DNA of 34,955 nucleotides from Candidatus Parcubacteria bacterium (GTDB lineage Bacteria; Patescibacteriota; Saccharimonadia; Saccharimonadales; 2-12-FULL-41-12). Positions 1-34,955 of this stretch are shown here, one piece after another. How positions within the stretch are numbered: the first letter of the stretch is position 1; the number at the start of each line of letters is the position of its first letter. The stretch spans positions 1-34,955 of the forward strand of contig JAHWKM010000013.1 in assembly GCA_019347895.1 (NCBI GenBank), read 5' to 3'. Under the pieces are notes generated by a model, which did no database searches, had not been told where the DNA came from, and saw nothing but the letters and a program-made list of their open reading frames with translations. Made by a program: the position numbers and the translations under genes.

Positions 1-717
1 CAGTTGCGCCGCCGGGGCAAGGTTTTAATCATTGATCTGGATTCGAACTACAGCTTGCTTATCCATTTAAAAATGACCGGACAGTTGGTTTATCGGACTA
101 AGGGCATAGCATTTGGCGCCGGCCACCCTAACGATTCTTTGCTGGGCGAACTCCCGGATAAATCCACCAGGGTTATTTTTGACCTAGAGGGTCCTAAGCT
201 ATATTTTAACGACCAGCGAAAGTTTGGTTGGGTCAAACTTGTGCCGACCGGCGAAGTAGAAAATATCAACTTTTTCAAAAAAATGGGGCCGGAGCCTTTG
301 GATGATCAATTTACACTGGATGAATTCATTAACCGCCTGCGAAAACGAAACAATACTTCCGTTAAAGCCGCATTGCTCGACCAGACGGTTATCGCCGGCA
401 TCGGCAATATTTATGCTGACGAGTCTTTATGGGGCGCTAAAATCCACCCGTCCCAAACTGTAGGCGGCCTTTCAGATACAAAACTCACTAAATTATTTGA
501 TGAAATAAAATTCGTGTTAAAACTTGCCATAGAAAAAGGCGGGTCAACAGATAGGAACTATGTAGATGCTGAAGGAAAAAAAGGCAGCTATATGAGCTTT
601 GCCCGGGTATTCCGACGCGAAGATCTGCCGTGCCCCAGCTGCGGCGGCAATGTAGAAAAAATCCGCGTGGCTGGCCGCGGCACGCATACCTGTCCAAGAT
701 GCCAAAAACTAAAATAA
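1..717 (+). CDS. mutM: Formamidopyrimidine-DNA glycosylase (MutM/Fpg), 5' end missing
   Basis: Bifunctional base-excision-repair enzyme that removes oxidised purines such as 8-oxoguanine and nicks the abasic site. The frame is open from base 1, so the N-terminus with the catalytic Pro and Glu lies outside the window; 238 residues remain. Visible family marks are the LLIHLKMTGQL strand, the FNDQRKFGWV segment, the helix-two-turn-helix region with the GIGNIYADESLW motif, and a C-terminal zinc finger of two CxxC pairs (CPSC and CPRC) around the DNA-binding GRGTHTC loop. All four zinc ligands are present, so the visible part looks functional. A second small reading frame starts inside its 3' end (699) and runs through the following spacer. 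Identification is firm. Confidence 0.95.
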   Translation, partial: QLRRRGKVLIIDLDSNYSLLIHLKMTGQLVYRTKGIAFGAGHPNDSLLGELPDKSTRVIFDLEGPKLYFNDQRKFGWVKLVPTGEVENINFFKKMGPEPLDDQFTLDEFINRLRKRNNTSVKAALLDQTVIAGIGNIYADESLWGAKIHPSQTVGGLSDTKLTKLFDEIKFVLKLAIEKGGSTDRNYVDAEGKKGSYMSFARVFRREDLPCPSCGGNVEKIRVAGRGTHTCPRCQKLK

Positions 718-890
718 TCAACCTACGCACCACGCCTTTCCAGACCGAAGCAAGTTCGTTCTTGCAAGTCGTTCTTGGCACCCAGCACATTTTTCAGCTG
801 CGCTACTCCCGAGCAGTAGCGTTCGTACAGCTCAGTCCGTTGCTCGCTGAGAAAATGCACTGGGCACTCAAGTGCGAAGGTTGCCAGTAG
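699..890 (+). CDS. 63-aa reading frame across the mutM-holA hairpin element
   Basis: An ATG inside the 3' end of mutM opens a 63-codon frame that crosses the whole spacer and stops at 888-890, just before the holA -10 box. The spacer is an imperfect palindrome, so this may be a translated repeat rather than an ordinary gene. The peptide holds TPFQTE near its start, RYSRAVAF at the hairpin apex and WALKCEGCQ at its end. The 48-residue frame between pilM and pilN has a similar order (TPQT, EYGFACV, TALACE), which suggests a common element. No ribosome binding site is obvious. No function can be assigned. Confidence 0.3.
   Translation: MPKTKIINLRTTPFQTEASSFLQVVLGTQHIFQLRYSRAVAFVQLSPLLAEKMHWALKCEGCQ
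777..887. repeat. Imperfect long inverted repeat, copy 1 (mutM-holA spacer)
   Basis: The apex is a perfect 6-bp stem, GCTACT (802-807) with AGTAGC (815-820). Outer arms pair imperfectly: CCCAGCACATTTTTCAGC on the left with GCTGAGAAAATGCACTGGG on the right, the right arm carrying about 19 extra bases. The right end holds GGGCACTCAAGTGCGAAG (from 863), which recurs in reverse orientation upstream of rpsT (about 2136-2154). In both places the word is followed by a GATATAATGA promoter box. Confidence 0.6.
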
Positions 891-892
891 GA

Positions 893-898
893 TATAAT
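893..898 (+). promoter_or_regulatory. -10 box of holA, predicted leaderless start
   Basis: TATAAT lies 7 nt before the holA ATG (906), so transcription would begin at or next to the A of the start codon. There is no clear -35 hexamer 16-18 nt upstream. The box sits at the end of a repeat also found upstream of rpsT. Confidence 0.55.
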
Positions 899-905
899 GA
901 CTTAA

Positions 906-1823
906 ATGATATACGTTTTGTCAGGGACTAATTGGTTCGGGATCAAGCAGCGGCTTGACGGGATAAAATCTGAGTTTGTAAAAAAGTATGGCGATTTAGC
1001 AGTTGAGAGTATTGACGGGGAAGAAGTCGGCTTTGAACAAATAGAGTTCGCGCTGGATTCCCTGCCTTTCCTATCGGATAAAAAACTGGTAATTATTAGC
1101 CGGCTGGCTAAAAATAAGGCCGCGTCAGAAAAGATTGAAGAGCTGGTCAAAAATTTAACCGATTCTGCCATCGCCGTTATAGTCGAGCCGGAAATTGATA
1201 AGCGCAGCGTGTATTACAAAACTTTAAAAAAAATGCCGGGTTTTGAGGAATATGGGGAGCATGATGAATATGAATCGGTTAAATGGCTGGTTGACCAAGC
1301 CGAGCAAAAGGGCGGCCAGCTGTCGCGTACCGACGCCGCCAAAATTATAGATTTGGCCGGCAACAACCAGCAAAAACTAGCCGGCGAACTGGAAAAATTA
1401 TTGGCCTACAGCCCAAAAATAACCGATCAAACCATACGGCTTTTAGTCGATCCCGCGCCGCAAAGCTCGATATTCAATTTATTGGACGCCGCGTTTGCCG
1501 GCGATTTGGACTCCACCTTGAGGCTTTATGAAGACCAGCGGGCTCAAGGAGCCGAACCGCTGAAGATTTTAGGTATGCTTACGTGGCAGCTGCACGCTGT
1601 AACATTGGTGCAGTCAGCCAAAGGCAAAAGTACGGAGCAAATTAGCGAGCAAAGCGGCGTCAAGCCGTTTGTGCTGCAAAAAAGCCGCCAAATTTCCGGT
1701 CGGTTGGACAAGGCTCGCTTGCAAAAACTAATAGACGACCTGCTTAAACTGGACATAAAATTTAAAACCACGGCAATAAATCAAGACAACGCTCTAAAAA
1801 ACCTGCTGGCTACTCTAGGCTAG
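906..1823 (+). CDS. holA: DNA polymerase III delta subunit (clamp loader)
   Basis: Clamp-loader subunit that opens the beta sliding clamp for loading onto primed DNA. At 305 residues it is close to the usual length of about 330. It shows the delta-subunit pattern: an N-terminal degenerate AAA+ fold starting IYVLSGTNWFGIKQRL, the segment SLPFLSDKKLVIISRL, the central WLVDQAEQKGGQLS and LAGNNQQKLAGELEKL segments, and a C-terminal collar region with LKILGMLTWQLHAV. It has no Walker A motif, as expected for delta. The ATG at 906 is fixed by a -10 box only 7 nt upstream and by lack of a good Shine-Dalgarno. It converges with rpsT with no base between the two stop codons. Confidence 0.9.
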   Translation: MIYVLSGTNWFGIKQRLDGIKSEFVKKYGDLAVESIDGEEVGFEQIEFALDSLPFLSDKKLVIISRLAKNKAASEKIEELVKNLTDSAIAVIVEPEIDKRSVYYKTLKKMPGFEEYGEHDEYESVKWLVDQAEQKGGQLSRTDAAKIIDLAGNNQQKLAGELEKLLAYSPKITDQTIRLLVDPAPQSSIFNLLDAAFAGDLDSTLRLYEDQRAQGAEPLKILGMLTWQLHAVTLVQSAKGKSTEQISEQSGVKPFVLQKSRQISGRLDKARLQKLIDDLLKLDIKFKTTAINQDNALKNLLATLG

Positions 1824-2075
1824 TTATTTCTTAGCGGATTTGGCCAAACGGCTCTTCTGGCGGGCGGCTTTATTTTTATGGATTACGCCTTTTTTGACGG
1901 CAGTATCGATAGCGCTTTGGGCACTTTTCAAGGCCTTGTCTGATTTTTTGCCCGCTGCCGTTGATTTTTGGAAGGCCTTGATAGTGCCTTTGAGCGTTCG
2001 TTTGGTCCTTGAATTGAGAATGGAAGCCTTTTTAGCTTTCCTTACCCTTTTTTGTGCTGATTTTATAATAGGCAT
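1824..2075 (-). CDS. rpsT: 30S ribosomal protein S20
   Basis: Primary 16S rRNA-binding protein of the small subunit, 83 residues, the normal size. It is very rich in Lys, Ala and Ser, and carries the S20 signatures SAQKRVRKAKKASILNSRTK near the start and GVIHKNKAARQKSRLAK near the end. The start at 2075 is supported by AAGGA-type purine stretches a short way upstream on the minus strand and by a TATAAT box about 50 nt upstream. It is a single-gene unit on the strand opposite its neighbours, and its stop abuts the holA stop directly. Confidence 0.97.
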   Translation of the reverse strand: MPIIKSAQKRVRKAKKASILNSRTKRTLKGTIKAFQKSTAAGKKSDKALKSAQSAIDTAVKKGVIHKNKAARQKSRLAKSAKK

Positions 2076-2121
2076 GTATGAAAACTGTCCTTAATTCCTT
2101 AATTTACTAATCTTTGGCTTC

Positions 2122-2127
2122 ATTATA
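2122..2127 (-). promoter_or_regulatory. -10 box of rpsT
   Basis: Reading the minus strand, GATATAATGA gives a perfect TATAAT about 47 nt before the rpsT ATG, leaving a short leader with a purine-rich ribosome binding site. The upstream sequence is the same GGGCACTCAAGTGCGAAG word that precedes the holA promoter. Confidence 0.6.
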
Positions 2128-2129
2128 TC

Positions 2130-2193
2130 ACGAGCTTCGCACTTGAGTGCCCTGAAAACCGCCGACTGGCGGAGTGCTGGGTGGTGCGCAGAT
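2130..2193 (-). repeat. Short copy of the hairpin/promoter repeat (rpsT upstream)
   Basis: On the minus strand this holds CACCACCCAGCACTCCGCC, then a small perfect hairpin (CCGCC, loop of 4, GGCGG), then GGGCACTCAAGTGCGAAG leading into the rpsT -10 box. The CACCCAGCAC and GGGCACTCAAGTGCGAAG words are shared with the mutM-holA element, with the middle missing, so it looks like a shortened copy. Confidence 0.5.
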
Positions 2194-2208
2194 TTGTGTA
2201 AAAAGGGC

Positions 2209-2238
2209 TAGACAGATACGCTTTAGAGGTTGTATAGT
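2209..2238 (+). promoter_or_regulatory. Promoter of the DHH-like gene
   Basis: TAGACA (2209-2214), an 18-nt spacer and TATAGT (2233-2238) make a reasonable sigma-70-type promoter. It starts transcription near 2245, about 30 nt before the ATG at 2276. It faces away from the rpsT promoter, making a divergent pair. Confidence 0.5.
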
Positions 2239-2275
2239 TGTAAACGCTAACCATAAACAAAAACAATCAAAAGAT

Positions 2276-3787
2276 ATGCCACCGGAAAAAAAACCAACCC
2301 AACCAGGCGAACTCCAGCAAGTACTGGCAAGCTTGAAATCCGCTAACAACGTACTGGTGACAATCAGTAGCAATCCGTCCGTGGACCAGTTTGCCGCCTG
2401 CATCGGCCTCACCTTAGTTTTAAACAAGCTGAACAAACATGCCAACGCCGTATTTTCAGGCGCTATACCATCGACCATAGACTTTCTGAAGCCCGAAGAC
2501 ACAATAGAAAAAAACACTGATTCGCTTCGGGACTTTATAATTGCCCTGGACAAATCAAAGGCTGACAAACTCCGCTATAAAGTAGAAAATGATGTAGTTA
2601 AGATTTTTATAACGCCGTATAGAACCAATATCTCCCAGGCAGATCTAAATTTCAGCCACGGCGACTTCAATGTCGACGCGGTAGTGGCCTTGGGCGTAAA
2701 AGACAAAAGCCATCTGGACGCCGCCATATTGGCGCATGGCCGGATACTGCATGATGCCGCCGTGATTTCGGTAAATAACGGTGGTGAGAGCACCCTCGGA
2801 TCAATTAACTGGACAGACGCCCAAGTCAGCAGTTTGTGCGAAATGGTGGCTGATGTTGCCAAGGAGTTGTCCGGCGATGTTTTTGATAAACAAAACGCCA
2901 CGGCATTATTAACCGGTATAGTCGCGGAAACTGAACGCTACAGCAATGAAAAGGCCAGTCCGCACACTATGGCTGTAGCCGGACTTTTGATGTCAGCCGG
3001 CGCCAGCACGCAGTTAGTGAGCACAAAGCTTGAGGCTCCAAAAGAACAACCCTTGCCTAAGGTTGAAAAACCTCCTTTAGAAAATGCTAAGAGTGAACAA
3101 GAAGACGACGGGGTTATTGAAATAGATCATAGCGTTTCAGAGGATGACAAGCCAATAGACCATAAAGCCCCACAGGACGACAAGCCGGCTTCTCCTAAGG
3201 AACCAGCAGACTCCGAAGAGGATAAGAACTATGATCCAGCCAACCAGATAATTATAGACGAACACGGCAGCATTAAAAAAATTGAAGACCTGAAAGAAGC
3301 TGGCGAAGACAGCAAGCCCGAGCCAGCGGAAAGAAGCCAACCAAAACCGGCTAGCCGAATGATTAACCAGCCGCCCAGCTTAGGCGGGCGCTTAACAGCT
3401 AATGACCGCCCGGAAGAATATTACAGCAACGCCGATCCGCTTAGCCAGCCTTCTAGTGATTCGGATTTTCCGCCTGTCCCCCCAACACCTAAAGTTAGTC
3501 CCGCCAGACCCAGCGGTCAGTCAGCCGTTCCAAAAAAGGACAAAACAGAGGATTCAAAAAAGCTGACGTTGTCAGACATTGAAAAGTCAATCGGCAGTCC
3601 GCACGCCGAAGAGGTCTCGGACGGGAGCGTGCCAGAGCTGGAGCTTGATGAAACCCGCAAAGCCGTCGACAAAGCAGCCGGGCTAGCGGAGCCTCCACAG
3701 GTCCCCGACGACCCCGCCAAGCTGTTGGATGATCAAGATTCCCAGCCGCCTAAATTTCCGCCGCCGCCAACGCTCCCGCCACAGTAA
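2276..3787 (+). CDS. Degenerate DHH phosphoesterase-like protein with long disordered tail
   Basis: 503 residues from the ATG at 2276; the frame is open further upstream to a GTG at 2174, but a promoter lies between, so the shorter form is preferred. Residues 12-250 follow the layout of NrnA/RecJ-type DHH proteins: SNPSVDQFAACIGLTLVL occupies the place of the metal-binding first motif, and SVNNGGESTLGSINWTDAQ that of the DHH motif with its downstream FG-N segment. The DHH triad is replaced by VNN (166-168) and most first-motif Asp residues are gone, so hydrolase activity is unlikely. From about residue 255 the protein is acidic, then Pro-rich and low complexity, ending in PPPPTLPPQ. A binding or scaffolding role is possible but unproven. 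Family placement is from motif layout only. Confidence 0.6.
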   Translation: MPPEKKPTQPGELQQVLASLKSANNVLVTISSNPSVDQFAACIGLTLVLNKLNKHANAVFSGAIPSTIDFLKPEDTIEKNTDSLRDFIIALDKSKADKLRYKVENDVVKIFITPYRTNISQADLNFSHGDFNVDAVVALGVKDKSHLDAAILAHGRILHDAAVISVNNGGESTLGSINWTDAQVSSLCEMVADVAKELSGDVFDKQNATALLTGIVAETERYSNEKASPHTMAVAGLLMSAGASTQLVSTKLEAPKEQPLPKVEKPPLENAKSEQEDDGVIEIDHSVSEDDKPIDHKAPQDDKPASPKEPADSEEDKNYDPANQIIIDEHGSIKKIEDLKEAGEDSKPEPAERSQPKPASRMINQPPSLGGRLTANDRPEEYYSNADPLSQPSSDSDFPPVPPTPKVSPARPSGQSAVPKKDKTEDSKKLTLSDIEKSIGSPHAEEVSDGSVPELELDETRKAVDKAAGLAEPPQVPDDPAKLLDDQDSQPPKFPPPPTLPPQ

Positions 3788-3796
3788 TTTTTAGGC

Positions 3797-3802
3797 TATA
3801 TT
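3797..3802 (+). promoter_or_regulatory. -10 box of truB, predicted leaderless start
   Basis: TATATT ends 7 nt before the truB ATG (3810), with no Shine-Dalgarno between. No recognisable -35 element precedes it; the DNA there is the GC-rich 3' end of the upstream gene. Confidence 0.4.
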
Positions 3803-3809
3803 AGTTTGT

Positions 3810-4550
3810 ATGGAATATAGCGGGCTATTACTAATTGACAAGGAAAGAGGCTGGACTTCTCATGACATTGTGGTCAAGGCCCGCAATATGCTGCGCGCCG
3901 AAATTAGAAATAAGCAATTAGAAAATAGTAAGAACTCCCCAACTACCAGCTCCAAGTTACCCGTTTCCGTTTCGAAGAAACTCAAGGTCGGCCACACCGG
4001 CACACTGGATCCAATGGCCACGGGCCTGCTGATTCTAGTAGTCGGCAGCTACACTAAGCGCGCAGCACAGTTCAGCAAACTCGATAAGATATATGAGGTA
4101 ACCATGAAACTTGGCGAAACTTCAACTACGGGTGACGCCGAAGGTAAGAAAAAAGCAGTAAGCAGCAAGCAGCATGCGAAAAGTGAAATCCAAGAAGCTT
4201 TGAAGCAATTTCAAGGTGAAATAATGCAGATTCCACCGGCTTATTCTGCCGTGAAAGTGGACGGAAAACGAGCTTATAAACTGGCGCGTGAAGGCAAAGA
4301 GATCAAGCTGGAGCCAAGGAAGGTGACAGTTTATGGTATAGAGCTGATAGATTACAGCTATCCGGAGGTCAAATTAACAGCCAAAGTTTCCTCCGGCACC
4401 TACGTCCGCTCATTGGTTGAAGATATCGGCCAAAAATTAGACACCGGTGCTTACATGACTGACTTACAACGCACTGAAGTCGGGAGCTTCAACCGCCAAG
4501 AAGCAAGCAAAATAACAGAGGTAAATATTGACAAAATCATAAAGATTTGA
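3810..4550 (+). CDS. truB: tRNA pseudouridine-55 synthase
   Basis: Converts U55 of the tRNA T-loop to pseudouridine. Family marks are the N-terminal GLLLIDKERGWTSHDIV, the catalytic loop VGHTGTLDPMATGLLIL whose Asp is the nucleophile, YEVTMKLGETSTTGDAEG, and IPPAYSAVKVDGKRAYKLAREG followed by SGTYVRSLVEDIG. At 246 residues it lacks most of the C-terminal PUA extension found in longer members. About 25 extra, poorly conserved residues (NKQLENSKNSPTTSSKLPVS region) sit just before the catalytic loop. A strong promoter for the next gene lies within its last 25 bases. Confidence 0.95.
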   Translation: MEYSGLLLIDKERGWTSHDIVVKARNMLRAEIRNKQLENSKNSPTTSSKLPVSVSKKLKVGHTGTLDPMATGLLILVVGSYTKRAAQFSKLDKIYEVTMKLGETSTTGDAEGKKKAVSSKQHAKSEIQEALKQFQGEIMQIPPAYSAVKVDGKRAYKLAREGKEIKLEPRKVTVYGIELIDYSYPEVKLTAKVSSGTYVRSLVEDIGQKLDTGAYMTDLQRTEVGSFNRQEASKITEVNIDKIIKI

Positions 4551-4556
4551 TACAAT
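4528..4556 (+). promoter_or_regulatory. Strong promoter inside the 3' end of truB, leaderless start
   Basis: TTGACA (4528-4533), exactly 17 nt, then TACAAT (4551-4556): a near-consensus promoter. The ATG at 4565 lies 8 nt after the -10 box, so the transcript should have no 5' leader. Confidence 0.65.
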
Positions 4557-4564
4557 ATTAAAAT

Positions 4565-4858
4565 ATGAAAGAAATTTTAGATAATTTTAAAAACCCCGAA
4601 GATGAGATAGGCAATAAGCCTGATGACCTTTCTAATGAAGATGACGAACGCTACAACCCTGTTTATGTAAGCTCTGAGGAAGAAGCTGCGTTAATGCGAG
4701 GTAGCTTACCTAAAGGTGTGCCTATAAAGATTGAGCCGAAAAATACGTCTGAGGTTAATCCTCAGTTAACGAATGAGATCCCTGAAACGTCTCTGGGTAA
4801 ACTTTCATTAACGAATGAGATCCCTGAAGAAAAGCCTCTGGTTAATCCTCCATTATAG
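4565..4858 (+). CDS. Small acidic protein of unknown function with an internal repeat
   Basis: 97 residues, acidic and probably disordered. No known family is recognised. The C-terminal third repeats the word LTNEIPE twice (QLTNEIPETSLGK, then SLTNEIPEEKP) and VNP twice. The underlying DNA repeats TTAACGAATGAGATCCCTGAA-like words, so this is a recent sequence duplication. A near-consensus promoter just upstream supports expression from the ATG at 4565 without a leader. It is followed directly by a transposase remnant, so its present C-terminus might have been set by an insertion or deletion event. Confidence 0.55.
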   Translation: MKEILDNFKNPEDEIGNKPDDLSNEDDERYNPVYVSSEEEAALMRGSLPKGVPIKIEPKNTSEVNPQLTNEIPETSLGKLSLTNEIPEEKPLVNPPL

Positions 4859-4873
4859 GAGGAGATTCCGGAA

Positions 4874-5046
4874 GGGCTACCGCCTGCACCTGATGGCCGA
4901 TGACATTGACCAGTTTAACCGTGACCTTATGAACTGGCTAATTTGGTATAACACCGAAAAACCGCACTTCGCCAGATCTCGCCAATGCGCTTCCTTATAG
5001 TAACTTCGGATTGTCCAATATAATATGGAAGCATACAAGCATTTGA
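4874..5046 (+). pseudogene. Transposase/integrase C-terminal remnant with a frameshift
   Basis: The first part reads GYRLHLMADDIDQFNRDLMN then WLIWYNTEKPHF. This is the end of the rve catalytic domain of IS3/IS481-type transposases, which carries FN..L..WL.WYNTERPH. The frame then meets a stop at 4998-5000, but the +1 frame continues with LANALPYSNFGLSNIIW and KHTSI before its stop at 5044-5046. That matches the usual ending of these proteins, a short hydrophobic segment then W-x-H/Y-T. So this is the last ~55 codons of a transposase with one frameshift and no N-terminal part. No terminal inverted repeats were found. It marks past mobile-element activity between truB and rpsO. Confidence 0.65.
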
Positions 5047-5073
5047 CAGAATAGCTAAGGTTTGATGTTATAC
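5043..5073 (+). promoter_or_regulatory. Probable promoter for the gene at 5081
   Basis: TTGACA (5043-5048) overlaps the stop of the transposase remnant. A possible -10, TTATAC (5068-5073), follows after 19 nt, slightly long. Its distance to the ATG (7 nt) again suggests a leaderless mRNA. Confidence 0.4.
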
Positions 5074-5080
5074 GAAGATT

Positions 5081-5383
5081 ATGCGAGGAATTAAACATCT
5101 AGGAAGAAGTCCAGAAGCTCCTTATGATCATGAAAGAGAAGGCGTTATTTTTTTTGACGGCGAGAAAACTGGCGATATTAAAAGGCCAAGAAGAATAATA
5201 ACAGGACCCCGGCTCCTCGGAATGATAGTGGCAGCTAGTCTGATTACTACTCCTTGTCAGAATATATCTGAGCCCGGTAAATCGGATGGACCTCCGGCTG
5301 ACTTTAACCAACCGCTGCAGCCCGAACCGTCCCCGCAATTGCCAGAATTGCCGGTCCCTGAACGTGATCGTATTTGGTCCTAA
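5081..5383 (+). CDS. Small protein with one membrane segment or lipoprotein-like signal, unknown
   Basis: 100 residues; no family recognised. Residues about 40-60 (ITGPRLLGMIVAASLITTPC) form a hydrophobic stretch ending in Cys, resembling a signal anchor or a poor lipobox, after a basic RRPRR-like segment. The rest is Pro- and Glu-rich (QPEPSPQLPELPVPERD). The frame ends at 5383, but another frame just downstream (about 5350-5549) encodes a protein-like stretch, NVIVFGPKGNKQAVPTYALT and then a hydrophobic TLLAVVAGAQGLLIDYF. One frameshift would join them, so this may be a broken longer gene. It sits beside a transposase remnant, consistent with an unstable spot. Confidence 0.4.
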   Translation: MRGIKHLGRSPEAPYDHEREGVIFFDGEKTGDIKRPRRIITGPRLLGMIVAASLITTPCQNISEPGKSDGPPADFNQPLQPEPSPQLPELPVPERDRIWS

Positions 5384-5498
5384 AGGAAATAAACAAGCTG
5401 TACCAACATACGCTTTAACTAATGCGAATAATGCGCCAGTCGTAGAAACGCTATTAGCGGTAGTGGCCGGAGCACAGGGACTCTTAATAGATTACTTC

Positions 5499-5527
5499 TT
5501 GTCAACAAACAGTTTTTGTGCTAAATT
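5499..5527 (+). promoter_or_regulatory. Probable rpsO promoter
   Basis: TTGTCA (5499-5504), 17-nt spacer, TAAATT (5522-5527). Predicted start near 5534 leaves a leader of about 5 nt before the rpsO ATG (5539), with no Shine-Dalgarno. Confidence 0.45.
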
Positions 5528-5538
5528 ACTGATAACGC

Positions 5539-5805
5539 ATGATTTCTAGTGATAAAAAGGCAACTATCGTTGCTGAACTGACCAAAGATAAGAAAAATAC
5601 CGGCTCCCCAGAGGCACAGGTCGGGATTTTGAGTGCCCGTATTGCTGAGCTGACCGAGCATTTAAAGGTTAACAAAAAAGATTTTGCGGCCCGGCGCGGT
5701 TTGCTGCAAATGGTCGGCAAGCGCAAAAAGCTGCTTAAATATATAGCTGAAAAAGATTCTAAAAAGTACTTAGCCCTTATTAAAAAGCTTAATATTCGGC
5801 GATAA
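5539..5805 (+). CDS. rpsO: 30S ribosomal protein S15
   Basis: Binds the central domain of 16S rRNA during small-subunit assembly. 88 residues, the typical length, with the conserved GSPEAQVGILSARIAELTEH helix, the KKDFAARRGLLQMVGKRKKL loop-helix and the KYLALIKKLNIRR end. It lies just before pnp, the classic rpsO-pnp order. The start is the ATG giving the usual N-terminal length; no ribosome binding site precedes it. Confidence 0.97.
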   Translation: MISSDKKATIVAELTKDKKNTGSPEAQVGILSARIAELTEHLKVNKKDFAARRGLLQMVGKRKKLLKYIAEKDSKKYLALIKKLNIRR

Positions 5806-5821
5806 TACCTGTTAACTCCCT

Positions 5822-5886
5822 AGTTTTACTGCTAAAACTTAGTATTAAAACCAGAGAGTGAACACTTAAACTAAGAGAGGCTCTCT
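5822..5886 (+). promoter_or_regulatory. Structured rpsO-pnp spacer with two hairpins
   Basis: Two perfect stems: AGTTTTA (5822-5828) with TAAAACT (5833-5839), loop of 4; and AGAGA (5874-5878) with TCTCT (5882-5886), loop of 3. Neither has the U-tract of an intrinsic terminator. In enterobacteria this spacer carries a processing hairpin through which PNPase controls its own mRNA; a similar role here is only an analogy. Confidence 0.4.
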
Positions 5887-5975
5887 CGCGTAATAAAATT
5901 AATATTTCGTCGCCGCGGCAACAGCTATCATATTGATATCTGGATTGTGGCGAGTGAAAGAAAGGCAAGGTAATA

Positions 5976-8102
5976 GTGAGTACTATTAACCCTTATGGAA
6001 AAGACATAGTTAGCGTATCGACAGATTTTTGCGGAAAAAAATTAACCCTGGAGACCGGCAGAGTCGGCTTCCGATCAACTTCATCCGTAATGGTTCGCTA
6101 CGGCGACACGGTAGTTTTAGGCACGGCTATGGTCGGCCAAAAAACGCTGAAGGATTTTGACTATTTTCCGCTGAGTATTGAATATGAAGAAAAAATGTAT
6201 GCTGCCGGCAAGATCAGCGGCAGCCGGTTTATAAAAAGAGAGGGTCGGCCTAGCGACGACGCCGTGTTGATCGGCCGGATCATTGACCGGCCGATACGTC
6301 CGCTATGGCCAAAAGGTTACCGTCATGAAGTTCAAGGGGTTGCTACCGTCTTGAGCATGGATCCGGAGTTCCGCCCTGACATGATAGCCATGATAGCTAT
6401 GAGCACGGCTTTTATGCTGACCGGCGCGCCGTTTGAGGGTCCGGTGGCCGGACTGCGGTTAGCTATAACCGAAGACGGCCCCAAGGCTTTTGCTACCAAT
6501 GAAGAACTTAACAAGGGCAAACTAGACATAGTTGTCGCCGGCACCGAGTCGGGCGTCATGATGGTTGAAGCCGGCGCAAACGAAGCCACAGAGGAAGAGA
6601 TAGTATCCACGCTGGAATACGCCCAGGAGCAAATCCAGCCGGCTATTAAACTTCAGCAGGAACTAGTGGCCAAAATGAATGTAGCTCAACAAGAATACAA
6701 TCTGATATTTCCCGATGAAGACATCCAAGCAAAAGTTGAAACCTGGCTTGAAGGCAAATTGGGCGAAGGCTTGCGGGCGCCGTACCCGGAACGCAACGAA
6801 ATGGTCCGAGAAATGCGCCTGGCCATGGAAGAAGAATTCAAAAGCCAGCTGGGCGAGGAGGAATTCGAGCCGGTAAGGCGCGAATACGATGACGCCTTTA
6901 CCCTGGCGCTGCATAAAGACGTCCGAAAAGAAATTATTGAGCAAAACGTGCGTCCTGACGGCCGCAAATTCGATGAGATCCGTCAGCTTTCCAGCGAAGT
7001 AAGCTTGCTTCCAAGAGCCCACGGATCAAGCTTATTCACCAGAGGCGTAACGCAAGCCCTGAATGTGGTCACTCTGGCACCGCTTAGTTACGCTCAAATT
7101 GTCGACACCATGGAAAAGGAAACCGAACGCCGCTACCTTCATCACTACAATGCACCGGGCTATACGGTAGGCGAGATAAAGCGCATGATGGGTCCCGGCC
7201 GGCGCGAAATCGGCCATGGCTACTTGGCTGAGAGGGCACTTTTGCCGGTGATTCCAGACGAATCCGAATTCCCCTACACCATCCGCTCAGTAACAGAAAT
7301 AATGAGCCAAAATGGCAGCACTTCAATGGCCGCGGCTTGCTCCAGCTGTTTAGCGCTAATGGACGCCGGCGTGCCTCTGAAAGCTCCGGTTAGCGGCATT
7401 GCTATGGGATTGATACTTGACGGCGAGAAACCGCTTATTTTAAGTGATATTGCCGACGCAGAAGATTTTGCCGGCGATATGGATTTTAAGGTGACTGGAA
7501 CTGCCAGCGGCATTACGGCGCTTCAAATGGACATGAAAGTTCACGGACTGAAAGTTGATATTTTAAAACAAGCTTTGAGCCAAGCCAAAGACGGGCGCAA
7601 GCACATTCTAAAACACATGCTGGAAACGCTCGAACGGCCGCGGGCCGAGTTGAGCCAGTACGCTCCGCAAGTGGAAACTATCAAGATTAATCCCGATAAA
7701 ATCCGCGAAGTCATCGGCAAGGGAGGCGAAACAATCAACAAAATCATTGCCGAAACCGGCGCCGAAATAGACATCAAGGATGACGGCACAGTATTAATCG
7801 CCAGCCCGAACAAAAAAAGCATTGACGGCGCGATACAATTTATCCAAACCATTACCGCCGAACCCGAAGTCGGCAAGATTTATAAAAACTGCCGGGTTGT
7901 CAGCGTGCTAGACTTTGGCGCGTTTGTAGAAATCATGCCAGGCAAAGAAGGGCTGGTGCACGTATCGGAGCTTAGCGACCGGCGAGTTGAAAAACCCGGC
8001 GATGTCGTCAATGAAGGCGACCGGGTAGATGTAAAATTACTTTCCATTGATGACAGGGACCGTCTACAATTAAGTATGAAAGCGGTTAAAAAAGAAGGTT
8101 AA
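5976..8102 (+). CDS. pnp: Polyribonucleotide nucleotidyltransferase (PNPase)
   Basis: Phosphorolytic 3'-5' exoribonuclease of mRNA decay, a homotrimeric ring. 708 residues, full family length. Order: first RNase PH-like domain (GRVGFRSTSSVMVRYGDTVV), an all-alpha linker, second RNase PH domain with SLLPRAHGSSLFTRGVTQAL and IMSQNGSTSMAAACSSCLAL, then a KH domain (DKIREVIGKGGETINKI, about residue 570) and an S1 domain (VVSVLDFGAFVEIMPGKEGL, about residue 640). Active-site Asp residues of the second PH domain lie in DIADAEDFAGDMDFKVTG. The GTG start at 5976 gives the usual N-terminus and has AAGG a few bases upstream. It lies two genes upstream of RNase J. Confidence 0.98.
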   Translation: MSTINPYGKDIVSVSTDFCGKKLTLETGRVGFRSTSSVMVRYGDTVVLGTAMVGQKTLKDFDYFPLSIEYEEKMYAAGKISGSRFIKREGRPSDDAVLIGRIIDRPIRPLWPKGYRHEVQGVATVLSMDPEFRPDMIAMIAMSTAFMLTGAPFEGPVAGLRLAITEDGPKAFATNEELNKGKLDIVVAGTESGVMMVEAGANEATEEEIVSTLEYAQEQIQPAIKLQQELVAKMNVAQQEYNLIFPDEDIQAKVETWLEGKLGEGLRAPYPERNEMVREMRLAMEEEFKSQLGEEEFEPVRREYDDAFTLALHKDVRKEIIEQNVRPDGRKFDEIRQLSSEVSLLPRAHGSSLFTRGVTQALNVVTLAPLSYAQIVDTMEKETERRYLHHYNAPGYTVGEIKRMMGPGRREIGHGYLAERALLPVIPDESEFPYTIRSVTEIMSQNGSTSMAAACSSCLALMDAGVPLKAPVSGIAMGLILDGEKPLILSDIADAEDFAGDMDFKVTGTASGITALQMDMKVHGLKVDILKQALSQAKDGRKHILKHMLETLERPRAELSQYAPQVETIKINPDKIREVIGKGGETINKIIAETGAEIDIKDDGTVLIASPNKKSIDGAIQFIQTITAEPEVGKIYKNCRVVSVLDFGAFVEIMPGKEGLVHVSELSDRRVEKPGDVVNEGDRVDVKLLSIDDRDRLQLSMKAVKKEG

Positions 8103-8106
8103 AGCT

Positions 8107-8337
8107 ATGACAGGCCGCATTAGTCAGATCGATAATTACCACCAAACTAAAAAAGGCAAGCTGGTGTTCGGCGCGGCCGAGCTGTTAGTCGCCTACCTTA
8201 TAATTTCCAGGGCAATTGACACCGGCAGCCTCTGGCAATACGGATTAGCTCTATTATTTTTTATCGGCGGCGCCAACAACCTAGCCAAGGCTGCTTTAGG
8301 CAGTAATAAAACTTATGTCAAATCCAAAAAAAGATAG
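8107..8337 (+). CDS. Small two-helix membrane protein, unknown
   Basis: 76 residues with two predicted membrane helices: about 18-37 (KLVFGAAELLVAYLIISRAI) and 42-62 (SLWQYGLALLFFIGGANNLA), and basic ends (NKTYVKSKKR). No known family recognised. It begins 4 nt after the pnp stop and its last 23 nt overlap the uracil-DNA glycosylase gene, so it is translated from the same message as pnp. Confidence 0.7.
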   Translation: MTGRISQIDNYHQTKKGKLVFGAAELLVAYLIISRAIDTGSLWQYGLALLFFIGGANNLAKAALGSNKTYVKSKKR

Positions 8338-8920
8338 TCTTGCCCAGATAAAGGCAGATATTGTAACCCAAAATATCTGCCCCGATTTGGCCGAGGCGGC
8401 CACGAACCTTGTCATGGGTTGCGGTAACGAAAGTGCCGACATAGTTTTTATAGGAGAGGCACCGGGCAAGAATGAAGACTTGCAGGGCGAGCCGTTCGTG
8501 GGAACAGCCGGTAAATTTTTAAACGAAATGCTGGCTGGTGTCGGGCTAAAAAGAGACGACGTCTATATAACCAATATCGTCAAATACCGTCCGCCGAACA
8601 ATCGCGACCCGCTGCCCGCGGAAAAAAAGGCATTTTGGCCGTTTTTGATCCGCCAGCTTCGGATTATCAGGCCAAAAATCATAGCCACGTTGGGCCGGCA
8701 CAGCATGGAATATTTCCTGCCGGGACGGAGCATAACAGTGATTCACGGCCAGCCAAAAAGGATTAAATTCAACCATAGTAGCGAGCAAAATAGTCTCGAG
8801 TCCGTAATTATCCTGCCCTTATATCATCCTGCGGCGGCCTTGTATAACGGTGATCTGCGGACAACATTGATAGAAGACTTTCAAACCATACCAAACATAA
8901 TCAAATCATTAGAAAAGTAA
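8315..8920 (+). CDS. Uracil-DNA glycosylase family 4-like, lacking most Fe-S ligands
   Basis: Base-excision-repair enzyme removing uracil from DNA. 201 residues. Motif A is GEAPGKNEDLQGEPFVGTAG (47-66), as in family 4; then DDVYITNIVKYRPPNNRDPL, PKIIATLGRHS, and the C-terminal HPAA motif in LYHPAAALYNGDLR. Family 4 enzymes hold a 4Fe-4S cluster by four Cys: an N-terminal CxxC, then KCRPP and a fourth exactly 16 residues later. Here only C22 of the first pair remains (the partner position is Gln19), the third is Tyr91, and the fourth is Phe107. Cluster binding is therefore unlikely, though the catalytic motifs look intact. The start overlaps the previous gene by 23 nt. Confidence 0.85.
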   Translation: MSNPKKDSLAQIKADIVTQNICPDLAEAATNLVMGCGNESADIVFIGEAPGKNEDLQGEPFVGTAGKFLNEMLAGVGLKRDDVYITNIVKYRPPNNRDPLPAEKKAFWPFLIRQLRIIRPKIIATLGRHSMEYFLPGRSITVIHGQPKRIKFNHSSEQNSLESVIILPLYHPAAALYNGDLRTTLIEDFQTIPNIIKSLEK

Positions 8921-8936
8921 AGGAATAACAATTTAA

Positions 8937-10961
8937 ATGAATCAGAATAATAATCAGCCAAAAAAACCAAAAAGAGATAATAATACTAAATCCGGCTCGT
9001 CCCGCTCGCCAAGCCGCGGCGCCGCTATCCGGGCTCACAAAAGAGTTAATGAGGACGCGCACCGGATTTCCAGCCAGTGGCAGAACGCAAAAGTGGAGCC
9101 GGCCGGACAAAATCAGCCGCGGGCCAACTTTATTGACGACAGCCCCAGGCTAAAATTCGTGGGACTAGGCGGCATGGACAGCGGCGGTTCAAAAAACACC
9201 TTGTTGCTTGAGTATAAAAACGACGCGATTATCATGGATTGCGGCAGCGACCTGGGAGTTGATCTGCCGGGTATAAACTACGGCATCGCCGATACGTCTT
9301 ACCTGGAAAGTATTAAACACAAAATTAAGGGCTACGTTATAACCCACGGGCACTTAGACCATATTGGCGGACTGCCGCATATTTTGCCTAAGTTCCCGGC
9401 GCCGATTTACGGCAGCCGGTTTACTATTGGCCGAGTAGAGGAAATATTTGAAAATTTCGGCCTGCCGATGCCTGACGGTTTTGAACTAAAAACTGTGATA
9501 ATGAATGAAAAAACGCATGAGAAGTTAAAGCTCGGTGAATTTTTTGTCGAACTGGTAGGTGTTACGCACGCCATACCGGGCAGCACGGCTATTGCGGTGG
9601 ATACTCCAGTGGGTCGCGTAATTAACACCGGCGACTTCCGCTTAGACCAAAACCCTCTGGACCACGAAAAAACCGACACCGAGCGGCTAATAGAGCTAGG
9701 CCGTGAAGGTGTTTTAGCGCTTCTCAGTGAGAGCACTACTACAGACCGTCCGGGACGCACGCCCAGCGAGTCCAGTATAGAACCAAGCTTCGTGGATATA
9801 ATGAACCAGGCGCCGGGCCGGATTTTTGTGGCAATATTCTCGACCAACGTAAATCGGATCCAGATGATAGTAAATGCCGCCGTCAGGCATAACCGTAAAA
9901 TCGCCCTTGATGGGCGCAGTATGATTTCCACGCTGGAAATGGCGGTTAGAAACGGCTTTATGAAAATTCCCAAAGGCACCTTCGTGCCGATTGCCAGCGT
10001 GCCAAACCTCAAGGACCAAGAAGTAGTCGTGGTCTGTACAGGCGGCCAAGGCGAACCGAATTCAGCGCTGCAGCGCATGGCTGTCGGCGAGCACAAGCAT
10101 GTCAAGTTAAAAAGCGAAGACACGGTAATTTTATCCAGTACCCCGATACCGTACACCGGCAATGACGCACTGGTACGTAAAATGGTAGATAATTTATTCA
10201 AAGGCGGCGTGCATGTTTTTCGCCATGAAAGCCGGGAAGCCGACCAGTGCGGTCCGCTGCACGTTTCGGGACACGGCAGCCAGGATGAATACGGCGAGAT
10301 GATAGACATGGTCAAGCCGAAATTCTTCGTGCCGATTTACGGTGACTATACGGCCAAGAAATATCATATAGAACTAGCGGTCGGCCACGGTATAGCCAGG
10401 AAAGACTGCCTAAATGTCAGCAACGGCGATGTTATCAGCTTTACCAAAAATACCATGGAGGCCAGCGAGAAAGTCCCAAACGGCACAATTTTGGTTGACC
10501 AGACCGGCGCCATCGTCAGCAACGTAGTCGTAAAAGACCGCCTGATGCTTAGCAATGAAGGCTTGGTAGTATTTATTTTAACTATCGATAAAAAAACCAG
10601 CCAGCTCATGACCAGCCCGGATATTATCAGCCGCGGATTCATATACATGAAAGACGAAGAGGAATTGATGAATGAATTTAGAATTGAGCTAAAGCGAGCG
10701 GTAGCCCAACGATTCAAGCGGATTGATCTGGACAGGTTCAAGCTGGAAATTAAAGAGCACATCACCCACTTCTTATACGAAAAAACCGGCCGCAGCCCGA
10801 TAGTCATTCCGGTGGTTAACATCATTGGCCAAAAACAAAATTCCGGCAAAAAAGATCAGGCCAAACCGCAGTCAAGCCCAGCCCAGCAGGCCGAAGATAT
10901 GCAAAAACGCTTCGCGGAAATGCGCTCAAGGCTTCTCAACCAAGACGCCCGCACCGATTAG
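8937..10961 (+). CDS. rnj: Ribonuclease J (metallo-beta-lactamase nuclease)
   Basis: Endoribonuclease and 5'-3' exoribonuclease for mRNA decay and rRNA maturation. 674 residues. An N-terminal basic, Asn/Ser-rich extension of about 65 residues precedes the core, which starts KFVGLGGMDSGGSKNTLLLE. Metal-binding motif HGHLDHIGG lies near residue 136, followed by VTHAIPGSTAIAVDTPVGRV, NTGDFRLDQNP, the beta-CASP segment with CTGGQGEPNSALQRM, and HVSGHGSQDEY. The C-terminal domain ends in a short Gln/Lys-rich tail. It has a good ribosome binding site (AAAGGAATAACAATTTAA before the ATG). Together with pnp it forms a small RNA-decay cluster. Confidence 0.97.
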   Translation: MNQNNNQPKKPKRDNNTKSGSSRSPSRGAAIRAHKRVNEDAHRISSQWQNAKVEPAGQNQPRANFIDDSPRLKFVGLGGMDSGGSKNTLLLEYKNDAIIMDCGSDLGVDLPGINYGIADTSYLESIKHKIKGYVITHGHLDHIGGLPHILPKFPAPIYGSRFTIGRVEEIFENFGLPMPDGFELKTVIMNEKTHEKLKLGEFFVELVGVTHAIPGSTAIAVDTPVGRVINTGDFRLDQNPLDHEKTDTERLIELGREGVLALLSESTTTDRPGRTPSESSIEPSFVDIMNQAPGRIFVAIFSTNVNRIQMIVNAAVRHNRKIALDGRSMISTLEMAVRNGFMKIPKGTFVPIASVPNLKDQEVVVVCTGGQGEPNSALQRMAVGEHKHVKLKSEDTVILSSTPIPYTGNDALVRKMVDNLFKGGVHVFRHESREADQCGPLHVSGHGSQDEYGEMIDMVKPKFFVPIYGDYTAKKYHIELAVGHGIARKDCLNVSNGDVISFTKNTMEASEKVPNGTILVDQTGAIVSNVVVKDRLMLSNEGLVVFILTIDKKTSQLMTSPDIISRGFIYMKDEEELMNEFRIELKRAVAQRFKRIDLDRFKLEIKEHITHFLYEKTGRSPIVIPVVNIIGQKQNSGKKDQAKPQSSPAQQAEDMQKRFAEMRSRLLNQDARTD

Positions 10962-11004
10962 CGCAGGTCGAAGAATTTACGGCAAAAACCGGAGTAATTT
11001 TAAT

Positions 11005-11033
11005 TTGACAGGTGTGGTAAAATTTGCTATAAT
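11005..11033 (+). promoter_or_regulatory. Consensus promoter of ftsK
   Basis: Perfect TTGACA (11005-11010), 17 nt, perfect TATAAT (11028-11033), with TGC just before the -10 (extended -10). Transcription would start near 11040, giving a ~43-nt leader. A second box, TACAAT (11064-11069), lies 13 nt before the ATG. Confidence 0.8.
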
Positions 11034-11082
11034 TTACTTATAGTATAACAGTAGTGAAAATGCTACAATAGACGCTTAATAT

Positions 11083-13275
11083 ATGGCTAAAAAGAAAAAA
11101 AGACGATCAACTAAAAAACAAAAACCTGAAGACAAAAAACAATCTTCCGGTTTTTGGCAGCTTAGCGGCGCGGTCTTGCTGTTTGTGCTGGCCTTTTTTA
11201 TCTTCTTAGGCGGATTCGGTACTGGCGGAACATTTCCGACGGCTAGCTTCCGCTGGGTTTATGAGGCATTAGGCTGGCCTGCCTATCTGGCACCGCTGGC
11301 ATTAATATATTTTGGAGTCCATAAATTCAAGAGTGAGGATCGCAGGATACCCCTGGCTAATTTTTTAGCTATGCTTGGCTTCATTCTATCTTTATCCGTC
11401 ATGCTTCACACCGTGTTCGTTAGAAAATCCGCCACTGAAAATGTCGGGGGGCACGGCGGCTACGTCGGCGAAGTCGTCGGCAACGCTTTCTTGCTGGCGC
11501 TGGATAAGATCCCGGCCAGCTTAATGTTCGGCGTTATAGCGGTATTAGCTTTCTTTTTTGCTTTCGGTATCTCACCCAAGGTGATAGCAAAATTATTTAA
11601 AGGCAAAGAAAAGCCAAAAGACACCGATCTTGAGGCTCTAAAAGCTCAGGGCGAACAAAAACTTAAGCTAAATGAGGGCGTACCCACGGAACACAGTACA
11701 GAGACAGCGGAGCCGAAACCCCGTCTCAGCAGCTTTAAAAATACCGTTAAAGACCTGGGAGACTCAGGAAAACATGAAGCCTTGACGGTCGCCAGCGATG
11801 AAAATTGGCAATTTCCGCCGCTTGATTTGCTGGACCAGCGCCAGGATAAGGCGGATGCCGGCGACATCCAAGCCAACGCCGACACCATACGCGAAACACT
11901 GGCTAATTTTAAGTTCAATGTAGAAATGGAGGGCGCCAATGTCGGACCCAGGGTTACCCAATACACTTTGCGGCCTCCAACAGGCGTAAAGCTAACCCGT
12001 ATAACTGCCCTGGATAACAATTTGGCGCTTGATTTAGCGGCCCATTCTATCAGAATTGAAGCGCCGATTCCCGGGAAGCGCCTGGTTGGCGTGGAGGTAC
12101 CTAATCTAAAACAAGCCACAGTTCGAATCAGCAGCGTCCTTAGCGCCAATGAATGGAAAAATAATCACAGTCCGCTAGGTTTTGTTATCGGAAAGGACAT
12201 TGCTGGCGCTCCGATTGTCGGTGATCTGACCAATATGCCCCATCTTTTAGTGGCTGGTCAAACCGGCTCCGGTAAATCGGTAATGATAAATACGATTCTT
12301 ACCAGCTTGCTATACCGCAATAGCCCGTCTGATCTAAAATTAATTTTAGTCGATCCCAAGCAAGTAGAATTAACTCCCTACGATGAGTTACCGCACCTTT
12401 TGGCGCCGGTGATCCACGAGCCGGAGAAATGCATAAGTGCCCTCAAGTGGGCTGTGGCAGAGATGGAGCGCCGCTTGCGTACTATGGCTGGCGTTGGTAA
12501 GCGCAACATTGCCGAATACAACAGCTTGAAAAACGAAGACAGCATGCCCTATATTGTGATCGTTATCGACGAGCTGTCCGACCTTATGATGATGGCTGCC
12601 CGCGATGTAGAAGCCTTGGTGGTGCGGATTGCCCAAAAGGCGCGCGCAGCCGGCATCCACCTTATTTTGGCTACTCAGCGGCCAAGCGTCGACGTCATCA
12701 CCGGCCTTATAAAAGCTAATGTTCCGGCTCGGGTGGCTTTCACCACTACTTCGCAGGTTGACTCTAAAACAATTATTGACGGAGTTGGCGCCGAAAAGCT
12801 TTTAGGCCAAGGAGACATGCTGCTTTATACCTCAAATATGCCCAAGCCTAAACGAGTTCAAGCCGCTTTCATATCCGACAAAGAAACTGCCAAGGTCAAC
12901 GATTTTATACGGCAGCAGAGGGCACCGCAATATGACGAAGATGTTATCAGCCAGCCGGTACAAATCGGCCGGGGCGGCGTAGTGTCTGAAATGAGTTCCA
13001 GCGACATTGATGATGATCTGTGGCGCGACGCCGTACAGGTCGTAATAGAAGGAGGCAAGGCCTCAACCAGCTTATTGCAAAGGCGCCTGCGGGTCGGCTA
13101 TGCCCGCGCCGCGCGCTTAATTGAAACTATGGAAGAACAAGGAATAGTTAGCGCTGCCTCCGGCTCAAAACCGCGCGAAGTATTAATCAGCAGCCTAAGC
13201 GAAATTGAGGGCAACGTGCAGCCCGAAGGCGACGTATATGACGATATGCCCGACGAAGAAAACACCCAAAGCTAG
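11083..13275 (+). CDS. ftsK: DNA translocase FtsK/SpoIIIE
   Basis: ATP-driven, membrane-anchored DNA pump that clears the chromosome from the division septum. 730 residues. A Lys-rich N-terminus is followed by about four membrane helices within residues 25-165, a linker of about 90 residues, the alpha/beta motor domain, and a C-terminal winged-helix gamma domain (SLLQRRLRVGYARAARLIETM). Walker A is AGQTGSGKSV (about residue 390); LILVDPKQVELTPYDELPHL and the Walker B region VIVIDELSDLMM follow, then HLILATQRPSVDVITGLIKA. The linker is much shorter than in Escherichia coli FtsK. It is driven by its own consensus promoter. Confidence 0.97.
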   Translation: MAKKKKRRSTKKQKPEDKKQSSGFWQLSGAVLLFVLAFFIFLGGFGTGGTFPTASFRWVYEALGWPAYLAPLALIYFGVHKFKSEDRRIPLANFLAMLGFILSLSVMLHTVFVRKSATENVGGHGGYVGEVVGNAFLLALDKIPASLMFGVIAVLAFFFAFGISPKVIAKLFKGKEKPKDTDLEALKAQGEQKLKLNEGVPTEHSTETAEPKPRLSSFKNTVKDLGDSGKHEALTVASDENWQFPPLDLLDQRQDKADAGDIQANADTIRETLANFKFNVEMEGANVGPRVTQYTLRPPTGVKLTRITALDNNLALDLAAHSIRIEAPIPGKRLVGVEVPNLKQATVRISSVLSANEWKNNHSPLGFVIGKDIAGAPIVGDLTNMPHLLVAGQTGSGKSVMINTILTSLLYRNSPSDLKLILVDPKQVELTPYDELPHLLAPVIHEPEKCISALKWAVAEMERRLRTMAGVGKRNIAEYNSLKNEDSMPYIVIVIDELSDLMMMAARDVEALVVRIAQKARAAGIHLILATQRPSVDVITGLIKANVPARVAFTTTSQVDSKTIIDGVGAEKLLGQGDMLLYTSNMPKPKRVQAAFISDKETAKVNDFIRQQRAPQYDEDVISQPVQIGRGGVVSEMSSSDIDDDLWRDAVQVVIEGGKASTSLLQRRLRVGYARAARLIETMEEQGIVSAASGSKPREVLISSLSEIEGNVQPEGDVYDDMPDEENTQS

Positions 13276-13287
13276 ACGACCGTATAC

Positions 13288-13336
13288 TGAACCACCCCGC
13301 CCTTTCTCCACTCTAGGCACTGCGAAGGGTGGTTCA
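13288..13336 (+). other. Large stem-loop after ftsK
   Basis: TGAACCACCC (13288-13297) pairs perfectly with GGGTGGTTCA (13327-13336), a 10-bp stem around a 29-nt loop. There is no U-tract, so it is a poor intrinsic terminator. The loop ends in GGCACTGCGAAG, which resembles a shortened form of the GGCACTCAAGTGCGAAG word of the other hairpin elements; it may be a decayed copy. Confidence 0.4.
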
Positions 13337-13347
13337 GAGCGCAATAC

Positions 13348-13426
13348 TTGACTGCGGTTAACAGATATATTACAGTTAAAACCCTTAGTAACAAATTCAG
13401 GTTACTGCTCTATAGCGGGTAGCCCG
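13348..13426 (+). promoter_or_regulatory. rpsF operon promoter and structured leader
   Basis: TTGACT (13348-13353), 17 nt, TACAGT (13371-13376) is a plausible promoter. The leader then folds into AGTAAC (13387-13392) with GTTACT (13401-13406), and CGGG (13416-13419) with CCCG (13423-13426). Many bacteria regulate rpsF-rpsR with an S6:S18-binding leader that shows a CCG; the CCCGATGACC segment here could fit, but I cannot confirm the fold. Confidence 0.4.
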
Positions 13427-13452
13427 ATGACCAAAGGAAGGAGTTATAAAAT

Positions 13453-13488
13453 ATGACTAGCCGAATTATGGTGTGCAGGCCAGAATGA
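13453..13488 (+). CDS. 11-residue leader peptide coupled to rpsF
   Basis: The best Shine-Dalgarno of the region (AAGGAAGGAG) lies just upstream of the ATG at 13453, not of rpsF. This ATG encodes only MTSRIMVCRPE. Its TGA stop overlaps the rpsF ATG (13485) as ATGA. Ribosomes loaded here would restart on rpsF, making the short peptide a coupling device. The alternative is that rpsF starts at a GTG slightly upstream (13473). Confidence 0.5.
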   Translation: MTSRIMVCRPE

Positions 13489-13862
13489 ATCAGTATGAGA
13501 TAGCGGTGCTATTCGACCCGGGCCTGGAAGTCGATCTTAGCAAGTCGACAGCTAAGCTTGAGAAGATAGTAACCGACAATAAAGGCAAAATTGTAAAAAG
13601 CGACAACTGGGGCAAGCGCAAGCTGGCTTATCAAATTGACAAGCATGAGTATGCACTGTATGTTTTTTATACAGTTGAGTTGCCGGCACAAAGCGTAGCA
13701 AAAGTCGACACGACACTAAATATTACCGACGAAGTTATCCGGCATTTGATTACCCGGCCGGACCTAAAGGCGATAGCCAAAGCCGAAGCTCAAAAAGCTG
13801 AGAAAGCCAAGAAAAATCTGGCCGGCGGCAGTGAACAAGATGACAGTGGCGAAGAACGATAA
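13485..13862 (+). CDS. rpsF: 30S ribosomal protein S6
   Basis: Small-subunit protein that pairs with S18 on the platform. 125 residues from the ATG at 13485, starting MNQYEIAVLFDPGL, the normal S6 beginning. Other marks are KIVKSDNWGKRKLAYQIDKH and YVFYTVELP-type strands, with an acidic/basic low-complexity tail. An upstream in-frame GTG (13473) would add only four residues; the ATG fits the family and the ATGA overlap with the leader peptide. First of an rpsF-ssb-rpsR operon, an order conserved across bacteria. Confidence 0.95.
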   Translation: MNQYEIAVLFDPGLEVDLSKSTAKLEKIVTDNKGKIVKSDNWGKRKLAYQIDKHEYALYVFYTVELPAQSVAKVDTTLNITDEVIRHLITRPDLKAIAKAEAQKAEKAKKNLAGGSEQDDSGEER

Positions 13863-13912
13863 AAAAGACTAACATTAGGTTGATGGAAACCAATTCTAAA
13901 AAGGAGAATTAG

Positions 13913-14383
13913 ATGGCTAAAGGATTTAATAGAGTCATATTGATGGGCAATCTAACCCGCGATCCGGAAACGCGCACTACTAATACCGGGCAAACCGTAA
14001 CGAATTTCGGCTTGGCAGTTAATAGAACATGGCGCGGAGCCGACGGCAACCAGCAAGAAAGCGTCAGCTATATCGATTGTGTAGCATGGGCAAAAACCGG
14101 CGAGGTCATAGCGCAGTACGTGGGAAAAGGCCGGCCGCTGCTGATCAGCGGCAGGCTGGAACAGCGCAGCTGGGAACAGGACGGACAAAAGCGCAGCAAG
14201 GTAGAGGTGGTCGTCGAAGATTTTAATTTCATCGATAGCCGCGGAGGCGCTTCAACGAATTCCGATAATTCTGAGGCGAAAAGCAGGAGTAACCCTGCCA
14301 AGCCAGCCGATAAAAAAGGTAATAAAGATACTACTATAGAGGATGTTGAGGAACCAATAAACTTAGACGACATCCCATTTTAG
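13913..14383 (+). CDS. ssb: Single-stranded DNA-binding protein
   Basis: Coats single-stranded DNA and recruits repair and replication partners. 156 residues: an OB fold (FNRVILMGNLTRDPETRTT, TNFGLAVNRTWRG, YIDCVAWAKTGEVIAQYVGK, GRPLLISGRLEQRSWEQDGQ), a short disordered linker, and the partner-binding acidic tip ending NLDDIPF. A strong AAAGGAG ribosome binding site precedes the ATG, whose first base follows a TAG that closes a 9-codon frame (13883-13912). Confidence 0.97.
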   Translation: MAKGFNRVILMGNLTRDPETRTTNTGQTVTNFGLAVNRTWRGADGNQQESVSYIDCVAWAKTGEVIAQYVGKGRPLLISGRLEQRSWEQDGQKRSKVEVVVEDFNFIDSRGGASTNSDNSEAKSRSNPAKPADKKGNKDTTIEDVEEPINLDDIPF

Positions 14384-14390
14384 GTAAAAA

Positions 14391-14513
14391 ATGAAATACG
14401 AAGCACGAAACCAGAAACAAGCACGAAACTTTCAAATCCGAAATGTTTCTAGTTTGAATATTTCTGATTTCTTTTGGATTTCTAAGTTTCTAATTTCGAA
14501 TTTGAACAACTAA
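14391..14513 (+). CDS. 40-aa reading frame filling the ssb-rpsR spacer
   Basis: The spacer is low complexity, built from GAAAC/AATCC words that form an imperfect inverted repeat. Yet one frame is fully open: it starts at the ATG 7 nt after the ssb stop and ends in TAA directly against the rpsR Shine-Dalgarno (AAAAGGAG). The peptide runs from [18 protein letters not shown] to [11 protein letters not shown]. An open frame this long could arise by chance (very roughly 15% per frame), but its borders match the spacer exactly, as in other spacers of this window. No function known. Confidence 0.35.
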
Positions 14514-14524
14514 AAGGAGTAATT

Positions 14525-14728
14525 ATGGCGAAGATTTTTAAACACAAAAGCGAAGTAGCGTATTTTGATTACAAAGATTTTAAGACTTTACAGCGCTACG
14601 TAAATCAATACGGTCAAATAGAGTCGCGTAAAAAAACCGGCTTAAGCGAAAGCCAGCAAAGAAGACTATCGGTCGCTATAAAGCGCGCCCGGCATCTGGC
14701 ATTACTGCCCTTCGTGAATAGAGGATAA
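14525..14728 (+). CDS. rpsR: 30S ribosomal protein S18
   Basis: Platform protein that binds 16S rRNA together with S6. 67 residues, with the S18 core: [19 protein letters not shown], the [20 protein letters not shown] segment and [11 protein letters not shown] at the end. It lacks the N-terminal zinc-ligand cysteines of some S18 proteins. Good AAAAGGAG ribosome binding site. Its stop is followed after one base by the GTG of another small frame (14730). Confidence 0.97.
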
Positions 14729-14729
14729 T

Positions 14730-14897
14730 GTGACACGCCTTTCACGCTTTCCGATCGCCCCAGATTACACCTGTACGGCTGCAAACACTCGACCTGCTCT
14801 CGATGTAGCTTATGGCTACCTCTCCATCAGTTCAAGCGTTTTCGCTCGCCCAGGAGTAATCTGCTGTCAAACTGAAATCGCGGAAGGCGTGCTATGA
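14730..14897 (+). CDS. 55-aa reading frame across a 158-bp hairpin, coupled at both ends
   Basis: GTG at 14730 starts one base after the rpsR stop; the frame runs 55 codons through a long imperfect palindrome and its TGA overlaps the next ATG (14894) as ATGA. The peptide starts MTRLSRFPIAPDYTC, has DVAYGYLSIS at the hairpin apex and ends CCQTEIAEGVL. The exact fit between two genes argues that it is translated, at least for coupling. I recognise no family. A Tyr-Gly pair at the apex is shared with the pilM-pilN element. Confidence 0.5.
   Translation: MTRLSRFPIAPDYTCTAANTRPALDVAYGYLSISSSVFARPGVICCQTEIAEGVL
14734..14891. repeat. 158-bp imperfect inverted repeat (rpsR downstream)
   Basis: Outer ends CACGCCTT (14734-14741) and AAGGCGTG (14884-14891), an inner pair CAGATTAC with GTAATCTG, and the apex GTAGC (14805-14809) with GCTAC (14815-14819). 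Arms of about 75 bases each align along their whole length with many mismatches by eye. The midpoint of the outer ends falls on the apex loop, so the symmetry is real. The RNA would fold into one long hairpin. Confidence 0.75.
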
Positions 14898-15196
14898 ACA
14901 AGCAGCAGTATCAGGACATGCAAAGACTAGTGCAAAATTTAGAGCATCGTTTTAAGGACTTGTGCGACGATAAAAACCATCCCGTGTCCCGTTCTTTAGA
15001 ACAAAGCCTTCGATCTTTGGAGGATGCTTTTCAACTAGCAAAAAACCCCCGGTCAATTGAAAACACCGTAGCAAATCTTGAGGATAGTTTTGACCGCTTA
15101 AATAATCCGGCGGTTATGAATCCTGAGCATGCCGATTATTTTGCCGGGCAAATGAAACAAATTAAGATGAACCTTAGAAAATTTGATAACTATTAA
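14894..15196 (+). CDS. Small helical protein of unknown function
   Basis: 100 residues, charged and almost certainly all alpha-helical, with three similar segments each holding a SLE/NLE-type core (LVQNLEHRFKDL, SLRSLEDAFQLAKNP, TVANLEDSFDRLNNP). The spacing of about 24-31 residues suggests an internal helical repeat. No known family recognised; no Cys cluster, membrane span or signal. It is coupled by ATGA to the preceding 55-codon frame and followed 9 nt later by efp, so it travels with translation genes. Confidence 0.75.
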   Translation: MNKQQYQDMQRLVQNLEHRFKDLCDDKNHPVSRSLEQSLRSLEDAFQLAKNPRSIENTVANLEDSFDRLNNPAVMNPEHADYFAGQMKQIKMNLRKFDNY

Positions 15197-15205
15197 AGGG
15201 AATCT

Positions 15206-15769
15206 ATGGCTTTAGGTGTTACAGATTTAAAAAAAGGCACGATATTCCAAATAGAGGGAACGCCGTACAAAGTAATTGAATACAGTCAGAAAGTTATGGG
15301 CCGCGGCGGTTCGATCGTGAATGTTAAAATTAAAAGCTTGATTGATGGCAGAATTTTGGACAAAACCTTTAAAGGCAACGAATCTATTCAGTCTGCCGAC
15401 GTGGTAAACATAAATGCGCAATATCTTTATGCAGACAATAAGAACCTTTATTTCCTGGACACCAAAAGTTACGAGACCCTCCAAGTGCCGGCTAGTCTAG
15501 TTGGCGGCCAAGCGGCCTATCTAATAGAAGGCTGCGCTGTAGTTGCCCAAAGTTTTAACGGTCAGGTTATAGCTGTTGAGTTGCCAAAAAACGTTTTTTT
15601 GAAGGTTATACGAACCGAAGACGCAGTCAGGGGAGACACCTCCTCGGCAGTAACAAAGGAAGCTGAAGTAGAAACCAGTGCCAAGATAAAGGTGCCGGCA
15701 TTTATAAAAACCGGCGACATAATCAGTGTAGATACTACAACTGGCAGTTACCGCGAAAGAAAAAAATAG
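15206..15769 (+). CDS. efp: Translation elongation factor P
   Basis: Rescues ribosomes stalled at polyproline. 187 residues, three beta-barrel domains, starting MALGVTDLKKGTIFQIEGTP and ending in the family segment IKTGDIISVDTTTGSYRERK. The domain-I loop that reaches the peptidyl-transferase centre reads KVMGRGGS, so the tip residue is Arg33 rather than the Lys of EpmA-modified factors, and the usual Pro-Gly before it is Met-Gly. No modification gene is visible in the window. Pro-rich stretches in this window's own proteins (the DHH-like protein and the large secreted protein) are likely clients. Confidence 0.96.
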   Translation: MALGVTDLKKGTIFQIEGTPYKVIEYSQKVMGRGGSIVNVKIKSLIDGRILDKTFKGNESIQSADVVNINAQYLYADNKNLYFLDTKSYETLQVPASLVGGQAAYLIEGCAVVAQSFNGQVIAVELPKNVFLKVIRTEDAVRGDTSSAVTKEAEVETSAKIKVPAFIKTGDIISVDTTTGSYRERKK

Positions 15770-15773
15770 ATTT

Positions 15774-16517
15774 ATGCCGAGTCATAGGCTTGACCAGTAT
15801 CTCCATAAAATGAAGCTAGTAAGCTCCAGAAGCCAAGCGGAAAATTATATAAAACTCGGCTATGTAAAAGTAGACGGCAGGGTAGTAGATAGGCCAAGCA
15901 AACAGGTGACGGATAAATCCGTAGTAACATTTACGGCAGAGAAAACCTATGTTTCCCGGGCCGCATTAAAGCTTGAGTCGGTAGCAGATGGTTTTAAGCT
16001 AAACTTTAACTCAAAGGTTGTCCTTGACGTTGGTAGCAGCACAGGGGGTTTCAGCGAGTATACCTTAAGGCACGGTGCGGCCAAGATAATAGCCGTTGAA
16101 GCCGGAAAAAACCAAATGAACCCAGTGCTTAGGCAGGATAAAAAAATTGAACTGCATGAGCAAACCGACATACGCGATGTTAATAGCCTGAGCACAAAAG
16201 TTGACATTGTACTAATAGACGTTTCGTTTATTTCAATTAGAGAGGTATTGCTACACCTTAGGAACATGCTTGATCCCGATAGCCTTATACTGGCGATGGT
16301 AAAGCCGCAGTTTGAAATGCTTGGAGAAAATCGTAAGCATAAAGGCGTGGTAAAAAATGAGTCAATCCGGCGAGCTATCTTCAAAGAATTTGAACAGTGG
16401 GTTAAACAGAAGTACAAAATAATGGACAAAGCGGACAGCCGGGTCTCCGGCGAAAAAGGCAATAGAGAAAGATTTTATTTGCTGAAACCCATAAGAAATC
16501 AGTTAATGATAAACTAA
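15774..16517 (+). CDS. tlyA: TlyA-type rRNA 2'-O-methyltransferase
   Basis: 247 residues with an N-terminal S4 RNA-binding domain (RLDQYLHKMKLVSSRSQAEN, GYVKVDGRVV) and an FtsJ/RrmJ-like methyltransferase domain. The S-adenosylmethionine motif is VVLDVGSSTGGFSEYTL (82-98). The K-D-K-E catalytic set fits Lys66 (SRAALKLES), Asp149 (LIDVSF), Lys177 (AMVKPQFE) and a Glu near the end (NRERFYLL). TlyA proteins methylate 16S and/or 23S rRNA at C2' of cytidines, but the exact target cannot be read from sequence. Some relatives are annotated as hemolysin; the enzyme role is better supported. Directly downstream of efp. Confidence 0.9.
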   Translation: MPSHRLDQYLHKMKLVSSRSQAENYIKLGYVKVDGRVVDRPSKQVTDKSVVTFTAEKTYVSRAALKLESVADGFKLNFNSKVVLDVGSSTGGFSEYTLRHGAAKIIAVEAGKNQMNPVLRQDKKIELHEQTDIRDVNSLSTKVDIVLIDVSFISIREVLLHLRNMLDPDSLILAMVKPQFEMLGENRKHKGVVKNESIRRAIFKEFEQWVKQKYKIMDKADSRVSGEKGNRERFYLLKPIRNQLMIN

Positions 16518-16521
16518 AAAC

Positions 16522-17193
16522 ATGAGATATTTTAAGGACAGACAAGAAGCTGGAAGGCTTCTGGCTAATAATATTACTCATCACAAAGCACACCACTGCG
16601 TCGTTCTTAGTCTAAGCGACGGAGGCGTTGTGGTCGGCGCCGAAATCGCCAAGACTCTGCACGCCGGGCTTTTTAATTTAGTGACCGAGGAAAAAGAACT
16701 GCCCGGCGAGCTAGACCCAGTCGCCAGTGCGAATTCGGCCGGCTCTTTTATGTACAGCAGCCGCCTGCTTAACAACAACGCTTATTCCACCGGCGAGCTT
16801 GAGCTAATAAAAGCAGAAAGCTACCCGTCTATCCAGCAGGAGCGTATGAACGCGTTTCAGAAAATAAACCGCGTAGCCGACAAAGAAGATTATATTCCCA
16901 GGAGATTACTCAAGAATCACATTGTAGTTTTAGTTTCAGACGGCTTCCGCAACGGTATTTCATTAGACGTGGCTGCTGATTTCCTGAAGCCAATCGCCAT
17001 AAAAAAATTAATTGTAGCATCGCCAATAGCTAGCACGGAGGCAACTGATAAAATCCATCTACTGGCCGATGAAATAGTTTGTCTTGAAGTCGTTGAAAAT
17101 TTTATAAGCATCAATCATTACTATGAAGATAATTCAATTCCCAGCCATGAAAAAATCATAGACAAAATGCGAAATATTGTCTTTGAATGGTAG
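16522..17193 (+). CDS. Phosphoribosyltransferase-like protein with degenerate PRPP loop
   Basis: 223 residues resembling the type I phosphoribosyltransferase fold: an N-terminal FKDRQEAGRLLANNI start and VVLSLSDGGVVVGAEIAKTL strand typical of this group, then the PRPP-loop region IVVLVSDGFRNGISLDVAAD (134-152). In active enzymes this loop is DD-G-ATG-T; here the first acid is Ser139 and the TG pair is Asn144-Gly145. A large insertion (about 60-125) carries no recognised motif. Catalysis is doubtful; a regulatory or binding role is possible. It starts 5 nt after tlyA. The substrate cannot be predicted. Confidence 0.65.
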   Translation: MRYFKDRQEAGRLLANNITHHKAHHCVVLSLSDGGVVVGAEIAKTLHAGLFNLVTEEKELPGELDPVASANSAGSFMYSSRLLNNNAYSTGELELIKAESYPSIQQERMNAFQKINRVADKEDYIPRRLLKNHIVVLVSDGFRNGISLDVAADFLKPIAIKKLIVASPIASTEATDKIHLLADEIVCLEVVENFISINHYYEDNSIPSHEKIIDKMRNIVFEW

Positions 17194-17491
17194 GGCTTTG
17201 TGAATAAAATTTTAGTACGGCGCAATTTAGCAAAAAAGTTATCCACAGCAAGTAACACTTTAAAATTATCATAATAATTTATATTTAACCCGTCTCAAAG
17301 ATGTTATTTAAATATTATTAAATACTTTGCTCGGACACTTAATTTGTGCGCAAATAAAATTGATCTTGTGCGCTAAGTTAAGGATTGCTAGCCTAATTAT
17401 AGGCAGTTAATAAGCTGCTGAAGAGCAAAAAGCGAAACAAAACGCTAAAACACTAAACAGGGAGCTCGCGGGGGATTCTTATCGAAGCAAT
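17194..17491. other. AT-rich spacer with DnaA-box matches; weak origin candidate
   Basis: 298 bases without a gene. It holds a perfect DnaA box TTATCCACA (17239-17247, plus strand) and TTATTCACA on the minus strand (17199-17207), followed by a very AT-rich tract to about 17335. Further on are two direct TTGTGCGC repeats (17344-17351 and 17366-17373, 22 bp apart) and a GCCTA/TAGGC hairpin (17391-17404). This is the make-up of a replication origin or a DnaA-regulated promoter, but only two boxes are present and dnaA is not in the window. Confidence 0.3.
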
Positions 17492-18502
17492 TTGATCAGA
17501 ACCCTAGCGGGCTCTCAAAATAAAGAGACAAAAATCAAAGTGAAACAAAGGTTAAAATTTTTTCGAGTTGGCAGTAAAACGTACTTCCATCACCAAAATG
17601 GAATACTTATTCGCAAAAACCGTTTACGACAATCCGCATTAAATATTTTTACAATACTGGTTGTCGCTGGCGGTTTTTTTGGTTCATACCAGTACGGTTT
17701 CCCGGCCCTGCAATCTGCAAGCTATTTTCGAGCAAAAGACGTAGCTTCTCAAAATATAGTTTCTGCCGAACAAGAACCTAATGAACCCGTACAAGCTCCG
17801 ATTATAAAAGAAGACGAATTGTTGAAATTTGCGCTAAAACAAAAAATTGCCTCCTTCCCGGCTAGTAAGGATTGGTCTGTTTACGCTTACGATCTTTCAT
17901 CCGATAGAACGGTCAACATAAATGAGACCGAAGAATATGACGCTGCCAGCCTGTATAAATTGTTTTTACTAGAAGCGTTAGAAAATAAGGTAGCTTTTAA
18001 TGAATGGGAGCATACCTACGTGGACGGAAAGAGCCTGCGGGTTTGCGCGGAGTTAATGCTGCAGGTAAACGACGACCCGTGCAGCGAATCTTTGGCAGAG
18101 CATTTGAACTGGGAATTTATAGACCAATTTAATCGCCAGAGCGGCTTTGAAAAAACCAGCCTGGCCGGACTAGAAGGGCGTAAAACAACTGCCGTGGAAG
18201 TAGGCGAGCTGTTCATTCGACTTAAAAAAGGCCATACCTTAAGTGATAATGCCCGCCGGTTTGTATTCGACGCGCTTTACCAGCAGGCTTATTCTAAGGG
18301 AATTTCCAAAGGTTGCGGTGATTGCCGAACAGCCGTCAAAGCCGGCGAATTAAGCGGCATAAGCCACGACGGAGGAATCGTGACGCACGGCGGTAAAAGC
18401 TACGTGCTGGTAGTAATGAGCCAAGGCGGCAGCTTTGAACAAATCAGTGAAATAACCAAGCTGGTCGACGGGCGTTTCGGATCACAAAAACCAGCTCTTT
18501 AA
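17492..18502 (+). CDS. Membrane-anchored beta-lactamase-fold serine hydrolase
   Basis: 336 residues from a TTG (17492); a GTG at 17540 is an alternative and neither has a good ribosome binding site. Residues 48-66 form a membrane anchor, and the rest is extracytoplasmic. The domain matches the class A beta-lactamase/DD-peptidase fold: SLYK (153-156) is the SxxK nucleophile motif, NDDPCSE (193-199) takes the place of SDN, and KAGELSG (283-289) replaces KTG. Four Cys (185, 197, 275, 278) could form disulfides. It more likely acts on peptidoglycan or has lost activity than confers resistance. It converges with the ABC permease gene with a 4-nt overlap. Confidence 0.75.
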   Translation: MIRTLAGSQNKETKIKVKQRLKFFRVGSKTYFHHQNGILIRKNRLRQSALNIFTILVVAGGFFGSYQYGFPALQSASYFRAKDVASQNIVSAEQEPNEPVQAPIIKEDELLKFALKQKIASFPASKDWSVYAYDLSSDRTVNINETEEYDAASLYKLFLLEALENKVAFNEWEHTYVDGKSLRVCAELMLQVNDDPCSESLAEHLNWEFIDQFNRQSGFEKTSLAGLEGRKTTAVEVGELFIRLKKGHTLSDNARRFVFDALYQQAYSKGISKGCGDCRTAVKAGELSGISHDGGIVTHGGKSYVLVVMSQGGSFEQISEITKLVDGRFGSQKPAL

Positions 18503-19287
18503 GCCCGCAGTTTATAGCCCTTGGTAAATAGCCGGTAATTCACGCCAAACAGAATCAGTCCGGCACAAGCGATTACTATTAAACTCAAAAAGGGATTTAC
18601 GTCTGAACTTCCCAGCATGGAATAGCGCAGGGTATTTATCATGTAGTAAACGGGGTTAAAACGGGTCAGGGTTTCAAAAGTGTCCGGCAGTAGCGATGCC
18701 GAGTAAAATACACCGCCCAAAAATATTAGCGGTTGTAAAATGAAGGTTTGGTACAGCATTAAATCGTCAAATTTTTCTGCTCTCAGTCCCACCAATACAC
18801 CAGCCATAGCAAAGAAAAAACCGATCAGAAAGAAACTCAATATTGTCAAACCGAAGTGTTCAAGCGGAAGATCCCCAATAAGTATTTTTGCCGTGCTAAA
18901 AGCTATTATCACAATTACGCTGGCCCGGATTAGTCCGCCGAGCGCGAAAGCCATTAAAAGTTCAAGGTTGGATACAGGCGATGACAACTGGTCGTCAATT
19001 GCCCGCTGGATTTTTTGCTGGAGCAGGGAAGAAGAATTATTGGAAAATGTATTTATGGCGAAGCTCATCATCAAAAGCCCCGGGATAATAAAAATAATGT
19101 AGCGGAAGCCTTCCAGCTCATCAATCCTTGACCCCAATGCCGCGCCGAATATGCTTATGTAAAGATAAGTTTCCAGAAGCGGTCCTAATATTGTTTGGCG
19201 CTTAATGCCCCAAAATCTTGATAGCTCTCGGCGCAGAACTGTCCAAAAAGGCAGCCATCTTTGTATAAATTTTTGGCTGTCTATCAT
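18499..19287 (-). CDS. ABC-2 type transporter permease
   Basis: 262 residues with about six hydrophobic helices, of the DrrB/NodJ/CcmB-like ABC-2 family. Characteristic is the ending FLGGVFYSASLLPDTFETLT followed by FNPVYYMINTLRYSMLG. It pairs with the ATPase encoded just upstream; its ATG overlaps the ATPase stop by 4 nt (ATGA). The pair exports an unknown substrate (drug, lipid or polysaccharide). Its 3' end overlaps the convergent serine-hydrolase gene by 4 nt. Confidence 0.88.
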   Translation of the reverse strand: MIDSQKFIQRWLPFWTVLRRELSRFWGIKRQTILGPLLETYLYISIFGAALGSRIDELEGFRYIIFIIPGLLMMSFAINTFSNNSSSLLQQKIQRAIDDQLSSPVSNLELLMAFALGGLIRASVIVIIAFSTAKILIGDLPLEHFGLTILSFFLIGFFFAMAGVLVGLRAEKFDDLMLYQTFILQPLIFLGGVFYSASLLPDTFETLTRFNPVYYMINTLRYSMLGSSDVNPFLSLIVIACAGLILFGVNYRLFTKGYKLRA

Positions 19288-20039
19288 GTGATACCTAGGC
19301 TCCGGGTTAGTTCGCTGCGGCCGACAACCTTCAAATAGACATCTTCTAAGGTTTTTTGTTTAAAGCGTTTTTTCAGCTGCTCCGCCGTGCCAGTCTCAAT
19401 TATCTCGCCTTTATTAATCAATGCGATTTTGTCGCAAAGTCGTTCAGCCTCTTCAATGTAATGGGTGGTTAGCAATATAGTCGTGCCTTGCTGGTTGATT
19501 TTTTTGATATAACGCCAAAGCTCCAGGCGCAGCTCCACATCAACTCCAGCCGTCGGCTCGTCTAAAATCACCATTCTCGGCCTGTGCATCAGGGCGCGGG
19601 CCAGTACGACCCGGCGTTTCATGCCGCCGGAGAGGAAATTACTGCGGGCTTTTCTCTTATCCAGGAGAGAAAAATCTCTCAGCAGCTCGTTAGTGCGTTT
19701 TTGTCTTTCAGCCTTTCGCATTCCAAAATAGCCGCCGTGGAAATCCAGCGTATCCTCAACGCTTAAAAACCAGTCCAAGTTAATTTCTTGCGGTGCCAAG
19801 CCGATGTTGTGGCGGGCTTTTTGATACTCGTCCACCGCGTCATGGCCGAAAATTGCCGCCGACCCTCCCGTAGGCATGGCTAAACCGGTCAGGCAATGAA
19901 TAAGCGTAGATTTTCCGGCGCCGTTTGGACCCAGTAAACCAAAAAAAGAACCCTCCGGGATTTCTAAATCTATTTCTTTTAAGGCATGCGTTCCCGAGCC
20001 ATAAATTTTGCTTAGTTTTTTGACCTCTACCGCGTTCAT
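19284..20039 (-). CDS. ABC transporter ATP-binding protein (DrrA-like)
   Basis: 251 residues. Walker A GPNGAGKST (37-45), Q-loop APQEINLDW, signature LSGGMKRR (136-143), Walker B RMVILDEPTAGVD (155-167) and switch His in LLTTHYIEEAE are all intact, so it should hydrolyse ATP. The GVD after Walker B and the short C-terminal segment are typical of ABC-2 exporters. It follows ychF after 73 nt of low-complexity spacer with AATTTAC-type words and is translationally coupled to the permease. Confidence 0.93.
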   Translation of the reverse strand: MNAVEVKKLSKIYGSGTHALKEIDLEIPEGSFFGLLGPNGAGKSTLIHCLTGLAMPTGGSAAIFGHDAVDEYQKARHNIGLAPQEINLDWFLSVEDTLDFHGGYFGMRKAERQKRTNELLRDFSLLDKRKARSNFLSGGMKRRVVLARALMHRPRMVILDEPTAGVDVELRLELWRYIKKINQQGTTILLTTHYIEEAERLCDKIALINKGEIIETGTAEQLKKRFKQKTLEDVYLKVVGRSELTRSLGIT

Positions 20040-20112
20040 AGCCTAAATACTCAATTTACATTTAACATTGTTAATTGATTGTAAATTGTAAAATTGAAAA
20101 CTGAAAATTTAT

Positions 20113-21204
20113 CTAGAGGTTGAATCTAAATTCTACTACATCGTTTGGCTGCATTACATAATCCTTACCCTCGGTGCGTACTTTACCGGCCGCCTTAGCA
20201 GCGCCTACGGAGCCGGCGGCTATTAGATCATCGTAATTTACTACCTGGGCGGCAATGAAGCCCTTTTGAAAATCACTATGGATTACCCCGGCAGCTTCCG
20301 GGGCGGTGGCGCCTTTTTTGATGGTCCAGGCCCGGGTTTCTTTTTCACCGGCGGTAAGGTAGCTTTGCAACCCCAAAGTTTCATAAGCGGCGCCTACCAA
20401 CTGTTTTAATCCGGACTCTTTAACCCCGTAAGTTTGCAGCAGCTCAGCAGCTTCTTCCTCAGACAGCCCTTGCAGCTCGCTTTCCAATTTGGCACAGACA
20501 AAAACAGATTGGGCAGGCGGCGCTAATTGCGACAGTTCTTTTTTCTTATTTTCATCTGCCAGTGTCTCTTCGTCGACGTTAAACAAATAGATTACCGGCT
20601 TCATCGTCAGCAGCTGCAATTCTTTTTGCAGCCAATCCCAGGCTTCTTGCTTGATGTTTCTGGTTTCAGCAAAAAGTGGCTTGCCATCATCTAACAACAA
20701 CCTGGCTTTTTCCAGCGCTTCCAGTCCTGGTTTGAGCTTGGGGTTCGCCTTAGCCTCTTTTTGTATTCTCGGCAGGCGTTTTTCTATGGTTTGCAGGTCG
20801 GCTAAAACCAGCTCGGTATTTACGACTTGAATATCCTTTAGGGGGTTGTGGCTTTGGTCTACGTGCTGAACGTTCGAGTCATCAAAATCCCGGACAACTT
20901 GGCATATAGCATCGCAGGCCCGAATATGGCTTAAAAATTGGTTGCCCAGCCCTTCGCCTTCATGAGCGCCTTTAACCAACCCGGCAATATCCACGAATGT
21001 GGTTGTGGCCGGAATAATTTTTTTTGAGTTGTAAATTTTAGCCAATTTTTCTAAACGCTCATCAGGCACCGGCACAATGCCGGCATTAGGCTCAATGGTT
21101 GCGAAAGGGTAATTAGCCGCCAAAATATTATTATCGGTCAGCGCGTTAAACAGCGTAGACTTGCCAACATTAGGCAACCCGACTATCCCGATAGATAAAC
21201 TCAT
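20113..21204 (-). CDS. ychF: YchF/OLA1 family ribosome-associated ATPase
   Basis: Universally conserved Obg-related P-loop NTPase that prefers ATP and binds ribosomes. 363 residues, full length. Walker A is GLPNVGKST (9-17), then NYPFATIEPNAGIVPVPDER, VDIAGLVKGAHEGEGLGNQF and the NVDEE pocket in place of NKxD, followed by a TGS-like C-terminal domain (TIKKGATAPEAAGVIHSDFQ, ending in GKDYVMQPNDVVEFRFNL). Its ATG overlaps the stop of hicA as ATGA. A second, truncated ychF start lies 470 bp upstream, between hicBA and doc. Confidence 0.97.
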   Translation of the reverse strand: MSLSIGIVGLPNVGKSTLFNALTDNNILAANYPFATIEPNAGIVPVPDERLEKLAKIYNSKKIIPATTTFVDIAGLVKGAHEGEGLGNQFLSHIRACDAICQVVRDFDDSNVQHVDQSHNPLKDIQVVNTELVLADLQTIEKRLPRIQKEAKANPKLKPGLEALEKARLLLDDGKPLFAETRNIKQEAWDWLQKELQLLTMKPVIYLFNVDEETLADENKKKELSQLAPPAQSVFVCAKLESELQGLSEEEAAELLQTYGVKESGLKQLVGAAYETLGLQSYLTAGEKETRAWTIKKGATAPEAAGVIHSDFQKGFIAAQVVNYDDLIAAGSVGAAKAAGKVRTEGKDYVMQPNDVVEFRFNL

Positions 21205-21416
21205 AGCTGGCTGCGGTCTATGCCGGCATCTTTTAGAATACGGTTTAGCGTGCCAATACTCATAACTCGGTTGTGTTGAGGTACTGAGACAATTCTTTTG
21301 GTTTCAGGGTTTGACATAATAATATGGCTTCCTGTAGTTCTGGCGTGCTCCCAACCGTTCTTTCTTAAAACTTTGATTAATTGCTTGCTGGTTAATCTTG
21401 GAAGTTTCGGACTCAC
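21201..21416 (-). CDS. hicA: HicA-type toxin
   Basis: mRNA interferase of a type II toxin-antitoxin system with a double-stranded RNA-binding-like fold. 71 residues. The catalytic His is His31 in TTGSHIIMSNP, with LTSKQLIKVLRKNGWEHAR before it and VSVPQHNRVMSIGTLNRILK after. GTG start, overlapping the hicB stop as GTGA; its own stop overlaps the ychF start. The order hicB-hicA is the reverse of many hicAB operons. ychF may depend on toxin translation for its own. Confidence 0.93.
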   Translation of the reverse strand: MSPKLPRLTSKQLIKVLRKNGWEHARTTGSHIIMSNPETKRIVSVPQHNRVMSIGTLNRILKDAGIDRSQL

Positions 21417-21631
21417 ACCACCGTAACCTGGCGATGTTGGATCTTGGGCAATTCCCAGCCTTTTTCATCTAGCACAGCTACGTAACCGCTAATAGCGTCT
21501 TGTATCATTGCCATTGCTTCGTCTATAGACCCACCTTCGCTTATGCAGCCTGGCAGCTCAGGTACGTATGCGGTGTAGCCGCCTTCTGTTTGAGGCTCTA
21601 AAATAACATTGAATTTCATTGGTTTATTCAT
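21413..21631 (-). CDS. hicB: HicB-type antitoxin
   Basis: 72 residues from the ATG at 21631, starting MNKPMKFNVILEPQ; the open frame extends to 21694 but a -10 box lies in that extension. The HicB partial RNase H-like fold is clear: GGYTAYVPELPGCISEGGSI then DEAMAMIQDAISGYV. It neutralises HicA. There is no separate C-terminal DNA-binding domain, so autoregulation may need HicA or another factor. The start lies 7 nt after a TATAAT box, so the mRNA is probably leaderless. Confidence 0.93.
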   Translation of the reverse strand: MNKPMKFNVILEPQTEGGYTAYVPELPGCISEGGSIDEAMAMIQDAISGYVAVLDEKGWELPKIQHRQVTVV

Positions 21632-21638
21632 ATGATTA

Positions 21639-21644
21639 ATTATA
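21639..21644 (-). promoter_or_regulatory. -10 box of hicBA, predicted leaderless start
   Basis: On the minus strand, GTTATAATTAATCATATG puts a perfect TATAAT 7 nt before the hicB ATG, with no Shine-Dalgarno. The -35 region is poor. Confidence 0.55.
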
Positions 21645-21674
21645 ACATGGCAATTGACGAGAATAAGGAAGTAG

Positions 21675-21728
21675 CAGCGTAGACTTGCCAACATTCGGCA
21701 ACCTGACTATGCCAATGGAGAGGCTCAT
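21675..21728 (-). pseudogene. Truncated second copy of the ychF start (18 codons)
   Basis: On the minus strand an ATG at 21728 encodes MSLSIGIVRLPNVGKSTL, matching residues 1-18 of intact ychF except Gly9 to Arg, and then diverges. Most base differences are silent (codons for Ser3, Leu, Ser, Ile, Gly, Pro differ in the third or first base), while the last seven codons are identical. Its ATG overlaps the doc stop as ATGA, exactly as the intact ychF overlaps hicA. It is therefore the remnant of a diverged, once-functional ychF that used to follow phd-doc. Confidence 0.85.
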
Positions 21729-22114
21729 TTGCTAGCCTTTTTGCTGTGTTTTTTGATCCAGATCGCCACTTCAACTATATCCGGATTATTAGTTGCTATA
21801 AAAAGGGTATATTCTTCAAGTTGTTTGTTGCTTGCTGTGAGATCGTAGCCATTTATGTTTAAGAAACGATACATTACCAAGGCGGCTGTACGCTTGTTTC
21901 CATCGATAAAAACATGATAATTACACAAGCCTTCGTACAATGAAGCGGCTTTGGTAAAAATATCGGGATATAATTCTTCCGCGCCAAAGCTTGTTTTGGG
22001 TTTTTCAGCTATCGAGGCTAGCATGCCAGGTTCTCTGATGCCTAACGAACCACCTATGTTTTCCACAATATCATCATGTATAGACACTATGTCATCTGCG
22101 CTAACGTAGTTCAT
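21725..22114 (-). CDS. doc: Doc-type Fic-domain toxin
   Basis: 129 residues, Doc/Fic fold. The motif HVFIDGNKRTAA (67-78) matches HxFx(D/N)GNKR of Doc proteins, which phosphorylate elongation factor EF-Tu and stop translation. The N-terminal IVSIHDDIVENIGGSLGIRE and LASIAEKPKTSFGAEELYPD segments are also typical. It follows its antitoxin after 2 nt, and its stop overlaps the start of the ychF remnant. Confidence 0.93.
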   Translation of the reverse strand: MNYVSADDIVSIHDDIVENIGGSLGIREPGMLASIAEKPKTSFGAEELYPDIFTKAASLYEGLCNYHVFIDGNKRTAALVMYRFLNINGYDLTASNKQLEEYTLFIATNNPDIVEVAIWIKKHSKKASK

Positions 22115-22116
22115 TG

Positions 22117-22329
22117 TTATTTTTTATTCAATGCTTTTAGCGCTGGACGGTATCGTTCAATAGCTTGTTTCGTCCAGTCTTTGAGCTCGTGCGCATTGTT
22201 TGTGCTGGGCGGGGAAATCTCAAACACAATTTTGGAGCGCTTTACTACGGTGAAGCGCTCGCCTTTTTGAGCGCGCTCGGCGATCTGGCTGGCGTTTTGC
22301 CTGAGTTCTTTGAGCCCGATTATAGTCAT
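22117..22329 (-). CDS. phd: Phd/YefM-type antitoxin
   Basis: 70 residues. The N-terminal DNA-binding fold reads MTIIGLKELRQNASQIAERA followed by QKGERFTVVKRSKIVFEI; the C-terminal 25 residues (TKQAIERYRPALKAL) form the helix that would wrap the Doc toxin. Such proteins repress their own promoter, with Doc as co-repressor at low ratio. The promoter just upstream carries clear repeat half-sites. GGAAT before the ATG gives a modest ribosome binding site. Confidence 0.9.
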   Translation of the reverse strand: MTIIGLKELRQNASQIAERAQKGERFTVVKRSKIVFEISPPSTNNAHELKDWTKQAIERYRPALKALNKK

Positions 22330-22335
22330 ATTATT

Positions 22336-22382
22336 CCTTTAAGTTACCCTTAAAGTATACTTAAAGGTATTACTATAGTCAA
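22336..22382 (-). promoter_or_regulatory. phd-doc promoter with overlapping operator half-sites
   Basis: On the minus strand TTGACT (22377-22382), 17 nt, TATACT (22354-22359). Around it lie CCTTTAAG (22336-22343) and its exact inverse CTTAAAGG (22360-22367), plus CCTTAAAG (22348-22355): three related half-sites spaced about one helical turn, covering the -10 box and leader. This fits a Phd-Doc operator. Confidence 0.7.
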
Positions 22383-22461
22383 TGCAACAGAGTGCCCAGT
22401 TCCAACCGAGCTCTGAATGCGACTCCTTAAGTTATGTACGTGGACATAGATAAGCATAGTA

Positions 22462-22490
22462 TTGACATTTATAAAAAAATTACATACAAT
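22462..22490 (+). promoter_or_regulatory. Promoter of the RHH-PIN pair, leaderless start
   Basis: TTGACA (22462-22467), exactly 17 nt, TACAAT (22485-22490), then only 6 nt to the ATG at 22497. An upstream in-frame ATG at 22434 lies before the promoter and would not be transcribed from it. Confidence 0.7.
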
Positions 22491-22496
22491 CTTTGT

Positions 22497-22751
22497 ATGA
22501 ATACGAAGATATTTAATGTTTCAATGCCAGAGAATCTTGTCAAAAAAATTGACAAGCAATCACGCTCAAGCGGCAGCAACCGGAGTGATTTTATACGTCA
22601 AGCCGTTCGCAGGCAGCTAGCTATAATCGAGCAGTGGCAGGCGGTGTCAGCGTCAGCACGCAAAAACTATTCGGGCAAGCAATTAAGCGAAAAACAGGTT
22701 GCCGATATTGTCCGCAAAGATAGAGCTGGTCAGACAAAAAACAAAAAATGA
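22497..22751 (+). CDS. Ribbon-helix-helix antitoxin
   Basis: 84 residues, starting MNTKIFNVSMPENLVKKIDK: one beta strand (KIFNVSMP) and two helices (ENLVKKIDKQSRSSGSNRSD, FIRQAVRRQLAII) of the CopG/MetJ-type RHH fold, which dimerises to bind DNA. The C-terminal part would bind the PIN toxin. The start follows from the promoter 6 nt upstream and lacks a ribosome binding site. Overlaps the PIN gene as ATGA. Confidence 0.85.
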   Translation: MNTKIFNVSMPENLVKKIDKQSRSSGSNRSDFIRQAVRRQLAIIEQWQAVSASARKNYSGKQLSEKQVADIVRKDRAGQTKNKK

Positions 22752-23152
22752 AACGAGCCGTGCTCGATACTAATGTGATTATTTCGGCTTTGTTGTTTGG
22801 CGGTCTCCCAGAAAAAGTTGTGGTCCAGGTTCTAGCAGGGGACCACATCAGCGTTACATCACCATTTATTATTGAAGAAACAAGCAGAATTTTGCGTGAC
22901 AAATTTAATGTAGCGCCAGGAACTTTAAAAATGTTGGAACAGCTGCTGTCTATATCGGAAATCCAGTATTTTCAGCCGTTCCTGACTGTTATAGAAGATG
23001 ATCCGGACAATCGGGTTTTGGAAACAGCCGTCCATGGAAAGGCTGACTACACAGTAACGGGAGATAAATTACTGCTTGAGCTTAAGTGCTATGGATCGAT
23101 AAAAATAATCTCTCCTGCCGACTTTCCGGCACTTAATAGCCCCTCTCAATAG
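22748..23152 (+). CDS. PIN-domain toxin (putative ribonuclease)
   Basis: 134 residues of the PIN_3/COG1569 group of putative toxins. Acidic metal-binding residues are in place: Asp7 (AVLDTNVIISALL), Glu43/44 (PFIIEETSRIL), Asp87 (EDDPDNRVLETA) and Asp106 (YTVTGDKLLLEL). PIN toxins of this kind cleave RNA. It follows the RHH antitoxin with a 4-nt overlap and is closed by a hairpin terminator, so it is a self-contained two-gene unit. Confidence 0.88.
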   Translation: MKRAVLDTNVIISALLFGGLPEKVVVQVLAGDHISVTSPFIIEETSRILRDKFNVAPGTLKMLEQLLSISEIQYFQPFLTVIEDDPDNRVLETAVHGKADYTVTGDKLLLELKCYGSIKIISPADFPALNSPSQ

Positions 23153-23158
23153 TTCGGA

Positions 23159-23184
23159 ATTTCCAGGTATCTGGAAATAATTTT
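23159..23184 (+). terminator. Intrinsic terminator after the PIN toxin gene
   Basis: ATTTCCAG (23159-23166) and CTGGAAAT (23171-23178) make an 8-bp stem with a 4-nt loop, followed by AATTTTT. Confidence 0.6.
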
Positions 23185-23292
23185 TGAGGAGAAAGTTTAC
23201 GTAATTATATTTGACGATAAGCTAGGAAAGTAGCATCATAAGTACAGTTCTAGACTTGTCTAGGTTGTCTGGATTAAGGAGTTGGATTATTC

Positions 23293-24273
23293 ATGGATAT
23301 CGAGGGTGCAGTTAGGGCGGTTGAAGCATTGCGTCAAACAATGGAGCCTGAAGAACAAAAAATTATTGATGCGGAAATGTGTCGTCTGGGCGTAGTTAGT
23401 GAGGCAGCCGGCTCGATTGCCGCTGCTGAGGAAGCTGAAACTGCAGAAATAGAGTTTGAAGAGCAACTAGAGAATTTCCTTAACCCGACGATCGCCATTG
23501 AAGCAGAACAACAAGTAGGAGCAAAACAACAACTTGAACTCATGAAGAGCTTCTGGGCTAGATTAGGGTATCAAGTGCCGGCTCTGGATACGGAACAGCG
23601 CGCGGAGGAGTTGGAAGAAGCTATTGCTGAGAACCCTCACCTGCGAATTATCCCGCACCCCCTACTTAACCATGAGGGCCATTGCGGGATCGCAGAAGCT
23701 GCTAAAACTTACTTTCGTAGGAACCAATTTGATCCCGACTACCACCCGCTCTGGGCACCGGACACAGGCGAGCTTTACGGCTACGGCGAATTAATTATTG
23801 ATCCTGATAATGTCATAGAGTCTGATAAGCGTTACAGCATGGGTTATCAATACGGGGATGCAGTAATTATAGGCCAAAGAGAGTGGGCCGAGGCTATGAT
23901 AGAAGCCGGAAAAGCGGTCGAAGCCGAAGATGGCACGGTCTGGCTATTCCCAGTTACGGATGTGCGAAGTAAGAGTGAGCGTATCTATGATGAGACCGGT
24001 AAACCTCGCGAGGAAGATACGCAGGGAGCCTTAATTGCCAGGCAGTTGCTCTACCAAGCTAATGGTACGCCAAATAGTGACAGGGTTGATTTTGCTACTA
24101 ATGAAGCCGTCTATGAATTATATGAAAACGGCGATAAAAAGCTCCAGTGCCTCGTGAGCGTGCGCTGGGATCCGGTCGATCTTCGAGTGATTTTGCAATT
24201 ACGGTACCCCGACAAATGGCACGACCCCTTGCTCGGTGCAAAGGATGAGACATATCCACAGGTTACAGAATAG
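23293..24273 (+). CDS. Acidic protein of unknown function (326 aa)
   Basis: No family recognised. The N-terminal ~85 residues are Glu/Ala-rich and probably coiled coil (SIAAAEEAETAEIEFEEQLE). A possible globular part follows with RIIPHPLLNHEGHCGIAEAA, YHPLWAPDTGELYGYGELII and YQYGDAVIIGQREWAEAMIE, and the C-terminus holds CLVSVRWDPVDLRVILQLRY. His and Glu in NHEGHCG might bind a metal, but this is only a visual hint. No signal peptide or membrane span. AAGGAG lies 11 nt before the ATG. A small inverted repeat (CTAGA/TCTAG, 23250-23263) precedes it. The protein-like composition across the full length makes it a real gene. Confidence 0.7.
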   Translation: MDIEGAVRAVEALRQTMEPEEQKIIDAEMCRLGVVSEAAGSIAAAEEAETAEIEFEEQLENFLNPTIAIEAEQQVGAKQQLELMKSFWARLGYQVPALDTEQRAEELEEAIAENPHLRIIPHPLLNHEGHCGIAEAAKTYFRRNQFDPDYHPLWAPDTGELYGYGELIIDPDNVIESDKRYSMGYQYGDAVIIGQREWAEAMIEAGKAVEAEDGTVWLFPVTDVRSKSERIYDETGKPREEDTQGALIARQLLYQANGTPNSDRVDFATNEAVYELYENGDKKLQCLVSVRWDPVDLRVILQLRYPDKWHDPLLGAKDETYPQVTE

Positions 24274-24340
24274 TTTTTTTAAAAAAACTTGCAAAAACTT
24301 GACGCTTATGCTTGCATTCTTGTCTCATTAGTGGTAAATT
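24272..24340 (+). promoter_or_regulatory. A/T palindrome and promoter before the 390-aa gene
   Basis: An 18-bp perfect palindrome, AGTTTTTTT/AAAAAAACT (24272-24289), overlaps the previous stop and could terminate in either direction. It is followed by TTGCAT (24312-24317), 17 nt, TAAATT (24335-24340), a plausible promoter about 34 nt before the ATG, which has a GAGGA ribosome binding site. Confidence 0.45.
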
Positions 24341-24373
24341 AAAAACCTATCAAGTTGAGTTGAGGAAATTATT

Positions 24374-25546
24374 ATGCCACCACAAGGAAGATTAAGTGAA
24401 ATAGCACTAGAAATTGGAGAACGATTAGGTGCAGGACCTGAACAAACTGGGGCTCCAGGGGGACTTGTTTATTCCGCCCCTGACGAAACTGCTGGCTTTG
24501 ATCCGAATTCAGAGGCAGAAAAATCTGGTGCAACGGATGTATCTAGCCAAGCCGGCGCCTTCGCGTTGGCAGATGCCGCTTCAGAAGCAGCGGGAAGAGG
24601 CGCTGGAATAAGAGAAATAACTAGCCGTGAAAATGGAGGCGGAGATTTGGAAGGTGATGCAAGCGCTCCTGGCGGCAACAGGTATACGCCAAGCAGACAA
24701 GGCGTGTTTTCAGAGCTTGGATATTGGATAAAAGGGACGAAACTTGGCAAGGCAGCGACAGCCCTTACTGCGGTGGGCGTTTTTTCTCCTGCTGTTGGAA
24801 CTGCTATTGCCGGCTCTCCAAGCGCAGAACAGGCTCAATTCCGTTCCTCATTAAAGAGTCCTGCTAACCCATTTCAAATATTTAGGCAGCGGATGGCTCA
24901 GATAAATCCTCGACCAGGGACAGGAGTTGCTACAGAAGGCTCATACGTGGAAAATGCTTTGGGCGACTGCGAAGGAATCGGTGGAATTAAGAAGTTCTAC
25001 GTAAATGTTAACGACCGTTATCGCAATAGAGTTACGGTGAATGTAATCAGAGAAAAGATGGGATATTCGCAAAGAATTACTGATCAGCCAGTCGGATATT
25101 TAAACATGGCCTGTGATAACGTGGAACAAACCAAACAGCGCCTAGAAGTTTGGACTCCGGCAAAGGATAAAAGCGCCGAAAGCGCCGTAAACGGCTTAAA
25201 AAGAGTTTACGGCGGTTTGTCGAGCCGAAAGCTGCCGCAACATCCAGAATATGTAGTTGATAATTGGGCCAGCTCAAAATCGGGCAACGTACCGCCGACA
25301 GAACACAGAAATACCCGCACGATTTTTACCGATAAAAAATTCACAAACGAAGCCTTAAAAGACGGTGAGCTTGTCGTAGCCTTAGTGAGTGAGAGCCACG
25401 CTACCCCGGCTGTGCTAACTTATTTTGGTGCGGAAAAAGGACAAAATGGCGAAGGCTCAAAGGCAATATTGTTTACGAAACCAGTTCGTACAAATGAAAT
25501 AGTACCTCGGGCAAACCACCACGATGCGATACTTCTTGAGCCTTAA
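24374..25546 (+). CDS. Membrane-anchored protein of unknown function (390 aa)
   Basis: No family recognised. Residues 1-115 are low complexity and Gly/Ala/Glu-rich, probably a cytoplasmic disordered tail. A hydrophobic segment of about 123-147 (LGKAATALTAVGVFSPAVGTA) could be a membrane anchor, placing the C-terminal 240 residues outside. That part begins with a Pro-rich stretch and has a globular look, with two Cys (in GDCEGIGG and MACDNVE) and KFYVNVNDRYRNRVTVNVIR strands. The end, DGELVVALVSESHATPAVLT then NHHDAILLEP, is beta-rich. It has its own promoter and a good ribosome binding site. Probably a lineage-specific surface protein. Confidence 0.7.
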   Translation: MPPQGRLSEIALEIGERLGAGPEQTGAPGGLVYSAPDETAGFDPNSEAEKSGATDVSSQAGAFALADAASEAAGRGAGIREITSRENGGGDLEGDASAPGGNRYTPSRQGVFSELGYWIKGTKLGKAATALTAVGVFSPAVGTAIAGSPSAEQAQFRSSLKSPANPFQIFRQRMAQINPRPGTGVATEGSYVENALGDCEGIGGIKKFYVNVNDRYRNRVTVNVIREKMGYSQRITDQPVGYLNMACDNVEQTKQRLEVWTPAKDKSAESAVNGLKRVYGGLSSRKLPQHPEYVVDNWASSKSGNVPPTEHRNTRTIFTDKKFTNEALKDGELVVALVSESHATPAVLTYFGAEKGQNGEGSKAILFTKPVRTNEIVPRANHHDAILLEP

Positions 25547-25677
25547 ACACCTGGTATAAGCAGAGCCATTAATTAATCCATATCTATTTTTAAGTAGACA
25601 AAGGGTTGTTGGTCAAGTAGTATTATTTACGTAAGCTTTAGCGCGATACTAAATAAGTTTCGGCAGCTCAAAATTGC

Positions 25678-25683
25678 TATAAA
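25678..25683 (+). promoter_or_regulatory. -10 box of the pilus-locus signal-anchor gene, leaderless start
   Basis: TGC directly before TATAAA makes an extended -10; the ATG follows after 5 nt. No -35 or Shine-Dalgarno is evident. Confidence 0.5.
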
Positions 25684-25688
25684 TAGCT

Positions 25689-26177
25689 ATGAAAATGAAT
25701 ATAGTAAAAACGAAAAATAAAATAGAGCTATTGCTTAAGAGGCTTAGGTTTAGAAAAATACTGCTAGTGGTTGTTTTACTGCTTTTAATCGCGTTGGCCG
25801 CGGTCGCTATAATTTCATTCAAGTCCAATAAAGATAATCAAACCGGTTTCAAATGCATCGAGTTTGAACGGCAAACCCGGGAGCTTATAGGCCAGGGTCC
25901 TGATAAAACTCAGGAATTGTTAGAAGTTTATAAAAACAATTACAATTACTGTGACGTAAAAAGCTTGCCAACAAGCGACTTAAGTCCCAAGAGCAGAGTT
26001 GAGTTGTATAGAAGGGTTTCAATAAGTGCTTTATCCCAGGGCGACAGCGAACTTTCAAAAGAAATCGCTAAACGCGGGCTTCAAGCCTACGAAAATTTAA
26101 CCCCCGAAGAAAAACAACGCCTGGAAAACTCATTGATTATTATCGATTTACAGGAACTTGAAAAGGGAAAATACTAA
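25689..26177 (+). CDS. Signal-anchored helical protein at the pilus locus
   Basis: 162 residues. A basic N-terminus (KKLRFRK-like) precedes one strong membrane helix, 24-43 (ILLVVVLLLLIALAAVAII). The outer part is helical with two Cys (FKCIEFE and YNYCDVKS) that could pair. The segments ELYRRVSISALSQGDSELSK and RGLQAYENLTPEEKQRLENS resemble a TPR-type helical hairpin, though this is not certain. No family recognised. The gene is 5 nt upstream of the large secreted protein, in one operon with it. Confidence 0.75.
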   Translation: MKMNIVKTKNKIELLLKRLRFRKILLVVVLLLLIALAAVAIISFKSNKDNQTGFKCIEFERQTRELIGQGPDKTQELLEVYKNNYNYCDVKSLPTSDLSPKSRVELYRRVSISALSQGDSELSKEIAKRGLQAYENLTPEEKQRLENSLIIIDLQELEKGKY

Positions 26178-26182
26178 AAATT

Positions 26183-29100
26183 ATGAAACGAATATTTAAA
26201 AATAAATTTATGCTGGCCGGGGTTCTTGCATTTAGCCTTAGTTTTTCGTACATACAATTTATAGATGCTCCCGTAGTTAAAGCGGGTTATCAAGATGAGG
26301 CTAGGGCCGCTTATAATTTAATGCCAAACAGGCTTCCAAGCGGCCAGTACCGACTTCTTAAAAATTCTGATAATTCATTCGCCAGTACTGAGTACTGTCG
26401 AACTAACCCGGACTCATGTTATGCCAGCGCACCGTATGATAGTGCGGCGGGCAGCACTAACCACCAGTATATGACCGTGGCTGGAACCGACAATATTAAC
26501 GATTTGGGTGGCGGACAATCTTCTTCGGCATATAAATATGCTTACGTTGCCGTCTATGCCGGGGATAAAGCTGATAAGGATCTGTCCTTTATTTTTGTGG
26601 ATCGTCGTCGCAATCTAGATTGTGAGACAGCATTAAAGCTAACATATTTTACCAATAGCCCTACGGAAGCCGGTGCCCAAACAGCCTATGTTAGAAATCC
26701 TTCGGGCAGTTGCGGAACTAGCGTTATACCCACTAACCAACTTGGAACCCCCAGACCATTCCCGCAGGCCAAACTCGCGCCTTTAAGCTACAAAGACCAG
26801 AGCGGGCTGGATCAATGGACGGGACTTTATAAGGGCTATGTTAAGATTGAACTAGCTGAGAATTTTGTTTCTCAAGCTAGCTTTACCGTGGGAGCCCCGA
26901 ACGGCGGCAGGCTTGGGTATAAGGCTGATTCATGGCTTAACATGTACCCGACGGCTATAGCCGATCGACATACTATGATTTTTCGATGGCGTCCTCCGTG
27001 CAATGCCACAGAAAATACTGATATATATTTTGATGATGGCGATGAAGGCACATCCGCACAGCCCAATAATGCCCTGTTAAGAGTAATAGAACAAATTCCA
27101 AGTTCATCTAATCCAGAAAATCCAGCGGCATCTTCGAACAGGACTGAAGTAGCCCGCAGGGAAAATGTTACCTCCGCGTTTTTTTCTATCTCGAATACTG
27201 GCGGCCGGTCTTACAGTGCTGAATTCAGTAATATAAACGGTGGTAATGGCATAGGTTTTACATTTCCCTATGATAGCGGGGATTTTTATATTCCCTGTCC
27301 GCCGCCACCGCCACCACCAGGCGCGGATGCTGCTGATTGCAATACCTATCGGAAAAACTTGGTAAGGGATGGTAACCTGGGAGCGGCCTTTTATAGGTTC
27401 ACCGTTTATTCTGGAAACGCCGGCACTGAATACAGGGCTTCAGGGCCGGCAAACGGGTCGCGGAGAAGTACGGATTCAGGCAGAACCGGCTGGGCAACCT
27501 ATAACCAGGCGCCGGTTTATCAAACCGGGTGGTGGAACAACGGTTACAAAGATGTGCCAGACTCGATTCAAAACAGTGCTAACGAAAGAGAAATAAAGGT
27601 AGGCCAAGCAGGCTCCGACAGCTTAAGCAGCTATAGTCCAGGCGCTAACCCTTATGATCATAATATTAACTTTCCGGAGCCGATGGGTCCGGACTGGGTA
27701 GTTTATCTGGAAAAATGGGACCATAGCGCCGACAGAAATAATAACGGTTCGGCTGAGTGGGAATACCGTTATGTCAAATACACCTATGCCGACTGCTACC
27801 AAGCAGCTTGCGATGTGTTAGTTCAAAACAGTAGTGGTCTGCCTGCCAATAGTGTCAAAGGCGGGCAAGTTTACGACACTGCTATTCGTATCTATAACAC
27901 CGGCCGGGATACCTTGCCCGTCACTAGCAGGGGTGCCGGGCTCTCCGGTACAGTGCCACCCGGTAACAGCTGGCCTGCCGGTCCACGTTATGCTTCGGCT
28001 GGTATAGGGCCGCCGACTGACAGAGCCAATCCGGCAACCTGGCCGTACGTCGACATACCTATGCCGAAGCAGACTGCACCGGCTAGCGTTACTACTTTTA
28101 ACTTGAGTGCTTATCCTGATTATTATGGCTTATTTGTCCTAGGGCCCAATTGTTCGAAAGCTGTAAATGTTTATATGCAGTTTAACATTACCCCTATTGC
28201 TTACATTAATAGTGGCGGGATGGACAGTGAAGATCCTCGTGAAATTACCTACACTACTGGCGGTAATAACACCGGCTGGACGGTAACGGTCGATAAATGG
28301 AACGGGAAATTGATAAGAAAGCGTGCCGGTACAGTAGATACCACGCTGAAAACAACCTATGACGGTCCATATAGTTTTGAGAATGTATCTGAGACAAGAA
28401 CTTATGGCTCATCATCGGTGCCACTAGTACCTGGTACCCTCCAGCCCGGCGACAAAGTTTGTGCCTATTCATATATAACCCCTACCGACGGTTGGGTTGG
28501 TCCGGGGGGTGATAAACGTCTGACATCAACAAAAGGTCCGCCTCAAAACCCGGCTGAAGATCCTTGCGAAACCATCTACGACAGGCCGTACCTGCGGACT
28601 TACGGGGCGGATGTGATGGCTGGCGGCGGTTTCGCCTCAGGCGGAGTCTGTAATAGCAGTGGTTCTTCGGGCATCTTTGGTTACAGGTCTACCCAGTCTG
28701 ACCGCGGGGGATCTGGAGCGCAGTTTGCGGCCTTGGCTTTAGGATCGATTGACGGCTTTATGACAGCTAGCTTACGCACATCTGTTCCAAAAGAGCCTAA
28801 CGGCCTGACTATCGCCAATACACCTTCGCTTGGTGGCTACAACGGAGCGATTTGCGCTACTGACTTCTTCAATGAAAAAAAATATGAAGTAGGCCAGAAT
28901 CGAAAAAATTCACCTGCTACATCACTTGAGATAAAAAACAATAACCTGGAAAATGAAAAGCAAACTGTATTCAATGACGGGGGTGGTATCTCCGGATTTG
29001 AATTAACAATAAATGAGAATGGAAGCACTACTTTTAATAACCGGCACACCGTATTTGTAGACGGAGACGTGGTAATAAAAAATAATATAAAACTTAAAGA

Positions 29101-29566
29101 TGATTTTGACGACCCGCTGCTAGCGCCGGCCTTCGCGCTGGTTGTCCGCGGCAACATATATATACAAGGCAATGTAGATCGACTTGACGGGATGTATGTC
29201 GCCCAAAAAAGGCTTAATGACACCGGCGGTACAATTTTCACTTGCTCAAACGACGATACTCCGTATGACCCTAATGGCCCCAGCGATGCGGCTATGCTTG
29301 CTGCTTGCTCAAAACAGTTGAAGGTCAACGGCATGTTTGTAGCCGACACTGTTAAATTACTGCGAACTATTTACTCCCTGCGCGATTCGTTCATAGACGA
29401 GCGCAGCGCAACGCCTTGCACCCCGTCCGTGCGTAATAAATTGAATTCGTGCGCCGCCGAAGTATTCAACTTCATCCCCGAGATTTTCTTATCACCGCCG
29501 CCTTTCTATGAAGCACCGCCAAAACCGTCCCTTGATTCATACGAAACCTTGCCGCCAATTCTGTAG
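26183..29566 (+). CDS. Very large secreted surface protein of the pilus locus (1127 aa)
   Basis: Signal peptide at 1-34 (basic MKRIFKNKF, hydrophobic LAGVLAFSLSFSYI, cleavage after VKA). The mature protein is Tyr/Asn/Gly/Ser-rich and beta-type with many Cys, split by a PPPPPPPG hinge near residue 375. The middle part (about 540-830) resembles repeated beta-sandwich domains with lone-spaced Cys. Residues about 950-1010 (TVFVDGDVVIKNNIKLKDDF, FALVVRGNIYIQGNVDRLDG) look like a short beta-solenoid, as seen at the ends of CPR pilus-associated proteins. It ends in a Pro-rich PPPFYEAPPKPSLDSYETLP tail. No sortase motif. It is probably an adhesin or pilus-tip/surface component, by position before pilMNO and by architecture; no named family is claimed. 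Confidence 0.75.
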   Translation: MKRIFKNKFMLAGVLAFSLSFSYIQFIDAPVVKAGYQDEARAAYNLMPNRLPSGQYRLLKNSDNSFASTEYCRTNPDSCYASAPYDSAAGSTNHQYMTVAGTDNINDLGGGQSSSAYKYAYVAVYAGDKADKDLSFIFVDRRRNLDCETALKLTYFTNSPTEAGAQTAYVRNPSGSCGTSVIPTNQLGTPRPFPQAKLAPLSYKDQSGLDQWTGLYKGYVKIELAENFVSQASFTVGAPNGGRLGYKADSWLNMYPTAIADRHTMIFRWRPPCNATENTDIYFDDGDEGTSAQPNNALLRVIEQIPSSSNPENPAASSNRTEVARRENVTSAFFSISNTGGRSYSAEFSNINGGNGIGFTFPYDSGDFYIPCPPPPPPPGADAADCNTYRKNLVRDGNLGAAFYRFTVYSGNAGTEYRASGPANGSRRSTDSGRTGWATYNQAPVYQTGWWNNGYKDVPDSIQNSANEREIKVGQAGSDSLSSYSPGANPYDHNINFPEPMGPDWVVYLEKWDHSADRNNNGSAEWEYRYVKYTYADCYQAACDVLVQNSSGLPANSVKGGQVYDTAIRIYNTGRDTLPVTSRGAGLSGTVPPGNSWPAGPRYASAGIGPPTDRANPATWPYVDIPMPKQTAPASVTTFNLSAYPDYYGLFVLGPNCSKAVNVYMQFNITPIAYINSGGMDSEDPREITYTTGGNNTGWTVTVDKWNGKLIRKRAGTVDTTLKTTYDGPYSFENVSETRTYGSSSVPLVPGTLQPGDKVCAYSYITPTDGWVGPGGDKRLTSTKGPPQNPAEDPCETIYDRPYLRTYGADVMAGGGFASGGVCNSSGSSGIFGYRSTQSDRGGSGAQFAALALGSIDGFMTASLRTSVPKEPNGLTIANTPSLGGYNGAICATDFFNEKKYEVGQNRKNSPATSLEIKNNNLENEKQTVFNDGGGISGFELTINENGSTTFNNRHTVFVDGDVVIKNNIKLKDDFDDPLLAPAFALVVRGNIYIQGNVDRLDGMYVAQKRLNDTGGTIFTCSNDDTPYDPNGPSDAAMLAACSKQLKVNGMFVADTVKLLRTIYSLRDSFIDERSATPCTPSVRNKLNSCAAEVFNFIPEIFLSPPPFYEAPPKPSLDSYETLPPIL

Positions 29567-29975
29567 GGGAAATGACGCGAACTACGTCCGCTCAGTAGTA
29601 AGTAGCATGTAGCAAGAAGTAAGCATGAAATGGGAGGCTTGAACATTGAGATTGAGCATTGAATAAGTTATGGATAAACAAGGAAGTGTCCAAAGTTCCA
29701 GTGGGAGCAAGCCACAATCCAGACCCTAGGGTTCAGCAAATCACATCAATATTAGACTATAAATTCCCGTTTGCGAGGCCCGGCCTTGCAAATCCGGAAA
29801 CTTGACCATTGAACATTTGGCCTTAAAACCATTTAAAAAAACCTCTTGTAATTTTTGTTTATGCTTATGCTATACTTTATTTAAGTACTCTAGCAATGTA
29901 GTACGCAAGGATCGGATGATGCTAGAAATAATAAATAGAAACAAAATTATAAGAAACGGATTATAAGGCCAATAA
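29567..29975 (+). promoter_or_regulatory. 409-bp spacer with the pilM promoter and degenerate repeats
   Basis: No gene of useful size. The first half holds low-complexity words: AGTAAGTAGCATGTAGCAAG (about 29597-29618), and GAACATTGAGATTGAGCATT (about 29641-29662) with a partner GACCATTGAACATT near 29803. The second half has an extended -10, TGC-TATACT (29868-29876), with TTGTAA (29846-29851) as a weak -35 at long spacing. A ~90-nt leader follows, and AAGG 8 nt before the pilM ATG. Confidence 0.5.
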
Positions 29976-31016
29976 ATGAGTTTACTGAGTGGGGTATCTG
30001 AATTTTTTGGTCTGGACATCGGCACAACCGCCGTGCGCGTGGTGCAGTTAGCCAACAGCCCCAACAATAAGCAATTGCTTCGCTACGGCATGACCCAAGT
30101 AAATGAAAAGGCAGCTGCCAGCGATTCTAAGGCTGACCAGCAAAAACTAGTTCAAGCTATCGCGGAAATAATTTCCAAAACCGGCATTAGAACTAAAAAT
30201 GTGGCCGTCGGTTTGTCTTCATCGAGGGTTTTTACGACAGTTATAGATATCGAAAGGCTGTCGCCGGCCGAGCTGGAAAAAACAATTCATTATCAAGCCG
30301 ACTCCATAATACCTACGGATCCGAAAGATTCGAAGATTGACTGGGCGGTGATAGGCGACTCTCCGGTTGCCGCTAACAAGGTAGAGGTGTTAATTAGCAG
30401 CGTACCGAACAGCTTCGCTGAATCGCGGCTGGATCTTTTGGAGGGGACCGGACTTAATGTGATTTCTTTTGAACCGGACAATTTGGCGCTGGTTAGAGCC
30501 ATGATTCCGCCCGGCACAACCGCGCCGCATATGGTTGTCGATATAGGCAATAAAAGTACTGACATCGTCATAACTATGAACGGGGCGCCGCGGCTAACCA
30601 GGTCAATTCCCACCGGTTCGGAAGCAATTATCCGCTCTGCTACCCAAAACTTAAATATCGAGCCCCAGCAGGCCGAAGAGTTTGTATTTAAGTTTGGCTT
30701 AAGCCAGCAAAAACTGGAAGGCCAAGTTCACCATGCCATTATTACTACCATAGACCTTTTGACTACGGATATAGCTAAATCTATAAAATTTTTCGAAAGC
30801 CGTTACCAAAACGCCAAGCTGGAAAGAATGATAATGACGGGCGCCGCCTCGGCCTTGCCGGAATTTCCGCTGTATTTAGCTAATAAATTCGGCGTTGAAG
30901 TAGAGATTGGAAATTCCTGGAATGGCGTGAGGTATGATCCCGGACGGCAAAATGAGCTACTGAGCGTTTCAAATTATTTCGGCGTTGCAGTGGGCTTAGC
31001 GGAGAGGAACGAATGA
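29976..31016 (+). CDS. pilM: Type IV pilus inner-membrane platform protein PilM
   Basis: Cytoplasmic actin-like ATP-binding protein that docks onto the N-terminal tail of PilN. 346 residues. Actin-fold marks: phosphate-1 FFGLDIGTTAVRVVQL (10-25), HMVVDIGNKSTDIVI (phosphate-2), and MIMTGAASALPEFPLYLANK (adenosine). The segment IHYQADSIIPTDPKDSKIDW is characteristic of PilM. First gene of pilM-N-O; the stop overlaps the ATG of a 48-codon frame (ATGA). Confidence 0.95.
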   Translation: MSLLSGVSEFFGLDIGTTAVRVVQLANSPNNKQLLRYGMTQVNEKAAASDSKADQQKLVQAIAEIISKTGIRTKNVAVGLSSSRVFTTVIDIERLSPAELEKTIHYQADSIIPTDPKDSKIDWAVIGDSPVAANKVEVLISSVPNSFAESRLDLLEGTGLNVISFEPDNLALVRAMIPPGTTAPHMVVDIGNKSTDIVITMNGAPRLTRSIPTGSEAIIRSATQNLNIEPQQAEEFVFKFGLSQQKLEGQVHHAIITTIDLLTTDIAKSIKFFESRYQNAKLERMIMTGAASALPEFPLYLANKFGVEVEIGNSWNGVRYDPGRQNELLSVSNYFGVAVGLAERNE

Positions 31017-31159
31017 AAATAACTCCACAGACGGCACATTTCGCCGATTTTCTTGCGATACTCGCTCACCGTACCAGTGAGTACGGCTTCGCTTGCGTTT
31101 CTCAGAATAATCAACGAACTGCACTCGCCTGTGAAATTATTTCGGAGGTAAATCGATGA
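31013..31159 (+). CDS. 48-aa reading frame across the pilM-pilN hairpin, coupled at both ends
   Basis: The ATG overlaps the pilM stop (ATGA) and the TGA overlaps the pilN ATG (ATGA), so the frame fills the whole spacer. The peptide starts MKITPQTAHFADFLAILAHR, has SEYGFACVS at the hairpin apex and ends TALACEIISEVNR. It contains the pilN ribosome binding site (GGAGG) near its 3' end. The hairpin's TP-QT start and ALxCE end resemble the mutM-holA element. It may serve as a translated spacer that keeps ribosomes on the message; no function as a protein is evident. Confidence 0.55.
   Translation: MKITPQTAHFADFLAILAHRTSEYGFACVSQNNQRTALACEIISEVNR
31026..31133. repeat. 108-bp imperfect inverted repeat (pilM-pilN spacer)
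   Basis: Outer CACAG (31026-31030) and CTGTG (31129-31133), apex CCGTAC (31069-31074) with GTACGG (31081-31086), and arms of about 50 bases that align with mismatches throughout. Its GCACTCGCCTGTGAA end parallels GCACTCAAGTGCGAA of the other copies. Confidence 0.7.
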
Positions 31160-31965
31160 TTCAGCTTAACTTACTGCCCGATGTAAAGTTGCAATATATA
31201 AGAGCGCGCCAACGCAAGCGCATGGTGATGAGCGTTTCATTCATCGCCTCGGCGTTCTTTATAGCTATCTTTTTGATTTTATTTATGTATGTTCGTATCG
31301 CTCAGCCCGAACATCTTAAAAACCTCAATAACGACATAGTTAAGACTAACGACGAGTTAAAAGCCAAACAAGACCTGAGCAAAATTTTAACTATTCAAAA
31401 TCAACTGAATAGCTTGCCGGCTTTACACGAAAAAAAGGTAATAAGCTCCAGGCTGTTTGATTACCTTACCCAGCTAACGCCAATCCAGGCGACGATTTCT
31501 GACGTAAATGTGGATTTTAGTGAAAATAAGCTAACGATTAAAGGTAACGCCGACGAGCTTAGCACGGTAAATAAATTTGCCGATACCTTAAAATTTACCG
31601 GCTACCTCAGCAATGATGAAGAGGAATCATCCAGGGGGCAGTGCGAGCTTGGTCTATTCGAGGGTCGTAAATCGGATTCTTCGCCCCAAAACCCCGAGGC
31701 TGTTGTCTGCCGGGCGTTCGGAGAGGTAGTTTTAACTGAGTTTACGATAGCGACACAAGAAGCTGTCACAGATAAAAAGCCTATTTCATACGATCTAACC
31801 TTTAAATTCGATCCAAAGATCTTCGCCAACATCAAGCCCGCAGAGGACCAAAGCGCCATAATACTTGAAGTACCAAAAATTATCAGCACCCGATCCATTA
31901 CCGAAAAACCTGCCGTTTTATTCAAACCCCAGCCGGAAGTGATTGAGGAAGGAGGCCGGCCATAA
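31156..31965 (+). CDS. pilN: Type IV pilus assembly protein PilN
   Basis: Bitopic inner-membrane protein linking PilM to PilO. 269 residues. The conserved cytoplasmic start IQLNLLPDVKLQYIRARQRK carries the INLLP-type motif that binds PilM; one membrane helix at 25-46 follows, then a coiled coil (HLKNLNNDIVKTNDELKAKQ) and the periplasmic-side ferredoxin-like domain (SDVNVDFSENKLTIKGNADE). GGAGG lies 7 nt before the ATG. It overlaps pilO by one base (TAATG). Confidence 0.92.
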   Translation: MIQLNLLPDVKLQYIRARQRKRMVMSVSFIASAFFIAIFLILFMYVRIAQPEHLKNLNNDIVKTNDELKAKQDLSKILTIQNQLNSLPALHEKKVISSRLFDYLTQLTPIQATISDVNVDFSENKLTIKGNADELSTVNKFADTLKFTGYLSNDEEESSRGQCELGLFEGRKSDSSPQNPEAVVCRAFGEVVLTEFTIATQEAVTDKKPISYDLTFKFDPKIFANIKPAEDQSAIILEVPKIISTRSITEKPAVLFKPQPEVIEEGGRP

Positions 31966-32636
31966 TGCGTAAGGACTTCTCCGCTAAAAGAATTGCGATC
32001 GATAAGGCTAATGCTACTTTGGTAGTGGCGGTAGCCGTGGCAGCATTTATTATTGTTTTTTCTCTTGTAGCCTCCAAAGCTTTTCTGGACCAGCGCGCTT
32101 ACCAAAGCAAGGTGATTTCCCAAAAGGAAAAAGCCCTGCAAACATTAAAAAACAACGTGGTAGCCGCCGACCAGCTGATCGCCTCATACCAGGTCTTTAT
32201 CAACGAACCGGTAAACGCCATAGGGGGCAACCCGACGGGTGACGCTGACAGGGATGGCGATAATGCTAGAATCGTGCTGGACGCCCTGCCCAGCAAGTAT
32301 GATTTCCCCGGACTGACAACCAGTATCGACAAACTTTTTAAGGAAAACGGACTAAAGGTAACTTCTCTGAAAGGCAATGATGACGAAGTAGCCCAAGCTA
32401 AAACCGATGCTTCGGAATCTCCGCAACCCATTGAAATGCCTTTTACCGTCGAGATTAAAGCCAATGCCAGCCGGGGCAAATTCCTGCTGGATCTATTCGA
32501 AAAATCTATTCGGCCGTTTCAAATCAAGACCATCGCCATAGAAGGAGAGGATTCAGAGTTAGAATTTACCATCGAGGCTTTAACTTACTTTCAGCCCGAG
32601 AAAAACCTGGAATATAAAACGGAGGTTGTGAAGTGA
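31965..32636 (+). CDS. pilO: Type IV pilus assembly protein PilO
   Basis: Partner of PilN. 223 residues: a short basic cytoplasmic tail, one membrane helix at about 18-37 (TLVVAVAVAAFIIVFSLVAS), a coiled coil (ISQKEKALQTLKNNVVAADQ), then a PilO-like ferredoxin fold (FPGLTTSIDKLFKENGLKVT, with MPFTVEIKANASRGKFLLDL). A strong GGAGG ribosome binding site lies in the end of pilN. Its stop overlaps the GTG of a 28-codon frame as GTGA. Confidence 0.9.
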   Translation: MRKDFSAKRIAIDKANATLVVAVAVAAFIIVFSLVASKAFLDQRAYQSKVISQKEKALQTLKNNVVAADQLIASYQVFINEPVNAIGGNPTGDADRDGDNARIVLDALPSKYDFPGLTTSIDKLFKENGLKVTSLKGNDDEVAQAKTDASESPQPIEMPFTVEIKANASRGKFLLDLFEKSIRPFQIKTIAIEGEDSELEFTIEALTYFQPEKNLEYKTEVVK

Positions 32637-32719
32637 ATCCCTTTAGAAATCTTAAAACTAACCTAGAATCTGTCCTGTTTAGCGAAAATTTTGTCAGGAA
32701 AGGATTACTAACGGGATGA
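32633..32719 (+). CDS. 28-aa reading frame between pilO and the next gene, coupled at both ends
   Basis: GTG at 32633 overlaps the pilO stop (GTGA), with GGAGG 7 nt upstream. The frame of 28 codons ends in a TGA that overlaps the next ATG (32716) as ATGA. The peptide begins MNPFRNLKTNLESVLFSEN and ends RKGLLTG. A well-placed ribosome binding site and exact overlaps at both ends make translation likely. Confidence 0.6.
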   Translation: MNPFRNLKTNLESVLFSENFVRKGLLTG

Positions 32720-32961
32720 AGCAAAAAGACATAGCCATGATTATAATTGTAGCCTTTTTTGCCGGGGTGGTGTCATTTCTGATTTCCGGGATGTTTTTTA
32801 CGCCTGAAAATAGTAAAAATTTAGAAGCTGAAGTTGTTCAGGAAATAACCACGGAGTTCAATCCGTCAGAGGAACGCTACAAACGCTTTTTTAATGACAA
32901 GGCTATAAATCCAACCAAACTAATACAGATTGGCGACCAGAAGAATAAGAAGCCCTTCTAG
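32716..32961 (+). CDS. Small bitopic membrane protein of the pil operon
   Basis: 81 residues with one membrane helix at 6-28 (IAMIIIVAFFAGVVSFLISG) and a short charged outer part (EERYKRFFNDKAINPTKLIQ). It lies where pilP sits in proteobacterial operons, but shows no PilP lipobox or beta domain. It could be a PilN/PilO partner. Coupled by ATGA to the preceding 28-codon frame. Confidence 0.75.
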   Translation: MKQKDIAMIIIVAFFAGVVSFLISGMFFTPENSKNLEAEVVQEITTEFNPSEERYKRFFNDKAINPTKLIQIGDQKNKKPF

Positions 32962-32997
32962 TGTTTATAGTAAGTAGAAAGTAGTAAGTATAAAGGG

Positions 32998-33087
32998 ATG
33001 GAATCTCAAAAAATTACTAGTTTTACGGACTTAATTGCTTGCTACTTGCTGCTTGCTACTAACGTCCGAACGGAGTTGGCGAAGTGA
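32998..33087 (+). CDS. 29-aa reading frame coupled to pilB
   Basis: ATG at 32998; 29 codons, with TGA overlapping the pilB GTG start as GTGA. The peptide is MESQKITSFTDLIACYLLLA followed by TNVRTELAK. Its hydrophobic centre is encoded by the low-complexity GCTTGCTACTTGCTGCTT word. That word is the approximate inverse of AGTAAGTAGAAAGTAGTAAG upstream (32970-32990), so the spacer is again an imperfect hairpin. The ribosome binding site is poor. Contains the GGAG used by pilB. Confidence 0.4.
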   Translation: MESQKITSFTDLIACYLLLATNVRTELAK

Positions 33088-34880
33088 GTGTTCTATCAGC
33101 CGCTAACCAAAAGAAGGTCGAGACCGGCCTTGTAAGCGAAGGTTACCTAAAGGCTGAAAAAATTGCCGAATTAAAGGAAAAAGCCAGGCTGGCATCAACG
33201 CCGTTTTTTAGTTTCCTGATAAACGAAGGCCAAGTGTCAGGCGAGGCTTTGACTAAAATTATAGCTAAGATAAATCATATTCCTTATGTCAATTTATCCG
33301 AATCGCGCATAGACAAAGAAGTCCTTAGACTGCTGCCCAAAGAAGTAGCTACTCGGTATATGGCTGTTCCCTTGGGCCAGATTAAAAACCGGTTGGTGGT
33401 GGCTATGCTGGATGCTGACAATATACAGGCCGTTGACTATCTTTCAAAGCGTATCGGCCGGCCACTTAAGGTTTATACGGCCAGCGAAGAAGGTATACAA
33501 ACCGTCCTAAGCCAGTATGGAGAAGATGTGGAAGCTGATGTTACGCGCACGATCGGCAGCACCTTAACCGATGAAGAGCACCAGGAAATTGTTGAAAAGG
33601 ACACCAAAAAGCACAAAGATATAAAGACGATTGTAGAAGATTCGCCGATTAGCAAGGCGCTGGCGACAATTTTAGAATATGCGGCCAACCACCGCGCCAG
33701 CGATATTCACATCGAGCCCTTGGAAAAAGAACTTAAAATACGCTGCCGGATTGACGGAGTCCTGCGCGAAATTATGAAACTCCCCAAATCTACCGAACCG
33801 CCGCTCGTTTCCAGAATAAAAATCCTTAGCAATTTAAAAATCGACGAACATCGGATACCACAGGACGGCGGCTTTACCGTACTGGTGGGCGCCAACCCGA
33901 TTGACCTGCGCATAGCCATATCCCCGGTGGTTTGGGGCGAACAAGTGGTCATACGCTTGTTGGACAAGTCCGGGACCAGCCTCTTGCTGGAGGACATGGG
34001 CTATTATGGCCGGGCGTTAAAAACTATCAGAAAAGCCCTGGAAATACCAAGCGGGATGATACTGACCTCCGGGCCTACCGGCTCCGGTAAATCAACCTCT
34101 TTATACGCCTTAATCCAGGAAATAAAAAACGATTCCATCAATATTGTCACTCTGGAAGATCCGGTGGAGTACAAAATGTCGGGAATTAACCAGATTCAGG
34201 TCAATCCACAGGTCGGGCTAACTTTTGCTACCGGTTTGCGTTCTATCCTGCGCCAGGACCCGGACGTGGTTATGGTTGGAGAGATCCGCGACAAGGAAAC
34301 CGCCCAGCTGGCCGTACAGGCGGCTCTGACGGGCCATTTGGTCTTTAGCACGCTTCACACCAATTCGGCGGCCGGCATATTGCCGCGGCTGCTGGATATG
34401 GGTATCGAGCCGTTTTTAATAGCTTCGACGGTGCATACGGTTATCGGGCAGCGCTTGGTTAGGCGCCTGGCTGACAACAAACAGCCGTATCAATCAGACA
34501 TAGCGGAAACTGAAGCCTTGCTAGACGGCATCGGCAAAATTTTGCCTACAGCTAAAGATGATCCAAAAAAGATTGCCGAGGATTTAGGCTATTCCGACTT
34601 GCCTCAATCTGGTCAAAATGCTTATACTTTATTCAAGGGTCAAGATACCCTGGATACTCCCGGCGGGTACAAAGGTCGTATGGGCCTGTATGAAGTTTTT
34701 AATATAGATGAAAAAATTCAACAACTCATACTAAAACATTCAACCAGCAGCGAAATCCAACGAGCTGCCATACAGCAAGGAATGGTAACCATGCGCCAAG
34801 ACGGGTATTTAAAAACTTTAGCGGGGTTAACTACCATAACAGAAGTTAACAGAGTTGCCGCTTCGGACAACAGCGCTTAG
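33084..34880 (+). CDS. pilB: Type IV pilus extension ATPase PilB
   Basis: Hexameric secretion-type ATPase that drives pilus assembly. 598 residues. N1D/MshEN domain at 1-150 (TPFFSFLINEGQVSGEALTK, VATRYMAVPLGQIKNRLVVA), then the N2D domain (ASDIHIEPLEKELKIRCRID), and the RecA-like domain with Walker A GPTGSGKST (about 330-338), Asp box, Walker B QDPDVVMVGEIRDKETAQLA and His box LVFSTLHTNSA. The GTG start at 33084 has GGAG upstream. In the C-terminal domain the tetra-cysteine zinc site of many PilB/GspE proteins is missing: after GQRLVRRL comes ADNKQPY with no Cys. Confidence 0.96.
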   Translation: MSVLSAANQKKVETGLVSEGYLKAEKIAELKEKARLASTPFFSFLINEGQVSGEALTKIIAKINHIPYVNLSESRIDKEVLRLLPKEVATRYMAVPLGQIKNRLVVAMLDADNIQAVDYLSKRIGRPLKVYTASEEGIQTVLSQYGEDVEADVTRTIGSTLTDEEHQEIVEKDTKKHKDIKTIVEDSPISKALATILEYAANHRASDIHIEPLEKELKIRCRIDGVLREIMKLPKSTEPPLVSRIKILSNLKIDEHRIPQDGGFTVLVGANPIDLRIAISPVVWGEQVVIRLLDKSGTSLLLEDMGYYGRALKTIRKALEIPSGMILTSGPTGSGKSTSLYALIQEIKNDSINIVTLEDPVEYKMSGINQIQVNPQVGLTFATGLRSILRQDPDVVMVGEIRDKETAQLAVQAALTGHLVFSTLHTNSAAGILPRLLDMGIEPFLIASTVHTVIGQRLVRRLADNKQPYQSDIAETEALLDGIGKILPTAKDDPKKIAEDLGYSDLPQSGQNAYTLFKGQDTLDTPGGYKGRMGLYEVFNIDEKIQQLILKHSTSSEIQRAAIQQGMVTMRQDGYLKTLAGLTTITEVNRVAASDNSA

Positions 34881-34892
34881 GAGAAAGCAAAA

Positions 34893-34955
34893 ATGACTCA
34901 AAAAGAATTAAGAATAGAAACATTATTAGAAGAAGTTATAAAGAGAAAGGCTTCT
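34893..34955 (+). CDS. pilT: PilT retraction ATPase, start only
   Basis: The window ends 21 codons into the gene: MTQKELRIETLLEEVIKRKA then Ser. The ending KxAS at this distance from the start matches PilT proteins, in which the sequence continues ASDLHL. AGGAG lies 9 nt before the ATG, and it follows pilB by 12 nt, the usual position for the retraction ATPase. Assigned by position and this short match only. Confidence 0.7.
   Translation, partial: MTQKELRIETLLEEVIKRKAS

Follow-up and report, generated by a model that had tools for sequence, protein, structure and literature searches.

The pilM and pilN genes are joined by an open, self-complementary spacer

The window, that is the whole stretch of DNA analyzed here, is a 34,955-nt contig of a Saccharibacteria genome (labeled G000). 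It carries pilM and pilN on the forward strand, separated by a spacer of 139 nt.

29976-31016, + strand: pilM, upstream gene, 346 aa (ORF; Pfam PilM_2, PF11104, E=4.4e-36)
31001-31007, + strand: SD-like GGAGAGG within the last codons of pilM, 5 nt upstream of the linker ATG (sequence)
31013-31159, + strand: linker ORF, 48 codons, ATGA overlap at both ends, without Pfam match
31017-31142, no strand: imperfect palindrome (self-complementary stretch), from self reverse-complement alignment
31144-31148, + strand: SD GGAGG inside the linker ORF, 7 nt before the pilN ATG (sequence)
31156-31965, + strand: pilN, downstream gene, 269 aa (PF05137, E=1.7e-4; position and homologues)

The match of pilN to PF05137 (22.0 bits) falls just under the cut-off of 22.8; judged by position and homologues, its identity is clear. 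The conserved PilM C-terminus GLAERNE encodes the SD-like GGAGAGG. Since the GLAER codons give GAGAGG just before the junction, the start signal of pilN is built into pilM. Upstream of pilM, positions 26183-29566 encode a protein of 1127 aa whose N-terminus carries a hydrophobic signal and which has no Pfam match.

The start codon of the linker overlaps the pilM TGA as ATGA (31013-31016) and its stop codon TGA overlaps the pilN ATG as ATGA (31156-31159). An initial annotation of this DNA had described the 48-codon frame with ATGA at both junctions, and the sequence and the ORF list confirm it. The same bases had been described as an imperfect hairpin. Here, the self-complementarity stands: positions 31017-31142 reach a self reverse-complement score of 40 against 15.1 ± 3.3 for dinucleotide shuffles (0 of 300 as high), with indels and mismatches breaking up the palindrome. 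RNA stability does not, as the fold of the linker (z = -0.55) is no more stable than that of shuffles, and we rejected an RNA hairpin as the functional unit. The palindrome is decayed, and the term ‘hairpin’ fits its ancestry rather than its present RNA stability. A search of the operon against Rfam gave no match up to E=1.

Taken by itself, a coupled frame at the window spacer has a chance of ~0.13 under a loose definition or 0.06 under a tight one, at random phase. The open frame at this single locus is not significant; the weight comes from relatives and from other copies of the element. A reading by chance would hold that a palindromic insertion happened to stay open, that its ATGA ends arose by insertion into, or duplication of, an ATGA junction, and that pilN uses its own SD. 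The single-locus values, the unremarkable fold and the GGAGG that precedes pilN all agree with it.

The spacer is an insertion relative to related genomes

In the closest relative (G001, same genus, PilM 84% identical) pilM and pilN are adjacent as TAAATG without a spacer. Four other members of the family have 2-6 nt from the last PilM codon to the pilN start, stop codon included. Among 139 junctions compared order-wide by paired coordinates, all from MAGs, 67 are ATGA overlaps and 131 lie within 16 nt. By this comparison the window spacer is an insertion. The exactness of both ends had been considered striking. The exact ATGA ends are real. No coincidence has to be assumed for them, however, as pilM-pilN junctions across the order most often take the form ATGA, a point that also favors the chance reading.

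No clear target-site duplication is visible when the flanks of the window copy are compared with the empty G001 junction, and such a duplication as the origin of both ATGA ends is not demonstrable from the empty sites. For family f35 (95 genomes with both genes matched) coordinates were compared by eye and all apparent gaps >20 nt were read. None of these gaps is a spacer: in each, PilM or PilN is extended at a terminus and the codons overlap. Family f31 yielded no new long pilM-pilN spacer.

Long pilM-pilN spacers keep a joining frame

Nine long spacers were available for comparison: G035 (40 nt), G096 (70 nt), G077 (123 nt), G083 (133 nt), G000 (139 nt), G124 (142 nt), G110 (184 nt), G106 (210 nt) and G026 (415 nt). 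Their sequences are mostly unrelated to each other. Nevertheless, in eight of the nine a single ORF of 14-140 codons bridges from the pilM stop to the pilN start. It begins as ATGA or TAATG at the pilM stop and ends at the pilN start as ATGA, GTGA, TGATG or an 8-nt overlap. The G106 spacer has two overlapping ORFs in place of a single bridging one. The initial annotation had proposed to compare the frame across Saccharibacteria. In these spacers length and sequence vary while the joining frame is kept, spacers of unconstrained frame did not appear, and most relatives have no spacer.

With the discovery case G000 left out, seven of eight spacers bridge (P = 9e-9 loose, 5e-14 tight; dinucleotide shuffles, random phase), values that treat spacers as independent and belong to statistics designed in part after the first relatives had been seen. 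Five of the spacers (G077, G083, G106, G110, G124) come from one family, f37, and are probably not independent insertions, so that perhaps five events were sampled. One f37 spacer together with G096, G035 and G026 still gives P of the order of 1e-6 or less, and the 415-nt spacer of G026 alone ~2e-4.

For spacers in general, 15 of 136 are bridged against 7.2 ± 2.5 expected (co-directional, 40-450 nt; 474 kb in 23 stretches), and the 15 include the window spacer and two small genes that appear genuine. A genome-wide preference for bridging ORFs across all spacers is therefore weak at most and was set aside. Compared with these general spacers, the pilM-pilN junction (7/8, window left out) differs at P = 2e-6. 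At a second junction, pilN-pilO of G113, a palindrome-bearing spacer of 183 nt is a coupled ORF of 60 codons that is absent in the sister G083.

Alternatively, the linkers might be true small proteins that work together with PilM and PilN. Their frames are open and lie in the right place, and two f37 linkers begin MTTSF while a third begins MTASL. Yet the peptides (14-140 aa) are unrelated between species and align without an invariant column, the same-genus linkers of G110 and G124 differ by a net 42 nt (14 codons) with many gaps, the window linker has no Pfam match, and at 131 of 139 junctions a linker would not fit. We regard small proteins as very improbable. The view of the initial annotation, that the spacer is a linker frame with an incidental peptide, gains support from a frame that is kept while spacer length and sequence vary.

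Several spacers carry repeats of their own. The f37 linkers (L044, L045, L046, L048) contain simple TTCACC/GGTAAATGG repeats and that of G083 repeats of the AATTCC/TAAATTC type; by sequence, both look like further low-complexity palindromic spacer families. The spacer of G026 (L049, G026:C8:57600-58600) holds two unrelated inverted repeats, one with ends TATAGCCCCCGCAAAACAAATTC, within its single 140-codon frame.

The window palindrome belongs to a dispersed element family

A 61-position model (R1) was built from four copies and its matches were counted at E <= 1. Two matches lie in the window.

31048-31108, + strand: element core in the linker, 64.9 bits, best of 35 matches in G000 (this copy helped to build R1)
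793-852, + strand: second copy, 29.5 bits, in a 188-nt spacer between an Fpg-like gene and the next gene, without a coupled ORF

R1 has 35 matches in G000, 21, 25, 16 and 14 in four of the five family members and one weak match in the fifth. The window palindrome is one of about 30 copies in G000, and the relatives of this copy have diverged. Outside the family, a stretch of G037 has two strong matches and most stretches of other families have none. The full consensus measures ~155-165 bp with terminal inverted repeats AACCTACGCAC / GTGCGTAGGTT. RNAalifold on 77 aligned matches gives a central GTAC stem with both-sided changes in 7 of 10 pairs, which is supportive only, as the alignment was fitted to R1. 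In a first classification of 74 copies, 43 fell between co-directional genes and 21 within ORFs.

Element copies form bridging frames between genes

Under strict criteria, 11 bridging ORFs turned up among 41 co-directional spacers that carry a copy (0.8 expected). Among co-directional spacers of 100-260 nt, bridging occurs in 18 of 32 with the element (~1.5 expected) but in only 2 of 20 without it (Fisher P = 0.001, in a scan that allows uncertain starts on heuristic gene calls); about 14 of the 32 do not bridge. Further copies add N-terminal sequence to the gene that follows, such as a HAD hydrolase gene downstream of argS. Together with the seven of eight other long pilM-pilN spacers (P ~1e-8), the 18 of 32 speak against the chance reading, which is largely refuted as a general account and appears improbable to us for the window.

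An alternative is that bridging is built into the element. A coding palindrome with its own start, SD and stop would insert at start codons in the manner of MIRUs, and no selection at pilM-pilN would be needed. Many copies in one orientation do encode a similar peptide of ~57 aa (the linkers share ALELKxxFLFEKWxKPYxxYG..., then SD, stop and next start) that ends in ..GGCGGTGCGTAG before the next start, and 63% of element strands are open in divergent or convergent spacers. The pilM-pilN copy, however, has the opposite orientation and a frame unlike the conserved peptide, and the unrelated pilM-pilN spacers of other families bridge too. Moreover, in spacers of <=260 nt the frame is open over 130 nt more often in sense (28/32) than in antisense (15/32; P = 0.001), a difference that suggests selection on translation in addition to whatever openness is built into the repeat. 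We consider the built-in explanation possible, though doubtful.

Copies at atpG-atpD-like junctions (G001, G005) have the same orientation as the pilM-pilN copy. Upstream of an ATP synthase beta-like gene, copies occupy the same junction in two genera (L117 and L132, around 1501), and both are bridged by ORFs of 49-51 codons with ATGA starts.

Element copies are inserted in frame within enzymes

In-frame copies were found in glmS, ugd, dnaG, the aminopeptidase N gene, tsaD, the genes for 3-methyladenine glycosylase and family-4 uracil-DNA glycosylase, and an ogt-like gene.

L140:3-1817, - strand: glmS, insert-bearing ORF
L151:707-2200, - strand: ugd, insert-bearing ORF
L139:162-1871, + strand: dnaG, insert-bearing ORF
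L186:1-2061, - strand: aminopeptidase N, insert-bearing ORF
L164:852-2078, + strand: tsaD, insert-bearing ORF
L146:207-968, + strand: 3-methyladenine glycosylase, insert-bearing ORF
L182:1407-2141, - strand: family-4 uracil-DNA glycosylase, insert-bearing ORF

Alignment with solved homologues (PDB) delimits three of the inserts: in GlmS 65 residues correspond to 7 in the reference (query 59-125, chain 59-67), in TsaD 60 to 5 (211-272, 199-205) and in Ugd 74 to 5 (189-264, 202-208). In other enzymes the family match is split or truncated at the insert. The peptides that the inserts encode are hydrophilic, and in most cases the same element strand is read.

The linker may act as a ribosome relay

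We consider it probable that a dispersed palindromic element inserted at pilM-pilN and persists there as a translated ribosome relay. A copy would have entered the tightly coupled junction after the split from the closest sequenced relative and persisted in a form with an open sense strand. Ribosomes ending pilM would re-initiate at the ATGA at 31013, using the pilM-internal SD that formerly served pilN. They would read through the palindrome, terminate at the ATGA at 31156 and re-initiate on pilN, aided by the new SD GGAGG. The peptide would probably be irrelevant, the frame being what is kept, and the bridging ORF would restore the -4 spacing at both ends. From these comparisons we infer that the linker is translated, that termination-reinitiation takes place on it and that the driving force is selection for PilM:PilN coupling. 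Given the good SD within the linker, pilN might also initiate independently.

In E. coli and Haloferax (H. volcanii), reinitiation needs an overlap or a very short distance and nearly vanishes at ~20-40 nt (PMC10666635); reinitiation at overlaps and short distances is also covered in a review (PMC12548453). An untranslated spacer of 139 nt would thus be expected to uncouple pilN. Coupled gene pairs are enriched among subunits of complexes (PMC10666635).

The initial annotation had suggested that the linker keeps ribosomes on the message. In one version of this role, translation of the spacer would prevent Rho-dependent polarity; in bacteria that possess Rho, an untranslated spacer of such size can trigger it. 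Against this, no Rho scored above the curated cut-off in 31 relatives of the order, where only ATP-synthase-like paralogues were found and the controls scored, and bridging is absent from most of the remaining spacers of these genomes. Protection from Rho is thus an unlikely reason, and we give it hardly any weight. Under the ribosome relay, delivery of ribosomes to pilN in a fixed ratio to pilM would be the likelier reason.

The data suggest that these Saccharibacteria accept such repeats at sites where translation can run on through them. In a stronger form, on which we are evenly divided, the element family would be mobile and retained only where it is translatable, as in-frame inserts in core enzymes or as ribosome-relay ORFs that maintain termination-reinitiation between genes of an operon, and strongly coupled junctions such as pilM-pilN would convert any insert, related or not, into a relay. 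If the relay is real, pilM-pilN represents a natural experiment on translational coupling, with several insertions of 40-415 nt at one junction, nearly every survivor of which keeps a frame handing ribosomes from pilM to pilN. It would become testable whether coupling without Rho is maintained for subunit balance. It would also caution annotators that a short ORF lying between coupled genes may serve as a bridge for ribosomes and not encode a protein.

Relation to known repeats

The best reading is a family that resembles Rickettsia palindromes, persists where it can be translated and works as a MIRU-like ribosome relay at pilM-pilN. Rickettsia palindromic elements (RPEs) are dispersed palindromes of ~150 bp inserted in frame in unrelated enzyme genes (reviewed in PMC10969869). 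The likeness to RPEs suggested by the initial annotation was borne out by the in-frame inserts of the same repeat family within enzymes. The window family is likewise palindromic and multicopy, similar in length, and found in frame inside glmS, tsaD, ugd and others. The host phylum differs, and the likeness is one of structure and insertion behavior. About half of the Saccharibacteria copies lie between co-directional genes, many of them bridging, which PMC10969869 does not describe for RPEs. We found no published Saccharibacteria palindrome of this kind in open-licence papers.

MIRUs are mycobacterial repeats inserted at start codons, with an ORF coupled to the downstream gene at -4 nt (reviewed in PMC12548453). 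Similarly, the ORF of the window element couples an upstream stop with a downstream start, with ATGA at both ends, as copies do in 18 of 32 spacers. In contrast to MIRUs, the element is palindromic with terminal inverted repeats, bridges in both orientations and also occurs inside genes, and at pilM-pilN unrelated sequences bridge in other families. It appears to work like a MIRU but not to be a member of the mycobacterial MIRU sequence family. Coding palindromes, known in Rickettsia, would thereby extend to ultra-small episymbiotic bacteria and be linked with MIRU-like relays in one element family.

MITEs are short, have terminal inverted repeats and many copies, and contain no transposase gene. 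The element shares its shortness, copy number, terminal inverted repeats and lack of a transposase gene with them; the window copy has no clear target-site duplication. REP/BIME elements, as defined in PMC3733652, are 20-40 bp palindromes tagged GTAG/CGTC with a RAYT transposase, a definition that the element, at ~155-165 bp, does not fit. The small ORF mgtQ between mgtC and mgtB of Salmonella promotes translation of the downstream gene (PMC8092293). It is likewise a small intergenic ORF but acts as a Mg-responsive, translation-aborting regulator, and nothing suggests a sensor at pilM-pilN.

Before a ribosomal protein L27-like gene, element copies occur in two families (L094:951-1328 in G037; L125, around 1501, in G003). 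In G037, a further copy lies in frame inside the Obg-like gene upstream of the L27-like gene.
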